Source of the DNA: Bibersteinia trehalosi
Lineage (GTDB): Bacteria > Pseudomonadota > Gammaproteobacteria > Enterobacterales > Pasteurellaceae
Assembly (NCBI RefSeq): GCF_004346205.1
Contig: NZ_SMAM01000001.1
Span: 186,001-250,000, forward strand
DNA length: 64,000 bases
Reading direction: 5' to 3'
The position numbers and the translations under genes were made by a program. Positions 1 through 64,000 of this stretch are shown one piece after another. The notes below the pieces were generated by a model. The model was not told where the DNA came from. It saw only the letters and a list, made by a program, of their open reading frames with translations, and did no database searches. The first letter of the stretch is position 1. Every line of letters begins with the position of its first letter.

Positions 1-269
1 TTCGTTAGCCAAATTTCAGGATAGCTATCTGTAAGCCTTTTTCTATAAACTTTATCAAAACTCACAATAGTTGAAAAAGCATCAATATTCTCTTTCCCTT
101 CAAACGCATAAGAATACGTTTGCCCAATAACAATTAACTTATTCTCCACCACACCTGCGGCAAGAATTTTTTCATCATAAAATCGCACAGTTCTATGATC
201 TTTCGTTGATGTACAGGCAGCAAGAAACAAACTGACTAATAACAGTATTTTATGAAGCAATTTCATCAT
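1..269 (-). CDS. Small lipoprotein, C-terminus cut off by the window edge
   Basis: The minus strand opens with ATG ATG (269 and 266) and reads about 89 residues before the sequence ends. The N-terminus is a lipoprotein signal: MMK, a hydrophobic stretch LLHKILLLVSLFL, then the lipobox AAC followed by TSTK. The cysteine is about residue 19. Ser/Thr rather than Asp after it suggests sorting to the outer membrane. The rest (DEKILAAGVVENKLIVIGQ, then FEGKENIDAF) is soluble in character and I do not recognise a family. The short intergenic stretch to the right carries an uptake signal near 329-336 and then the IS-like element. Confidence 0.7.
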   Translation of the reverse strand, partial: MMKLLHKILLLVSLFLAACTSTKDHRTVRFYDEKILAAGVVENKLIVIGQTYSYAFEGKENIDAFSTIVSFDKVYRKRLTDSYPEIWLT

Positions 270-353
270 AAATTCCTCTTGTTTATCGTGTAACTTGAGT
301 TCGTTAAGCATTATATTTGCGAAATAGCAAGCGGTTGAATTTGTAAAATTTTT

Positions 354-371
354 GGGGCTGTCCTAGATAAC
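354..371 (+). repeat. Left terminal inverted repeat of the IS1016-like element
   Basis: GGGGCTGTCCTAGATAAC. It is identical over 18 bases to the reverse complement of 704-721. Confidence 0.9.
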
Positions 372-688
372 TAACCTAAACTTCTCTTAACTAATTGTTT
401 TAAAAAGGAAATTTGAGATTTCAAGTCGCTGTGATTAAAACGCCATTCGCATTCCTTCAAATACAGCTCAAAATGGGCTTTGGGAATGCCGTTAAATTTA
501 CGCAAATGACGTTTTGCTTGGCTCCGAAAATTCTCAATTCCGTTAATGTGATTTTGATTTTCAACGAAGTGCGTGCTGTGGTTGATGCGAAAATGATTAA
601 ATTCGCTCACATCAAGCACATCATAGCTTCGATAAAAATCGGTGTAAACAATGCTGTCCGGCTTCACTTTTTCCCGAATAATCGGCAA
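371..688 (-). pseudogene. IS1595-family transposase, C-terminal half only
   Basis: The frame codes 105 residues that look like the back half of an ISXO2/IS1595 DDE transposase: an Asp in VYTDFYRSYDV, then NHINGIENF, the basic AKRHLRKFNGIP and a C-terminal ECEWRFNHS. Family members run to roughly 200 residues or more, so about half is missing, including the N-terminal DNA-binding region. The ATG at 688 is internal to the ancestral gene. The reading frame has no stops, so the deletion is the only visible damage. It is not expected to be active alone. Confidence 0.85.
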
Positions 689-697
689 AAGGAAGTT

Positions 698-1726
698 TTA
701 GTCGTTATCTAGGACAGCCCCAAGCTTAATGTTTCGCACTAAATCATGAATTAATTTAGGGCCTTGGTAAACCATGGCAGAGTAGAGTTGTAATAAACTT
801 GCGCCGGCGGCAATTTTCTCTTGTCCGGATTGTACGGAATGGATCCCGCCGCTACCAATAATAGGGATACGCCCTTTTAACTCCATATTAAGGCGAGCTA
901 AGGTTTGCGTGCTTAATTGGTGTAATGGCTTACCGCTTAGCCCACCCTGTTCCTGTGCAAAAGGTTGCCCTTTTACCATATCTCTGGCTAGTGTGGTATT
1001 GCCAGCAATAACGCCATCAATCTGATGCCGTATAAGGCTATCTGCGACAGCAATGATTTCACTTTCTGTTAGATCAGGGGCGATCTTTAGTACAAGAGGT
1101 TTATAGGTTTGGTAGGTCTCAGCAAGATTTTTTTGTTCTGTTTTAAGCCGAGCAAGGAGATCATCTAATGCTTCGCCATATTGTAAGGTTCGTAAGTTTT
1201 TTGTGTTTGGCGAAGAGATATTTACCGTAATATAACTTGCATAGGGATAAACTTTGCGTAAACAGGTTTGATAATCATCGAAACTATTTTCTATCGGTGT
1301 CAGTGCATTTTTACCAATATTAATTCCTAAAATATCTCGATATTTTGCCTGTTTTATATTTTCAATTAATACGTCTACACCTAGGTTGTTAAAACCATTA
1401 CGGTTAATAATGCCTTGTGATTCCAGCAAACGAAATTGGCGTGGGCGAGGGTTACCTTCTTGCGCTTTTGGGGTAATGGTCCCTACTTCAATAAACCCAA
1501 AACCAAGCTTCGCAAAGCCATCAATAGCTTCGCCATTTTTATCTGCACCAGCAGCTAGGCCGATCGGATTTTTAAAGCGTAATCCCATCACTTCAACAGG
1601 ATGGTCGGGTAGGTTAGGCAGAGGGGATAAAGGCAGCTTACCAAGTAAGCTGAGGGCTCGAATGCTGAAATGGTGAGCGTTTTCTGCATCCATTGAGAAT
1701 AGGGCTTTACGAATTAAACAGTACAT
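698..1726 (-). CDS. pyrD: Dihydroorotate dehydrogenase (quinone), class 2
   Basis: Oxidises dihydroorotate to orotate in pyrimidine synthesis, passing electrons from FMN to the quinone pool at the inner membrane. The protein matches E. coli PyrD throughout: the N-terminal membrane-associated helix (MYCLIRKALFSMDAENAHHF), NPIGLAAGADKNGE, the GINIGKN stretch, NISSPNT with the catalytic Ser, and IIGSGGI near the FMN phosphate. I chose the ATG at 1726 because it aligns with the E. coli start; the frame stays open to 1786. The C-terminus is unusual: after VRNIKL the last seven residues (GAVLDND) and the stop lie inside the right inverted repeat of the IS-like element. At 342 residues it is only slightly longer than E. 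coli (336), so the enzyme should still work. Confidence 0.95.
   Translation of the reverse strand: MYCLIRKALFSMDAENAHHFSIRALSLLGKLPLSPLPNLPDHPVEVMGLRFKNPIGLAAGADKNGEAIDGFAKLGFGFIEVGTITPKAQEGNPRPRQFRLLESQGIINRNGFNNLGVDVLIENIKQAKYRDILGINIGKNALTPIENSFDDYQTCLRKVYPYASYITVNISSPNTKNLRTLQYGEALDDLLARLKTEQKNLAETYQTYKPLVLKIAPDLTESEIIAVADSLIRHQIDGVIAGNTTLARDMVKGQPFAQEQGGLSGKPLHQLSTQTLARLNMELKGRIPIIGSGGIHSVQSGQEKIAAGASLLQLYSAMVYQGPKLIHDLVRNIKLGAVLDND
704..721 (-). repeat. Right terminal inverted repeat of the IS1016-like element
   Basis: GTTATCTAGGACAGCCCC, the exact mirror of 354-371. Read on the minus strand, its bases also supply the last codons of pyrD (Gly-Ala-Val-Leu-Asp-Asn-Asp-stop). Confidence 0.9.
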
Positions 1727-1800
1727 GTTGTAAATTTTCCGAGAAAAATCACCGCTTGTTAGATTTCGTCTAATCTGCATGATCATAGACTTTTAAAACA

Positions 1801-1828
1801 ATAAAAAGCCCAATCAATAGATTGGGCT
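1801..1828 (-). terminator. Rho-independent terminator of prs
   Basis: Stem AGCCCAATC (1807-1815), loop AATA, stem GATTGGGCT (1820-1828). Read on the minus strand it is followed by TTTTTAT. It lies just after the prs stop and before pyrD. Confidence 0.85.
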
Positions 1829-1837
1829 AAATGAATG

Positions 1838-2788
1838 TTAGTGGCTAAACATGGCTGAAATGGATTCTTCGTTACTGATACGGCGAATCGCTTCCGCTAG
1901 CATGCCAGATAAAGTTAATTGGCGCACTTTATTTAATGCGCGGATTTCCGCAGAAAGTGGAATAGTGTCGGTGATTATCACCTCATCTAAGGCTTCATTT
2001 GCTAAGTTTTTTGCGGCAGAGCCAGAGAATACCGCGTGAGTTGCATAAGCAAATACACGGCGTGCACCACGTTCTTTTAATGCTTCAGCCGCTTTGACTA
2101 ACGTGCCACCAGTATCGATCATATCATCAACTAAGATACAGTCACGATCTGCAACATCACCAATAATATGCATCACTTGCGCGACATTTGCTTTCGGACG
2201 GCGTTTATCAATAATTGCCATGTCGGCATCATTTAATAATTTCGCAATTGCTCGTGCACGTACTACACCGCCGATATCAGGTGAAACAACGATAGGGTTC
2301 ACTAAATCGGTTTTTTTCAAAATATCATCAAGTAAAACTGGCGAACCGAAGACGTTATCTACTGGTACGTCAAAGAAACCTTGAATTTGTTCTGCGTGTA
2401 AATCACAAGTCAATACACGATCTACACCAACACTAGAGAGGAAGTCTGCTACCACTTTTGCAGTAATAGGTACACGAGCAGAACGTACACGACGATCTTG
2501 ACGAGCATAACCGAAGTAAGGGATAACAGCGGTGATACGACCTGCAGAAGCTCGGCGTAATGCATCTACCATCACAACTAACTCCATTAAATTATCATTA
2601 GTTGGGGCGCAGGTAGATTGCACGATAAATACATCAGAACCACGCACGTTTTCATTAATTTGGACTTGAATTTCGCCATCACTAAAACGTCCCACAGTGG
2701 CATCACTTAAAGAAATGTAAAGACGTTCAGCAATACGTTTAGCTAATTCTGGCGTCGCATTGCCGGCGAAAAGTTTAATATCTGGCAT
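1838..2788 (-). CDS. prs: Ribose-phosphate pyrophosphokinase (PRPP synthase)
   Basis: Makes PRPP from ribose 5-phosphate and ATP, feeding purine, pyrimidine, NAD, histidine and tryptophan synthesis in the cytosol. The 316-residue product is nearly colinear with E. coli Prs (315). Visible signatures are the N-terminal [16 protein letters not shown], the [11 protein letters not shown] loop, [12 protein letters not shown], and the PRPP-binding [11 protein letters not shown] loop near residues 219-229. It follows ispE by 18 bases and closes a lolB-ispE-prs run, the same order as in E. coli. A clear terminator follows it. Confidence 0.98.
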
Positions 2789-2806
2789 TGGAAGGGACCT
2801 CGTAAA

Positions 2807-3649
2807 TTAATAGAAATTGAGAGTTTGATGTAAAGGCGAAATGTTTTGTCCTTGGGCAACAAAACCTTGGTAATCAGAAGGCATTGCTTGGAACGCAGCA
2901 AGAGCATCATCTTTACAGTCGAATTCGGCGAAAACACAGGCACCTGTGCCTGTCAATCGGGCTGGGGCATATTTTATCAACCAAGATAGACATTCATCAA
3001 CCTCTGGATAAAGATCTTTTACAATTTTTTCGCAATCGTTTAACCAGGGTGACTGTAAAAGCACCGTTAAAGTGCGCTTGGGTGTATTACGTGGTAGATC
3101 CGGATGGGAAAAAATAGCAGCGGTAGAAATCGCAACATCGGGTTTGAGTACCAAATACCATTTTTCCGGAATTTTGCAGGGGGTTAATTTTTCACCAACA
3201 CCTTCGGCAAAAGCAGCGAAACCGTGCACAAAGATAGGCACATCTGCACCTAAGCTTAAGCCTAGTTCCGCTAATTGTTCCAAGGATAACTGGGTTTGCC
3301 ATAAATGGTTTAACGCGACTAAAACCGTAGCTGCGTTTGATGAACCACCACCTAAACCCGCTCCCATTGGCAATTTTTTGTTTACTGCAATTTTGGCTCC
3401 TTGCGAACAAGCGGTCTGTTTTTGCAATAGTTTTGCTGCGCGATAAATTAAGTTGTCTTCGGTTGCGACTCCCTCAACAGCATTGAGTAGTTTGATCTCA
3501 GACTGTGCTGTGATTTCAATTTCGATTTCATCGCCAAAATCTAAAAATTGAAAAAGGGTTTGCAATTCGTGATAACCATTAGGCAGTTTGCCTGTAATAT
3601 ACAAAAAGAGATTTAATTTTGCTGGACTGGGGAAACAGTATTTACGCAT
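2807..3649 (-). CDS. ispE: 4-diphosphocytidyl-2-C-methyl-D-erythritol kinase
   Basis: GHMP-family kinase that phosphorylates CDP-methylerythritol in the non-mevalonate isoprenoid pathway. Seen: [13 protein letters not shown] at the N-terminus, the ATP-binding loop [16 protein letters not shown] around residues 90-105, DVPIF, and the C-terminal [11 protein letters not shown] place the start at 3649 because that ATG overlaps the lolB stop (TAATG), suggesting translational coupling; an ATG at 3661 would add four residues. An uptake signal in the coding sequence near 3408-3424 produces the peptide QKQTAC, which is not a family feature. E. coli IspE has 283 residues, this has 280. Confidence 0.96.
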
Positions 3650-4281
3650 TAGTACACCCAATTATCAATACGAATTTTCAAGGTTTGTTTACCATTAATA
3701 AGACTGATCAGTTTTGGCAAGTTTGGCTGGCTATCTTCATGATATTCCACAAATGAAACTTGCCACACTGTACCGTTTACAGGGTAGTCAAATTGTGCCA
3801 ATTGACGTTTTTCATTTACTACATAGTGGCTGTGGGCTTCAGGCTGCCCCTTCACCCAGTAAGCAAATTGGTCGATGGGAAATGAAACACCAATAATCTC
3901 TTCCATTAGCGCATTCACATTGCGTTCGGTGCGGGAGCGCCCTTTTTCATCGGAGATCGTCATTCCCTGTGCAGTACGCTGAAAGGTTAATGATTTACTT
4001 GAAAGATTCGATGACATCGTCAGGCTAAAATTAGTTGGTGTTTTGTACTGCCACTTAAAGTGAGAAGAAAATCGCTCTTCTGGCGAGATATAGCCAAATT
4101 GCCCTTGTGCTTGGTAGCTATTGATTTTTTGCAATTGTGCTAAATGTTGCTGCCATTGCAGATCATTATGCGGGATTTGTACTGAGGGCTGCTTAATTTG
4201 CGTAGGAGCATCTAACACAGATTGACAACCAGTTAAAATAAGTAATGCCGAGAGAGATAAATAAAAACGAAGTTTTTTCAT
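3649..4281 (-). CDS. lolB: Outer membrane lipoprotein receptor LolB
   Basis: Accepts lipoproteins from LolA in the periplasm and inserts them in the outer membrane. The 210-residue product starts [19 protein letters not shown], a clean lipobox with Cys near residue 19 and Gln after it, consistent with outer-membrane sorting. The mature part follows the LolB pattern ([30 protein letters not shown]). It is the first gene of the lolB-ispE-prs run. Family assignment rests on sequence pattern plus this conserved position. Confidence 0.93.
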
Positions 4282-4409
4282 AATGAAAAGAAAAAAATGA
4301 AAGTGGTGAAAGTATAGCGAAAATTGCTATTTTCAGCAATTTTGCAAAAAATCCTGCAAATTCGACCGCATGTGTTAGAATCTTGGCGATTTTCTTTGGA
4401 ATAAATAGT

Positions 4410-5966
4410 ATGAGCCAAGCGACATTTTTTATCTATGATTTTGAAAGTTTTGGGGTAAACCCTGCTAGTGATCGCCCTGCACAATTTGCCGGCATTCGTA
4501 CCGATATGGATTTTAATATTATTGGTGAGCCAGTGATGATCTATTGCAAGCAAACAGCAGATTATTTGCCTTCGCCTGAGGCCGTGATGGTGACAGGTAT
4601 TACCCCCCAAATATGCAATGAAAAAGGGGTCTCTGAGCCAGAATTTGCTGCGCAAATTCACGCTGAATTTAGTCAGCCAAATACTTGTATAATGGGGTAT
4701 AACAATATTCGCTATGACGATGAAATGACGCGTTATACTTTCTTCCGTAATTTTTTTGACCCCTATGAATATAGTTGGAAAAGTGGTAATTCGCGTTGGG
4801 ATCTATTAGATGTGGTACGCGCGTGTTATGCCTTACGCCCAGAGGGGATTGAATGGGCATATGATGACGAGGGTATGCCGAGCTTTAAACTAGAAAATTT
4901 AACTAAAGCGAATGGTATTGAACATGAAAATGCACATGATGCAATGGCAGATGTGTATGCCACGATTGCGATGGCGAAATTAATCAAACAAAAACAGCCG
5001 AAATTATTTGAGTTCTTTTTTAAAAACCGCGGTAAAAAAGCCATAGAAGCGATGATTGATACTGCAGAACTCACACCTTTAGTTCATGTTTCCGGAATGC
5101 TGGGGAATTATCGCGGCAATACGGCGTGGGTAGTGCCTTTGGCTTGGCATCCGACTAACCAAAACGCTGTTATTGTGTGTGATCTTGCAGGCCAAATAGA
5201 TGATTTGTTAAATGAACCGGCAGAAGTATTAAAACAACGACTCTATACTAAAAAAAGTGAGTTAGAAGAGCAGGGGCTTACAGCAGTACCACTAAAATTA
5301 GTGCACATTAATAAATGTCCCATTATTGCTCCTGCAAAAACGTTATTACCAGAAAATGCAACACGTTTAGGTATCGATCGCCAAATGTGCTTGGAAAATC
5401 TACAAAAACTTAAGGCACAAAAAGGGTTAGTGCGAGAAAAGGTACTGGATATTTTTAATGAAGAGCGAGTTTTTGCTGAAAGCGATAATGTAGAAACTTC
5501 ATTGTATGATGGTTTTTTTGAACCGGCAGATAAGAACAATATGGCGATTTTGCGCCAACTTAAGCCAGAAGAGTTAGCAAATCACGGATTGAAATTTAAT
5601 GATCCTCGTGTGGAAAAATTGCTGTTTCACTATCGTGCCAGACACTATCCACATACTTTAAATCGTGCTGAACAAGTTCGTTGGCAAAAATATTGCGATC
5701 AGCAGCTTGAGCTGCGAGCAAAACCATTTAGCGAAGCTTTACATCGCTTGGCGATAGCGTTTCATGATAACCCAGAAAAATTGCAGTTACTTGAACAGTT
5801 GGAGCAATATGCTGTGCAAATTACACAGGAAGGGCAACTCATTCCCTCGCAAGAAAGTCATGAGAATCAAGCTATCGTGAATGCATTGAATTCACTTGCT
5901 GAGCAGGCGTTAGATAAATCGGCTAAACTTAAAATGCTGAATCAACTATTAGCTGTGAAAGCATAG
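4410..5966 (+). CDS. sbcB: Exodeoxyribonuclease I
   Basis: A 3'-5' single-strand DNA exonuclease acting in recombination and repair. The DEDD exonuclease signatures are visible: FIYDFESFGVNP (acidic pair near residues 10-12), GYNNIRYDDEMTRY, and HDAMADVYATI near residue 175. The SH3-like and helical domains follow (PLVHVSGMLGNYRGNTAWVVPLAWH). I chose ATG 4410 because MSQATFF aligns with the family start; the nine upstream residues from 4383 are probably not translated. At 518 residues it is about 40 longer than E. coli ExoI (475), the excess being a C-terminal helical tail (from about ITQEGQLIPSQ). Confidence 0.95.
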   Translation: MSQATFFIYDFESFGVNPASDRPAQFAGIRTDMDFNIIGEPVMIYCKQTADYLPSPEAVMVTGITPQICNEKGVSEPEFAAQIHAEFSQPNTCIMGYNNIRYDDEMTRYTFFRNFFDPYEYSWKSGNSRWDLLDVVRACYALRPEGIEWAYDDEGMPSFKLENLTKANGIEHENAHDAMADVYATIAMAKLIKQKQPKLFEFFFKNRGKKAIEAMIDTAELTPLVHVSGMLGNYRGNTAWVVPLAWHPTNQNAVIVCDLAGQIDDLLNEPAEVLKQRLYTKKSELEEQGLTAVPLKLVHINKCPIIAPAKTLLPENATRLGIDRQMCLENLQKLKAQKGLVREKVLDIFNEERVFAESDNVETSLYDGFFEPADKNNMAILRQLKPEELANHGLKFNDPRVEKLLFHYRARHYPHTLNRAEQVRWQKYCDQQLELRAKPFSEALHRLAIAFHDNPEKLQLLEQLEQYAVQITQEGQLIPSQESHENQAIVNALNSLAEQALDKSAKLKMLNQLLAVKA

Positions 5967-6088
5967 GCTAAGTTAAAAATGTTCAATCAGTAAAATTAGG
6001 CCGAAATAAAATCTTCAATCATATAGACAATCGTTTGCCAAGCTTATAATATGGGAAAGCTGGTTAGATTAATTAACAAGAGTTTTAT

Positions 6089-7084
6089 ATGAGAAAAACC
6101 ATTTTAGCGGCACTGGTTGCCGTTTCTTTTTTAGGTGGTGAGAATGCCATCGCAAACACAACACAAGCGGTCGAAATTTCAGAAAATTCTGCAAAACAGG
6201 CATTGGTGATGCAAACTGATTTTAGTTTGCGTGATGGCGCCGTTTCTGCGATGAAAGGCGTTGCATTTGGGGTAGATAGTCATTTGAATATGTTCGATCT
6301 TACCCATGAAATTCCGCCATATAATATTTGGGAAGCCGCTTATCGTCTCTATCAAACGGCAACCTACTGGAAACCGGGAACAGTCTTTGTTAGTGTGGTT
6401 GATCCCGGAGTAGGTACAGATCGTCAATCTGTGGTATTGAAAACGAAAACGGGACATTATTTTGTGACACCAGATAATGGTACGCTAACTTTAGTTGCTG
6501 AGCATTTAGGTATTGAGGCTGTGCGCCAGATTGACGAAAGTAAAAACCGCCTTGAAGGTTCTGAGAAATCCTATACCTTCCATGGGCGTGATGTATATGC
6601 CTACACAGGAGCAAGATTAGCCTCAGGGCAGATTAGCTTTGAGGAAGTTGGGGCAGAGCTTGAGCCAAAGGTAGTAGAGATTGATTATCAACGTCCAACC
6701 TTAGAGGACGGTGTGTTAAAAGGGAATATTCCAGTATTAGATATTCAATATGGCAATATTTGGACAAATATTAGCGATACACTATTAGCTCAAGCAGGTA
6801 TTGAGAAAGATCAGCGGCTGTGTGTTGAAATTAGAGAGCAAACCGATGATGGTATACGTATTCGCTATAGTGGCGCAATGCCGTATAAAAATAGTTTTGG
6901 CGATGTAGAAGAGGGGAGACCTCTTATCTATTTGAATAGCTTACTGAATGTCTCTTTTGCATTGAATATGGATAGTTTTTCCGAGAAATACAAAATTGGC
7001 TCGGGAGCAGAATGGTCGGTTGCGATTAAATCCTGCGAAAAGAAAAACAGTGAGAAAAGTAACGAAAAGACAGAAATTAAATAA
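6089..7084 (+). CDS. SAM hydroxide adenosyltransferase family protein with signal peptide
   Basis: Belongs to the DUF62 / SAM hydrolase (adenosyl-chloride synthase-like) family, which splits S-adenosylmethionine into adenosine and methionine using water. Family motifs: TDFSLRDGAVSAMKG, the VSVVDPGVGTDRQ stretch, TPDNGTLTL, and FHGRDVYAYTGARLA containing the conserved His-Arg-Asp. The N-terminus MRKTILAALVAVSFLGGENAIAN is a Sec-type signal peptide with cleavage likely after AIA, so the mature enzyme is probably periplasmic. RBS-like AAGAG precedes ATG 6089. It stands between sbcB and a DNA-glycosylase-like gene. Its substrate in the periplasm is unclear, because SAM is cytosolic. Confidence 0.88.
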   Translation: MRKTILAALVAVSFLGGENAIANTTQAVEISENSAKQALVMQTDFSLRDGAVSAMKGVAFGVDSHLNMFDLTHEIPPYNIWEAAYRLYQTATYWKPGTVFVSVVDPGVGTDRQSVVLKTKTGHYFVTPDNGTLTLVAEHLGIEAVRQIDESKNRLEGSEKSYTFHGRDVYAYTGARLASGQISFEEVGAELEPKVVEIDYQRPTLEDGVLKGNIPVLDIQYGNIWTNISDTLLAQAGIEKDQRLCVEIREQTDDGIRIRYSGAMPYKNSFGDVEEGRPLIYLNSLLNVSFALNMDSFSEKYKIGSGAEWSVAIKSCEKKNSEKSNEKTEIK

Positions 7085-7088
7085 TTTA

Positions 7089-7107
7089 GGGGGCAATAAT
7101 TGCCCCC
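7089..7107 (+). terminator. Hairpin after the SAM-hydrolase-like gene
   Basis: Stem GGGGGCAA (7089-7096), loop TAA, stem TTGCCCCC (7100-7107). There is no run of T after it, so it may be a weak terminator or an mRNA-protecting stem. It lies 9 bases before the start of the next gene. Confidence 0.5.
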
Positions 7108-7115
7108 GATTCATT

Positions 7116-7709
7116 ATGATGAAACTGATTGAAAAACATCCATTTCCAGCTATTTTGCCACAGCATGCGACTGTCATGATGATGGGAACATTTCCGCCAA
7201 CGGTCGAAAAGCGTTGTATGGAATTTCACTATCCTAATTTTCAGAATGATATGTGGCGTATTTACGGCGCACTCTTTTTTAATGATCCGGCATATTTTTG
7301 CGTGCCAGGAGAGAAACGCTTTGATCCTCTGAGAATAGAACAATTTCTACGTTCTCAGGGGATTGCATTGTGTTCTACGGCGCAACGCGCAATTCGTGAA
7401 CAAGGCAATGCCGCAGATAAGCATTTACGTATTGTTGAGCCTGTTGATTTAACGGCTGTTTTAGCCAAACTGCCTGCTTGTCGATGGATTTTCACCACTG
7501 GCGAAAAAGCGACTGATACCCTGTTATCGCTATTACCAAATAAAATCAAAATGCCTAAAACAAACGAATTTATTACTTTTCCCTATTGTGCTGAGCGAGA
7601 GCTCTTTTTATATCGTTTGCCTTCTACTTCTCGGGCTTATCCACTAAGTTTTGCGAAGAAATGCGAAGCATATCGTCGTTTTTTTGAAATAAGCGGAATT
7701 TTAGCATGA
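7116..7709 (+). CDS. Uracil-DNA glycosylase superfamily protein
   Basis: Predicted to belong to the uracil/mismatch-specific DNA glycosylase fold. The first catalytic-loop motif is seen as MMGTFPP near residues 22-28 and the second as RLPSTSRAYP near residues 171-180, which resembles the LPSxSPA loop of the MUG class. YPNFQNDMWRI lies between. The start is ATG 7116 (a second ATG is at 7119); the frame upstream to 6996 overlaps the preceding gene and is not used. There is no good ribosome site. The stop overlaps the start of rnm by four bases (ATGA), so the two are co-translated. Substrate is inferred from family only. Confidence 0.8.
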   Translation: MMKLIEKHPFPAILPQHATVMMMGTFPPTVEKRCMEFHYPNFQNDMWRIYGALFFNDPAYFCVPGEKRFDPLRIEQFLRSQGIALCSTAQRAIREQGNAADKHLRIVEPVDLTAVLAKLPACRWIFTTGEKATDTLLSLLPNKIKMPKTNEFITFPYCAERELFLYRLPSTSRAYPLSFAKKCEAYRRFFEISGILA

Positions 7710-8524
7710 TTTATGATTTACACAGCCATAGCACTGCATCTGACGGCATGCTTACGCCGACAGAGTTAGTACAACGTGCGTTGGATAACCAAGTTGAAAT
7801 GTTGGCATTAACGGATCACGATACGCTGGGAGGAATTGCAGAAGCAAAAGCTTTTGCAGCAGATAAGGCTATTCGCTTTATCAGTGGGGTAGAGATCTCT
7901 ATTTTATGGGAAAATAAAAGTATTCACCTTGCTGCATTGAATATTGATGAGCATCATGCTGCGCTAAATCAGCTTTTAGAACAACAAAAAATTTGGCGAG
8001 AAGCTCGCGCAATACAAATTGGCGAAAAACTGGCTAAAGCGGGTATTCCAAATGCATATGAAGGGGCAAAGAAATTAGCCAGCGGTGAAGTGACCCGTGC
8101 CCATTATGGTCGTTTTCTGCTTGAACAAGGTCATGTTAAAAATATTGAACAGGCATTTAAACGTTATTTAGGCATAGGAAAACCGGCTTATGTAAAACCT
8201 GTGTGGTGTTCATTACAAGAGGCGGTAGATATTACTCATCAAGCGGGGGGAGTAATTTGTGTCGCTCATCCATTACGCTATAAACTCACTGCGCGTTGGG
8301 TGCGTCGTTTAATCACAGAATTTAAGCAAGCTGGCGGAGATGGCATTGAGGTGGCCGGTGCAGCACAAACGCCTGATCAGCGTCACCTTTTAGCACGTTG
8401 GGCTGAAGAGTTTGATCTCTATGCTTCAGGCGGTTCTGATTTCCATTATCCGACAGGCTGGATTGAATTAGGTAAGGGGCTTACGCTCCCCCAAAATTGT
8501 AAACCGATCTGGCAGTTATTTTAA
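7706..8524 (+). CDS. rnm: PHP-domain 5'-3' exoribonuclease Rnm (YciV/TrpH family)
   Basis: PHP phosphoesterase; the E. coli member trims 5' ends of ribosomal RNA and digests short RNAs and 3',5'-bisphosphonucleotides. Metal-binding motifs in order: DLHSHSTASDG (residues 4-14), LTDHDT near 36-41, GVEIS near 61, VAHPLRY near 191, and GGSDFHYP near 248. Length 272, close to the E. coli protein. ATG 7706 overlaps the previous stop. A hairpin follows before the convergent folC. Confidence 0.93.
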   Translation: MIYDLHSHSTASDGMLTPTELVQRALDNQVEMLALTDHDTLGGIAEAKAFAADKAIRFISGVEISILWENKSIHLAALNIDEHHAALNQLLEQQKIWREARAIQIGEKLAKAGIPNAYEGAKKLASGEVTRAHYGRFLLEQGHVKNIEQAFKRYLGIGKPAYVKPVWCSLQEAVDITHQAGGVICVAHPLRYKLTARWVRRLITEFKQAGGDGIEVAGAAQTPDQRHLLARWAEEFDLYASGGSDFHYPTGWIELGKGLTLPQNCKPIWQLF

Positions 8525-8541
8525 GGACAAGATAAATTGGG

Positions 8542-8572
8542 ATGCTCACAGCCTTGAGCGGCTGTTGAGCAT
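8542..8572. terminator. Hairpin between convergent rnm and folC
   Basis: ATGCTC-ACAGCC (8542-8553), loop TTGAGC, GGCTGT-(T)-GAGCAT (8560-8572) with one bulged base. It is placed to serve both converging genes, but neither side has a good T run. Confidence 0.45.
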
Positions 8573-9870
8573 TATTGTGCTAGCCATTGCATAAAATCAG
8601 CAACAGTAAAGAAGGAGCCAAAGATTAAAATGATATCTTGGGCGTTAGCATGTTCAAAGGCGGCCAATGCAGCTTGATTTACCTGGGCAAAGATATGGCA
8701 ATCTGCATGAGGTAACTGTCGTTGAAGCTTATTGGCAACATCTGTGCCACTTTGTCCTCGATAGCCAGCTAAGCCAGCGCAATACCAATGATCAATAATC
8801 CCAGTAAGTGGTTGTACAATACCATTTAAATCTTTATCCACCAAAGCGCTAAATACAGCATAAACTTGTGTTTCTGGTGTTTTTAAGGCTTGTAACCTTG
8901 TTGCCAAATAGCGTGCTGCGTGGGGGTTATGCCCGACATCAACAATCACTTTTGCAAGCGGTCGTTTTTGCGAAAATTGTGCAAAATCTTGAGCATCTAA
9001 GGTTTGGAAGCGTCCTACCATTTTGGTATTTTTTACCGCATTTTCTACCGCTTGTTCGCTGATTTCAAATGGCAGTAAATCGACAACAGCAAGTGCTGTC
9101 GCACAATTGGGTTGAGGAATTTGTGGCAAAGGTAATTGGCGTTTGTATTGCTTCCCTTGCCAAATAAACTGATCGCCTGAGATCTGAAACTGCCAATCTT
9201 GATCACGTTGTGAAATGTGGCAGTTTAACTGTTTGGCATATTCCAATACGGATATCGGACAGTCTGGCTCGCCAATCACTACGGGGATATTTTCACGGAA
9301 AACCCCAGCTTTTTCTCGCCCGATCGCTTCACGGTTGTCGCCAAGAAATTCAACGTGGTCAATATCAATAGAGGTGATCACGGCTAAATTAGGATCTACA
9401 ATGTTGGTTGCATCTAAGCGCCCCCCTAGTCCGACTTCTAAAATCGCGACATCAACTTGAGCTTGGCGAAATATATCCAATGCAGCTAAAGTGCCGAATT
9501 CAAAATAGGTTAAGGATTGAGATTTATGCTGTTCAATATAATTAAAACTTGCGATTAAAGCGCTATCATCAACGGGCATACCATTAAGGCGCACTCGCTC
9601 ATTATAGTGGATGAGGTGTGGTGAAGAATAAACGCCAACTTTCAAACCGCTATTTAGCAAAATTTGCTCAAGTAATCGACAAGTTGAGCCTTTGCCATTT
9701 GTGCCGGCAACGGTAATTACATAAGAGGTGGGCGTTAATAAATCTAAGCCGCTAGCAACGGTTTTAACACGCTCTAATCCCATATCAATGGGTTTAAAGT
9801 GACTTTTTTCTAAATAGGAAAGCCACGTTTCCAAAGAATCCGTGGCTTTTGGTTTCATCGTATTGTTCAT
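8572..9870 (-). CDS. folC: Dihydrofolate synthase / folylpolyglutamate synthase
   Basis: Bifunctional ligase that adds glutamate to dihydropteroate and then extends the folate polyglutamate tail, using ATP. Mur-ligase-like signatures: the P-loop VAGTNGKGSTCR near residues 55-66, SSPHLIHYNERVRLNG, LEVGLGGRLDATN, and DIDHVEFLGD followed by the carbamylated-Lys region EKAGVFR. Length 432 (E. coli 422). ATG 9870 overlaps the accD stop as TAATG, so accD-folC is a coupled pair as in E. coli. An uptake signal is embedded near 8954-8970. Confidence 0.96.
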   Translation of the reverse strand: MNNTMKPKATDSLETWLSYLEKSHFKPIDMGLERVKTVASGLDLLTPTSYVITVAGTNGKGSTCRLLEQILLNSGLKVGVYSSPHLIHYNERVRLNGMPVDDSALIASFNYIEQHKSQSLTYFEFGTLAALDIFRQAQVDVAILEVGLGGRLDATNIVDPNLAVITSIDIDHVEFLGDNREAIGREKAGVFRENIPVVIGEPDCPISVLEYAKQLNCHISQRDQDWQFQISGDQFIWQGKQYKRQLPLPQIPQPNCATALAVVDLLPFEISEQAVENAVKNTKMVGRFQTLDAQDFAQFSQKRPLAKVIVDVGHNPHAARYLATRLQALKTPETQVYAVFSALVDKDLNGIVQPLTGIIDHWYCAGLAGYRGQSGTDVANKLQRQLPHADCHIFAQVNQAALAAFEHANAQDIILIFGSFFTVADFMQWLAQ

Positions 9871-10766
9871 TATTCAACAACTTCTTCAAGCAATTCGCCT
9901 GCTTTAAATGGGCTTGGTTGATTAGTGAGTTTAGCAACAAGGCGAGCAAGCGTATCTCGCATTTCTTTACGCTCTACGATCATATCAATCGCGCCTTTTT
10001 CTAATAGAAACTCACTGCGTTGGAAACCTTCCGGTAGTTTTTCGCGGACGGTTTGTTCAATCACTCGAGGCCCAGCAAAACCGATTAACGCTTTTGGCTC
10101 TGCGATATTGATATCGCCTAACATCGCTAAACTTGCTGAGACACCACCTAAAGTTGGGTCAGTTAAGACAGAAATAAATGGCACGCCCATTTCACGCATA
10201 CGCGCTAAAATTGCACTGGTTTTTGCCATTTGCATTAATGAGAGCAGTGCTTCTTGCATACGTGCCCCGCCTGATGCGGAGAAACAGATAAAAGGAATAT
10301 TTTCTGATAAAGCTTTTTCGGCAGCTCGTACAAATTTTGCACCGACTACAGAGCCCATTGAGCCGCCCATAAATTCAAAATTAAAAGCCGCAACAACGAC
10401 AGGCATATCAAACAATTTACCAGACATTACAATCATGGCGTCTTTTTCGCCAGTCTGTTTTTGTGCGCTTGAAAGACGATCTTTATATTTTTTCAGATCT
10501 TTAAATTTTAAAACGTCTTGCGGCTCTAAATCTAAACCAAGTTCTTGGGCACTATCTTGATCCAGCAAGTTTAATAAGCGAGTACGAGCATTGATACGCA
10601 TATGGTGGCCACATTTTGGGCAAACTTGCATATTGCGTTTTAATTCTTCGCTATATAACACCTGTTCACAGCTAGTGCATTTTGTCCATACGCCTTCTGG
10701 AATTTTTGATTTGGCGTGGCTAGAGGATGTCGAACTTTTACCTAAAATGCGTTCAATCCAACTCAT
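9870..10766 (-). CDS. accD: Acetyl-CoA carboxylase carboxyltransferase subunit beta
   Basis: Beta subunit of the carboxyltransferase that makes malonyl-CoA for fatty acid synthesis, working with AccA. The N-terminal four-cysteine zinc ribbon is intact (WTKCTSCEQ, then [10 protein letters not shown], residues 30-56). The crotonase-fold core shows [20 protein letters not shown] and [14 protein letters not shown]. Length 298, against 304 in E. coli. The ribosome site AAGGAA sits ahead of ATG 10766. It is translationally coupled to folC. Confidence 0.97.
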
Positions 10767-10946
10767 TGGGAATTCCTTCTTTATTCACTGAAAAATTGGC
10801 GTGCATTAAAGCATAAAATCGCACAGATTGCCATAATCAAAGGTTTAACCACTTATTGATTTGGGGAGAATTGGACAAATTGCCCTAAATAAGCGAAAAT
10901 TCGCCCTTTCGTTTTTTTACCTTTTGCCAAACAGATTTGTAAACCA

Positions 10947-13193
10947 ATGACCAGCGAAATCAACTATGACGGCGTAGAGCAGATGCCGCTCAAGCAATTT
11001 ACCGAAAGTGCTTATCTTAACTATTCCATGTATGTGATTATGGACCGAGCCTTACCATTTATTGGTGATGGTTTAAAGCCAGTGCAACGCCGCATTATTT
11101 ATGCGATGTCAGAAATCGGGCTAAAAGCCAGTGCGGCTTATGCAAAATCCGCTCGTACTATCGGGGAAGTGATCGGTAAATATCACCCTCACGGCGATGC
11201 AGCTAGTTATGGGGCGATGGTGCTGATGGCTCAACCATTCTCTTACCGCTATCCGCTCGTTGATGGGCACGGTAACTTTGGTTCGCCTGATGAGCCGAAA
11301 TCTTTTGCTGCAATGCGATACACCAAATCTCGCTTGGCAAAATTTGCTGAATTACTGCTTGAAGAACTTAATCAAGGTGCCGCAGAGTATCAACCTAACT
11401 TTGATGCAACGCTTGAAGAGCCAAAATCTTTCCCTGCTCGCCTACCACATATTTTGCTCAACGGCACAATGGGGATTGCGGTTGGGCTTTCCACCAACAT
11501 TCCATCGCACAATATCAATGAGCTTGCCGATGCTTGCGTGATGTTGCTGGATAATCCAAATGCAAACTTAAATGATCTGCTTACCGTAGTACAAGCCCCC
11601 GACTACCCGACAGAAGCAGAAATTATCACGCCAAAATCTGAACTGGCAAAAATGTATGAAAGTGGCAAAGGCTCTGTGACCCAACGTGCGGTTTGGACAA
11701 AAGAGAAAGGCGATATTGTTGTAACTGCCTTGCCTTATCAAGTTTCGCCATCGGAAATTATCAGTCAAATTGCCAAGCAGATGACGGATAAAAAACTACC
11801 ACAAATCGAAGACGTGCGTGATGAAAGCGGTAAGGATAACGCTACTCGTTTAGTGATTATTCCTCGCTCAAACCGAGTAGATGCCGAAGAAGTAATGAGC
11901 CACCTATTTGCCACGACGGATCTTCAGAAAAACTATCGAGTCAATATGAATATGATCGGACTTGATGGCAAACCCGCAGTAAAAGGCTTGGTGCAAATTT
12001 TAAGCGAATGGCTTACCTTCCGTCGCCAAACAGTTACCCGTCGCTTAAATTTCCGCTTAGATAAAATTTTAAGCCGTCTGCATATTCTTGAAGGCTTGAT
12101 GATTGCTTATCTCAACATTGATGAAGTGATCGAAATTATCCGCAACGAAGATGAACCGAAAATGGTATTGATGGCGCGTTTTAATTTAAGCGATACGCAA
12201 GCAGAAGCCATTTTAAACTTGCGTTTACGCCATCTTGCTAAATTGGAAGAGCATGAATTACAAGCTGAACAAGCCAAATTAGAGGAAGAGAAAAGCTATC
12301 TACAAGCGATTCTAGGTTCAGAACGCAAGCTCAACAATTTAATTAAGAAAGAAATTCAAGCCGATGCGAAAACATTCGCTAGTCAAAGAATGTCGCCACT
12401 GGTAGAACGAGCAGAAGCAAAAGCCTTTAGTGAAAGTGATATAACCCCAGTGGAAGCTGTGACCATTATTCTTTCTGAAAAAGGCTGGATTCGTTGTGCC
12501 AAAAGCCATGATTTTGATGCACAGAATGCCAGTTATAAAGCTGGCGACCGTTATTTAGCTCATGCTTGCGGTAAGAGTAATCAAGCTGCAGTATTTATTG
12601 ATAGCACAGGACGGGCTTATGCACTTGACCCAAATTCTCTGCCATCAGCAAGAACGCAAGGTGAGCCTATTAGCGGACGCATTAATTTACCAGCAGGTGC
12701 AACTATTGAAACTGTACTCATTGGCGATGAAAGCCAAAAAGTGCTCATGGCATCGGATTCGGGTTATGGATTTATCTGTACACTTGGTGATTTGATTTCT
12801 CGCAACAAAGCGGGTAAAGCGGTCATTTCTCTGCCAGAAAATGCAAAAGTGTTACCGCCACAACTGATTGATGAGAGCGAAGAAAATCTACTTGTGGCGA
12901 TGAGTAGTGTCGGTAGAATGTTGGTATTCCCAGTGTCGGAATTACCAACGCTAGCAAAAGGCAAGGGTAATAAGATTATCAACATCTCTGCTGCCGCAGC
13001 CAAAGACGGTACAGAATTATTAGCACGGCTGTTTGTGATTAAGCCAAGTAATTCTCTCGTCTTTATTTCAGGTAAACGAAAAATCACGCTTAAACCAAGC
13101 GATATTGAGCACTATCGTGGCGAACGTGCGAGAAAAGGCTCGCCATTAGTACGTGGGTTAAATGCCAATACAGAAGTTGAGATTATTGAGTAG
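10947..13193 (+). CDS. parC: DNA topoisomerase IV subunit A
   Basis: The DNA breakage-reunion subunit of topoisomerase IV, which decatenates daughter chromosomes with ParE. It is full length (748 residues; E. coli 752). The active-site Tyr lies in [10 protein letters not shown] near residue 126. The [13 protein letters not shown] and [11 protein letters not shown] segments are normal, and the beta-pinwheel C-terminal domain is complete. In the quinolone pocket the helix reads [13 protein letters not shown]: residue 85 is Ala where E. coli has Ser80, and residue 89 is Gly where E. coli has Glu84. The codons are GCA and GGG. moaD follows after 18 bases, so the genes may be co-transcribed. No clear ribosome site precedes ATG 10947. 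Confidence 0.97.
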
Positions 13194-13211
13194 AATAATT
13201 AAGGAAAAACA

Positions 13212-13457
13212 ATGATTAACGTTTTATTTTTCGCCCAAACTCGTGAATTAGTGGGGCAAGATAGCCTAGAAATTGAGGCGATATTCCATACCGCAGACGA
13301 ACTACGCCAACATCTCGCCAATCAAGGTGGGAAATGGGAACTGGCGTTACAAAGCGGTAAATTATTAGTGGCAATTAACCAAACGATTTCACCACTTTCT
13401 ACTGAAATTAAAGATGGCGATGAAGTTGCCTTTTTCCCGCCAGTCACAGGGGGCTAA
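13212..13457 (+). CDS. moaD: Molybdopterin synthase sulfur carrier subunit
   Basis: Small ubiquitin-like protein that carries the thiocarboxylate sulfur used by MoaE to make molybdopterin. 81 residues ending in VTGG, the required C-terminal Gly-Gly. The N-terminus MINVLFFAQTRELVG matches the family. AAGGA precedes the ATG by about six bases. The stop is followed directly by the moaE ATG. No moaA, moaB or moaC is beside it, so the other steps must be encoded elsewhere. Confidence 0.95.
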   Translation: MINVLFFAQTRELVGQDSLEIEAIFHTADELRQHLANQGGKWELALQSGKLLVAINQTISPLSTEIKDGDEVAFFPPVTGG

Positions 13458-13910
13458 ATGGAAAATTTAATCAAAGTACAAACGGAAAATTTTGATCAAA
13501 ATGCCGTTTATCGCTGGCTTGCAGAAAATCATCGAGTTGGTGCAACAACGGTTTTTGTGGGCAAGGTGCGAGAAATGAATTTAGGTGATAGCGTTTCAGG
13601 TTTATATTTAGAGCACTATCCAGCGATGACTGAAAAAGCCCTAAATGAAATCGTGACTGAAGCACGGCAACGCTGGGAATTGGAGCGTGTGGCGGTGATC
13701 CATCGTGTTGGGCAACTCTATACAGGTGATGAAATTGTTCTTGTGGGCGTCAGCTCTGCTCATCGTGGCAATGCCTATGCCGCTAATGAATTTATTATGG
13801 ATTATCTTAAAACCAAAGCCCCATTTTGGAAACGAGAAACCACTGCACAAGGCGACCGCTGGGTTGAAGAGCGTGAAAGCGATCTACAAGCGGCAGAAAA
13901 GTGGCAATAA
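13458..13910 (+). CDS. moaE: Molybdopterin synthase catalytic subunit
   Basis: Transfers two sulfurs from MoaD to precursor Z. 150 residues matching E. coli MoaE, with [12 protein letters not shown] near the start, [23 protein letters not shown] in the middle, and the Lys-bearing active site [11 protein letters not shown] near residues 116-126. ATG 13458 directly abuts the moaD stop, an arrangement suited to equal expression of the two subunits. An uptake-signal-like CAAGCGG lies near its 3' end. Confidence 0.96.
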
Positions 13911-13926
13911 TTTGCAAAAGATAAAA

Positions 13927-14418
13927 ATGGAAAATTTATATATTGATCTACAAATCGCCTGTGAAAACAGCGAAAACTTACCCACTGAACAACAATTCTA
14001 TACTTGGGTACACAAAGCCCTCGCAATGCAAGCAAAAACCGAAGATTTCCCCGAAACAGAAATCACTATTCGCATTGTAGATGAAGCGGAAAGCCACGAA
14101 CTCAATCTGACCTATCGTGGTAAAGACAAACCGACTAATGTGCTTTCCTTTCCGTTTGAAATGCCTGAGGGCGTGGAAGATTTGCCACTACTCGGCGATC
14201 TGGTTATCTGCCGTCAAGTAATGGAAAACGAAGCCAAAGAGCAACAAATTTCCGAAGAAAGCCACTGGGCGCATTTATCCGTACACGGCACACTGCATTT
14301 GCTTGGTTACGATCATATTGAAGAAGATGAGGCGGTTGAGATGGAAAGTCTAGAAACGGAAATTATGATCGCACTGGGGTATGGTGATCCTTATTTAAGT
14401 GAGAAATTGCCTGAATAA
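13927..14418 (+). CDS. ybeY: Endoribonuclease YbeY (rRNA maturation factor)
   Basis: Zinc-dependent single-strand endoribonuclease involved in 16S rRNA 3' processing and 70S ribosome quality control. The metal site [11 protein letters not shown] lies near residues 117-127, preceded by [17 protein letters not shown] and [12 protein letters not shown] chose ATG 13927, which gives [14 protein letters not shown] and 163 residues, close to E. coli (155). A longer open frame from 13705 overlaps moaE and is not credible. The stop overlaps the next ATG (TAATG). Confidence 0.95.
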
Positions 14419-14446
14419 TGCGAAAACTGGTCATCATTAACCAAAC

Positions 14447-14465
14447 GGGCGTACGCAGTACGCCC
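14447..14465 (+). repeat. Intragenic palindrome, copy A (in tmcA)
   Basis: GGGCGTACGCAGTACGCCC: arms GGGCGTAC / GTACGCCC around GCA. In frame it codes Gly-Val-Arg-Ser-Thr-Pro within the N-terminal 16 residues of TmcA. Confidence 0.85.
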
Positions 14466-14788
14466 TCACAACCTTCTATCCAAATTCCCCCACATTTTGA
14501 GCCTATTCCTTTTTCCAATGCCAAATCTCTGCTCGGGAATGAATACCCTTTTGCGATTTATGATATGCGTGCAGAAAATGGTATCCATTTTAATTTAGAA
14601 GCCTTTGCGATTGTGGCGGGGACAATTCAACGTGGTGGCACACTCTATTTGTGTTGCAAGGATTGGGACAACGTAGAAAATACGCTCGATTTGGATAGCC
14701 TGCGTTGGAATGAAGATAATGCGATTTCTACACCGAGATTCTGGGCATTTTTTAAGGTGTTGGTACAGAAATATGGTTTTGAGTGTAG

Positions 14789-14807
14789 GGGCGTATGTTA
14801 TACACCC
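14789..14807 (+). repeat. Intragenic palindrome, degenerate copy B (in tmcA)
   Basis: GGGCGTAT, loop GTT, ATACACCC: the arms pair with one mismatch. It codes Arg-Gly-Val-Cys-Tyr-Thr-Pro. It is preceded by GTAG, like the fuller form of the repeat. It could be coincidence, but it lies 21 bases from copy C and in the same gene. Confidence 0.5.
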
Positions 14808-14827
14808 GAAAAAATGGGCGATATCGT

Positions 14828-14846
14828 GGGCGTACGCAGTACGCCC
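14828..14846 (+). repeat. Intragenic palindrome, copy C (in tmcA)
   Basis: The 19 bases are identical to copy A (GGGCGTACGCAGTACGCCC) and are followed by CTACAA, close to TCACAA after copy A. In frame it codes Gly-Val-Arg-Ser-Thr-Pro-Leu-Gln, in the linker just before the helicase-like domain. Confidence 0.85.
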
Positions 14847-15375
14847 CTACAATTCAATGCACAACAGCAATTTATTCTTAAAAAACTACCGCTTGATGAC
14901 GCCGATATTCATTTAATCACTGCCCCTCGTGGTCGGGGGAAATCTACACTGGCTGGAAAACTTGCCGAGCAACTTTCACAGCAACACAACGTCATCATTA
15001 CCGCACGTTCAAAAGCGGCTTTGCCAAGTTTTTGGCAACAGATTAAAAGTGAAAACATACAATTTTTTGCGCCTGATTATTTATTGCAAGCGGTGCAAAA
15101 AGGTGAAAATGTTGCAAAAACGTGGTTATTTATTGATGAAGCGGCAAGCTTACCCTTGCCTATGTTAAAAGCCTTAACAAATGCGTTTGAAAAAGTGGTG
15201 ATGACGACCACCACGCAAAATTATGAAGGGACAGGGCGTGGATTTGAGTTGAAATTGCCGAAAATGTTGAATAAACCTTTTCAACATTGGACGTTGCACA
15301 CGCCGTTGCGCTGGGGGGAGAATGACCCGTTGGAAGGGTTTATCAATGACTTACTCCTTCTTACCGATGAACAAA

Positions 15376-15401
15376 CTCCCCTCTTTGCTAAAGAGGGGGA
15401 G
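15376..15401 (+). repeat. Palindrome with unequal arms at the tmcA frameshift
   Basis: CTCCCCTCTTT (15376-15386), loop GCT, AAAGAGGGGGAG (15390-15401). The left arm has four C but the right arm has five G, so the extra G that breaks the frame is also the one that breaks the symmetry. Confidence 0.8.
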
Positions 15402-16211
15402 CAGTATTGTGGAAAAAATAACTTTCTACCACTTACTCACCACAGCCCACTACAAAACCACCCCTACCGATCTTCGCCGCTTATTTGATGGCGAAAATCA
15501 GAAGCTATTTGAAATTCGGGAAAATCAGCAGTTGATTGCTGGGGCTTGGGGGATTTTTGAAGGGGGGCTAGATAGAGAGCTGACTCAGGCAATTTGGCGA
15601 GGTGAACGCCGTCCAAAGGGGAATCTCGTTGCACAATATCTTTGTTTTCAGGGCAATTTTCCGCAGGCTTGCCAATTGCGATCTCTTCGGATCTCTCGTA
15701 TTGCAGTAGCCCCTGAAATGCAAGGAAAAGGCTACGGCAAGCGGTTGATTTCTGAGATGATTTTGCAAATTTCAGTGCAAAATCCACCGCTTGATTTTCT
15801 TTCCGTGAGCTTTGGAATGAATGATGAATTACTGAATTTCTGGCAACAATGCGGTTTTCAGCAGGTAGCAATTAGCCAGAATCCTGAAGCCAGCAGCGGT
15901 TTATACAGCGCGATGATGATTTATCCTGTCTCGCTACGAGGAAAAGCGTTTGTTGATCAAGCAAGCGTACAATTCCAACGCAACCAAATTTTGCAAAAAA
16001 ATATAGAATTTCAACCGCTTACTGAGTGGGATTGGCAGAATATTAAGGGATTTATCCGCGCTTCTCGGACATTTACGGCTTGTTTGCCAAGTTTATTGCG
16101 CCTTGCTCAAATAGATAAATTTACTTTTGTGCGAGATTATTTGACGCTGGAAAAACTGGATAAACCACGCCTTCAGCAGTTCAAAACGACATTATGTCAT
16201 TCTTTATATTT

Positions 16212-16227
16212 TTTGAACTAGATCACA
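16212..16227 (+). promoter_or_regulatory. CRP-type site upstream of mglB
   Basis: TTTGA-ACTAGA-TCACA, nine of ten consensus half-site bases (TGTGA N6 TCACA). It overlaps the end of tmcA and lies about 70 bases before the mglB ATG, as expected for a cAMP-controlled sugar uptake gene. Confidence 0.6.
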
Positions 16228-16228
16228 T

Positions 16229-16244
16229 ACGCAAACGTTTTTTT
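16229..16244 (+). promoter_or_regulatory. LacI-family operator (GalR/GalS- or PurR-type) before mglB
   Basis: ACGCAAACGTTTTTTT holds the GCAAACGTTT core shared by PurR and galactose repressor operators. It directly follows the CRP-like site. Given the gene, a galactose-responsive repressor is the more likely reader. Confidence 0.5.
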
Positions 16245-16294
16245 TCGCTAGAATTTTTTTAACCACATGGAAGTTTCATGATAAGGAGCAAACA

Positions 16295-17275
16295 ATGAAA
16301 ATTGTGTTAAATACATTAGCTTTGGCTGTTGGTTTTGCTGCTATCTCGTCTGTGGCAGCGCAAACACGTATTGGAGTGGCTATCTATAATTATGATGACA
16401 ATTTTATGTCATTAATGCGTAAGGAGATAGTACAAGAAGCCGCACGTATGAAAGAAGTTAATTTGCTGCTAAATGATTCTCAGAATGCTCAGTCTATTCA
16501 AAATAATCAGGTTGATGTGTTAGTTCCTCGAGTGGATGTTTTGGCGGTAAATTTAGTTGATCCGATGGCAGCTGAAACCATAATTGGTAAAGCTAAATTG
16601 CGCAATATGCCAGTGGTCTTTTTTAATAAAGATCCTGGTGAGAAAGCTATTCAAAGCTATGAACAAGCCTACTATGTTGGGGCGAATCCACCTTCAGAAG
16701 CGGGTAAGATTCAAGGTGAATTAATTGCTAAACATTGGCAGGCAAATGCAAATTTTGATTTGAATAAAGATGGCAAAATTCAATATGCGCTATTGCAGGG
16801 CGAATTAGGTCATCCTGATACTGCGGCGCGTAGCCAAGCTGTGATTGCCGAACTTAATAGACAAGGTATTGCAACAGAAGCTATTTTTGTCGATAGCGCA
16901 TTATGGAAGAGTGAATTGGCTCAACAAAAAGTAACCACTTGGCTAGCAAGCCCTAAAGCGGATGAAATTGAAGTGGTCATTGCAAATAATGATGCAATGG
17001 CAATGGGGGCGTTAAATGCGCTGAAAACAGCAGGTAAAAAATTGCCGCTTTTTGGTATTGATGCTTTGCCTGAAGCTTTAGCTTTAGTGAAGAGTGGCGA
17101 TTTAACCGCGACTGTGTTAAATGACGGGATGAGTCAAAGTAAAGCGCTGGTGCAGGTTGCTCAAAATTTAGCAACTGCTAAACCCGCAACAGAGGGCTTA
17201 GTTTGGCAGATGCAAGCACGCAATTTGCGTATTCCTTATATTGGCGTTGATAAGGATAATTTACCTAAATTTTAG
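16295..17275 (+). CDS. mglB: Galactose/methyl-galactoside binding protein
   Basis: Periplasmic sugar-binding component of the Mgl ABC transporter and a chemoreceptor ligand in enterics. Signal peptide MKIVLNTLALAVGFAAISSVAAQ with cleavage after VAA. The mature protein has the type I periplasmic-binding fold pattern, with the EF-hand-like calcium loop DLNKDGKIQ near residues 150-158 and NNDAMAMGA near 232-240. Length 326 (E. coli 332). AAGGAG precedes ATG 16295. A terminator follows and mltA comes next, so mglA and mglC are not here; the transporter partners must lie elsewhere or be absent. Confidence 0.93.
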   Translation: MKIVLNTLALAVGFAAISSVAAQTRIGVAIYNYDDNFMSLMRKEIVQEAARMKEVNLLLNDSQNAQSIQNNQVDVLVPRVDVLAVNLVDPMAAETIIGKAKLRNMPVVFFNKDPGEKAIQSYEQAYYVGANPPSEAGKIQGELIAKHWQANANFDLNKDGKIQYALLQGELGHPDTAARSQAVIAELNRQGIATEAIFVDSALWKSELAQQKVTTWLASPKADEIEVVIANNDAMAMGALNALKTAGKKLPLFGIDALPEALALVKSGDLTATVLNDGMSQSKALVQVAQNLATAKPATEGLVWQMQARNLRIPYIGVDKDNLPKF

Positions 17276-17308
17276 GTGGCCATTTATCGCTTATTAAGCC
17301 GTAACTTT

Positions 17309-17365
17309 AGCCGAAAATACCAACCCATAATAAGGGTTTTGTGTATCCTTTTTCGGCTTTTTTTG
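17309..17365 (+). terminator. Terminator of mglB
   Basis: Outer stem AGCCGAAAA (17309-17317) pairs with TTTTCGGCT (17350-17358) and is followed by a run of T. A smaller CCC/GGG stem lies inside. Confidence 0.75.
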
Positions 17366-17460
17366 CTACTCTAATTAAGGTGTGTTGAAGTTTAACAATC
17401 GCACCAGACTAAAACGTTCAGCATTTCTCACCTTACTTTTGTTATTTTTAAGGATATGAC

Positions 17461-18567
17461 ATGGCTTGGAAAGCATATAAAAAATTCACTTTTTTAACCG
17501 CTGTAGCACTATTAGTTGCAAGCTGTAGTGGTGATAAACAAAAATCATCAGCAGGAACTAACTTTGATCCAGAAACCGCAAAATTTGGTGCGGTATTTAA
17601 AGGCAGACAATTCATTTCTCACTCGACGCCACTGGCGCTAAGTAAAGGCGTGAATATGAGTGGGAAAGTAATTAATACTAAAGATTTCATCAATCAGCTA
17701 CGTTATGTAAATGCATATTCAAACAGCATTGCTGAAACTTATGGTTCAACATATAACAAAATGTCTCGCTGGTTGGCTTCAGGTGGAAATGTTGCCGACC
17801 TTGCTAAATATGGTATCTATACCCGCCAAATGCGAGGCATGGATGGTTATCAAAATGTGCTGATGACGGGGTATTTTATTCCTGTTATAGAAGCACGCAG
17901 CCGCCCGCAAGGTGAATTCCGTCATCCTGTGCATGCTGTGCCGCAGGGTAATCGTAAATATTCGCGTGCAGAAATCTATGCAGGGGCATTAAATGGCAAA
18001 GGCTTAGAATTAGCTTATTCTAATTCCATGCTAGATAATTTTTTGATGGAAGTGCAAGGTTCAGGCTTTATGCGTGTTGATGGGCAATTACGTCATTTTG
18101 CATATGGTAATAAAAATGGTTATAGCTATACGAGTATTGGACGTTTACTCGTTGAAGATGGCGAAATTGCTAAGGAAAAAATGTCTACTCAAGCCATTAA
18201 AGAATGGGCGGCGAGAAATCCATATCGTTTGCAAAATTTGTTAGAACGTAATCAATCTTACGTTTATTTCCGTCCTGATCCAACTTTTGATGTCAAAGGC
18301 TCAGCAGGGGTGCCATTAGTCGCTTTAGCATCTGTTGCTTCTGATACGAATCTTGTGCCATCGGGTTCGGTTTTGTTAGTTGAAATGCCATTAATTGATA
18401 GTAAAGGTAACTGGACAGGTAAACATGAGTTACGTTTAATGGTGGCTTTGGATCGAGGGGGCGCAGTAAAAGGCCAGCATTTCGATTTATATCAAGGTAT
18501 TGGCGATAAAGCGGGACATACTGCTGGTCATCTGAAGCATTATGGTCGAGTGTGGGTGCTAAATTAA
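17461..18567 (+). CDS. mltA: Membrane-bound lytic murein transglycosylase A
   Basis: Outer-membrane lipoprotein that cleaves glycan strands of peptidoglycan, leaving 1,6-anhydro-MurNAc ends. Lipobox VASC near residue 22, with Ser next, indicates outer-membrane sorting. The core has the MTGYFIPVIEARSRP region and YSNSMLDNFLMEVQGSG. The 3D domain at the end (LIDSKGNWTGKHELRLMVALDRGGAVKG) carries the catalytic Asp residues. Length 368 (E. coli 365). TAAGGA sits before ATG 17461. It is a single transcription unit with its own terminator. Confidence 0.96.
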   Translation: MAWKAYKKFTFLTAVALLVASCSGDKQKSSAGTNFDPETAKFGAVFKGRQFISHSTPLALSKGVNMSGKVINTKDFINQLRYVNAYSNSIAETYGSTYNKMSRWLASGGNVADLAKYGIYTRQMRGMDGYQNVLMTGYFIPVIEARSRPQGEFRHPVHAVPQGNRKYSRAEIYAGALNGKGLELAYSNSMLDNFLMEVQGSGFMRVDGQLRHFAYGNKNGYSYTSIGRLLVEDGEIAKEKMSTQAIKEWAARNPYRLQNLLERNQSYVYFRPDPTFDVKGSAGVPLVALASVASDTNLVPSGSVLLVEMPLIDSKGNWTGKHELRLMVALDRGGAVKGQHFDLYQGIGDKAGHTAGHLKHYGRVWVLN

Positions 18568-18580
18568 GGCTAGATTAACA

Positions 18581-18618
18581 AATGCACCGTTGGCAAAATT
18601 GCGAACGGTGCATTTTTT
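18581..18618 (+). terminator. Terminator of mltA
   Basis: AATGCACCGTT (18581-18591), a 12-base loop, AACGGTGCATT (18604-18614), then TTT. Eleven perfect base pairs. Confidence 0.9.
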
Positions 18619-18673
18619 ATATGGCTGAGTTTTGCAAAAAATTGCTCAATATTTACCGCTTGTGCGTTTATGA

Positions 18674-19474
18674 TTAGACATGATCTAAATTATCGGGTAA
18701 TGAGCCTTCTATTTCATATAAAAGATCACCATCTTTAAAGAAGACATAACCACCATTTTTCATTTTGACCCAATTTTCGTTTTTAGTGAGGGGCTTGGTG
18801 GTAATGATAGTAACCTTGTCAGCTTCTGTGGTATATTCGCGGAAATCAATCATTACATCATCATCACGCAGTGCTTTGCCAAACGGGGCTTTACGCGTAA
18901 CGTAATGCAGGTGAGTAGAGCAACGTGCGATCATCCAATGCCCATTGGACAAAATAAAATTAAATACACCATAATTTGCCAGTTCCGTGGTGATATCAAC
19001 TACCGCATCAAAAATTTCTTTTTCTGATGGCTTTTGGGCAAAACGCTGTTTTAATTTATCTGCGATACAACAAAATGCCAGCTCTGAATCCGTTGAACCA
19101 ATCGGCTGGTAGTGGCTTTTTGGGCAATGTTGGAGATTTTCCACGGTACCGTTATGTGCAAAGACCCAGTTCTCTCCCCAAATTTCACGGATAAAGGGAT
19201 GAGTGTTTTCGAGTACTACGCCGCCTTTGGTTGCTTTACGGATGTGAGCAATCACGTTATAGGATTTTATACGATATTGGGAGACAAGATCACCGATAGG
19301 TGATGATGAAGCTGCCTTATTATCGCGAAAAATGCGAATACCTTTACCTTCAAAAAATGCAATGCCAAAACCGTCTGTATGGCAGTCAGTTAAGCCTGCA
19401 CGCCGTCGAAATCCTTCAAAAGAAAATGTAATATCCGTAGGAGTATTACAGTTCATCCCTAATAATTGACACAT
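18674..19474 (-). CDS. Class II glutamine amidotransferase (YafJ family)
   Basis: Predicted Ntn-type glutamine amidohydrolase. I start it at ATG 19474, because the next codon is then Cys2 (MCQLLGMN), the N-terminal nucleophile this class needs; an ATG at 19486 would bury it. Other active-site parts: DGFGIAFFEG, AHIRKATKGGV, THPFIREIWGENWVFAHNGT, and STDSELAF. Length 266, close to E. coli YafJ (255). The acceptor substrate is not known for the family. It stands alone downstream of the convergent mltA. Confidence 0.85.
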   Translation of the reverse strand: MCQLLGMNCNTPTDITFSFEGFRRRAGLTDCHTDGFGIAFFEGKGIRIFRDNKAASSSPIGDLVSQYRIKSYNVIAHIRKATKGGVVLENTHPFIREIWGENWVFAHNGTVENLQHCPKSHYQPIGSTDSELAFCCIADKLKQRFAQKPSEKEIFDAVVDITTELANYGVFNFILSNGHWMIARCSTHLHYVTRKAPFGKALRDDDVMIDFREYTTEADKVTIITTKPLTKNENWVKMKNGGYVFFKDGDLLYEIEGSLPDNLDHV

Positions 19475-19497
19475 AATCACATCCAAAAATTTATTTC

Positions 19498-19522
19498 AAA
19501 AAAATCCCCTAAAACAGGGGAT
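19498..19522 (-). terminator. Terminator of znuC-znuB
   Basis: On the minus strand: ATCCCCT, loop GTTTT, AGGGGAT, then seven T. The stem is at 19504-19522 and the T run is read across 19498-19504. Confidence 0.85.
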
Positions 19523-19587
19523 ACAAGGGGTGTGATTTAACCGAAAATCTGCAAAAAATTCAATATGTTTTTGGATATTTTCTGTGA

Positions 19588-20373
19588 TTAATTTTCTGTT
19601 TTTTTGATTAACGCCAAAATAAACAGTAAACCAGAACAGACCACGACCGATGGTCCCGCTGGCGTATCTTTCAGAGCGGAGAGTAGTAAACCACCACACA
19701 CAGCAAGCCAACCAAATAACATCGCGTAACAAACCATCTGTTCTGGCGTGCGGGCAAAACGGCGGGCAGTTGCGGCAGGAATAATCAACAGTGATGTAAT
19801 GATCAGTGCGCCAACAAATTTCATACTTAAAGCGATGGTCATAGCGGTGAGTAACATCAGCAATAAACGTAGACGCTCAACATTTAACCCTTCGATTTGA
19901 GCAAGCTCAGGGCTGACCGTAATGGCAAGGAATTTTTGCCAAAAAATCAGGGTAATAACACCAATAATGGCAACGCCAATTGCGATAAAGAAAACATCAT
20001 CAGTATGAATGGCGAGCAAATCACCAAATAGGTAGCCCATAAGATCGACTCGTACATTGTCTAATAAGGCAATAGTGAGTACGCCTAACGAAAGACTGGT
20101 ATGAGCAATAATTCCCAATAAGGTATCGACTGAGTGATTAGAACGTCGTTCTAACCAGACTAATGCGAAAGCGAGTAGCACAACCATCAAAATCACAGCG
20201 ATATAGGGATCGGTTTGCAGGAAGATGCCTAGTGATACTCCTAATAATGCAGAGTGCGATAATGTATCGCCGAAATATGCCATTTTCCGCCAAACTACAA
20301 AAGCACCCAACGGGGCAGTAATCAAAATCAGTAATGAGCCAGCAATCCATGCAGGCAATAAAATATCAAACAT
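19588..20373 (-). CDS. znuB: Zinc ABC transporter permease
   Basis: Inner-membrane channel of the high-affinity zinc importer. About eight hydrophobic segments are visible. The protein aligns closely with E. coli ZnuB: PLGAFVVWRKMAYFGDTLSHSALLG near the N-terminus, NIRVDLMGYLFGDLLA-like sequence in the middle, and FVGALIITSLLIIPAATARRFARTPEQM. The start is taken at 20373 (MFDILLPAWIAG), which matches the family; the frame reaches 20406. It follows znuC by eight bases. Confidence 0.95.
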   Translation of the reverse strand: MFDILLPAWIAGSLLILITAPLGAFVVWRKMAYFGDTLSHSALLGVSLGIFLQTDPYIAVILMVVLLAFALVWLERRSNHSVDTLLGIIAHTSLSLGVLTIALLDNVRVDLMGYLFGDLLAIHTDDVFFIAIGVAIIGVITLIFWQKFLAITVSPELAQIEGLNVERLRLLLMLLTAMTIALSMKFVGALIITSLLIIPAATARRFARTPEQMVCYAMLFGWLAVCGGLLLSALKDTPAGPSVVVCSGLLFILALIKKTEN

Positions 20374-20381
20374 AATTTTCC

Positions 20382-21182
20382 TTAATGACGGCATTGGCCA
20401 TGACATACATCACCATGTAGATCGTGATGATGGTTGTGATGGTGGCTATAAAAAGCAACATTATTGGCAAATTGATCACCAAAAAAGTGGATAAAACTTG
20501 GGTCACCAGTAACGGTTTCTGGTGAGCCGGCACAACAGATATGTCGATTAATGCAGAGCACTTCATCAGTATTTGCCATCACTATATTCAAATCGTGAGA
20601 AACCATTAAAATCGCGCAATTAAGCCATTCACGTGTTTTATTTAGCAGTTGATAGAGTTCGGTTTGCCCTGTAATATCCACACCCTGCATCGGTTCATCG
20701 AGTACTAGTAATTGTGGGTGATCCAAAATTGCTCGGGCGAGTAGTACGCGTTGTAGTTCTCCACCGGACAGTTTTTGCATACTATTTTGGCTAAGATGAG
20801 TGATATTAAATAACGCCAAAGCCTGCTGGATATCACTTTTTGAGCTATTGGGCTTAAGAGCAAGAAATTTGGCAACAGTAATTGGGATAGAATAATCTAA
20901 ATGCAATTTTTGTGGTACATAGCCGATTTTTAACCCTTTGCTATGCCATATATTGCCGCTGTTGGCTCGTTGTAGCTTAAGTAATACTTTAAGCAAGGTT
21001 GACTTGCCGCCACCATTAGGCCCTACGATGGTTGTAATAGAGTTAGGGTAGATGGAAAGATTAATATTTTCCAGAATAGATTGTTCCCCAAATGTGACGT
21101 TAATCTGCTCTAAACGCAGTAAAGGTTCGGCTTTTTCTACCTTTGTTGGTGAAATTTTCGCCCGAATCCGTTGAATTTTCAT
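20382..21182 (-). CDS. znuC: Zinc ABC transporter ATP-binding protein
   Basis: ATPase of the ZnuABC zinc importer. Walker [13 protein letters not shown], signature [15 protein letters not shown], Walker [13 protein letters not shown] and the switch His in [11 protein letters not shown]. The C-terminus has a histidine-rich tail ([14 protein letters not shown], then CHGQCRH) typical of ZnuC and probably metal-binding. The start is uncertain: ATG 21182 (MKIQRIRAK) or ATG 21212; neither has a strong ribosome site. E. coli places znuA divergent here; in this window that slot is empty and mepM is the divergent neighbour. I could not recognise a convincing Zur box. Confidence 0.94.
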
Positions 21183-21319
21183 AGCAATAAATTTTTTATG
21201 GATATAAAACATGTTAAACTTAGCGGATTTTTAAGCCTTTGACAAGATTTAGCTTGTATCAAGTGCTTGAGTTTTGTAGAAATTTTACGGTAACTAAAGA
21301 TAGAGATTAGGAATAAATT

Positions 21320-22891
21320 TTGCAGCATGTTGTTTTTGCTAGAGAACGACGCCGTAAAAAACTTCGCCTAAGAGGGTTGCTGTTTTTTATGGCGTTGATC
21401 TGTATTGCGATTGGGATTGGATTAGCACTAAAAAATGAAGATACGCGTTTACCTAAAAATAGCCTTGTAGTTTTCGAAGAGCATACTCTTTTGGGAAAAG
21501 AATTTGATTCTGAAAATGAACGAGACATTTTAGGCACAGATGCGCACGCGAATATTTTAAGTGGTGAACCAACCTATATTGATATTGAGATCAATGAGGC
21601 GGATAGTGGTGAAGACACTATTGGACAAGTAGAAGAAGATATAAATGCGACTTCTTATGAAGATGAATTAAGTGAGCATGATGATATTGATAGCGAAATG
21701 CCAAACATGGGTGAAATGCTGATCAGTAATGCTGAAATTTTTGAAGATCTTAGCATCGCGCTTGCACAAGGGGATATCAAGCTGGATGATAAAGTGTCCT
21801 CTGAACAACCTGATAGCACACCGGAAAAGCCACGAAAAGCGCGTCATTATAGCTATACGGTAACCCGCGGGGATAAATTGCGTGACGTGTTAGAACAGTC
21901 TGGTATTTCGGCGAGTTTCTCAAAGGCATTAGAACGCAAATTTCCGCAGCTGGCTAGTTTACAAACAGGGCAACAATTCCAATGGGGATTAGATGCTGAT
22001 GGTGATTTAGAATACATGCATTGGTTAGTCTCAGAAAAGGAAGAGCAGCGGTTTGAGCGCAAAGAAAAAAATCGATTTACAGTGCGTAAAATCGAGAAAA
22101 AAGGCGTTTGGAAACAGGATGTAGTGAAAGGCACAATTGATGGTAATTTTGTTGCCAGTATGAAAAATGTAGGGTTGTCGGCTCGTCAAATCCAACAACT
22201 TGCTAGTGGCTTGCAATGGCAAATTTCAACTAATAAGCTGAAAAAAGGCGATAGGTTTGCAATTTTAGTCAAGCGGGAGTATATCAATGGCAAGGTAACG
22301 GATTTAGGTAATGTGGAGGCTTTGCATATTATTAGTGGTAACAAAAGTTATTATGCAATTCAAGCTGAGAACGGACGCTATTATAGCCGTCACGGTGAAA
22401 CTTTAGGTAAAGGCTTTGCGCGTTATCCATTACAATTTACCCCAAGAATTTCGTCATCGTTTAACCCAAGACGAATTCACCCTATTTCAAAGCGATTAAG
22501 ACCACATAAAGGGGTCGATTTTGCCGTGCCGACAGGAACACCGATTATCGCTCCAGCAGATGGTGTAGTTGAGCATGTTGCCTATCAGGCAAAAGGCGCA
22601 GGGCGTTATATTAAAATCCGTCATGGTGGGCAATATACCACAGTCTATATGCATTTAAGTAAACCATTGGTAAAAATCGGACAGAGCGTTAAAAAAGGCG
22701 AACGGATAGCCCTTTCAGGAAATACGGGCGGTTCAACAGGAGCACATTTGCATTATGAATTTCATATTAATGGTAACCCAGTTAATCCGATGACGGTTAA
22801 ACTGCCTGGGACGGGCTCAGGAATGCCAGATAAAGAACGTAAAGCATTTTTGGTCAAAGCCAAAGGTGTAGAAACGAAATTGAAACTCTAA
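21320..22891 (+). CDS. mepM: Murein DD-endopeptidase, M23 family (MepM/YebA type)
   Basis: Cuts D,D-crosslinks so that new peptidoglycan can be inserted. TTG start at 21320, with AGGAA seven bases upstream. One transmembrane segment lies near residues 19-40 (LLFFMALICIAIGIGLAL), followed by an acidic low-complexity stretch (about residues 55-150) that I do not recall in E. coli MepM. Then a LysM-like/OapA region (YTVTRGDKLRDVLEQSG), and the LytM domain with the zinc ligands RPHKGVDFAV and GAHLHYEFH. 523 residues against 440 in E. coli. dsbC follows 16 bases later. Confidence 0.92.
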   Translation: MQHVVFARERRRKKLRLRGLLFFMALICIAIGIGLALKNEDTRLPKNSLVVFEEHTLLGKEFDSENERDILGTDAHANILSGEPTYIDIEINEADSGEDTIGQVEEDINATSYEDELSEHDDIDSEMPNMGEMLISNAEIFEDLSIALAQGDIKLDDKVSSEQPDSTPEKPRKARHYSYTVTRGDKLRDVLEQSGISASFSKALERKFPQLASLQTGQQFQWGLDADGDLEYMHWLVSEKEEQRFERKEKNRFTVRKIEKKGVWKQDVVKGTIDGNFVASMKNVGLSARQIQQLASGLQWQISTNKLKKGDRFAILVKREYINGKVTDLGNVEALHIISGNKSYYAIQAENGRYYSRHGETLGKGFARYPLQFTPRISSSFNPRRIHPISKRLRPHKGVDFAVPTGTPIIAPADGVVEHVAYQAKGAGRYIKIRHGGQYTTVYMHLSKPLVKIGQSVKKGERIALSGNTGGSTGAHLHYEFHINGNPVNPMTVKLPGTGSGMPDKERKAFLVKAKGVETKLKL

Positions 22892-22907
22892 CTTTTAAGG
22901 AACTTTT

Positions 22908-23591
22908 ATGAAAAACAGTCTAATTACATTACTCGGATTTTCACTTGCCTGCTCGGCATTTGCTGATGATGCAAGCCTAAAAAAACAATTAGAAAAAATG
23001 GGGGCAACAAATGTGGTGATTAGCCCATCAGCATTGCCAAATTTCAAAACGGCAGTGACAGATCAAGGCGTGTTGCAAATTAGTGAAAATGGTCGCTTTG
23101 TAATTCAAGGACAGGTATTTGAACTCAAAGAGGGCAAGGCGATTGATATTACCAATAATGCACTATTAGCAGAATTAAACACCTTGGAGAACGAGATGAT
23201 TATTTATCCAGCTAAAAATGAAAAACATGTTGTGACTGTATTTATGGATATTACTTGCCATTATTGCCATATTCTGCATAGCAAACTTAAAGAATATAAT
23301 GAATTGGGTATTACTATCCGTTATTTGGCTTTTCCTCGTGGTGGCATGAATACGAAAACAGCAAAACAAATGGAAGCAATTTGGACAGCAGATGATAAGG
23401 TATTCGCTTTAAACGAAGCAGAAAAGGGCAACCTACCAAAAGAGCAAAAAACACCTAAAATTGTGAAAAAACACTATGAATTAGGCTTAAAATTTGGGGT
23501 AAATGGTACACCAAATATGGTAACCAAAGAAGGAGAATTAATTCGTGGCTATGTTGAGCCGAAAGAATTAGCGGCTATGCTAAACGAATAA
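22908..23591 (+). CDS. dsbC: Thiol:disulfide interchange protein DsbC
   Basis: Periplasmic disulfide isomerase, kept reduced by DsbD. Signal peptide MKNSLITLLGFSLACSAFA; N-terminal dimerisation domain; thioredoxin-like domain with the active site CHYC near residues 115-118 (E. coli has CGYC) and the cis-Pro loop NGTPNMV. Length 227 (E. coli 236). AAGGAA precedes the ATG. The dsbC-recJ order is the same as in E. coli. Confidence 0.95.
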   Translation: MKNSLITLLGFSLACSAFADDASLKKQLEKMGATNVVISPSALPNFKTAVTDQGVLQISENGRFVIQGQVFELKEGKAIDITNNALLAELNTLENEMIIYPAKNEKHVVTVFMDITCHYCHILHSKLKEYNELGITIRYLAFPRGGMNTKTAKQMEAIWTADDKVFALNEAEKGNLPKEQKTPKIVKKHYELGLKFGVNGTPNMVTKEGELIRGYVEPKELAAMLNE

Positions 23592-23608
23592 TTATCAATA
23601 GCTCCTAG

Positions 23609-23664
23609 CAAGCGGTATATTTCATACAAATTTTTGCAAAAAATTTGCGAAACACTACCGCTTG
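23609..23664 (+). repeat. Inverted pair of uptake signals between dsbC and recJ
   Basis: CAAGCGGTA (23609-23617) faces TACCGCTTG (23656-23664), with a TTTGCAAAAAATTTGC core between. The pair can fold into a stem and probably also ends dsbC transcription. Confidence 0.8.
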
Positions 23665-23702
23665 TTAATGTTTATTTTTACTCTTAATTTTTAAAGAATT
23701 AC

Positions 23703-25421
23703 GTGAAACTGATCAAACAACGCCAGCCACAAACCACGGCACATCTTTCTGAGCATCCACTCCTTAATCGAATTTACCAAAATCGCGGGGTTCAATCACC
23801 TGATGAATTAGCGCTAACGTTGCAGCACATTCATTCTCCGAGTTTATTAGCGAATATCGATCAAGCTACAGATCTACTGGTATCAATGTTTTTGCGACAG
23901 GCGAAAATTATCGTTGTGGGTGATTTTGATGCCGATGGGGCAACAAGTACTGCTTTAGCTGTTATTGGCTTACGGCAGTTTGGTTTCCAACAAGTTGATT
24001 ATTTAATTCCAGATCGTTTTTCACAAGGCTATGGGCTGAGTGAAAGTGTGGCTGAAATGGTGATTGCTAAAGGCGTTGATCTGGTTTTAACGGTTGATAA
24101 TGGTATTTCTTCTTTTGAGGGTATCGCGCTGTTAAAACAGCAGGGAATTCAGGTATTGGTTACCGATCACCATTTACCTTCAGACGGCTTGCCGGTTGCT
24201 GATGCAATGGTAAATCCGAATTTACCGCAATGTACTTTTCCATCGAAGAACCTTGCTGGGGTTGGTGTTATTTTTTATGTCATGATTGCATTGCGGGCAA
24301 AATTCCGAGCATTAGGGCTATTCTCAGCAAAAGAACCTAATATAGCGGAATTATTAGATTTGGTTGCACTAGGTACGGTTGCTGATGTTGTTCCGCTAGA
24401 TCATAATAATCGGATTTTGGTGAATCAAGGGTTATTGCGTATTCAAGCGGGGCAATGCCGAGTGGGTATTCAAGCATTAATTGAAATTGCCAAAAGGGAA
24501 GCGGCAACATTGCAAGCGGCAGATCTTGGTTTTGCGGTTGCACCGAGGTTGAATGCGGCAGGACGTTTAGAAAATATGTCGTTAGGCGTAGAGTTATTGA
24601 TCTGCGATAATCTCGCATTAGCACGGCAATTGGCCTTGGAGCTTGATAGCTTAAACCAAACACGTAAAGAATTTGAGCAAGAAATGAAAACGGAAGCACT
24701 TGCTATTTGTGCTAAGTTACCAGAGTTAGAGCAAAAAGATCAGGCACATGGCATAGTGTTATATCAAGCAGATTGGCATCAGGGTGTGATTGGTATATTA
24801 GCCTCAAGAATTAAAGATCAATTTCATCGTCCAGTTATTGCTTTTGCCCAAGAAAGTGATGAAAGCAAATTATTAAAAGGTTCGGCAAGATCGATTGCAG
24901 GATTACATATTCGAGATATTTTAGAACGAATTGACAGTAATTATCCTGAATTGATTGTGAAATTTGGTGGGCATGCTATGGCGGCTGGTTTAACGATTCA
25001 TCAGAGTCAATTAGAGCAATTTAAAATGGTGTTTAATCAGACGGTAAATGAATTTGCCGAGCCAGCAATGTTACAAGGTATTGTATATACAGATGGAGAA
25101 TTACAAAAAGGGGAATTTAATTTACATACCGTTGAATTATTACGCCAAGCAGGGCCTTGGGGACAAAATTTTCCTGAGCCGATTTTTGAAGGTAATTTCA
25201 AAGTATTACAACAACGTTTGCTAGCAGGAAAGCACCTAAAATTATTATTAGAAAACGAACAAGGCATGCTTTTAGATGGGATTTGGTTTAATACAGATTT
25301 ACGTTATTACCCAGATTTATCAATTAAATACGCTAGAATTTGTTATAAGTTGGATATTAATGAGTTTCGTGGTAGCCGTAATTTACAACTATTAGTTGAG
25401 TATTTTTCTACGATAAATTGA
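23703..25421 (+). CDS. recJ: Single-stranded-DNA-specific exonuclease RecJ
   Basis: 5'-3' exonuclease used in RecF recombination and mismatch repair. DHH-family motifs in order: VVGDFDADGATST near residue 80, LTVDNGISS, VTDHHLPSDGLP near 155, and the DHHA1 part with KGSARSIAGLHI and KFGGHAMAAGLTI. 572 residues (E. coli 577). GTG start at 23703, as the frame begins there with MKLIKQRQ and no better site follows. dsbC precedes it. Confidence 0.96.
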   Translation: MKLIKQRQPQTTAHLSEHPLLNRIYQNRGVQSPDELALTLQHIHSPSLLANIDQATDLLVSMFLRQAKIIVVGDFDADGATSTALAVIGLRQFGFQQVDYLIPDRFSQGYGLSESVAEMVIAKGVDLVLTVDNGISSFEGIALLKQQGIQVLVTDHHLPSDGLPVADAMVNPNLPQCTFPSKNLAGVGVIFYVMIALRAKFRALGLFSAKEPNIAELLDLVALGTVADVVPLDHNNRILVNQGLLRIQAGQCRVGIQALIEIAKREAATLQAADLGFAVAPRLNAAGRLENMSLGVELLICDNLALARQLALELDSLNQTRKEFEQEMKTEALAICAKLPELEQKDQAHGIVLYQADWHQGVIGILASRIKDQFHRPVIAFAQESDESKLLKGSARSIAGLHIRDILERIDSNYPELIVKFGGHAMAAGLTIHQSQLEQFKMVFNQTVNEFAEPAMLQGIVYTDGELQKGEFNLHTVELLRQAGPWGQNFPEPIFEGNFKVLQQRLLAGKHLKLLLENEQGMLLDGIWFNTDLRYYPDLSIKYARICYKLDINEFRGSRNLQLLVEYFSTIN

Positions 25422-25468
25422 ATAAATTTCATCAGCCAACTAGAATAATCTAGATTAGTATTGTAAAA

Positions 25469-25484
25469 TCGCAAACGTTTTTGT
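25469..25484 (+). promoter_or_regulatory. PurR-like box before the BamE-OmpA lipoprotein gene
   Basis: TCGCAAACGTTTTTGT matches 13 of 16 bases of the PurR consensus ACGCAAACGTTTGCGT. It lies 66 bases ahead of the start codon. Purpose at this gene is unclear. Confidence 0.45.
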
Positions 25485-25549
25485 CTCTTAACAGGCAAAA
25501 TAGCTTATTGATAAGCTTAAATATACTTTTCTATAAAGGAACTACTAAT

Positions 25550-26404
25550 ATGAAAAAAACGACTGTTTTTCGCGGTTTATTACTGTCAAGCGTTGCGTTG
25601 GCTGTAGCTGCTTGCGGTAACCTAAGCGAAGTATCTGATGCAGGTACAACAGATAATCCTGTTTTCCCAAAAATTTCTGAGTCTGAGTTCAACCATGACG
25701 GTTCTCAATTTGGTTCTTGGCCAAACTGGGAAAATGTACGTCAAATTGAACGCGGTATGAATAAAGATCAATTGTACTACTTAATCGGTCGTCCACACTT
25801 TGAAGAAGGTTTATATGCCGTTCGTGAATGGGACTATGCATTCAACTACCGTGAAAACGGCGTTCACAAAATTTGCCAATTTAAAATTTTATTCGACAAA
25901 AATATGAACGCTCAGAGCTTCTTCTGGTATCCAAATGGTTGTAATGGTAACGCAAGCTATAACTTAGAAGGTGACTTCTTATTTGATTTCGATAAAGACA
26001 CTTTAACAGCTAAAGGTAAAGAGGTTGTTGATAATGTTGCAGCACAATTAAAATCTTCAGGTGCTCAGCAAGTAAAAATTGAAGGTCATACTGACCGCTT
26101 AGGTTCTGTTGCTTATAACTTGGATCTTTCACAACGCCGTGCGAATATGGTGAAAGCACGTTTACAACAACAAGGCGTTACCGCAGAGATGACTGCGGTA
26201 GGTTTAGGTAAAGCGCACCAAGTTAAAGCTTGTGAAGGCTATGCACATGCAAGTCAAGCTGAAAAAGATTGCTTGCGCCCTAACCGTCGTGTGGTGATTT
26301 CTGCAAATGGCGGCGTGTTGAAACAGAGCGAGGGTGGTAATGTTGCAGGTCCTACTGGCCCAGCACCACTTTATCAAACTCCAGCATACAACACTGGTAA
26401 ATAA
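25550..26404 (+). CDS. Outer membrane lipoprotein with BamE-like and OmpA-like domains
   Basis: Lipobox AAC near residue 21 (VALAVAACGN), with Gly after it, predicts the outer membrane. Residues about 60-130 resemble the SmpA/BamE fold (QIERGMNKDQLYYLIGRPHF, then REWDYAFNY). Residues about 145-255 are an OmpA C-terminal peptidoglycan-binding domain (FLFDFDKDTLTAKGKEVVDNVA; IEGHTDRLGSVAYNLDLSQRRA; CLRPNRRVVI). So it should tether the outer membrane to peptidoglycan. ATG 25550 has AAAGGA upstream; the open frame from 25481 lacks one. Codon choice is strongly biased (GGT, CGT, AAC), as for an abundant protein. Function beyond domain content is inferred. Confidence 0.88.
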   Translation: MKKTTVFRGLLLSSVALAVAACGNLSEVSDAGTTDNPVFPKISESEFNHDGSQFGSWPNWENVRQIERGMNKDQLYYLIGRPHFEEGLYAVREWDYAFNYRENGVHKICQFKILFDKNMNAQSFFWYPNGCNGNASYNLEGDFLFDFDKDTLTAKGKEVVDNVAAQLKSSGAQQVKIEGHTDRLGSVAYNLDLSQRRANMVKARLQQQGVTAEMTAVGLGKAHQVKACEGYAHASQAEKDCLRPNRRVVISANGGVLKQSEGGNVAGPTGPAPLYQTPAYNTGK

Positions 26405-26421
26405 ATTTTTAATATTAAATG

Positions 26422-26448
26422 AAAAAGGACGAGTAATCGTCCTTTTTT
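26422..26448 (+). terminator. Terminator of the BamE-OmpA lipoprotein gene
   Basis: AAAAAGGACGA (26422-26432), loop GTAA, TCGTCCTTTTTT (26437-26448). Strong stem and T run. Confidence 0.92.
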
Positions 26449-26466
26449 GTCTATATGGAGTTATCT

Positions 26467-27282
26467 ATGTCTTATAAAGCGATTGCCTTCGATCTCGATG
26501 GCACATTATTATCTAGCCAAGCCACTATTTTAGATTCAAGTAAACAAGCAATTAAAGCAGCGCAAGCAAAGGGGTTAAAGATCTTCATTGTGACAGGCCG
26601 TCACCATACAGCAGTCCGCCCATACTATGCTGAATTGGGTTTAGATACGCCAGTGGTATGTTGTAATGGGACTTATCTGTATGATTTTAAAAATGATCAG
26701 GTATTGGCATCTAATCCCTTGAGTGCAGAACAGGCGACTTTCTTGATTACACAAGCTAAACAACAAGGAATTCATACGGCAGTTTATACACGCGATGCGA
26801 TGGTGTATGAGGTGTTAAATCCCCATTTCGAAAAATTGCAGCAATGGGTGGCAAGCTGTCCAGAAGATGTACGCCCAAATGTGCATCAAATAGAGGATTT
26901 CCTGTCATTAGTTGATAGTGGTAACACGATTTGGAAAGTGCTGATTAGTGATCCTGATTTAAATAAAATGCAAAATTTTGTTGAAAAGCTACCGCTTGAT
27001 CAATTTAGTCCCGAGTGGTCTTGGGTTGATCGCGCAGATATTACTCGTACAGGTAATAGTAAAGGAAACTGCTTAGCAGAACTATTAAAACGAGAACAGA
27101 TCGATCCTAAACAGGTCATTGCTTTCGGTGATAATTTTAATGATATCAGTATGCTCTCTCTAGTGGGAATGGGCATTGCAATGGGGGGCTCAGAGCTGGA
27201 AGTGCAACAAAATGCAAAACGTGTAATAGGCTCAAATAACGAAGATAGCATTGCGCAAACATTAGCGGATTTGTTGAAATAA
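26467..27282 (+). CDS. ybhA: Pyridoxal phosphate phosphatase, HAD family (YbhA-like)
   Basis: HAD-superfamily Cof-type phosphatase. Motif I AFDLDGTLL near residues 6-14, IVTGRHHTAVRPYYAELGLDTPVVCCNGTYLYD matches E. coli YbhA nearly word for word, then GNSKGN and motif IV FGDNFNDISML. The E. coli protein dephosphorylates pyridoxal phosphate; that activity is inferred here. I start at ATG 26467 because GGAG lies six bases upstream; an ATG at 26455 is in frame but poorly placed. 271 residues. Confidence 0.87.
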   Translation: MSYKAIAFDLDGTLLSSQATILDSSKQAIKAAQAKGLKIFIVTGRHHTAVRPYYAELGLDTPVVCCNGTYLYDFKNDQVLASNPLSAEQATFLITQAKQQGIHTAVYTRDAMVYEVLNPHFEKLQQWVASCPEDVRPNVHQIEDFLSLVDSGNTIWKVLISDPDLNKMQNFVEKLPLDQFSPEWSWVDRADITRTGNSKGNCLAELLKREQIDPKQVIAFGDNFNDISMLSLVGMGIAMGGSELEVQQNAKRVIGSNNEDSIAQTLADLLK

Positions 27283-27398
27283 TAGCAAGCGGTATATTTC
27301 TTGAGATTTTTTGCAAAGTGTAAAATTTTGCTTGCATATTTCTCAAGTTTTTTGCAATCTAGCGAACATAATTTTTCTTATAAACAGGAGTGAATTTT

Positions 27399-28286
27399 AT
27401 GTCTAAACCGCTTTTCTCAGGTAGTATCGTTGCCCTTATAACTCCAATGCGACATGGAGAAGTCGATTTTGATGGCTTAAAAAGCCTAGTCGAATTTCAC
27501 ATTAAAGCAGGCACCCATGGTATTGTTTCTGTGGGTACAACAGGTGAATGTAGCACATTGAGTATTGATGAAAATGTGAAAGTGATTCGCAAAACCGTGG
27601 AATTTGCAGCAGGGCGAATTCCTGTTATTGCAGGGACTGGTTCAAATGCGACTAGCGAAGCCATTACGATGACTAAATTAGTTGCAGACAGTGGGGTAGC
27701 TGGCTGTTTAAGCGTGGTACCTTACTATAATAAACCAACTCAGGAAGGTTTATATCAGCACTATAAAGCCATTGCTGAGTGTACTGATTTACCTCAAATT
27801 TTATATAACGTTCCAGGACGTACAGGGTGTGATTTAAAACCTGAAACCATTGGCCGTCTAGCTGAAATTCCAAATATTGTTGCGGTAAAAGAGGCAACAG
27901 GAGATTTAAGTCGTTTGCCATTAATTAAAGAGCTAGCAGGAGACGATTTTATTTTCTTAAGTGGCGATGATGCAACAGGATTTGAGTCAATGAAACAGGG
28001 GGGGCAAGGGGTTATTTCAGTTACCAATAACCTTGCTGCAGCAGATATGGCAAAAATGTGTGAATTGACACTGGCAGGAAAATTTGATGAAGCTGAAGTG
28101 ATTAATAAACGCTTAGATGCCTTACATCACAACTTATTTGTAGAGGGTAATCCAATCCCTGTTAAATGGGCAGCACACCGTATAGGCTTAATTAGTGAGC
28201 CAAGCTTACGCCTACCATTAACGGTACTTTCTGAGCAATACCATTCAGTAATTGAAGACGCGCTAAAACAAGCCGGCTTACTGTAA
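27399..28286 (+). CDS. dapA: 4-hydroxy-tetrahydrodipicolinate synthase
   Basis: Condenses pyruvate with aspartate semialdehyde, the first committed step to diaminopimelate and lysine. TIM-barrel aldolase with GTTGECSTL near residues 42-50, [22 protein letters not shown], and the Schiff-base lysine in VAVKEATGD near residue 161. 295 residues. CAGGAG precedes ATG 27399. An uptake signal sits upstream near 27284-27294, and a strong terminator follows. Confidence 0.97.
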
Positions 28287-28300
28287 TTTTACTAAAACTA

Positions 28301-28331
28301 ACCCCGCGCGGTGCGCGGGGTTTTGTTTTTT
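28301..28331 (+). terminator. Terminator of dapA
   Basis: ACCCCGCGC (28301-28309), loop GGT, GCGCGGGGT (28313-28321), then TTTGTTTTTT. Very GC-rich stem. Confidence 0.92.
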
Positions 28332-29181
28332 AAGCAGTATGCTGTTGATAAGCTTGTAAGGTATTTTTCATTAGCATTGCAACCGTCATCGGGCCAACTC
28401 CACCTGGGACAGGTGTAATGAATGATGCTTTTTGTTTGGCCGTCTCGAATTCTACATCACCAATAATCTTTCCTTCGACACGATTAATGCCAACATCGAT
28501 CACGATCGCGCCTTCTTTAATCCATTCGCCTTTGATTAAGTGTGGCTTACCTACCGCAACAATCACTAGATCTGCTTGGCGGATATGTTGCTCAAGATTT
28601 TCAGTGAAACGGTGTGTAATAGTAGTGGTACAGCCTAAAATTAATAGTTCCATTGCCATTGGTCGCCCAACAATATTTGATGCGCCAACAATTACAGCAT
28701 GCTTACCGCGAACATTTACGTTAGTACTTGCTAGTAATTCAACGATGCCATAGGGAGTACAAGAGCGCAATGTCGGAATACGCTGGCAGAGGCGTCCCAC
28801 ATTGTAAGGATGAAAACCATCGACATCTTTATCTGGGCGAATCGCCTCTATAACTTTACTACTGTCAATTTGTTCAGGAAGAGGTAGCTGAACTAGAATC
28901 CCATCTATTGTGTCATCTTGATTAAGCTGAGAAATTAGCGCCAGTAAATCTGTTTCAGTGGTATTAGCAGGTAAATCGAAAGATTTTGATAAAATCCCCA
29001 TTTCTTCACAACTTTTACGTTTATTCGCAACATAAATTTGCGATGCAGGATCTGCGCCTACTAAAATAACGGCTAAGCCAGGTGCTCGTTTTCCTTCCCC
29101 TTTATAGTATTGAATTTGCTGCGCAATGTTAGATTTAATTTGCTTAGCAATAGCGGTGCCTGAAATAATCGTTGCAGTCAT
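28330..29181 (-). CDS. folD: Methylenetetrahydrofolate dehydrogenase / cyclohydrolase
   Basis: Interconverts 5,10-methylene-THF and 10-formyl-THF, supplying purine and formyl-Met synthesis. Conserved Lys in [13 protein letters not shown] near residues 52-65, [25 protein letters not shown], the NADP loop [14 protein letters not shown], and [13 protein letters not shown] at the end. 283 residues (E. coli 288). A near-perfect PurR-type box lies about 50 bases upstream, fitting control together with purine synthesis. Confidence 0.97.
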
Positions 29182-29227
29182 AAATAAAAATTCCTCATAA
29201 AGTTATGATTTGCTTATTATATCACAT

Positions 29228-29243
29228 GCGCAAACGTTTGCTT
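29228..29243 (-). promoter_or_regulatory. PurR operator upstream of folD
   Basis: GCGCAAACGTTTGCTT matches 14 of 16 bases of ACGCAAACGTTTGCGT, with a perfect 12-bp palindrome GCAAACGTTTGC (29230-29241). Position and target suit purine repressor control. Confidence 0.75.
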
Positions 29244-29405
29244 ATATAATAAGACAAAATTTTAATTTTGCCTTATTTTCGCAAAAAAATGTTTGATTGA
29301 TAAGTAAAATTAGCAATATGCATAAATAACCACCATTCAACCACAATTTTTCCAAAAAGCATTGACGACAAGAAATTATCACCTATAATGCACAGTACTT
29401 TACGT

Positions 29406-29482
29406 CGGCGAGTAGCGCAGCTTGGTAGCGCAACTGGTTTGGGACCAGTGGGTCGTAGGTTCAAATCCTATCTCGCCGACCA
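29406..29482 (+). tRNA. tRNA-Pro (TGG anticodon)
   Basis: 77 bases with encoded CCA. Acceptor CGGCGAG pairs with CTCGCCG; the anticodon loop is TTTGGGA between ACTGG and CCAGT; the T arm is GTAGGTTCAAATCCTAT. It closely resembles E. coli proM. Confidence 0.97.
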
Positions 29483-29522
29483 CTTTTTCTAAAAGCCCCT
29501 CTAAGTAAATTTCCAATACTAC

Positions 29523-29599
<77 letters not shown>

Positions 29600-29796
29600 T
29601 TTTATTCCCTGTGTTGATATTTAAAGTAGTGTGTTTATCCGCTTGAAAATGGCACAATTGAAGAAAATATACCGAATAGAGTTTTTCTTTTCAAAAATTT
29701 ACTGATGAAGTCTCTGTGATTTGAACGTATAACTTTTGCCTTAAAACCTATTAACACTTTCTATTCTTCCTTACTTTTTATCCTAAAAACAGTTAG

Positions 29797-31494
<1,698 letters not shown>

Positions 31495-31495
<1 letters not shown>

Positions 31496-31725
31496 TGGAA
31501 TACCAGCTTGATTTAACCGCCTATCGTTGCCCTTTGCCGTTGCTAATGATTAAAAAAGCCTTAGCGACGCTCGCAAAGGGCGATGTTTTATGGGTCACAC
31601 TTGCAGTGCATAGCAGTGTGGAGGATATTCGCTTACTCTGTGATGAATTAGGTTATGAGTTTCAATCAAAACAGCCAGTTAATCAAACAGACAAGCGCTT
31701 GGTTTTTGCTATTTTTTTACAATAA
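31495..31725 (+). CDS. TusA-family sulfur carrier protein
   Basis: A 76-residue TusA/SirA-fold protein with the persulfide motif RCPLPLLMIKKAL; the Cys is residue 12. Family members relay sulfur, for example to tRNA thiolation or cofactor synthesis. ATG 31495 overlaps the preceding stop by one base. It is shorter than most TusA proteins (81) but has the whole fold. It could be TusA itself or a YedF-like paralogue; the operon with tgt favours a tRNA link, but this is inference. Confidence 0.85.
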
Positions 31726-31791
31726 AGATAAGCATAAACTTTCTTAAAGTTGGATTACCATTATTGGCCGTGAAACGGCTTTTACAAGCGG

Positions 31792-33756
31792 TTATTTTTG
31801 GCGATAATTTAGCAAAATTATTGCTGTCACAATTGCAATACCTGCCAAATCAGTTATTAATTCAGGAATGATCAGCATTAATGAACCAGCAGCAAGTATA
31901 ATTCTTTGCCAAAGTGCCATTGGATTTTTAAAATAGCCTTCCACTGCCGCGGAAAGCCCTAATACACCAATTACTGATGATATAATGACGACAGCTATCT
32001 CCGTGGCGTTTGGTAATGGGAAAGTTTTTGTCATGACTGCAACATTAGCCGTTTCAATCATTAGCATATGCGGATTATAAACAAACATAAACGGCACAAT
32101 AAAACCAGCAAGTGCTAATTTTAGCGATTGCCAACCCGTTTTCATTGGATCTCCCTGTGCAATTCCAGCTCCTGCAAATGAAGCAAGAGCAACAGGTGGA
32201 GTAATATTGGCAAAAATACCAAAGTAGAATACAAACATATGAGCGACTAATACTGGGATCCCAAAGGTGGCTAAGGCTGGGGCAGCCATGGTGGCCGTGA
32301 TGATATAAGCGGGGATCGATGGTAAGCCCATGCCAAGAATAATGGATGCGATCATCGTTAAGAGCAACGTTAAGAATAATGAACCTGCACCTAAGGTCAC
32401 AATTGAAGAGGTAATGACACTACCAAAGCTTGTGAGATTGACCACGCCAATGACGATTCCTACTACGGCACAAGCTGCCATCACAGATAATGATTGTTTT
32501 GCCCCGTCTTCTAACGCTTCAATAATTTCTTTTATGCCCATACGGGTTTCTTTGCGAATTTGGCTAACAAGCACGGTAATACCAATCGTATAAGCGGCGG
32601 CATAGCCAATAGGGACAGACTCAATTAATAACCAAATTAATGCCACAATAGGCAACAGCATGTGTCCACGGGTTTGCATGATTGCTTTAAATTTTGGCAA
32701 TTGCTCTTTAGGCAGCCCTTTGAGATTTTGCTTACCTGCTCGGAAATGCACTTGAGCGATCACCCCTAGATAGTAGAGTAGTGCTGGCAGCAGAGCCGCT
32801 AATGCAATAGTTGCATAGCTTACCCCAGTTGTTTCCGCCATAATAAATGCACTTGCGCCCATAATGGGCGGTAAGATTTGTCCACCGACAGAAGCACTAG
32901 CTTCCACTGCGCCTGCGAAGTTTTTGTGATAACCAATTTTCTTCATTAACGGAATGGTAAACGCCCCTGTGCTGACCACATTTGCGACTGCCGCGCCATT
33001 AATACTGCCCATAAAACCACTGGAAATCACAGCAACTTTAGCTGGGCCTCCTTGTTTATCACCAGCTAGCGCAAGAGCAATATCATTGAATAGCTGCCCC
33101 ATACCCGATTTAGCAAGAAATGCCCCGAAGAGAATAAACAAGAAAATGAACGTGACGGAAGCACCAATTGCAGAGGAGAAAATGCCTTCAGTTTTTAGAT
33201 AAAGTTGCCCGAAAATATCCCCGAGATCGTAAGGGCGAGTTAGGAGTTTATCCGGCATAAAATCCATGGAGCTAATAAATGGATAAAGCAAAAAAATCAA
33301 TGCAAACAAAATTAAGATCCAACCGGTTACACGCCGAGTTGCTTCAAGTACCACTAAGGTAGTGATAATCGCAAAAATAATATCAAGCGTATTAGGAATC
33401 CCGCCTCGTACCGTCATTAATGCTTGGTATTGATGCAGTAAATATCCTACGCTCCCTATGCTACCTAAAATCCATACCCAATCAAACCATGCCATATTGC
33501 TTTGGCGGCTTTTAGATGAAGCAGGATAAATCAAAAAAATTAATAACGTCCCAACGCCAACGTGAATAGCGCGTTGCAAAAGGGTAGGCATTGGGTAGAA
33601 AGTAATATAGAGGTGGAAGAGTGAATAAAGCACCGCAATTATAGTGATTGCAAATTTTTGGACAGAATGACCCGCTTGTCGCATGAGCGATTCACGATCG
33701 TATTTTTCCAAAATCTCCTGCTCAGTTAGCGGGCTTTGCGTTTTTGCTTGAGACAT
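31792..33756 (-). CDS. TRAP transporter fused permease (4TM-12TM), TAXI type
   Basis: A 654-residue inner-membrane protein in which the small (DctQ-like) and large (DctM-like) TRAP subunits are fused. About 16 hydrophobic segments can be picked out; SGFMGSINGAAVANVVSTGAFTIPLMKK and ASVGGQILPPIMGASAF are large-subunit signatures. It uses an ion gradient to import an organic anion delivered by the TAXI binding protein encoded upstream. The substrate is not predictable here. Its start (33756) overlaps the DUF1850 gene by 35 bases. Confidence 0.9.
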   Translation of the reverse strand: MSQAKTQSPLTEQEILEKYDRESLMRQAGHSVQKFAITIIAVLYSLFHLYITFYPMPTLLQRAIHVGVGTLLIFLIYPASSKSRQSNMAWFDWVWILGSIGSVGYLLHQYQALMTVRGGIPNTLDIIFAIITTLVVLEATRRVTGWILILFALIFLLYPFISSMDFMPDKLLTRPYDLGDIFGQLYLKTEGIFSSAIGASVTFIFLFILFGAFLAKSGMGQLFNDIALALAGDKQGGPAKVAVISSGFMGSINGAAVANVVSTGAFTIPLMKKIGYHKNFAGAVEASASVGGQILPPIMGASAFIMAETTGVSYATIALAALLPALLYYLGVIAQVHFRAGKQNLKGLPKEQLPKFKAIMQTRGHMLLPIVALIWLLIESVPIGYAAAYTIGITVLVSQIRKETRMGIKEIIEALEDGAKQSLSVMAACAVVGIVIGVVNLTSFGSVITSSIVTLGAGSLFLTLLLTMIASIILGMGLPSIPAYIITATMAAPALATFGIPVLVAHMFVFYFGIFANITPPVALASFAGAGIAQGDPMKTGWQSLKLALAGFIVPFMFVYNPHMLMIETANVAVMTKTFPLPNATEIAVVIISSVIGVLGLSAAVEGYFKNPMALWQRIILAAGSLMLIIPELITDLAGIAIVTAIILLNYRQK

Positions 33757-34228
33757 TGCAAGAACTCCTTAACAGATAAAACCAAAATGGGGCACGTTTT
33801 GATTGAATATGAACGACGCTATACTCAGGTAAATATTGATATAAGGGTATTTCTTTGTGTTCTACCAGAAATGTTCCTTCCATATTGGGTGAAACCACCC
33901 AATCCAGTTCATTTACTCTTATTTGATGCTTATAGCCGATATAACCTTGAGGTGCATTGGTAATTGCTGTTGTATATGAAGGTGTTCCAGCACCGAAGGT
34001 TTGTAACCAGCTTTCAAATAGCTCAAATTGGTTTGCTTGATGGCGGTAGTGTTCATACCATAATTGCTTTTCGACAGAATGTCGCCAACGCAAACTAAAA
34101 TATTTACTACGTATATTGCAATGAAGTGCCCCACTAGAAATAGAAAGATAAGAAACCGGAAAAAATCCAGCCAGTAAAATCACAGCATTAAATAGCCCAA
34201 AATACCGGCTGAATTTTTTCTTTAACAT
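33722..34228 (-). CDS. DUF1850 domain protein of the TRAP operon
   Basis: A 168-residue protein with an N-terminal hydrophobic segment (FGLFNAVILLAGFFPVSYLSIS) and a short exported-looking domain containing LRWRHSVEKQLWYEHY-like sequence and a GTPSYTTAITNAPQGYIGY stretch. DUF1850 genes are commonly found between TAXI binding proteins and fused permeases, so an accessory role in assembly or gating is plausible but unproven. It ends within the permease gene and starts four bases after the binding protein stop. Confidence 0.8.
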   Translation of the reverse strand: MLKKKFSRYFGLFNAVILLAGFFPVSYLSISSGALHCNIRSKYFSLRWRHSVEKQLWYEHYRHQANQFELFESWLQTFGAGTPSYTTAITNAPQGYIGYKHQIRVNELDWVVSPNMEGTFLVEHKEIPLYQYLPEYSVVHIQSKRAPFWFYLLRSSCNVSSKNAKPAN

Positions 34229-34231
34229 AGC

Positions 34232-35239
34232 TTATTTGGCATTGATTTCATCAAAATATTTTTTGGCACCCGCGTGTAATGGGGCAACCAAACCTTGTTG
34301 TGCATCTTGAATATTAATATCCTTTGCCGCTTGGTGAGCAGTTTGTAATTGTGGCAAACTCTCAAAGAATGTTTTAGTGAGTAGATAAACATCATTCTCG
34401 CTTAAATCCTTGCGGACAACCAACGCATTTTTAATTGCAGCGGTCGGAATAGGTGCTTCGTTACCATAAGTGTGTGCAGGAATGGTTAATGCGGTGAAAT
34501 ACGCTTTATCTTGGGCAATCTTTTCTACCCCATCAGTAGGAATAGCGACGACTTGCAAATCAAAGCCTTGCTGTAATTCCATTAATGATGAGTTGGGTAG
34601 ACCACTTGTTAAGAATGCTGCATCTAGGCTGCCAGATTTCAACGCATCTGCAGCTTCTGCATAACCTAAGTAATCCACTTTAATATCATTATAACTAATA
34701 CCAAATCCGGCTAAGAGATTACGAGCATTGACTTCAACACCTGAATTTTGTGCACCAGTTGCAACACGTTTGCCTTTTAAATCTGTAATGGTTTTAATGC
34801 CAGAACGCTTAGAGGTTACAATTTGAACATAGTTAGGATAAAGCGCAGCAATTTGTTCAATATTTTCTAATTTAGTCGGAAAGCTCCCTACACCATTTAA
34901 AGCATCACTGAGTGCATCACTCATCACAAATGCCATCTCAACTTTTTTTTGAGCCAATAAGTTAAGATTTTCAACTGATGCGCCCGTGGTTTGTGTTTTA
35001 GAATTGGTTGCCAATTGTTTGGCATAAATATCGGCAAGTGTTGTTGCGATAATATTGTAAGGGCCGGAAGCGCCACCGGTTGCGATTGTAACAAATTTGC
35101 TCTGTACTTTATCTATAGCATCTATAGCCCCCTGCCCAGTGCTGGTTCCGTTTGCTTGTGTTTTATCATCACATGCTGTTAGAGAGAAAGTTAATAATCC
35201 TAGTGTTAGTGTTGTGAGTACAAATTGTCGTATTTTCAT
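34232..35239 (-). CDS. TAXI-family TRAP solute-binding lipoprotein
   Basis: TRAP-associated extracytoplasmic immunogenic (TAXI) protein. Mature core TIATGGASGPYNIIATTLADIY, then TTGASVENLNLLAQKKVEMAFVMSD, GKRVATGAQNSGVEVNARNLL and LDAAFLTSGLP. I start at ATG 35239 (MKIRQFVLTTLT) with GGAG upstream. The signal ends in a lipobox SLTAC followed by Asp-Asp. In enterics, Asp after the lipid Cys is the inner-membrane retention signal, so this binding protein is probably anchored on the inner membrane beside its permease. All other lipoproteins in the window lack that Asp. Confidence 0.88.
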   Translation of the reverse strand: MKIRQFVLTTLTLGLLTFSLTACDDKTQANGTSTGQGAIDAIDKVQSKFVTIATGGASGPYNIIATTLADIYAKQLATNSKTQTTGASVENLNLLAQKKVEMAFVMSDALSDALNGVGSFPTKLENIEQIAALYPNYVQIVTSKRSGIKTITDLKGKRVATGAQNSGVEVNARNLLAGFGISYNDIKVDYLGYAEAADALKSGSLDAAFLTSGLPNSSLMELQQGFDLQVVAIPTDGVEKIAQDKAYFTALTIPAHTYGNEAPIPTAAIKNALVVRKDLSENDVYLLTKTFFESLPQLQTAHQAAKDINIQDAQQGLVAPLHAGAKKYFDEINAK

Positions 35240-35353
35240 AATAACTCCAAGTAAGGATAGTGAAGAGAAAAGGTTTAACAAATTTGAAATATTCATTGCA
35301 GAATTTTTGAATACATAAAAATCTGTTTATAACGTTATCGTTCTGTATAAATA

Positions 35354-35369
35354 CCGCAAACGGTTGCTT
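35354..35369. promoter_or_regulatory. LacI-family type operator between the TRAP operon and the adh gene
   Basis: CCGCAAACGGTTGCTT, a near-palindrome around GCAAACGGTTGC. It resembles PurR and gluconate-type repressor sites. It sits in a 360-base divergent region. Nearby AACGTTATCGTT (from about 35328) looks like a second half-site cluster. Regulator unknown. Confidence 0.35.
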
Positions 35370-35598
35370 TAATCAAGAAAAAGTAAAAATATCGTGATTT
35401 AGCTGGAATTCTACTTGATGGGCACTCATGTGCATCCCTTATTCAGTATTATCTTTGGTTAATTTTATGTTAATTAAGTTAAAAAATGGTTGCAATTTAA
35501 CTATTGCCTGATCTATAGTGAATATGAGTACTATTAGTATTCAATCCCACCAAATAACATTGGAATCTTACTTTTATCCACTAATTAAGGAGAAAATT

Positions 35599-36678
35599 AT
35601 GGCGACAATGAAAGCAATGACCTATTACGGCGAAAATGACATTCGTTTTGAGGAGCGCCCTATTCCGACTATTCAATCTGCTACTGATGCAATTATTCGC
35701 TTAACTAAATCAACTATTTGTGGTACGGATTTAGGAATTTGGAAAGGCAAAAATCCTGAAATTGAACAAACTGCGTTGGCTCAAACTGGCACATGGAATG
35801 GACGAATTCTCGGGCATGAAGGAATTGGCGTTGTAGAGGAAGTGGGGGAGGGTGTAAAAAACTTTAAACGAGGGGATAAAGTGATTATTTCTTGTGTTAG
35901 TCGTTGTGGCACCTGTGAGAACTGCCAGAAACAGCTATATGCGCATTGTCGTAATGGCGGAGGTTGGATTATGGGTTACATGATTGATGGCACACATGCA
36001 GAATATGTTCGCACACCTTTTGCGGATAACTCTCTTTATCACCTACCAGATGATATTAATGAAGATGTGGCAGTGTTACTCTCGGATATTTTACCGACAA
36101 GCCATGAAATTGGTGTGCAATATGGCGACGTAAAACCTGGAGACAGCGTAGCAATTGTTGGTGCAGGGCCAATAGGCATGTCAGCGTTACTTACCGCACA
36201 ATTTTATTCACCTGCTGAAATTATTATGGTAGATATGGATGATAACCGTCTTGGGCTGGCTAAAGAGCTCGGTGCAAGTCATGTGATCAATTCCAAAAAA
36301 GAAGATGCAGTAGCAAGAATATTGGCTTTAACTGATGGACGAGGTGTAGATTGTGCGATTGAGGCCGTGGGTTATCCCGCTACATGGGATATTTGTCAAA
36401 ATGTAGTGAAAGAGGGAGGACACCTCGCTAACGTAGGGGTTCATGGTCAGCCCGTACAATTTAATATTGATAAGCTTTGGATTAAAAACCTCAATATCAC
36501 TACCGGTTTAGTGAATGCAAATACGACAGGAATGTTATTGAAAACCTGCCAGTGTGGAAAATTGCCTCTGCATCGTTTAGCAAGTCATCATTTCAAATTT
36601 AGCGAAATGGAAAAAGCTTATAATGTATTCAAGCATGCCGCAGAAGAGAAAGCGATGAAAGTAATGATTGATTTCTAG
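35599..36678 (+). CDS. Zinc-binding alcohol dehydrogenase family protein
   Basis: Medium-chain dehydrogenase/reductase. Catalytic zinc Cys in STICGTDLGIWKG near residue 40, GHEGIGVVEEVGEGV, the four structural-zinc cysteines in SRCGTCENCQKQLYAHC, and the cofactor loop VAIVGAGPIGMSAL. ATG 35599 follows AAGGAG; upstream in-frame codons to 35518 are not needed. 359 residues. It resembles secondary alcohol dehydrogenases, but the substrate cannot be read from sequence. It diverges from the TRAP operon across a shared operator region, so it may use the imported compound. Confidence 0.85.
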   Translation: MATMKAMTYYGENDIRFEERPIPTIQSATDAIIRLTKSTICGTDLGIWKGKNPEIEQTALAQTGTWNGRILGHEGIGVVEEVGEGVKNFKRGDKVIISCVSRCGTCENCQKQLYAHCRNGGGWIMGYMIDGTHAEYVRTPFADNSLYHLPDDINEDVAVLLSDILPTSHEIGVQYGDVKPGDSVAIVGAGPIGMSALLTAQFYSPAEIIMVDMDDNRLGLAKELGASHVINSKKEDAVARILALTDGRGVDCAIEAVGYPATWDICQNVVKEGGHLANVGVHGQPVQFNIDKLWIKNLNITTGLVNANTTGMLLKTCQCGKLPLHRLASHHFKFSEMEKAYNVFKHAAEEKAMKVMIDF

Positions 36679-36693
36679 CTATTTGATCGTTCT

Positions 36694-36721
36694 AAAAATC
36701 CTCGACTTGGTCGAGGATTTT
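36694..36721 (+). terminator. Terminator of the adh gene
   Basis: AAAAATCCTCGA (36694-36705), loop CTTGG, TCGAGGATTTT (36711-36721). The A-rich left side makes it potentially bidirectional. Confidence 0.85.
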
Positions 36722-36744
36722 AAGCATCAACACACCTTACAGAC

Positions 36745-36783
36745 AAACCCATCTTTTTCACATGTGCCAATTTAGATGGGTTT
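36745..36783. terminator. Second hairpin between adh and leuB
   Basis: AAACCCATCT (36745-36754) pairs with AGATGGGTTT (36774-36783) across a 19-base loop. Possibly part of the termination zone of the converging leuB gene. Confidence 0.4.
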
Positions 36784-36863
36784 ATTTTGGGGCTTTCGAA
36801 GCATTTTGGCGTTTGCAAAAAGTTCGTATTTTTTAACCGCTTGTTGGATTTTTTATTTGCTAT

Positions 36864-37991
<1,128 letters not shown>

Positions 37992-38066
37992 TTAGTCAGA
38001 AATGGCGACTTTTTTGCAGAAATTCATTACGTTGATTAGAATGTGCTAGATTTTGAGGATTTTTAT

Positions 38067-38297
38067 ATGAAACAAACCGCTTGTAGATGGATTTTTTTGG
38101 CTTGCTGCGCCTGTTTATTATCGGGGTGCGGTACGATTATTAGCTTGATTGAGCAAGATTACAGCGTTTATGCAGGTGTAGGACGTGATTTCTCAGCTAT
38201 TCAGCAGGGTAGTTTGTTTAGTATAGTGGCAGTTATCGATCTGCCACTGAGTTTTGTCTTAGATACGTTAATGCTACCCGTTACGCTTTCGCAGTAG
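38067..38297 (+). CDS. YceK/YidQ-family lipoprotein
   Basis: 76 residues. Signal with lipobox LLSGC near residue 20, then GTIISLIEQDYSVYAGVG and the family ending VIDLPLSFVLDTLMLPVTL. I use ATG 38067, which has GAGGA upstream; an earlier codon at 38043 is unlikely. Its first codons (MKQTACR) are written by an uptake signal, AAACCGCTTGT. The family has no firm function. It converges on ubiG with one base between the stops. Confidence 0.8.
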   Translation: MKQTACRWIFLACCACLLSGCGTIISLIEQDYSVYAGVGRDFSAIQQGSLFSIVAVIDLPLSFVLDTLMLPVTLSQ

Positions 38298-38298
38298 G

Positions 38299-39021
38299 CT
38301 ATGCGTGTTGCATTACGGCAATATAGTTACAACTCACATCTTGGTTAAGCCAAAATTTTTCGGTAAGCGGATTAAAATGATAACCCACCATTTCACTGCA
38401 TCTTAATCCAACCTGATCACTCCAGTTCAGCAATTCAGCCGGTTTAATAAATTTTTCAAATTCATGCGTGCCTTTGGGTAACATTTTGAGCACATATTCC
38501 GCCCCAATCACAACTAGCATATAGGCTTTAAACGTGCGGTTAATGGTTGAGAAGAATAACGTACCGTTTGGTTTTAATAAGGCTTGACAGCTTTGGATAA
38601 TCGACAATGGTTCAGGGACATGTTCCAACATTTCCATGCAGGTGATCACATCAAATTTTTCCGCATTGCAAGCGGTCTGTTTTTGCAAAAAATCTTCAAT
38701 GGTTGTTTGTTGATAATCAATGTTTAGCCCACTTTGTTCTGCGTGCAAACGTGCGACTTCAAGCGGTTTATCAGTCATATCAATGCCCGTAACGGTTGCG
38801 CCCAGTTTTGCCATCGCTTCACTTAAAATGCCGCCGCCGCAACCAACATCAAGCACTCTTTTTCCAAAAAGCCCTTGAGATTTTTCATTAATGTAGGCGC
38901 TACGCAACGGGTTGAGCAGATGAATGGGCTTGAAATCACCTTGTGGATCCCACCAAGTTTTTGCCATTTTTTCAAATTTAGCCAGTTCTTGAGGATCAAT
39001 ATTTGGAGTAGATTGTTGCAT
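38299..39021 (-). CDS. ubiG: Ubiquinone biosynthesis O-methyltransferase
   Basis: SAM-dependent O-methyltransferase acting twice in ubiquinone synthesis. SAM motif [19 protein letters not shown] near residues 53-71, then [13 protein letters not shown], and [12 protein letters not shown] near the start. 240 residues, as in E. coli (240). An embedded uptake signal (near 38669-38690) writes the peptide LQKQTAC. It diverges from gdhA over a 280-base gap with a perfect CRP site. Confidence 0.96.
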
Positions 39022-39128
39022 AAATTTTCTTCAGATAAATTTTTCTAATGATAAGCAGCGTTATTTTACCGAATAAAACGGGATTTTGCTGCTGAATGGG
39101 ATAAAAAGTGGATGGAAAGACCATAAAA

Positions 39129-39144
39129 TGTGATCTGCCTCACA
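39129..39144. promoter_or_regulatory. Perfect CRP site between ubiG and gdhA
   Basis: TGTGA-TCTGCC-TCACA, all ten consensus half-site bases. It lies 157 bases before the gdhA start and 107 before ubiG, so it could serve either or both. Confidence 0.75.
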
Positions 39145-39283
39145 AAATTGCACAAAAAAACAGCATTTAAGCATACTTTTTTTAATTTATTGGATAAATT
39201 TTTCTAATTGTTATTGCAAAGTTTAAAATCACTGCTAGACTGCACAGCGTTTTGATTTAACACAACATTCACAAAAATTTTAA

Positions 39284-40651
<1,368 letters not shown>

Positions 40652-40677
40652 GGCTAATTTCTTGTGAGTGAATGAAG

Positions 40678-40703
40678 AGCAGGCTATAAAGCCTGCTTTT
40701 TTT
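40678..40703 (+). terminator. Terminator of gdhA
   Basis: AGCAGGC (40678-40684), loop TATAAA, GCCTGCT (40691-40697), then a run of T. Confidence 0.9.
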
Positions 40704-40774
40704 GCAGAAAATTATAAAAAAATCACCGCTTGCTTATGCTAGAATCTTACTAATTTTTCTAAGATTGCATACAA

Positions 40775-42793
40775 ATGAGTAAAAACAGCAAACCCTTTAT
40801 TCTCCATTCTCCTTTCACCCCCTCCGGCGACCAACCAAGTGCGATTACTAAACTGACCGAAGGCTTAAATGACGGCTTGGCACATCAAACCTTACTTGGC
40901 GTAACCGGCTCGGGCAAAACCTTTACCATTGCGAATGTGATTGCGAAGCTCAATCGCCCAGCGATGGTGCTTGCCCCAAATAAAACCCTTGCCGCTCAGC
41001 TTTATGCCGAGATGAAAGCGTTCTTTCCGGAAAATGCGGTGGAGTATTTCGTCTCTTACTACGATTACTACCAGCCCGAAGCCTATGTGCCGGCAAGCGA
41101 TACCTTTATCGAGAAAGATGCCTCTATCAATGAACAGATCGAGCAGATGCGACTGTCGGCAACCAAATCCTTTTTGGAACGCCGAGATACGATTGTGGTT
41201 GCCTCCGTTTCTGCCATTTACGGCTTGGGTGATGTGGACGCTTATATGCAGATGATGTTGCATTTGCAAGTGGGGGCGATGATTGGGCAGCGTGAAATTC
41301 TCTCCCGCCTTGCGGAATTGCAATACACCCGTAACGATCAGGCGTTCCAGCGTTCGACTTTCCGAGTACGGGGCGATGTGATTGATATTTACCCTGCCGA
41401 AAGCGATGAAGTGGCGTTAAGGGTAGAGCTGTTTGATGATGAAATCGAAAATCTGTCGCTATTTGACCCGCTTACAGGGCATAGCTTGGGAAAAGTGCCA
41501 CGCTATACTATTTACCCGAAAACCCACTATGTGACCCCACGAGAGCGGATTTTGGAGGCGATTGAGCAAATTAAGGTCGAGCTTGCCGAGCGACGTACTT
41601 ATTTCATCAAAGAGAATAAATTGCTGGAAGAGCAACGGATCGCCCAACGTACGCAGTTTGATATTGAGATGATGAACGAGCTGGGCTACTGTTCGGGCAT
41701 TGAAAACTACTCCCGCTATCTCTCGGGCAGAAAAGAGGGCGAAGCCCCACCAACCCTGTTTGATTATATGCCTGCTGACGGTATTTTGGTGATTGACGAA
41801 AGCCACGTTACTGTGCCACAAATTGGCGGAATGTATCGTGGCGACCGAGCGAGAAAAGAAACCTTAGTACAATATGGTTTCCGCTTGCCGTCCGCACTGG
41901 ATAACCGACCGCTTAAATTTGAAGAGTTTGAACGCCTTTCGCCTCAGACTATTTATGTTTCAGCGACACCGGGCAATTACGAATTAGAGAAAAATCCTGA
42001 CGTGGTAGATCAAGTCGTGCGTCCAACAGGATTATTAGACCCAATTATTGAAGTTCGCCCTGTTGCGACACAGGTGGACGATTTGCTTTCTGAAATTCAT
42101 AAGAGGGTAGCGGTGGACGAGCGAGTGTTAGTAACAACGCTCACCAAAAAAATGGCAGAAGATCTCACCGACTATTTGGACGAACACGGCGTGCGAGTTC
42201 GCTATCTGCATAGCGATATTGACACCGTAGAAAGGGTAGAGATTATTCACGATTTGCGAATGGGAATGTTTGATGTGCTAGTGGGGATTAACTTATTGCG
42301 TGAGGGCTTAGATATGCCCGAAGTGTCGCTGGTTGCCATTCTTGATGCGGATAAAGAGGGCTTTTTACGTTCCGAACGCTCGTTAATTCAGACCATCGGA
42401 CGTGCCGCCCGAAACCTCAACGGCAAAGCGATTTTATACGGCGACCGCATTACCAACTCAATGCAAAAAGCGATTACCGAAACCGAACGCCGCCGTGAAA
42501 AGCAGATGAAATACAACGAAGAACACGGCATCACGCCACAAGCGTTGAACAAAAAAGTCGGCGAATTGCTCGACATCGGACAATCCGACAAGCCAAAACG
42601 GGGCAAACAAGCGGTCAAAAAAGCCGAAAATTCTGCAACCGACTACAAGCCGAAATCCCGTAAAGAACTGGAAAAAGAGCTTAAAACGCTGGAACAACAA
42701 ATGCGTGATTTTGCGAAAGATCTGGAATTTGAAAAAGCGGCTGCGGTAAGGGATAAAATCGGGCAGTTGAAGGTGTATTTGTTGGAGGTTTGA
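40775..42793 (+). CDS. uvrB: Excinuclease ABC subunit B
   Basis: Damage-verification helicase of nucleotide excision repair. Walker [10 protein letters not shown] near residue 43, the beta-hairpin [33 protein letters not shown], helicase motif [13 protein letters not shown], and a C-terminal UVR motif ([23 protein letters not shown]) for UvrC contact. 672 residues, as in E. coli (673). Base composition is higher in G+C than most of the window (27 of 60 in row 41161-41220). No LexA box is evident upstream. An uptake signal is embedded near 42606-42616. Confidence 0.98.
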
Positions 42794-42977
42794 GTAAATT
42801 TCTGCAGATACGATGAATGGGATTCTATTAGAGGAGGATATGCATGTATAATATTAAGAAGAGGAACTAGTTAATTCCTGTGAGAGTTTTTTTCAGAATA
42901 TAGCTAGTTTAAACGAGAGTTGTTTCAGTTTTTTACAACAGGAAGATTTATTATATTTCTTTTAATAGGAGATTTTT

Positions 42978-44729
42978 ATGTCTAAAGATGAAATGAGATT
43001 TAGTGCAAATCACAAGACTTTTTCAACTATTCTTGAGCCAAACTATAAGTATATTATACCAAGATATCAAAGAGAATATTCTTGGGAAAAAGAAACTCAT
43101 ATCCAGGCTTTTTGGGATGATTTAATAGAGCAAATAGATATAACAAATGAATCTGATTATCGAACAAGAGATTATTTTGTTGGTTCTGTTGTTTTAGTTG
43201 GGTATGAAGGGAAAGATACTGAGTTTTTAGTAATCGATGGACAGCAAAGGATTACGACATTAACTATTTTTCTTTCTGTTTTAACACATATTGGATTAAA
43301 GTTAAGTGAATCAAAAAATAATCCTGATTTTAAGGATTTTGCTGAAGTTTGTTATAGATATATAGAAGGACGGGATAAGAAAAATAAAGAGTTTTTTAAA
43401 TTAGTTAATGAAACGCCCAAACCATTTTTTCAGGAAAATATTCAGTATAAAGAGAAACAACGTCAGGGAATAGCTAAAACAGATGAAGAAAAAAGATTGA
43501 AAGAAGCATACGAATTCTTTTCTAAATCCATTGAGGAAGATTTAAAGAAACACCCTAATAGAGAATTGGAATTCCTGACGGTGATTAGGGATCAGGCATT
43601 AAGATTTAGCATTATAAATATTACTGTTAATAATGAAATTTACGCGCAGAAAATATTTGAGACATTAAATACAAAAGGAAAAGATCTTGAAACAATAGAT
43701 TTAATAAAAAATAAAGTTTTTGATGTTTTAAATAAAGAGCATCCAGATGATAAAGCCAAAACCAAATGGAATGAGTTAAAAGAGATTCTTATTTCAAGAG
43801 AGGATGATATAGCACTATCTAAATTCTTCCATCATTATTGGATGTCTAAATATAATTCTGTTGCAGAGCACAAAATATACTCATCATTCCTTAAAAATGT
43901 AGAGCAAACAGAAAATTCATACTTAGAGTTTTTAGAAGACATAATTTCTTTTGCTAAACTTTATGTCAGGGTCGTATCACCACAAGAATCAGATTGGAAA
44001 GAACAAGATAAAAAAGATATATTTAAGTCATTGATGTCGTTAAGAAGTTTTAAATTAACAGCTCACAGGACAATTATTGTTACTCTTATATGTTTTTATA
44101 ATAAGAAGCTAATTTCTCTTAAGATTCTAAAGGAATTATTATATAAAATGGTGCTATTTCATTTTATATTTATTGTTACACCATTTAGATCAAGAATTGA
44201 AACTACATATGCAAAATATGCGAGACTAATTAATCTGGAAACAGATAAAAAGACCATCTCCATGGTTATTAAGGATTTTAATAATGAGCTAAAAGAAAAA
44301 TTAGGTGGTGTATCAATAAAAGAGTTTGAGACAAAATTTATGGAGCTAAAATATTCAAACTCATTTACTCAACATAAGGATATTATTAAGTTTATATTTG
44401 AGCTAGTAGAATTGCAGATTGAATCAAATACAAAAGAACTTAAGTTTGATCAAGTAACATTGGAGCATATAGAGCCCCAAAGTAAAAATGCTAAATGGAT
44501 TGATGGTATAGGAAATTTGTTACCGTTAGGTGGTGAAATTAATGGTAAATGCGATAGTAAATCATTTAAAGATAAAATTAGTTTATATCAAAAATCTAAT
44601 CTTAAGCAAGTTAAATCTTTTTGTAGTAAATATTCTGATAAAGATGTTTGGACAGAAGACTTAGCACAAGGAAGAGCTAATGAAATGGCAAAATCAATTT
44701 TTGATTACATTAAATCACAATTTAATTAA
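42978..44729 (+). CDS. DUF262-DUF1524 protein, GmrSD-like type IV restriction enzyme
   Basis: 583 residues. The N-terminal DUF262 part has IPRYQREYSW (residues 27-36) and the nucleotide-binding VIDGQQRITTL (DGQQR at 87-91), then FETLNTKGKDLETIDLIKN. The C-terminal DUF1524 part is an HNH-type nuclease: HIEP at 497-500, GNLLPLGGEIN, then KCDSKSFKDK and LYQKS. In fused GmrSD enzymes this pairing cuts modified (for example glucosyl-hydroxymethylated) phage DNA using NTP hydrolysis; SspE-type effectors share it. GGAG precedes ATG 42978. It is much more AT-rich than uvrB (11 G+C in row 43681-43740), indicating transfer. No methylase or dnd/ssp gene lies beside it. Confidence 0.87.
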   Translation: MSKDEMRFSANHKTFSTILEPNYKYIIPRYQREYSWEKETHIQAFWDDLIEQIDITNESDYRTRDYFVGSVVLVGYEGKDTEFLVIDGQQRITTLTIFLSVLTHIGLKLSESKNNPDFKDFAEVCYRYIEGRDKKNKEFFKLVNETPKPFFQENIQYKEKQRQGIAKTDEEKRLKEAYEFFSKSIEEDLKKHPNRELEFLTVIRDQALRFSIINITVNNEIYAQKIFETLNTKGKDLETIDLIKNKVFDVLNKEHPDDKAKTKWNELKEILISREDDIALSKFFHHYWMSKYNSVAEHKIYSSFLKNVEQTENSYLEFLEDIISFAKLYVRVVSPQESDWKEQDKKDIFKSLMSLRSFKLTAHRTIIVTLICFYNKKLISLKILKELLYKMVLFHFIFIVTPFRSRIETTYAKYARLINLETDKKTISMVIKDFNNELKEKLGGVSIKEFETKFMELKYSNSFTQHKDIIKFIFELVELQIESNTKELKFDQVTLEHIEPQSKNAKWIDGIGNLLPLGGEINGKCDSKSFKDKISLYQKSNLKQVKSFCSKYSDKDVWTEDLAQGRANEMAKSIFDYIKSQFN

Positions 44730-44800
44730 TATAATCTTATATTAGACGTATTTGTTTGGTAAATTTGTCTTTAATATCCCTATTCATGAACTTAAAAAGC

Positions 44801-44833
44801 AAACTCCCTAGTTACTAAGCTGGGGAGTTTTTA
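44801..44833 (+). terminator. Terminator of the GmrSD-like gene
   Basis: AAACTCCCTAG (44801-44811) pairs with CTGGGGAGTTT (44820-44830) with one wobble pair, then a T run. Confidence 0.85.
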
Positions 44834-45290
44834 TCAGGATTAGTTAGGAACAGGGGAAATACTACATATCGATAGGTTATCTTTCTACAACCCTGTGAAT
44901 CTATATACTTTTACAGTAATTTATTATGTGCTATTTTTTGATAGAGATGTTTCTGTTCTGGCATAAAATATTATTTAATTAAATTAAAATTTGTAAAAAT
45001 AGGTGCAATTCATCTGCTTGCTAAATATCAAATAGATTCAAAGGGAATGTTTATCCAGTATGTTGTATAAAATCATAACAGATGAAATTTATGCAATCTG
45101 TTGCTAAATCAGGCGGTAGATTTTATCCCATTATAAAAATACGGTTATTTATAAAGGGGTTATCGCCTGTCAAGGGTAGAGAGGGAGATTTACCGATTGA
45201 ACTTCATGGTTAAACGCTATATCTTGGTTTTACTTTAGGTAAGACATCCGCATAGGGTGTTTAGTAAGGTATTACGAGATAGGACTAATT
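44834..45290. other. Long non-coding stretch before nrdA
   Basis: About 450 bases without a credible gene. It is AT-rich in the left half. A palindrome-like TATATCTTG near 45220 and TCTATATACTT near 44901 could be nrdA control sites (NrdR or DnaA), but neither is close enough to a consensus for me to call. The rest may be the edge of the acquired segment. Confidence 0.4.
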
Positions 45291-47561
45291 ATGAATAAAA
45301 GTTTAATGGTAACAAAGCGTGATGGCACGCGCGAACAACTCAATCTAGATAAAATTCATCGTGTGATTACTTGGGCGGCAGAGGGGTTAGAGAATGTCTC
45401 TGTTTCACAAGTAGAACTCCGTTCTCACATTCAATTTTATGAAGGTATTCGTACTGCAGATATTCATGAAACTATTATTAAGGCTGCAGCTGATCTCATT
45501 AGTAAGGATACACCCGATTATCAATATTTGGCAGCACGCTTGGCGATTTTCCACTTACGCAAAAAAGCTTATGGACAGTTTGAGCCACCGCATTTATATG
45601 AGCATGTTAAAAAATTAGTTGCGCTAGGTAAGTATGATGCGGATTTGCTGAGCGATTACACGCCCGAAGAATGGGAGACAATGAATGGATTTATTGATCA
45701 CTGGCGGGATATGACGTTTTCCTATGCAGCAGTAAAACAGTTGGAAGGAAAATATTTAGTGCAGAATCGTGTTAGCGGGGAGATTTATGAATCGGCTCAA
45801 TTCTTGTATTTACTCGTAGCTGCCTGCTTATTTTCTAAGTATCCAGCAGCAAGCCGCTTAGATTATATTCGCCGTTTTTATGATGCGACTTCCACTTTCA
45901 AAATTTCTTTGCCAACACCAATTATGGCAGGAGTGCGTACACCTACTCGTCAATTTAGTTCCTGTGTGTTAATTGAGTGTGATGATAGCTTAGATTCCAT
46001 CAATGCAACCTCTGCTGCAATCGTTAAATATGTTTCACAGCGTGCTGGGATCGGTATTAATGCCGGCGCAATTCGGGCATTAGGTAGTCCTATTCGTGGT
46101 GGAGAAGCATTTCATACCGGCTGTATCCCCTTTTATAAACATTTTCAAACGGCAGTAAAGTCTTGCTCTCAAGGTGGTGTTCGCGGTGGAGCGGCTACCG
46201 TGTATTTCCCGATTTGGCATTTGGAAGCAGAAAGCTTAATGGTATTAAAAAATAACCGTGGTGTGGAAGAAAACCGTGCTCGCCATATGGATTACGGGGT
46301 ACAGATTAATAAAATGATGTATCAACGTTTAATTAAAGGCGGTGAGATTAGTTTATTTAGCCCATCAGATGTGCCGGGGTTATATGAAGCGTTTTTTGCT
46401 GATCAAGCTAAATTTGAGCAACTTTATTTGCAATATGAGCAAGATCCGAGCATTCGGCAACGTAAAGTTAAGGCTGTGGAATTGTTTTCATTACTGATGC
46501 AAGAGCGGGCTTCAACAGGGCGAATTTATATTCAGAATGTCGATCACTGTAATACGCATAGCCCATTCGATCCTCGTGTCGCACCGATACGCCAATCGAA
46601 CCTCTGCTTAGAAATTGCTTTGCCAACTAAGCCACTGGCACATTTTTATGATGAACAAGGGGAAATCGCATTATGTACATTATCGGCATTTAATTTAGGC
46701 ACACTCAGCAATTTAGATGAGTTAGAAGAATTGGCTGATTTAGTGGTTCGTGCGCTAGATGCCCTATTAGATTATCAAGATTATCCGGTATTAGCTGCAC
46801 GTAACAGCTCATTAAATCGTCGCGCATTAGGTGTAGGCGTGATTAACTATGCTTACTATTTAGCTAAAAACCAAGTGCGTTATTCCGATGGCAGTGCTAA
46901 TAATTTAACTCACCGTACCTTTGAAGCGATTCAGTATTATTTATTAAAAGCGTCGATGAATTTAGCCAAAGAACAAGGGGCTTGTGCTTATTTTGATCAA
47001 ACCACTTATGCCAAAGGGTTACTCCCTATCGATACTTATAAAAAAGAAATTGATGAATTAACTCAAGAACCGCTTCATTATGATTGGGAACAACTACGTC
47101 AGGATATTCTGCAATTTGGCTTGCGTAATTCCACTTTAACTGCCTTAATGCCATCGGAGACTTCGTCGCAAATTTCGAATGCCACCAACGGAATTGAACC
47201 TCCGCGTGGCTATATTAGTGTTAAAGCATCAAAAGACGGTATTTTAAAGCAGGTTGTGCCGGAGTATGAACGTTTAAAAGCATACTATGAACTGCTTTGG
47301 GATATTCCTAATATGGACGGCTATTTGCATTTGGTTGGGATTATGCAGAAATTTGTTGACCAAGCGATTTCGGCGAATACAAATTACGACCCAAACCGCT
47401 TTGCAGAAGCTAAAGTACCGATGAAAGTATTATTAAAAGATCTATTAACGGCGTATAAATACGGGTTAAAAACCCTTTACTACCAAAATACCCGTGATGG
47501 AGCAGAAGATGCGCAAGACGACTTAGATGAAGGCTGTGCTGGTGGTGCTTGTAAAATTTAA
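45291..47561 (+). CDS. nrdA: Ribonucleoside-diphosphate reductase 1, alpha subunit
   Basis: Class Ia ribonucleotide reductase large subunit. N-terminal ATP-cone ([26 protein letters not shown]), active-site cysteines in [12 protein letters not shown] and [10 protein letters not shown], the radical-path tyrosines in [12 protein letters not shown], and the shuttle cysteines in the C-terminal GCAGGACKI. 756 residues (E. coli 761). nrdB follows after 26 bases. Expression probably depends on the long upstream region. Confidence 0.97.
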
Positions 47562-47587
47562 TAAGAACAGAAATAAAGGAGAATAAC

Positions 47588-48718
47588 ATGGCATATACTA
47601 CGTTTTCACAACATAAAAATGATCAACTAAAAGAACCCATGTTTTTTGGACAAAATGTGAATGTGGCGCGTTATGATCAACAAAAATACGAAATTTTTGA
47701 AAAACTGATTGAAAAACAACTCTCATTTTTCTGGCGACCGGAAGAAGTGGATGTGTCGCAAGACCGCATTGACTATGCCCAACTGCCTGAACATGAAAAG
47801 CACATTTTTATCAGTAATTTAAAATACCAAACCTTGTTGGATTCTATTCAAGGGCGTAGCCCGAATGTGGCGCTTTTGCCATTAGTGTCTATCCCCGAGC
47901 TTGAAACCTGGATTGAAACTTGGACATTTAGCGAAACAATTCACAGTCGTTCTTACACACATATCATCCGTAATATTGTCAATGATCCATCAATAGTATT
48001 TGATGATATTGTCACAAACGAAGAAATTATTAAGCGTGCCAAAGATATTTCCGCCTATTATGATGATTTGATTCGTGACAGCCAACTCTATAGTTTGTAT
48101 GGTGAAGGCAGTTATCAGGTTGATGGAAAAGCCTGTGAGGTCAGTTTGCGTAGTCTAAAAAGACAACTTTATCTCTGTATGATGAGTGTGAATGCGCTTG
48201 AAGCAATTCGTTTTTATGTCTCTTTTGCTTGCTCATTTGCCTTTGCGGAACGGCAGCTTATGGAAGGAAATGCCAAAATCATCAAATTTATTGCACGTGA
48301 TGAAGCATTACATCTTACCGGCACTCAGCATATATTGAATATTATGACCTATGGCAATGATGATCCTGAAATGGCAGAAATTGCACGTGAATGTCGCCAA
48401 GAGGCCTACGAGCTTTTTTTAAGTGCTGCTGAACAAGAAAAAGCGTGGGCGGAATACCTATTTAAAGACGGTTCGATGATTGGGCTAAATCGGGATATTT
48501 TGGTGCAATATATTGAATATATCACTAATATTCGAATGCAGGCTGTTGGGCTACCATTGCCATTTAAAGCGCGCTCCAACCCCATTCCGTGGATCAATGC
48601 ATGGCTGGTTTCCGATAATGTACAGGTAGCACCACAAGAAGTGGAAGTCAGTTCTTATTTGGTCGGTCAGATTGATGCAAAAGTAGATAGCAGTGATTTT
48701 GGCGATTTTGAACTCTAA
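47588..48718 (+). CDS. nrdB: Ribonucleoside-diphosphate reductase 1, beta subunit
   Basis: Di-iron/tyrosyl radical subunit. The radical Tyr is in [14 protein letters not shown] near residue 123; iron ligands lie in [25 protein letters not shown], and [15 protein letters not shown]. The C-terminal tail ends DFGDFEL, the NrdA-docking peptide. 376 residues, as in E. coli. AAGGAG precedes ATG 47588. Confidence 0.97.
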
Positions 48719-48783
48719 ACTATGAAGTAAACAAGCGCTTGATTTTTAGCAATTTTTTGCATAATAGACAAAATTGAGTCTGC

Positions 48784-48829
48784 AAAGTGGGTTAAAACCT
48801 TGTAATATAAGGCTTTAACCTACTTTTTA
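48784..48829 (+). terminator. Terminator of nrdAB
   Basis: AAAGTGGGTTAAAACCTT (48784-48801) pairs with AAGGCTTTAACCTACTTT (48809-48826) with one wobble and one mismatch, then TTTAT. The stem is long. Confidence 0.8.
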
Positions 48830-48896
48830 TAAAAATGCCTAAAAAATTGCATTTTCTGTTCATCTTCTAATCTCAAAAAATACGGTAAAATTAACG

Positions 48897-49404
48897 GTAT
48901 TAATCGAAAAAAGCATTGAAATTCAATCTATTACCTGTGATGGGAGAGGAGGGGTACTAAATGCTTATCTCCATATCCCTACCCAAATGTGCCATTTTCA
49001 TCAAATCGGACGCGGGATATTTTATTTAACAAAATCATCGAAATCAGAGGCAGGAAAAGAGCTGCTATCTCTGTATAACCCTCTTAAACATCAAATGCTG
49101 GAAACGCTACAGCAAACATTATCACAATGGCTAAATAAGCATAAAGAGTACTTTAACGAACGTTCGGAAAATAATTTAAGATGCTTTAAACATAAATGAT
49201 TACGAAGTGCTTATTGGCGTTTAAAACGTAGCATAAACTATCTATTTGCCTATCAAAGGTATCCCGAACTAGACGTTGCTCATACCACGAATCTGGTTGA
49301 GTCATTTTTTTAGACAGATGAACGCAAAATTGGCCTCTCATCAGGGACTAACTGATGAACATAAGATGATGTTTATAAAGGATTTTATTTGCCAACGTAG
49401 TTAA
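48897..49404 (+). pseudogene. Decayed DDE transposase, C-terminal part
   Basis: The frame from 48897 reads VLIEKSIEIQSITCDGRGG and then HIPTQMCHFHQIGRGI, a transposase-like core (Asp in CDGRGG, CHFHQ). An in-frame TGA at 49197-49199 interrupts it; the same frame continues LRSAYWRLKRSINYLFAYQ and TTNLVESFF. A run of seven T at 49305-49311 then shifts frame; with six T it would go on RQMNAKLASHQGLTDEHK to a stop at 49402-49404. The N-terminal part is missing. So: one nonsense codon, one frameshift, one truncation. I recall similar transposases in this family, but cannot name the IS family with certainty. Confidence 0.75.
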
Positions 49405-49410
49405 AAATAA

Positions 49411-49444
49411 AGCCATAGCAGACATAACAATGTCCACTATGGCT
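49411..49444. repeat. Inverted repeat after the transposase remnant
   Basis: AGCCATAG (49411-49418) faces CTATGGCT (49437-49444). A TGTCCACTAT motif occurs here (49431-49440) and again near 49472-49481, so this may be the end of the dead IS. Confidence 0.5.
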
Positions 49445-49482
49445 GGTTCATCGGGAAATTAAACTCAATTTTGTCCACTATA

Positions 49483-49776
49483 CTAGAATGGCTCAGCAGT
49501 TTTAGCTGTCTCAGGCACAATGTGGTATGCAGTAGAATTAGCAGGGCGAGAGATGCCTGAATTCTCTATTGCTTTAGCAAGCTGGCAACTAGTCAACCCA
49601 AACAAATCCACCCAATCAAGAGGATTGTCAACATAGCCAAATGGTCTTTCCCCACCATTCAACCCAATCTGCTTTTGCGGACAATCTTTTGAAATTCTTC
49701 GCCCAAGTGCATTGTATTGATAATGCCACACTTCGCCTTTGTCGTTGCTAATGCCAGTGAGTTGGTTGTTATCTTT
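49483..49776 (-). pseudogene. Rhs / YD-repeat protein C-terminal remnant
   Basis: Open on the minus strand from 49776 with no start: [20 protein letters not shown], then [11 protein letters not shown], typical YD-repeat core sequence. It then jumps to [20 protein letters not shown] and VDLFGL, the end of an Rhs core. The usual stretch between (RYYDPEVGRFxSxDP-type) is absent, so an internal deletion fused the two ends in frame. After the core comes a toxin-start-like tail with [15 protein letters not shown], resembling the HHxVP start of an AHH nuclease, cut off by a TAG. No full gene or immunity gene is present. Confidence 0.8.
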
Positions 49777-49882
49777 TCAATATTTAAGTGAGGTTGAAGT
49801 TTTTTCTATTGCTACAATTTGATAATGAACCACTTTTTACCAATCTTTTTGTTTTGTATGATATATAGTGCAATAGAGTATT

Positions 49883-51274
49883 CTAACAAAGACATTCTTT
49901 GAGATAGGTGTGAACCTGCCAAATCACTTTATTCCAGTCATAATCTATCTCTTGTCTAAATAATTGTACACTGTCATACCATATAGAATTCTCTCGGTTA
50001 AGTAACCAACGAAAATCAGGTTTATAATTGATTAGAATCCAAGTTGGCTTTCCCATAGCAGCTGCAAGGTGGGCAACAGAAGTATCCACACAAATAACTA
50101 AATCCATTTGTTCAATAATGGCAGAAGTATCAGAAAAACTCTCTAATTCAGCATGAAGATCGTGAACATTCGCATAGCATTTTAACTTTTCAGCTTCTTC
50201 ACTACGCACCTCTTTTTGCAATACATAAAACTCAGCATTTAATGAAAATAACTGAGAAAATAGAGAAAATGGGATACTACGAATTTTATCTGTATCAGTT
50301 TTAGATCCGCCACGCCATACAATACCAATTTTCATTTTATTAGGTACAAGCGGTAATTTTTCTTTCCATTTTTGCAAATAGCCAGATAATGCTTTGAGAT
50401 ATTTTGCAGTCAAGGGAATATTCTCTAATGTAGTTTGACATAAATGGGGTAAACTCATCATACTAACCCAATGAGTAAATTGTACAATGTCACCAAATTT
50501 TGCTGTAGGTATTCCGTATTCTGCTAAATTAGCCGTTAGAAAGTCATTAATATGTTCATTATTCCAAACTAAAACATTTACGCCTTGCTGTTTAAGATAA
50601 ATCGCATAGCGAACAAATTGAATATTATCACCGATACCTTGTTCTGAGTGAATAAGTAAACGACTTTCTGCATTGAGTGATTCACCTTGCCATTTGGGCT
50701 TTGGAAGGATTATGGGATTTTTAAATGTTTTGTAATTAGTCTCCCAGCGGCTTTCATATAGTTTCCAACCATTTTCATAATCCCCAGTTAATAGCAAGAG
50801 TAAGGCTTTATTAAGGGTAGCAATAGCATGTTCTTCTTTGAAATCAGCAAGGTATCGCATTGCATCATTACAATCTCTTAACGCAAGATTGAATAATCCT
50901 AATAATGTGGCATTGCCGCTTCTTAATGCAAAATGGATAGGATCTATTTTTTCTTTTAGTAAAGCATTATCGTTTTGCAATATATCGAAGAATATTTCGT
51001 AATAATGAGTATGAGATTCAGATTGGTAAATTTTTGCAAAATAATCTTTAGAAATCACCGCTTGATAATTTCGATTATAATGTTCGATATCTATTCTATT
51101 TTCTAAATAAGCACAAATTCGATTGTCATATTGAGCAAGAGAATCACAACCTAGTTCTTGAAAAACTAATGCTCTTTTACGGTAAATATCAGGATTTTGA
51201 TTATCAAATGAAAGAGCGTTATCCACTTCTTTTAATTGTTTTAACTTTTCTAAAAGCAACTTATTTTCCATCAT
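49883..51274 (-). CDS. TPR / glycosyltransferase-9-like protein
   Basis: 463 residues. The N-terminal 190 or so look like helical TPR-type repeats (ATLNKALLLLLTGDYENGWKLYESRWE). The C-terminal half resembles a GT9-like (heptosyltransferase-like) domain: LIHSEQGIGDNIQFVRYAIYL, KIGIVWRGG, and DLVICVDTSVAHLAAAMGKP with WILINYKPDFRW. Proteins of this build often glycosylate surface proteins, but donor and acceptor are unknown. No signal peptide, so cytosolic. Start at ATG 51274 (a second is at 51271). It is flanked by the Rhs remnant and an empty 400-base gap, and is more AT-rich than the core genes. Confidence 0.75.
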   Translation of the reverse strand: MMENKLLLEKLKQLKEVDNALSFDNQNPDIYRKRALVFQELGCDSLAQYDNRICAYLENRIDIEHYNRNYQAVISKDYFAKIYQSESHTHYYEIFFDILQNDNALLKEKIDPIHFALRSGNATLLGLFNLALRDCNDAMRYLADFKEEHAIATLNKALLLLLTGDYENGWKLYESRWETNYKTFKNPIILPKPKWQGESLNAESRLLIHSEQGIGDNIQFVRYAIYLKQQGVNVLVWNNEHINDFLTANLAEYGIPTAKFGDIVQFTHWVSMMSLPHLCQTTLENIPLTAKYLKALSGYLQKWKEKLPLVPNKMKIGIVWRGGSKTDTDKIRSIPFSLFSQLFSLNAEFYVLQKEVRSEEAEKLKCYANVHDLHAELESFSDTSAIIEQMDLVICVDTSVAHLAAAMGKPTWILINYKPDFRWLLNRENSIWYDSVQLFRQEIDYDWNKVIWQVHTYLKECLC

Positions 51275-51679
51275 TTTTATTTATCCAATTCATTAAAACA
51301 GTATTATCGGTAGATAACATAATTTGGAGGCGTAATTCGCTGGAATTGTGCGTGAGTCATCCAACAGAGCCTATTTTTTGCGTCAATTTAACTTAACGCC
51401 TAAAGCGTTTGCAATTTTATTACAACTTCATTACTTGATTTTTCTTGCATGCAAATAGTTTGGAACAGAACAATAGCGTACCTTTGTTTTTTCAGAGAAT
51501 ACTTTGATTGACATACCTGATACCGCTATCAAAAGTACGCAATAGATGCTTGTTGTACTTTTTGATACTACGATACTTTCGTTATTACAGATAAGAAAAA
51601 AGTAGCAGAAACAAAAAGGAAATCTTTGCGTAACTGCTACATAATATCGAAATTTTTATGCAAAATTGACCGTTTGTTT
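51275..51679. other. Gene-free gap upstream of the TPR/GT gene
   Basis: No credible gene in about 400 bases. It holds an imperfect inverted repeat: GCGTACCTTTG (51476-51486) facing CAAAAGTACGC (51530-51540), one mismatch, both flanked by AATAG. It might mark an old insertion or excision site. Nothing else recognised. Confidence 0.45.
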
Positions 51680-54508
51680 TTATCCTTTAGCCAAAATGGC
51701 TTCCAAAAATCTCGCGGTATGCGACACTTTGCTTTTTGCCACATCTTCGGGCGTACCAAAAGCAATAATTTGTCCACCACCAGCACCGCCTTCAGGACCT
51801 AAATCCACAATCCAGTCTGCGGTTTTGATGACATCTAAATTATGCTCAATCACTACGATAGTATTACCTTGATCACGCAAGCGGTGTAATACGCTTAAAA
51901 GTTGTTTAATATCTGCAAAATGTAAACCTGTGGTCGGTTCATCTAAAATATAGAGTGTTTTGCCTGTATCTCGTTTAGAAAGTTCTGCAGCCAGTTTAAC
52001 CCGTTGTGCTTCACCGCCTGAAAGAGTGGTAGAGGATTGCCCCAAGCGAATATAAGACAGCCCTACGTCCATTAAGGTTTGTAATTTACGAGCAAGGGCA
52101 GGAATTGCATCAAAAAACTCTCGAGCTTCTTCCACTGTCATTTCTAATACTTGGTGAATGGTTTTGCCTTTGTAGCGAATTTCTAAGGTTTCACGGTTGT
52201 AACGTTTGCCTTTACATTGATCACAAGGAACATACACATCGGGTAAAAAGTGCATTTCTACTTTTAACACGCCATCACCTTGACAGGCTTCACAACGCCC
52301 ACCACGCACGTTAAAGCTAAATCGCCCCACGTTGTAGCCTCTTGCTCTTGATTCTTGTGTGCCAGCAAACAACTCACGAATTGGGGTGAATAAGCCTGTG
52401 TAAGTGGCTGGATTAGAGCGAGGCGTACGCCCAATAGGGCTTTGATCGATGTCGATCACTTTGTCAAAGTGTGCCAAGCCATCAATCGATTTATACGGAG
52501 CGAAGTCTTTATTTTCTGCACGGTTTAGGGCATTTTGAGCGATAGGGAAAAGGGTATCGTTGATGAGAGTAGATTTGCCTGAGCCTGATACACCAGTGAT
52601 ACAGGTAAACAAACCTACGGGGATTTCTAGATCCACATTTTTGAGGTTGTTACCTGTCGCCCCTTTAAGGGTGAGCATTTTTTTCAGATCTCGTGGCGTG
52701 CGAGCGGTCGGGATCTCAATTTTTTCTGCACCTGATAGGAATTTCCCAGTAATAGAATTTGGATTTTGCATAATTTGCTCGGCAGTCCCTTCGGCAATGA
52801 TTTGTCCGCCGTGTACCCCTGCGCCTGGCCCGATATCTACGATATGATCCGCCGCACGAATCGCATCTTCATCGTGTTCTACCACAATCACGGTATTCCC
52901 TAAATTACGCAGATGCTCCAATGTTTTAAGCAAACGTTCGTTGTCTCTTTGGTGTAAGCCGATGGACGGTTCGTCCAACACATACATCACTCCCACAAGC
53001 CCAGCTCCGATTTGGCTGGCAAGGCGAATACGCTGTGCTTCACCGCCCGAAAGGGTTTCAGCTGAGCGAGAAAGAGAAAGATAATTTAAGCCGACATTTA
53101 CTAAGAACGATAAACGTTCACGAATTTCTTTTAAAATTTTCTCGGCAATTTGTGCACGTTGTCCGCTTAATTGCAGATTTTCAAAGAATGTCATCGCCTC
53201 ACCAATACTTTTCTCGGCGATGGCGGGTAAGTTGGTTTGTTCAATAAAGACGTGACGGGCTTCACGGCGTAGGCGTGACCCCTCACAGCTTAAACAAGGA
53301 CGAGTATTGATATATTTTGCTAGCTCTTCTTGTGCCGATTGTGAATTGGTTTCCCGATAGCGACGAGCCATATTGTTGAGTACGCCTTCAAAAGGGTGTT
53401 TACGTACGACTTTATCGCCACGATCGTTGATATAGGTAAATTCAATCTCTTCTTTTGAGCCATGGAGAATAATTTGCTGAATTTTTCTCGGCAATTTAGC
53501 AAAGGGTTGCTCAATATCAAAATCATAATGTGCCGCAAGGGCTTTAAGTTGTCCAAAATAGTAGAAACTACGTTTATCCCAGCCTTTGATTGCACCATTT
53601 GGCAGTGATACATCAGGATTTTGTACCACTTTGCGTTCATCAAAAAATTGTTCTACACCTAAGCCATCGCAGCTTGGACAAGCACCAGCTGGATTGTTAA
53701 AGGAGAAAAGACGAGGCTCTAATTCACTGAGCGAATAACCACACTCAGTACAAGCAAAACTAGAAGAAAAAACTAACTCTTCGGCTTGATTGTCGTCCAT
53801 ATCGGCAATGATGGCTGTTGAACCGGATAAATCTAATGCCGTTTCAAAGGATTCTGCTAAACGAGTGGCAATATCCGCACGAACTTTAAAACGATCTACG
53901 ACCACTTCAATGGTATGTTTTTTCTGTAATTCTAAGGCTGGAGGGTCAGATAAGTCGCAAATTTCACCATCAATTCTAGCTCTTAAATAACCGTTTGCTT
54001 GCAGATTTTCCAATAATTTAACGTGTTCACCTTTACGTTCTTTCACAACTGGGGCAAGTAACATTAAGCGTTTGCCTTCGGGCTCTTCTAATACTCTGTC
54101 CACCATCTGTGAAATGGTTTGTGCTGCAAGCGGTAAATCGTGATCAGGGCAGCGAGGTTCACCCACACGCGCAAATAACAGACGTAAATAATCGTGAATT
54201 TCGGTAACAGTCCCCACCGTTGAACGAGGGTTGTGCGAAGTGGATTTTTGTTCAATAGAAATAGCAGGTGAAAGCCCTTCAATATGATCTACATCGGGCT
54301 TTTCCATGAGCGATAAAAATTGGCGAGCATAAGGGGAGAGCGATTCAACATAACGGCGTTGCCCTTCGGCATAGAGGGTATCAAACGCCAAAGAGGATTT
54401 ACCCGAACCAGAAAGCCCTGTGATCACAATAAATTTATCACGCGGAAGAATAACGTTGATATTTTTTAAATTGTGGGTTCGTGCCCCACGTACATCGATA
54501 GTTTGCAT
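51680..54508 (-). CDS. uvrA: Excinuclease ABC subunit A
   Basis: DNA damage sensor ATPase of nucleotide excision repair. Two ABC-type halves: Walker [14 protein letters not shown] near residue 31 and [13 protein letters not shown] near 640; signatures [16 protein letters not shown] and [16 protein letters not shown]; zinc modules with CTECGYS/CPSC and [12 protein letters not shown]. 942 residues (E. coli 940). It diverges from ssb, and two LexA-type boxes lie between, as expected for SOS control. Confidence 0.98.
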
Positions 54509-54558
54509 AGTTATTGTTTAGTTGAAATAAATTTTGCTATTATCGCACAATTTATTCA

Positions 54559-54574
54559 CTGTACAAAATATCAG
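54559..54574. promoter_or_regulatory. LexA (SOS) box 1 between uvrA and ssb
   Basis: CTGTACAAAATATCAG fits CTG-N10-CAG. It is 50 bases upstream of uvrA and most likely controls it. Confidence 0.75.
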
Positions 54575-54664
54575 TTTAAGTAAGCGCCCTGTTTTAGCTG
54601 AAATTTTGCAAAAATAAGGCGAAATATTACGATTTTTTGAACTGCATCCCAAAATAAAGAAACG

Positions 54665-54680
54665 CTGTACAAAATTTCAG
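54665..54680. promoter_or_regulatory. LexA (SOS) box 2 upstream of ssb
   Basis: CTGTACAAAATTTCAG also fits CTG-N10-CAG, and shares CTGTACAAAAT with box 1. It is 76 bases before the ssb ATG. Confidence 0.75.
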
Positions 54681-54756
54681 TTGAGTAGATGACATTTTGG
54701 GGAAATTAAGGCATAATCCGCGACAATTTTTTGTAACCTATTTAAGAGGAATTTTT

Positions 54757-55275
54757 ATGGCAGGTGTAAATAAAGTCATCATTGTTGGCAATTTAGGTAA
54801 TGATCCTGAAATGCGCACAATGCCAAATGGCGAAGCAGTGGCGAATATTAGTGTAGCAACATCAGAAAGTTGGACAGATAAAAATACAGGCGAACGTCGT
54901 GAAATCACAGAATGGCATCGTATCGTGTTTTATCGTCGTCAAGCAGAAATTTGCGGGCAATATCTGCGTAAAGGTTCAAAAGTCTATGTAGAAGGGCGTT
55001 TAAGAACCCGTAAATGGCAGGATCAAAATGGTCAAGACCGCTATACCACAGAAATCCAAGGCGATGTGATGCAGATGCTGGATAGTCGTAATAGTCAAGG
55101 TGGGGATTTTGGTGGCAGTCAGGGCGGTTGGAATCAAGCCCCAGCTCAGATGAATTATAACCAAGGCGGCTATAATGGCGATTATGCACAAACAGCACCA
55201 CAACGCCAAGCAGCAAAACCTGCGCCACAAGCAGAGCCTGCGATGAATAATTTTGATGATGATATTCCATTCTAA
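54757..55275 (+). CDS. ssb: Single-stranded DNA-binding protein
   Basis: Tetrameric OB-fold protein coating single-stranded DNA and recruiting repair enzymes through its tail. The OB domain starts [20 protein letters not shown] and includes [18 protein letters not shown]. Then a Gly/Gln/Asn-rich linker, and the acidic tip FDDDIPF that contacts ExoI, RecJ and others (both encoded in this window). 172 residues. ATG 54757 has AGAGGA upstream; the open frame from 54697 starts too early. Confidence 0.97.
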
Positions 55276-55307
55276 AATAGATAGTATCTTTTAGATATAT
55301 AGACAAA

Positions 55308-55346
55308 AAATAGTGGGTAAAACATTGTGTGTTTTATCCACTATTT
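55308..55346. terminator. Bidirectional terminator between ssb and zapG
   Basis: AAATAGTGGGTAAAACA (55308-55324) pairs with TGTTTTATCCACTATTT (55330-55346), 17 pairs with one wobble. A-rich and T-rich flanks suit both converging genes. Confidence 0.8.
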
Positions 55347-55369
55347 GCTTTATTAAGTCGCCTTAGCCA

Positions 55370-55855
55370 TTAGGATTTTAAAATACCAGAAGAGCCTTCA
55401 GTATAATCTTTTGGTGGAGTTTGCTCATTTGATGTGTGACTAGTTTTCTCGGTTGCTTCTGTTTCAGTAGCAGTATCATCACTGAGTGTTTCGGATGCTG
55501 TTTGTTGTGCTGTAGTTACCGCTTCAGCTTGTGTATTTTCAAGCTGGGCTTGTTGGAAAAATTCTAACTTATCTGCAGCTTCTGGTAATAATGTTTGTGA
55601 ACTTTGTGCTAAGTGGCTATACAACTTCTTATAGTCTTCAGCGATGGTTGCCAGCAGCTGGGCAGATTGTTCAAAATGTTTTTCAAGATGTTGTTTCTGT
55701 TCATTAATTTGCTGTGTAGCAGCTTTCAAATCAACTTCTAATTTTTGCTGCTTTTTGGCGTTAGCATTAGTAGTTAGCAGAATTAAATACCCCACGACAG
55801 CGCCGACAAAAAAAGCGACAATAACAGCTGTCCACATTTCATTTGACCATTGCAT
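55370..55855 (-). CDS. zapG: DUF1043 family protein ZapG (YhcB)
   Basis: A small inner-membrane protein; E. coli YhcB/ZapG links cell division and envelope growth. One transmembrane segment near the start (TAVIVAFFVGAVVGYLILL), then a coiled coil (about residues 30-85, with HFEQSAQLLATIAEDYKKLYSHLAQSSQTLLPE matching the family), a Thr/Glu-rich linker and the ending DYTEGSSGILK. I use ATG 55855, with AAGGAG five bases upstream; a GTG at 55861 is alternative. 161 residues. It sits beside rplM-rpsI, as in E. coli. Confidence 0.9.
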   Translation of the reverse strand: MQWSNEMWTAVIVAFFVGAVVGYLILLTTNANAKKQQKLEVDLKAATQQINEQKQHLEKHFEQSAQLLATIAEDYKKLYSHLAQSSQTLLPEAADKLEFFQQAQLENTQAEAVTTAQQTASETLSDDTATETEATEKTSHTSNEQTPPKDYTEGSSGILKS

Positions 55856-56102
55856 AAGCACTCCTTGTTGTAGTCAGTGAAAAATAGCTTTTTTTACCAT
55901 TTTCTGATTTTAATGAGAAGAAAATTATCAGAACAAGCGGGTAAAATTTGATATGTTTCTCAAAAATACAAAAAGTCATAAAAAAGATTAGCATTTTTCC
56001 TTTAAATCTGTATAATTCCGCCACCCTGTTTTTGTGTGGTTTTCCCGCCATACAAGTTTGGTCTGAATCAGACTCGAAGGGGTCAAATTCAACCGCAAAG
56101 GT

Positions 56103-56121
56103 AATATCCTCAAAGGATATT
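56103..56121 (+). promoter_or_regulatory. Leader hairpin before rplM
   Basis: AATATCCT (56103-56110), loop CAA, AGGATATT (56114-56121): eight perfect pairs, 33 bases ahead of the rplM start. It may be part of an autogenous control leader, since L13 represses its own operon in E. coli; that is inference. Confidence 0.5.
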
Positions 56122-56153
56122 GGGTTTAAACTTTAAATTTTGGTATTTAATTA

Positions 56154-56582
56154 ATGAAAACTTTTGTAGCAAAACCAGAAACAGTACAACGTGACTGGTA
56201 CGTAGTAGATGCGACGGGTAAAACTTTAGGTCGTTTAGCGACTGAGTTAGCACGCCGTCTTCGTGGTAAACACAAACCTGAGTACACTCCGCACGTAGAT
56301 ACCGGTGATTACGTCATCGTGATCAACGCAGACAAAGTTGCTGTAACAGGTAAAAAAGCAGAAGATAAAATCTACTACTGGCACACTGGCTATGTAGGTG
56401 GTATCAAAGATGCAACCTTCAAAGAAATGATTGCTCGTCGTCCAGAAGCTGTAATTGAAATCGCAGTGAAAGGTATGTTACCGAAAGGTCCACTTGGTCG
56501 TGAAATGTTCCGTAAATTAAAAGTTTACGCAGGTGCAGAGCACAACCACCAAGCACAACAACCACAAGTTTTAGATATCTAA
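56154..56582 (+). CDS. rplM: 50S ribosomal protein L13
   Basis: 142 residues, identical in length to E. coli L13. [20 protein letters not shown] at the start, [20 protein letters not shown], and [19 protein letters not shown]. Strongly biased codons. It forms an operon with rpsI, 16 bases downstream. The usual strong ribosome site is not obvious; the leader has a hairpin. Confidence 0.98.
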
Positions 56583-56598
56583 TTCACGGAGCATAACA

Positions 56599-56994
56599 AT
56601 GACAGCAGCAAATCAAAACTACGGCACAGGTCGCCGCAAAAGCTCTTCAGCCCGTGTATTTATCAAACCGGGTTCTGGTAACATCACTATCAACCAACGT
56701 TCTTTAGAAGTTTACTTCGGTCGTGAGACAGCGCGTATGATTGTACGTCAGCCGTTAGAATTGGTTGAATTAACTGACAAATTAGACTTATACATCACAG
56801 TTAAAGGTGGTGGTATCTCTGGTCAAGCAGGTGCAATCCGTCACGGTATTACTCGTGCATTGATCGAATACGACGAATCACTTCGCCCAGCACTTCGTGC
56901 AGCAGGCTTCGTTACCCGTGACGCTCGTCGCGTTGAACGTAAAAAAGTGGGTTTACACAAAGCACGTCGTCGTCCACAATACTCAAAACGTTAA
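56599..56994 (+). CDS. rpsI: 30S ribosomal protein S9
   Basis: 131 residues; basic protein ending in the decoding-site tail [28 protein letters not shown] at the start and [14 protein letters not shown] in the middle. ACGGAG precedes the ATG. A strong terminator follows. Confidence 0.98.
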
Positions 56995-57012
56995 TTTTTT
57001 ATTTTCGTTTTC

Positions 57013-57042
57013 AAAAAGGCAGGAATTATCCTGCCTTTTTTC
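57013..57042 (+). terminator. Terminator of rplM-rpsI
   Basis: AAAAAGGCAGGA (57013-57024), loop ATTA, TCCTGCCTTTTT (57029-57040), then T. Confidence 0.93.
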
Positions 57043-57131
57043 GTTTTATAACACGATTTTTTATAGTCATTTTATGTATAAATCATTAGAATACTGAAAT
57101 TTTATGGGTTTATGATTCAAAGTTGGCGATA

Positions 57132-58391
57132 GTGAAAAAATTTGTTTCTTTTATGGTGTTGTTTGGCATCACCGCATTATTTGTCCCTTTTGCTACAGCA
57201 AATAACCTTTCTCAGCAGCAAGCTAAATTACAGCAAGAGATTAAACAGCAAGCGAATAAAATTGCTGAGCAAAAGAAAAAGCGCAATAGTTTGCAATCTA
57301 CTCTAAAGTCACAAGAAATTGAGTTAGGCAATGTGTCGAAAAACTTAAAAAAAACAGAAATGACCCTAAGTGAAATTCGTCAAACTATTAGCCGTACAGA
57401 GCAAGAGATCAAGCGGTTAGAAAAACAAGAAAAAGAGCAAAAAGAGAAATTGAAGCAACAGCTTGATTCTGCCTATCGTTCTGGTATTCACCCCTCTGTT
57501 TTAGAACGCTTATTGTCAGAGAGCGCCAAAGATGCCGATCGAATGGAAGCCTATTATGAGCATATCAATCAAGTACGTATTGATGCGATTTATGATTTAA
57601 GACGTACGCAGGCAGAGTTGAAGGTGCGTCGTGACGAATTAAAGGGGCAGCAATCAGGGCAACAAACCCAGTTAAATGCTCAAAAAAAGCAAGAGCAAGA
57701 GTTACAGAAAGTAAAGCGTGATAGAGAGAATACTATCAAAGCGATTGATAAAACGCTTGACCAAGAACAGAGCCGTTTAGATGCATTAAAAGCGAACGAA
57801 GCTGCATTACGCAATCAATTGGCAAGAGCGGAGAACGAAGCTGCTCAACAAGCAAAAAGACAAGCGCAAGAACGAGAAAAACAAGAACTCGCGAGATTAG
57901 AGCAACGTAAAGCATCGGAACAAAAAGGCAAAGCGACTGAAAAAGAGAAACAAGAGGTTCGCGCAAGGGTGCGTGAACAAGTTCAAGCAGAAACACGCAG
58001 TGGTAATGGCTTAGGCAGCGGTAAGTATGCGATGCCAGTTTCGGGAAAAATTATTAACACTTTTGGCTCAACTCAGATGGGTGAACTGAAATGGAGTGGT
58101 ATCGTTATTCAAGCGGGCGCGGGTACACCAGTGAGAGCAATTGCAGCTGGGCGCGTGATTTTGTCAGATTGGTTACAAGGTTATGGGCAAGTTGTTGTCA
58201 TTGACCATGGTAATGGCGATATGTCGCTGTATGGCTATAACCAATCGTTAGCAGTGCGAAAAGGTGCGCGAGTTTCTGCTGGGCAAACTATTGCTAATGT
58301 GGGGAACTCAGGAGGACAAAGTAGAGCTGCACTTTATTTTGAGATTCGTCGTAAAGGCGCTGCGGTAAACCCGATGCGCTGGCTAAAATAA
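57132..58391 (+). CDS. envC: Murein hydrolase activator EnvC
   Basis: Periplasmic activator of the amidases AmiA and AmiB at the division site. Signal peptide VKKFVSFMVLFGITALFVPFATA, a long coiled coil (about residues 25-270, rich in Gln, Lys and Glu), and a C-terminal LytM-like domain that lacks the zinc ligands: where an active M23 enzyme has HxH this has RAALYFEIRR. That loss is normal for EnvC. I prefer GTG 57132; a TTG at 57123 would add three residues. At 419 residues it equals E. coli EnvC. Confidence 0.9.
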   Translation: MKKFVSFMVLFGITALFVPFATANNLSQQQAKLQQEIKQQANKIAEQKKKRNSLQSTLKSQEIELGNVSKNLKKTEMTLSEIRQTISRTEQEIKRLEKQEKEQKEKLKQQLDSAYRSGIHPSVLERLLSESAKDADRMEAYYEHINQVRIDAIYDLRRTQAELKVRRDELKGQQSGQQTQLNAQKKQEQELQKVKRDRENTIKAIDKTLDQEQSRLDALKANEAALRNQLARAENEAAQQAKRQAQEREKQELARLEQRKASEQKGKATEKEKQEVRARVREQVQAETRSGNGLGSGKYAMPVSGKIINTFGSTQMGELKWSGIVIQAGAGTPVRAIAAGRVILSDWLQGYGQVVVIDHGNGDMSLYGYNQSLAVRKGARVSAGQTIANVGNSGGQSRAALYFEIRRKGAAVNPMRWLK

Positions 58392-58410
58392 TCCTGAACA
58401 AATCAACTTT

Positions 58411-58467
58411 CAAGCGGTCGGATAATTTTGCAGAAAATGTCATAATTTCAACCGCTTGTATTTTTTT
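58411..58467 (+). repeat. Inverted uptake-signal pair acting as envC terminator
   Basis: CAAGCGGT (58411-58418) faces ACCGCTTG (58451-58458), followed by TATTTTTTT. Stem plus T run makes it look like a terminator built from uptake signals. Confidence 0.75.
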
Positions 58468-58470
58468 AAG

Positions 58471-60213
58471 ATGATGAAAACTAAACTACATTTTTTCACC
58501 TTATTGCTACTCTCTAGTGTGTCAGTGGCAGAACAGACCGTATTATTAAAAATGGAAGGTCTAGATAAGGGTAGCGAGCTGTATAACAATGTTCGTATTT
58601 ATCTCTCTCAAGTTAGTAATGATGAAGCAGATGGCTCAGAGCGTTATCAAGAGCGTGTGCAACAAACCGTGGATAAAGCATTGCGTGCTTTAGGTTATTA
58701 CAACACTCAATATCATTTCTCTTTAACTCCAAGACCTCGCCCACAAAAAGATCTTTTGCATCTATTCATTACATTAGACAAACAGCCTGTATTAGTTGAT
58801 GAGACCGATATTCAAGTACAAGGTGAATTAGCACAAGATGAGGATTTTCAGAAATTACTCCTCACAGAAACCGCTAGTAAAGGGGATGTGTTAAATCATG
58901 AAGTCTATGATGATTTTAAAAGCAGTGTGGAAAAATTAGCACAAAGCAAAGGTTATTTAGATGCAAACTGGCGTTATCACCGTTTAGAAGTCTATCCTCG
59001 TGATCATAGTGCAGATTGGCGTTTAGGCTATGATAGTGGTGAGCGTTATCGTTATGGCGAGATTACGTTTACTAATAGTCAAATTCGTGAAGATTATTTG
59101 CGTAATATTTTACGTATTCAAAGCAGTGATCACTATCATCTTAACGATCTCACCAAGCTTTCCAGTGAGTTTTCCTCTAGTGGTTGGTTTAGCTCGGTTC
59201 TTATTGAGCCTGAAATCCAAGAACAACGCAAAACAGTGGATTTAAATATATTGCTACAGCCAAGAAAAAAAAATGAAATGGAGATTGGGGTAGGCTATGC
59301 CAGTGATGTCGGTCCCCGTTTGCAGCTTAATTGGAAAAAACCATGGATTAATAGTCGTGGACATAGTCTAGAAACAAATACGTACATTTCTAAACCAGAG
59401 CAAACCTTTGAATTTGGCTATAATATTCCAGTTAAAGCGCATCCTTTACAATATTATTACCAATTTTCTGGCGGGCTTGAACATGAAGACCAAAATGATA
59501 CCAAAACTACCGCTGCGCATTTAGGTTTCCAACGCTTTTGGAATCATGAAACAGGCTGGGCATTTTCATTGGGCTTAAAAGCACGCTTTGATTCTTTTGA
59601 ACAAGGCAGCGATAAATTTAGAACTTTGCTGCTTTATCCTACTGCTTCAATTAATCGTACGCGCACTGACGGAAATCGTTTTCCACTTTGGGGGGATTCT
59701 CAAAAACTAACGGTAAACGTGGGGAGTAAACTTTGGGGTTCTGATGTGAACTTTTATAGTGTAAAGGCGAGTTCCGCGTGGTTACGCACCTTTGCTGATA
59801 AGCACCGTGTTTATTTACGCGCAGAAATAGGCTATCTAGAGGCAGACGAATTTCCCCGCATTCCGCCATCACTACGCTATTTTGCGGGGGGGGATCTCAG
59901 TGTGCGTGGCTTTGGTTATAAAACGATTTCACCCGTTGATCTAGAGGGTAATCTGATTGGTGGTTCGCATTTGTTTACCGCGACAGCGGAATATCAATAT
60001 CAAGTCTATCCTAATTGGTGGGGAGCGCTATTTTACGATACGGGTATGGCAGCGAAGAGTTATAGTGGTAAAAACTTGCATGCCGGCGCAGGGGCAGGAG
60101 TACGATGGGCATCGCCTATCGGCACAATAAAATTTGATATTGCCACACCTGTCCGTTCTCCAAGTAACGATAAAGGTGTGAAATTCTATATTGGTATTGG
60201 CTCTGAATTGTAA
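58471..60213 (+). CDS. tamA: Autotransporter assembly factor TamA
   Basis: Outer-membrane Omp85-family protein that, with TamB, helps insert autotransporters and other beta-barrels. Signal MMKTKLHFFTLLLLSSVSVAEQ, three POTRA-type domains to about residue 270 (YRYGEITFTNSQIREDYL), then the barrel with FAGGDLSVRGFGYKTISP (the lid-lock VRGF motif) and the end GTIKFDIATPV. 580 residues (E. coli 577). Start at ATG 58471, with a second ATG at 58474. tamB follows after 22 bases. Confidence 0.95.
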   Translation: MMKTKLHFFTLLLLSSVSVAEQTVLLKMEGLDKGSELYNNVRIYLSQVSNDEADGSERYQERVQQTVDKALRALGYYNTQYHFSLTPRPRPQKDLLHLFITLDKQPVLVDETDIQVQGELAQDEDFQKLLLTETASKGDVLNHEVYDDFKSSVEKLAQSKGYLDANWRYHRLEVYPRDHSADWRLGYDSGERYRYGEITFTNSQIREDYLRNILRIQSSDHYHLNDLTKLSSEFSSSGWFSSVLIEPEIQEQRKTVDLNILLQPRKKNEMEIGVGYASDVGPRLQLNWKKPWINSRGHSLETNTYISKPEQTFEFGYNIPVKAHPLQYYYQFSGGLEHEDQNDTKTTAAHLGFQRFWNHETGWAFSLGLKARFDSFEQGSDKFRTLLLYPTASINRTRTDGNRFPLWGDSQKLTVNVGSKLWGSDVNFYSVKASSAWLRTFADKHRVYLRAEIGYLEADEFPRIPPSLRYFAGGDLSVRGFGYKTISPVDLEGNLIGGSHLFTATAEYQYQVYPNWWGALFYDTGMAAKSYSGKNLHAGAGAGVRWASPIGTIKFDIATPVRSPSNDKGVKFYIGIGSEL

Positions 60214-60235
60214 GCGGTCAAAAAAGTGAAAAATT

Positions 60236-63200
60236 ATGCAAAAAGAACAGAATAATGATAATCCAGTTGTGCTATCTCAAGCACAACATGCTGAATCCAT
60301 CAATCATGAACAGCAGAAAGCAATACCGCCTGTTCGCGCAAAATCAAAATGGCGTGGGCTATGGTACTTTTTGCTATTGTTGCTTGGATTGAGTATTGGC
60401 ATTTTAGCCTTTCTTGTGACGGGTAAAGGACAGCGTGCAGCATTGCATTTTATGACAAGATGGTTAGATGAACTTAGTATTGAAAGTGTTGAGGGTAGTT
60501 TACAAGAGGGATTGCATTTAAGAAACGCCATTTATCAAATGGAAGGCGTGAGCGTTAAAGTTGGGCAAGCAAATTTACATCTTGGTTTTGATTGCCTGCT
60601 CACTCGTAAAGCTTGTATCGAAAATCTGGTACTCAATGATACTGAAGTAATCGTTGAAACGGCAAAATTATCTTCATCGCCAACAGAAAAAGAATCAACA
60701 CCCATTGGGGAGATTTCGCTGCCGTTAGAAGTTGCCGTCAAAAATCTTGAGCTAAACAATATTCAGGTACGCGTTGATGAAATGGATATTACTTTGGCAC
60801 AGTTTAAAACCAGCGCATTAGGAGTCAGTAAAAATATTCGTATTGCACCCACTGTGCTAGATGGTTTAACTCTTTCATTGGCGCCCGAGGTGGTAGAAAA
60901 TACGCGTGAACAGGTAAAAGAAAAAGCTAAAGAGAAAGTTAAAAGTACAGATTGGACTGCACTTAAACGCCAACTTGCTGAACCGTTACTCAATAAATTA
61001 GATCCAATTAAATTGCCACTATATTTTGATTTACCTAAATTTGAGGCAACGCATATTCAGATTGAGCAGAAAAAACGCGATGATGAAGGACAACTCATTG
61101 AGCCAGTTTCTATTCTTAAGGTGCCGTTTTTAGGTATTCAGGGAAACTCAAATGAGCAAAAAGTGGTATTGCAGCATATTGATCTCCAGACGGATAAGGG
61201 CAATGTTAGCGGGCAAGGAGAATTAACCTTATCTGGAAATTATCCGCTACATTGGCATTTAAAAGGTTGGCACCCAGAGATAGCAACACTAAAAATTCCG
61301 GCAAGCACTGCCGATGTTGATATTCAGGGAGAACTGTTTGGTACAACGACTCTGACAATACAAAGTCGTGGTGCGGCAGAATTTCATTTAACGGGGGATA
61401 TAGCCTTATCTGAGGCAAAAACGCCGTTTAATCTGCATTTAAATAGTGCTCAAGTGCAATATCCATTTATGCCAGAAAAAGGCGAAAAACCATTACAACT
61501 ACAGAAAATTAACTTGAATTTAACGGGTGATTTATTGGATTACCGCTTACAAGGTAGTTTAGATAGTCGAGGCATGAATTTGCCTGCGGGGAGCTTGCAG
61601 TTTGATGGGCATGGTGATATCACGCATTTTTCTTTGAAAGATTTCGTCTTACAAGCGCTTGAAGGCAAAGCGAATTTAGTGGGTAAAGTAGATTGGACGG
61701 ATGGTGTTGAATGGGAGAGTAGTGTTGAACTTGATAAAGTGAATACTAAATCGCTCTTGCCTGAATGGGCCGCTGTACTTTCTGGCAAACTAAATTCTAA
61801 TGGCTATGTCGCCCGAGGTGAGCAGAATGCTTGGGCGGTAAACGTAAATGATATGGCGATCTATGGCAATTTATTTCAGAAAAAACTGGAGTTAAAAGGC
61901 GATTTAAGTGCAGATAGCCAGACATTACTGAGTGTGCCACAAGCGGAACTGGTATATGGTGAAAATGTAATCGCTTTAAAAGGTGTGCTCGGTGATAAAT
62001 CAGATTTTTCTGCTGATATAAATGCGCCAAATTTAAAAGGCTTAGTTCCGCATTTGGCTGCGGGGGTCAAAGGGAAAGTGAAAATGCAAGGCAAATTGGT
62101 TGAACCAATTTTAGAGCTTGATTTAACGGCGAATGATGTTGCCTACGACACGCTAAAATTACATCACCTTAGTGCAAAAGGCAAAGTGCACACTGAAAAG
62201 CAGATTAACGTTGATCTTAATTTAGTGTTAAACCAATTTAGTCGTGGTGAAATTAAAATTGATCATGCCAATTTAACTTTGCAAGGCACAGAAACAAATC
62301 ATAATCTAAAATTTACCTCGAAGGGTGAACCCGTTGCTGGGAATTTACAGTTAGCAGGTAAATTTGACCGTAGTCAGCAAATCTGGCAGGGAGCGTTAAG
62401 TAACGTTTCAATTCAATCGCCGGTAGGGATATTCCAAAATGATAAAGCTGTACAAATTAACTATAACAATAAGCAAATTTTGGCGAATATTTCTGCGCAC
62501 TGCTGGCATAATCCAAAACTTCACCTTTGTTTCCCTCAAACATTCCAAGCGGGAGAAGAAGGTAAAGTGCCTTTTGAAATTCGCCAATTTGATCTGGTAA
62601 GCGTACAAGAATTTTTGGATAACAATACACAATTGATTGGCATGGTAAACGCAAAAGGTGATGCAGCATGGTTTAAAAATAAAGCACCTCAAGTGAATCT
62701 TGAACTTAGTTCAAATAGCCTGAAATTAAGCCAAAAATTGGATTCTGGGGCGTTCCCATTAGCTTTTGCACCAGTAAAAGTTACTGCAAAAATGGCGGAG
62801 AATAATTTAAATGTGAATACGGATATTCGCATTGAAAATAATGGACGTATCACAAGTGATATGCAAATGAAAGATATTGCAAATAAACGTGCCTTATCTG
62901 GCAGTATTCACATTGATCGTGTTCAGTTAAGTTTATTAAAGCCATTATTAAGTAATGGGGAGAGTGTTCATGGTGATATTAATGCACGTTTAACAGTTGG
63001 AGGAACAGCGCTTTCACCATTGTTATATGGCAATCTCAATTTGACGGGTTTAAAAGCACAATCGAATGCTATGCCGTTTGATGTTACCGGTGGGGGGCTA
63101 ACACTGAATTTTAATGGGGCAAGCTCAACACTGAAAGGAAATGTACAAACGCCACAAAGCAATTTGGTGTTAGATGGTGATGCGAACTGGCAAAAAGTAG

Positions 63201-64000
63201 AAGCTTGGTATACGCGTATTCGAGCAAATGCAAACAAATTCCGTGTGGATCTGCCAGGTATCGCTAAAGTGGATATTAGTCCAAATATTGAGGTGAAAGC
63301 TTCACCTAAAGAATTAGTATTGGGCGGAAAAATTGACATCCCTTGGGCACGCATTGAAGTCCAAGAGTTGCCGGAAAGCGCCGTAAGTGTGAGTAGTGAT
63401 GAAGTGATTATGGATGGCTCAGCCAAACATAAAAGAAGCTTCAAATTACCTATGTCTAGTAAAAATGCACCACAAAACGGACAAGGTATGGCAATTAAAG
63501 GCGATGTTGCCATTAATATTGGCAACGATGTTCGCTTAGAGGCCTATGGCTTAAAAACACATCTAAATGGTACCGTAAAAGTTCGCCAAGGTAATCGAGG
63601 TTTAGGACTATATGGGCAAGTGAATTTGAAAAATGGGACATTTGCCTCTTTCGGGCAAGATCTTGTTATCCGTAAAGGGCTAATTTCTTTTGCAGGCTTA
63701 CCTTCTCAGCCAAGTGTTGAAATTGAAGCGATTCGTAATCCAGAGGCGATAGAAGATCAGCATGTCACCGCTGGTGTAAAAGTAACGGGGATTGCAGATA
63801 ATTTAGACGTAAAACTGTTTTCTAGCCCGTCAATGTCGCAAGATGAAATTCTTTCTTATATCCTGACAGGAAGAGGCTTAGAAAGTAGTGGTGATGCGGG
63901 TTCAGGTAATTCTATTGCTGCCGCATTAATTGGATTGAGTCTATCGAAAGGGAGTAAAACGGTCGGAAGTGTTGGCAGTGCCTTTGGGATTAACGATTTA
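60236..64000 (+). CDS. tamB: Translocation and assembly module TamB, truncated by window end
   Basis: An inner-membrane-anchored AsmA-like giant that spans the periplasm to meet TamA. The gene runs off the right edge: 1255 codons are present without a stop. Residues about 36-62 are the single membrane anchor (KWRGLWYFLLLLLGLSIGILAFL), then ALHFMTRWLDELSIESVEGSL, the usual start of the beta-taco region, and many repeats of short beta strands. Near the right edge it enters the conserved DUF490 C-terminal domain (RQGNRGLGLYGQVNLKNGTF, then DEILSYILTGRG). E. coli TamB has 1259 residues, so only a few dozen are probably missing. Confidence 0.95.
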   Translation, partial: MQKEQNNDNPVVLSQAQHAESINHEQQKAIPPVRAKSKWRGLWYFLLLLLGLSIGILAFLVTGKGQRAALHFMTRWLDELSIESVEGSLQEGLHLRNAIYQMEGVSVKVGQANLHLGFDCLLTRKACIENLVLNDTEVIVETAKLSSSPTEKESTPIGEISLPLEVAVKNLELNNIQVRVDEMDITLAQFKTSALGVSKNIRIAPTVLDGLTLSLAPEVVENTREQVKEKAKEKVKSTDWTALKRQLAEPLLNKLDPIKLPLYFDLPKFEATHIQIEQKKRDDEGQLIEPVSILKVPFLGIQGNSNEQKVVLQHIDLQTDKGNVSGQGELTLSGNYPLHWHLKGWHPEIATLKIPASTADVDIQGELFGTTTLTIQSRGAAEFHLTGDIALSEAKTPFNLHLNSAQVQYPFMPEKGEKPLQLQKINLNLTGDLLDYRLQGSLDSRGMNLPAGSLQFDGHGDITHFSLKDFVLQALEGKANLVGKVDWTDGVEWESSVELDKVNTKSLLPEWAAVLSGKLNSNGYVARGEQNAWAVNVNDMAIYGNLFQKKLELKGDLSADSQTLLSVPQAELVYGENVIALKGVLGDKSDFSADINAPNLKGLVPHLAAGVKGKVKMQGKLVEPILELDLTANDVAYDTLKLHHLSAKGKVHTEKQINVDLNLVLNQFSRGEIKIDHANLTLQGTETNHNLKFTSKGEPVAGNLQLAGKFDRSQQIWQGALSNVSIQSPVGIFQNDKAVQINYNNKQILANISAHCWHNPKLHLCFPQTFQAGEEGKVPFEIRQFDLVSVQEFLDNNTQLIGMVNAKGDAAWFKNKAPQVNLELSSNSLKLSQKLDSGAFPLAFAPVKVTAKMAENNLNVNTDIRIENNGRITSDMQMKDIANKRALSGSIHIDRVQLSLLKPLLSNGESVHGDINARLTVGGTALSPLLYGNLNLTGLKAQSNAMPFDVTGGGLTLNFNGASSTLKGNVQTPQSNLVLDGDANWQKVEAWYTRIRANANKFRVDLPGIAKVDISPNIEVKASPKELVLGGKIDIPWARIEVQELPESAVSVSSDEVIMDGSAKHKRSFKLPMSSKNAPQNGQGMAIKGDVAINIGNDVRLEAYGLKTHLNGTVKVRQGNRGLGLYGQVNLKNGTFASFGQDLVIRKGLISFAGLPSQPSVEIEAIRNPEAIEDQHVTAGVKVTGIADNLDVKLFSSPSMSQDEILSYILTGRGLESSGDAGSGNSIAAALIGLSLSKGSKTVGSVGSAFGINDL

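Follow-up and report, generated by a model that had tools for sequence, protein, structure and literature searches.

Palindromic repeats within tmcA

The DNA analyzed here, a 64-kb stretch of the source genome (the window), contains a tmcA gene that is not intact. Its reading frame switches near 15380-15490, giving two overlapping frames (Table 1), whereas most relatives have a single open tmcA frame of about 555-734 residues. The best segment of the first part, residues 1-356, is 61% identical to a protein of Mannheimia sp. The protein has three linkers, which we number 1 (N-terminal), 2 (before the helicase domain) and 3 (before the acetyltransferase domain), and the frame changes in linker 3. 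This change (15378-15490) may mean that the gene is a pseudogene, that its product is split, or that the assembly is wrong here.

Table 1. Positions of the tmcA parts and repeats in the window, and of the RAYT-like reading frame elsewhere in the source genome
Feature	Position	Strand	Evidence or content
tmcA first part, 356 aa, N-terminal and helicase domains	14418..15488	+	ORF; Pfam NAT10_TcmA_helicase 7.1e-43
REP singlet, linker 1	14447-14465	-	exact 19-mer; codons 10-16 (GVRSTP)
REP inverted pair (REPIN), linker 2	14785-14850	.	66 bp = 22 codons (CRGVCYTP...GVRSTPL)
Left REP of the pair	14785-14807	+	GTAG + GGGCGTATGTTATACACCC, one stem mismatch
Right REP of the pair	14828-14850	-	GGGCGTACGCAGTACGCCC + CTAC; exact 19-mer at 14828-14846
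Unrelated repeat tip CCCCTCTTTGCTAAAGAGGGG, linker 3, beside the frameshift	15378..15398	.	genomic copies; hairpin list
tmcA second part, other frame, acetyltransferase and tRNA-binding domains	15322..16221	+	GNAT_acetyltr_2 5.9e-25, tRNA_bind_3 3.9e-08
RAYT-like ORF, 168 aa	C1:419193-419699		Y1_Tnp 30 bits, cut-off 23

The original prediction reported two exact copies of a 19-base palindrome in tmcA and a degenerate third copy, and all three were recovered, the third (14789-14807) being one base off the looser core GGGCGTANNNNNTACGCCC. They share the codon phase of the ORF at 14418, and the same peptide, GVRSTP, is read from both exact copies, as had been stated. The claim that the window holds no further copy was also borne out. 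Allowing three mismatches added none, and shuffled sequences gave a mean of 0.02 matches in the window; therefore, a chance origin was rejected. Ten GC-rich perfect hairpins (arm 8) are present in the whole window, and three of them lie in the ORF at 14418.

The segment in linker 2 is an inverted REP pair (REPIN). It consists of a GTAG head (14785-14788), a core, a 20-base spacer, a second core and a CTAC (14847-14850), and the inverted REPs with their short spacer could form one long hairpin. The predicted RNA fold of 14780-14856 has an energy of −33.7 kcal/mol, and that of linker 1 has −14.1 kcal/mol. The two cores start 39 bases apart, compared with 65 bases in four other pairs of the genome. 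The copy at 14447 lacks a GTAG (or GTGG) head because its CTAC has decayed to TCAC.

The hairpin at 15378-15398, which was absent from the original prediction, has a sequence unlike the 19-mer. Counting this one, the genome has 11 exact copies of its 19-base core, and eight of them are arranged in four facing pairs. The paired CCCTCTTTGCTAAAGAGGG repeats (L322-L329) are separated by gaps of about 110-130 bp; they are MITE-like, and their inner ends resemble AAATCTCCCC.

The repeat family of the source genome

Two descriptions of GTAG-type REPs and REPINs with RAYT list a GTAG head, a palindrome of about 20 bases, many mostly intergenic copies, inverted pairs and a flanked Y1-type transposase gene (PMC2817692, PMC3116915). 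The 19-mer is not absent from the rest of the source genome. A whole-genome search located five exact copies, of which two are those of the window and the others lie beyond it. The looser core, with up to two mismatches, matched 76 sites in the 2.29-Mb genome and a reversed-pattern control matched six, and the family is thus of high copy number and dispersed, like a GTAG-type REP family. Inspection of 60 of the 76 sites, in 32 loci or stretches, placed 50 outside clear gene interiors, where there was no spanning 240-nt open frame, or the site was near the 5' end of a frame, or the frames were short. At the sites inspected, the family is therefore mostly extragenic and the window copies are exceptions. 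The remaining ten sites lie in gene interiors (three in tmcA, five in ftsY and two in a large transporter-like ORF), and the coding copies use differing frames and orientations (GVRSTP, CRGVCYTP, GRMPYAP, VGAYCLRP and GRTQYAP). A coding-only repeat family was rejected because most inspected sites are extragenic and several frames are used. Of the proposed mobile, frame-respecting family, what survives is a dispersed repeat of a mobile kind that is read in frame here; the suggestion that it is specific to coding sequence does not.

The copies in ftsY lie in the N-domain (L154 577-2130; G000:C5:177576-179129), which has three tandem 168-bp units, each with a translated, partly decayed REP pair (GRMPYAPTE / ENVRPSE). 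A 781-aa transporter-like ORF, with a weak match to the HAE3 family, contains an in-frame REP pair with cores 65 bases apart (L153 1523-1606; G000:C4:148822-148905; VGAYCLRPF...CDGRTQYAPTF).

REP cores also flank a RAYT-like ORF on both sides, 13 and 22 bases away from it (419161-419179 and 419722-419740), and a further three cores lie nearby (419050, 419794 and 419930). The encoded protein matches the NCBIfam RAYT model NF047646 (53.5 bits, E 2.3e-14) but stays below its curated cut-off of 80 bits. Judged by their anatomy, the repeats of the source genome form a REP/RAYT system that is presumably active. The palindromes are GTAG-type REP elements with their own RAYT-like gene, not a coding-specific family. 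They resemble the GTAG-type systems in the head, palindrome size, copy number, inverted pairs and flanked Y1-type gene. However, the window copies are intragenic and translated, and the head at 14447 has decayed, which is unlike typical members.

Intragenic repeats of this kind are already known. In PMC3733652, GTAG and CGTC REPs are reported that lie entirely within ORFs, where dimers coding for 20-30 residues are frequent; flexible linkers or loops are suggested as their sites, and in two Xanthomonas species recB carries a REP at roughly matching sites. Its main text makes no mention of tmcA, Pasteurella, Mannheimia, Haemophilus or Actinobacillus. Compared with the intragenic REPs described there, the present case concerns one gene, three linkers, several genera and different REP types. 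The same source equates the intragenic RPE-4 and RPE-6 of Rickettsia with CGTC repeats. The likeness to Rickettsia palindromic elements that had been suggested is apt in how the repeats work, since both are palindromic repeats read in frame in likely functional proteins; judged by sequence, the tmcA of one relative (G102) carries them in frame within an otherwise conserved gene. It fails in the identity of the elements: with GTAG heads and a RAYT-like gene, unlike the CGTC-type RPE-4/6 as described there, the present repeats were rejected as members of the Rickettsia family.

Recurrence in the three linkers

tmcA was found in 121 of 121 family genomes drawn and, in a later complete draw, in 139 of 140, the exception being an assembly that is 81% complete. 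Of the 121 genes, 110 were read, and the 11 omitted were among the lowest-scoring. REP hairpins occur in the linkers of nine of these genes, representing five genera and four sequence types, and the other 101 lack them. Both linkers 1 and 2 are occupied in the source genome (G000) and G041, all three in G102 and G065, and only linker 2 in G008, G046, G070, G064 and G039. The GGGCGTA type is found in G000, G102, G065 and G041, each of which has further copies. The GGACAC type is found in G046, G070, G064 and G039 and in linker 3 of G065; the wider pattern GTAGGGAC..GTCC gave 16-38 forward matches in each of these five genomes (control, 0-1), and individual GGACAC copies were, among the matches listed, in G064 and G039 only. 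G008 has the type GGTGGGTC, which is repeated elsewhere in that genome, and G041 also has the type GGACGGAT, whose exact form was, among the matches listed, only in its tmcA. G065 bears a heavy load of the same REP family (L202-L231; 147 matches to GTAGGGGCGTANNNNNTACGCCC, control 0), with clusters of inverted REP pairs on contig C3, and G039 has a BIME-like cluster of alternating GTAGGGACACGACG... and GTAGGGACGCCACG... REPs (G039:C36:18602-19412).

The tmcA gene of G102 is one open frame of 615 residues that runs through three REP-bearing linkers. In linker 1 it has an inverted pair where G000 has a singlet. The palindromes are kept in both genomes at 73% protein identity, and in linker 2 the two right REPs are set apart by a paired stem change, with the palindrome left intact. 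One copy (L181) occupies tmcA codons 9-16. The repeats are read in different frames and orientations and so yield unrelated peptides (GVRSTPL, GRTQYAPT, RRDTVPVS, TRSVVSLQ and GGSRPTLQ, by type and frame). It is not the case that all relatives have the same residues without palindromy: the residues are missing from most relatives read, and a conserved TmcA motif was rejected for this reason. The linkers of some REP-free tmcA genes hold other palindromes.

The 110 reading frames contain 18 GC-rich perfect hairpins (arm 8, at least 5 GC), 17 of which lie in the three linkers; the linker windows cover 77 of 615 reference residues and were set after the hairpin histogram had been seen. The single hairpin elsewhere aligns upstream of the tmcA start. 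The 17 comprise 11 REPs, three CT-rich repeats of another kind in linker 3 (G000, G091 and G041) and three others in linker 1. The latter (G047, G106 and G053; L033, L071 and L079; genera g10 and g26) have the form ATGCC...GGCAT, another type. Forty shuffles of synonymous codons gave on average 0.95, 0.3 and 0.325 hairpins for the three linkers (sum about 1.6) and 2.45 elsewhere. Without the GC condition there were 42 hairpins, compared with 27-39 in five shuffles; the excess is therefore confined to GC-rich hairpins. Nine hairpins outside the linkers, each in a different further gene, were left out of the REP count (six at the sequence KVVLTTTT and one each in L074, L076 and L135).

Thirty ftsY genes (46,893 nt) contain three GC-rich hairpins, two of which are the REPs of the source genome. 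FtsY was rejected as a second hot spot, as REPs were found in only one of these 30 genomes and the other 29 lack them. In G102, 15 of 17 pattern matches were inspected: four are in tmcA, one in a long ORF is not REP-like, and one further match is near the 5' end of an ORF. None of the 30 matches inspected in G065 (of 147) is within an ORF of at least 450 nt. In sampled stretches, REP-like hairpins overlap an ORF of at least 400 nt in two of 50 cases in G064, three of 36 in G041 and four of 28 in G008, and L317 (G046) stands outside these counts. None of the nine overlaps among the 114 is clearly inside a gene; six are at most 100 nt from the frame start, and the other three fall in frames that measure 408 and 462 nt. 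REPs in coding sequence outside tmcA look rare. The genomes were picked for their tmcA REPs, and the contrast therefore holds within them and not as a family-wide rate.

The predicted tolerance of the sites to insertion agrees with their placement in the N-terminal linker and the linker before the helicase domain, and with a structural model of G102 TmcA (mean pLDDT 84, 24-row alignment), in which the REP-coded residues of all three linkers are in coil. The ten-residue blocks with most REP-coded residues average pLDDT 52-70, compared with 84 overall; other low blocks, at 211-220, 281-290 and 541-550, have no REPs. Among solved structures, 2zpa (E. coli YpfI) is the closest in sequence. Alignment of TmcA across relatives placed the repeats at the linkers, as proposed, but without added length in linker 2. 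Its mean length is 28.9 residues in the nine genes with REPs and 29.0 in 100 genes without them (one zero-length row dropped; Mann-Whitney p = 0.75), and the 22-codon REPIN fills most of a linker 2 of ordinary length. A simple net insertion was rejected because the lengths do not differ. Therefore, a plain insertion of 20 residues is not what is seen, and exchange or trimming is needed: either the length is constrained and the linker was trimmed after insertion, or old linker DNA was replaced by new repeats. No empty site was found in a near-identical relative. Linker 3 ranges from 15 to 93 residues. In a comparison run without the tmcA loci L185 and L201, its DNA in G000, G091, G041, G004, G048 and three genomes of genus g9 matches other loci over 23-50 bases, and the partner locus is often in another genome; several genera are involved.

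In the TmcA tree, the nine REP genes fall in four places: G000 with G102, G065 with G041, three of g9, and G064 with G039. Six REP-free genes of genus g32 form the sister group of the first pair, and the last pair sits in a distant part of the tree; the fork with g42 and g9 is poorly supported as a resolved order. The branch of G000, for which only the first tmcA part was used, is longer than that of G102 (0.46 and 0.20). A test of REP label changes on the tree was not significant (three changes, against 3.5 on average after shuffling; 194 of the 500 shuffles gave as few). The case for independence is therefore made more by repeat types, orientations and frames than by the tree. We claim that, by tree position, REPs appear to have entered tmcA at least three times, and by repeat type more often. 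The recurrence is what is new: REP hairpins of four types lie in the same three tmcA linkers in five genera. Literature searches, which largely did not reach subscription journals, found no paper on REPs in tmcA, nor, supplements aside, any account of several repeat families recurrently occupying three linkers of one gene across genera.

Origin of the linker repeats

We regard RAYT-type copying, with survival of in-frame copies in floppy linkers where the peptide itself is unimportant, as the probable explanation. GTAG-type REPs and REPINs resident in the genome would be copied, most likely by the RAYT-like transposase whose gene they flank, and would land widely across the genome. A copy inside a gene would persist only if it left the frame open and did no harm through the residues it added or exchanged. 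TmcA may offer such conditions in its three flexible linkers, which could thus be colonized repeatedly by each genome's own short repeats; these would then be read simply as linker peptide. The RAYT-like protein presumably moved the REPs, the REP-coded residues are probably neutral, and the hot spot would arise from filtering, not from targeting. Unrelated peptides argue against a peptide function.

Chance palindromes in coding sequence, or a conserved protein motif with no link to mobile repeats, account for some palindromes in tmcA, such as the helicase KVVLTTTT motif in six genes. For the three reported copies this explanation is refuted, because the 19-mer is identical to dispersed genomic copies and other frames are used elsewhere. 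A selected role of the RNA or DNA is harder to dismiss but seems improbable to us. Hairpins at domain borders could promote stepwise folding of the domains by slowing translation or shaping the mRNA, with repeats recruited as ready-made hairpins. Their placement in the N-terminal linker and at the two domain borders that follow, the recurrence of the hairpin while the peptide varies, the predicted fold energies and the paired stem change between G000 and G102 accord with such a role. However, the 101 genes lacking a REP-like linker hairpin argue against any required role, the stem mismatches in G000 (the 14789 copy) and G039 represent decay, and a single compensated pair was seen.

The copying machinery might instead favor a DNA feature of the tmcA linkers, for example, a REP remnant, so that old copies attract new ones. 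G041 and G065, which belong to one genus, carry different repeats at linkers 2 and 3, and a constant linker 2 would be expected if new copies replace old ones. However, linker 3 also holds non-REP repeats, which should need another mobilizer, and no target motif has been demonstrated; we consider such a preference quite unlikely. Copying followed by tolerance, our preferred explanation, has difficulties of its own, among them the sub-threshold RAYT match, the unchanged length of linker 2 and the failure to find an empty site in a near-identical relative. Pure neutrality would erode palindromes, and their retention in G000 and G102 counts against the neutral reading. The variable N-domain of FtsY, so seldom occupied by REPs, suggests that floppiness alone leaves the choice of TmcA unaccounted for. 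The paired stem change and the constant linker length may leave room for something more. The interdomain linkers of TmcA could be a privileged landing site in Pasteurellaceae that is rewritten time and again, with mobile palindromes swapping at near-constant length and the hairpin being kept for a role in translation at domain borders or as a magnet for the next repeat; this broader proposal seems doubtful at present.

For the study of these proteins, linker peptides such as GVRSTP or GRTQYAP should be taken as repeat-derived and not as conserved motifs. tmcA is an unusual natural record of repeats becoming protein. Intragenic REPs have been known as scattered cases, and this gene provides several near-parallel natural experiments in related genera. 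They make it possible to test directly whether repeats turn into protein simply through tolerance or because the hairpin serves a purpose.
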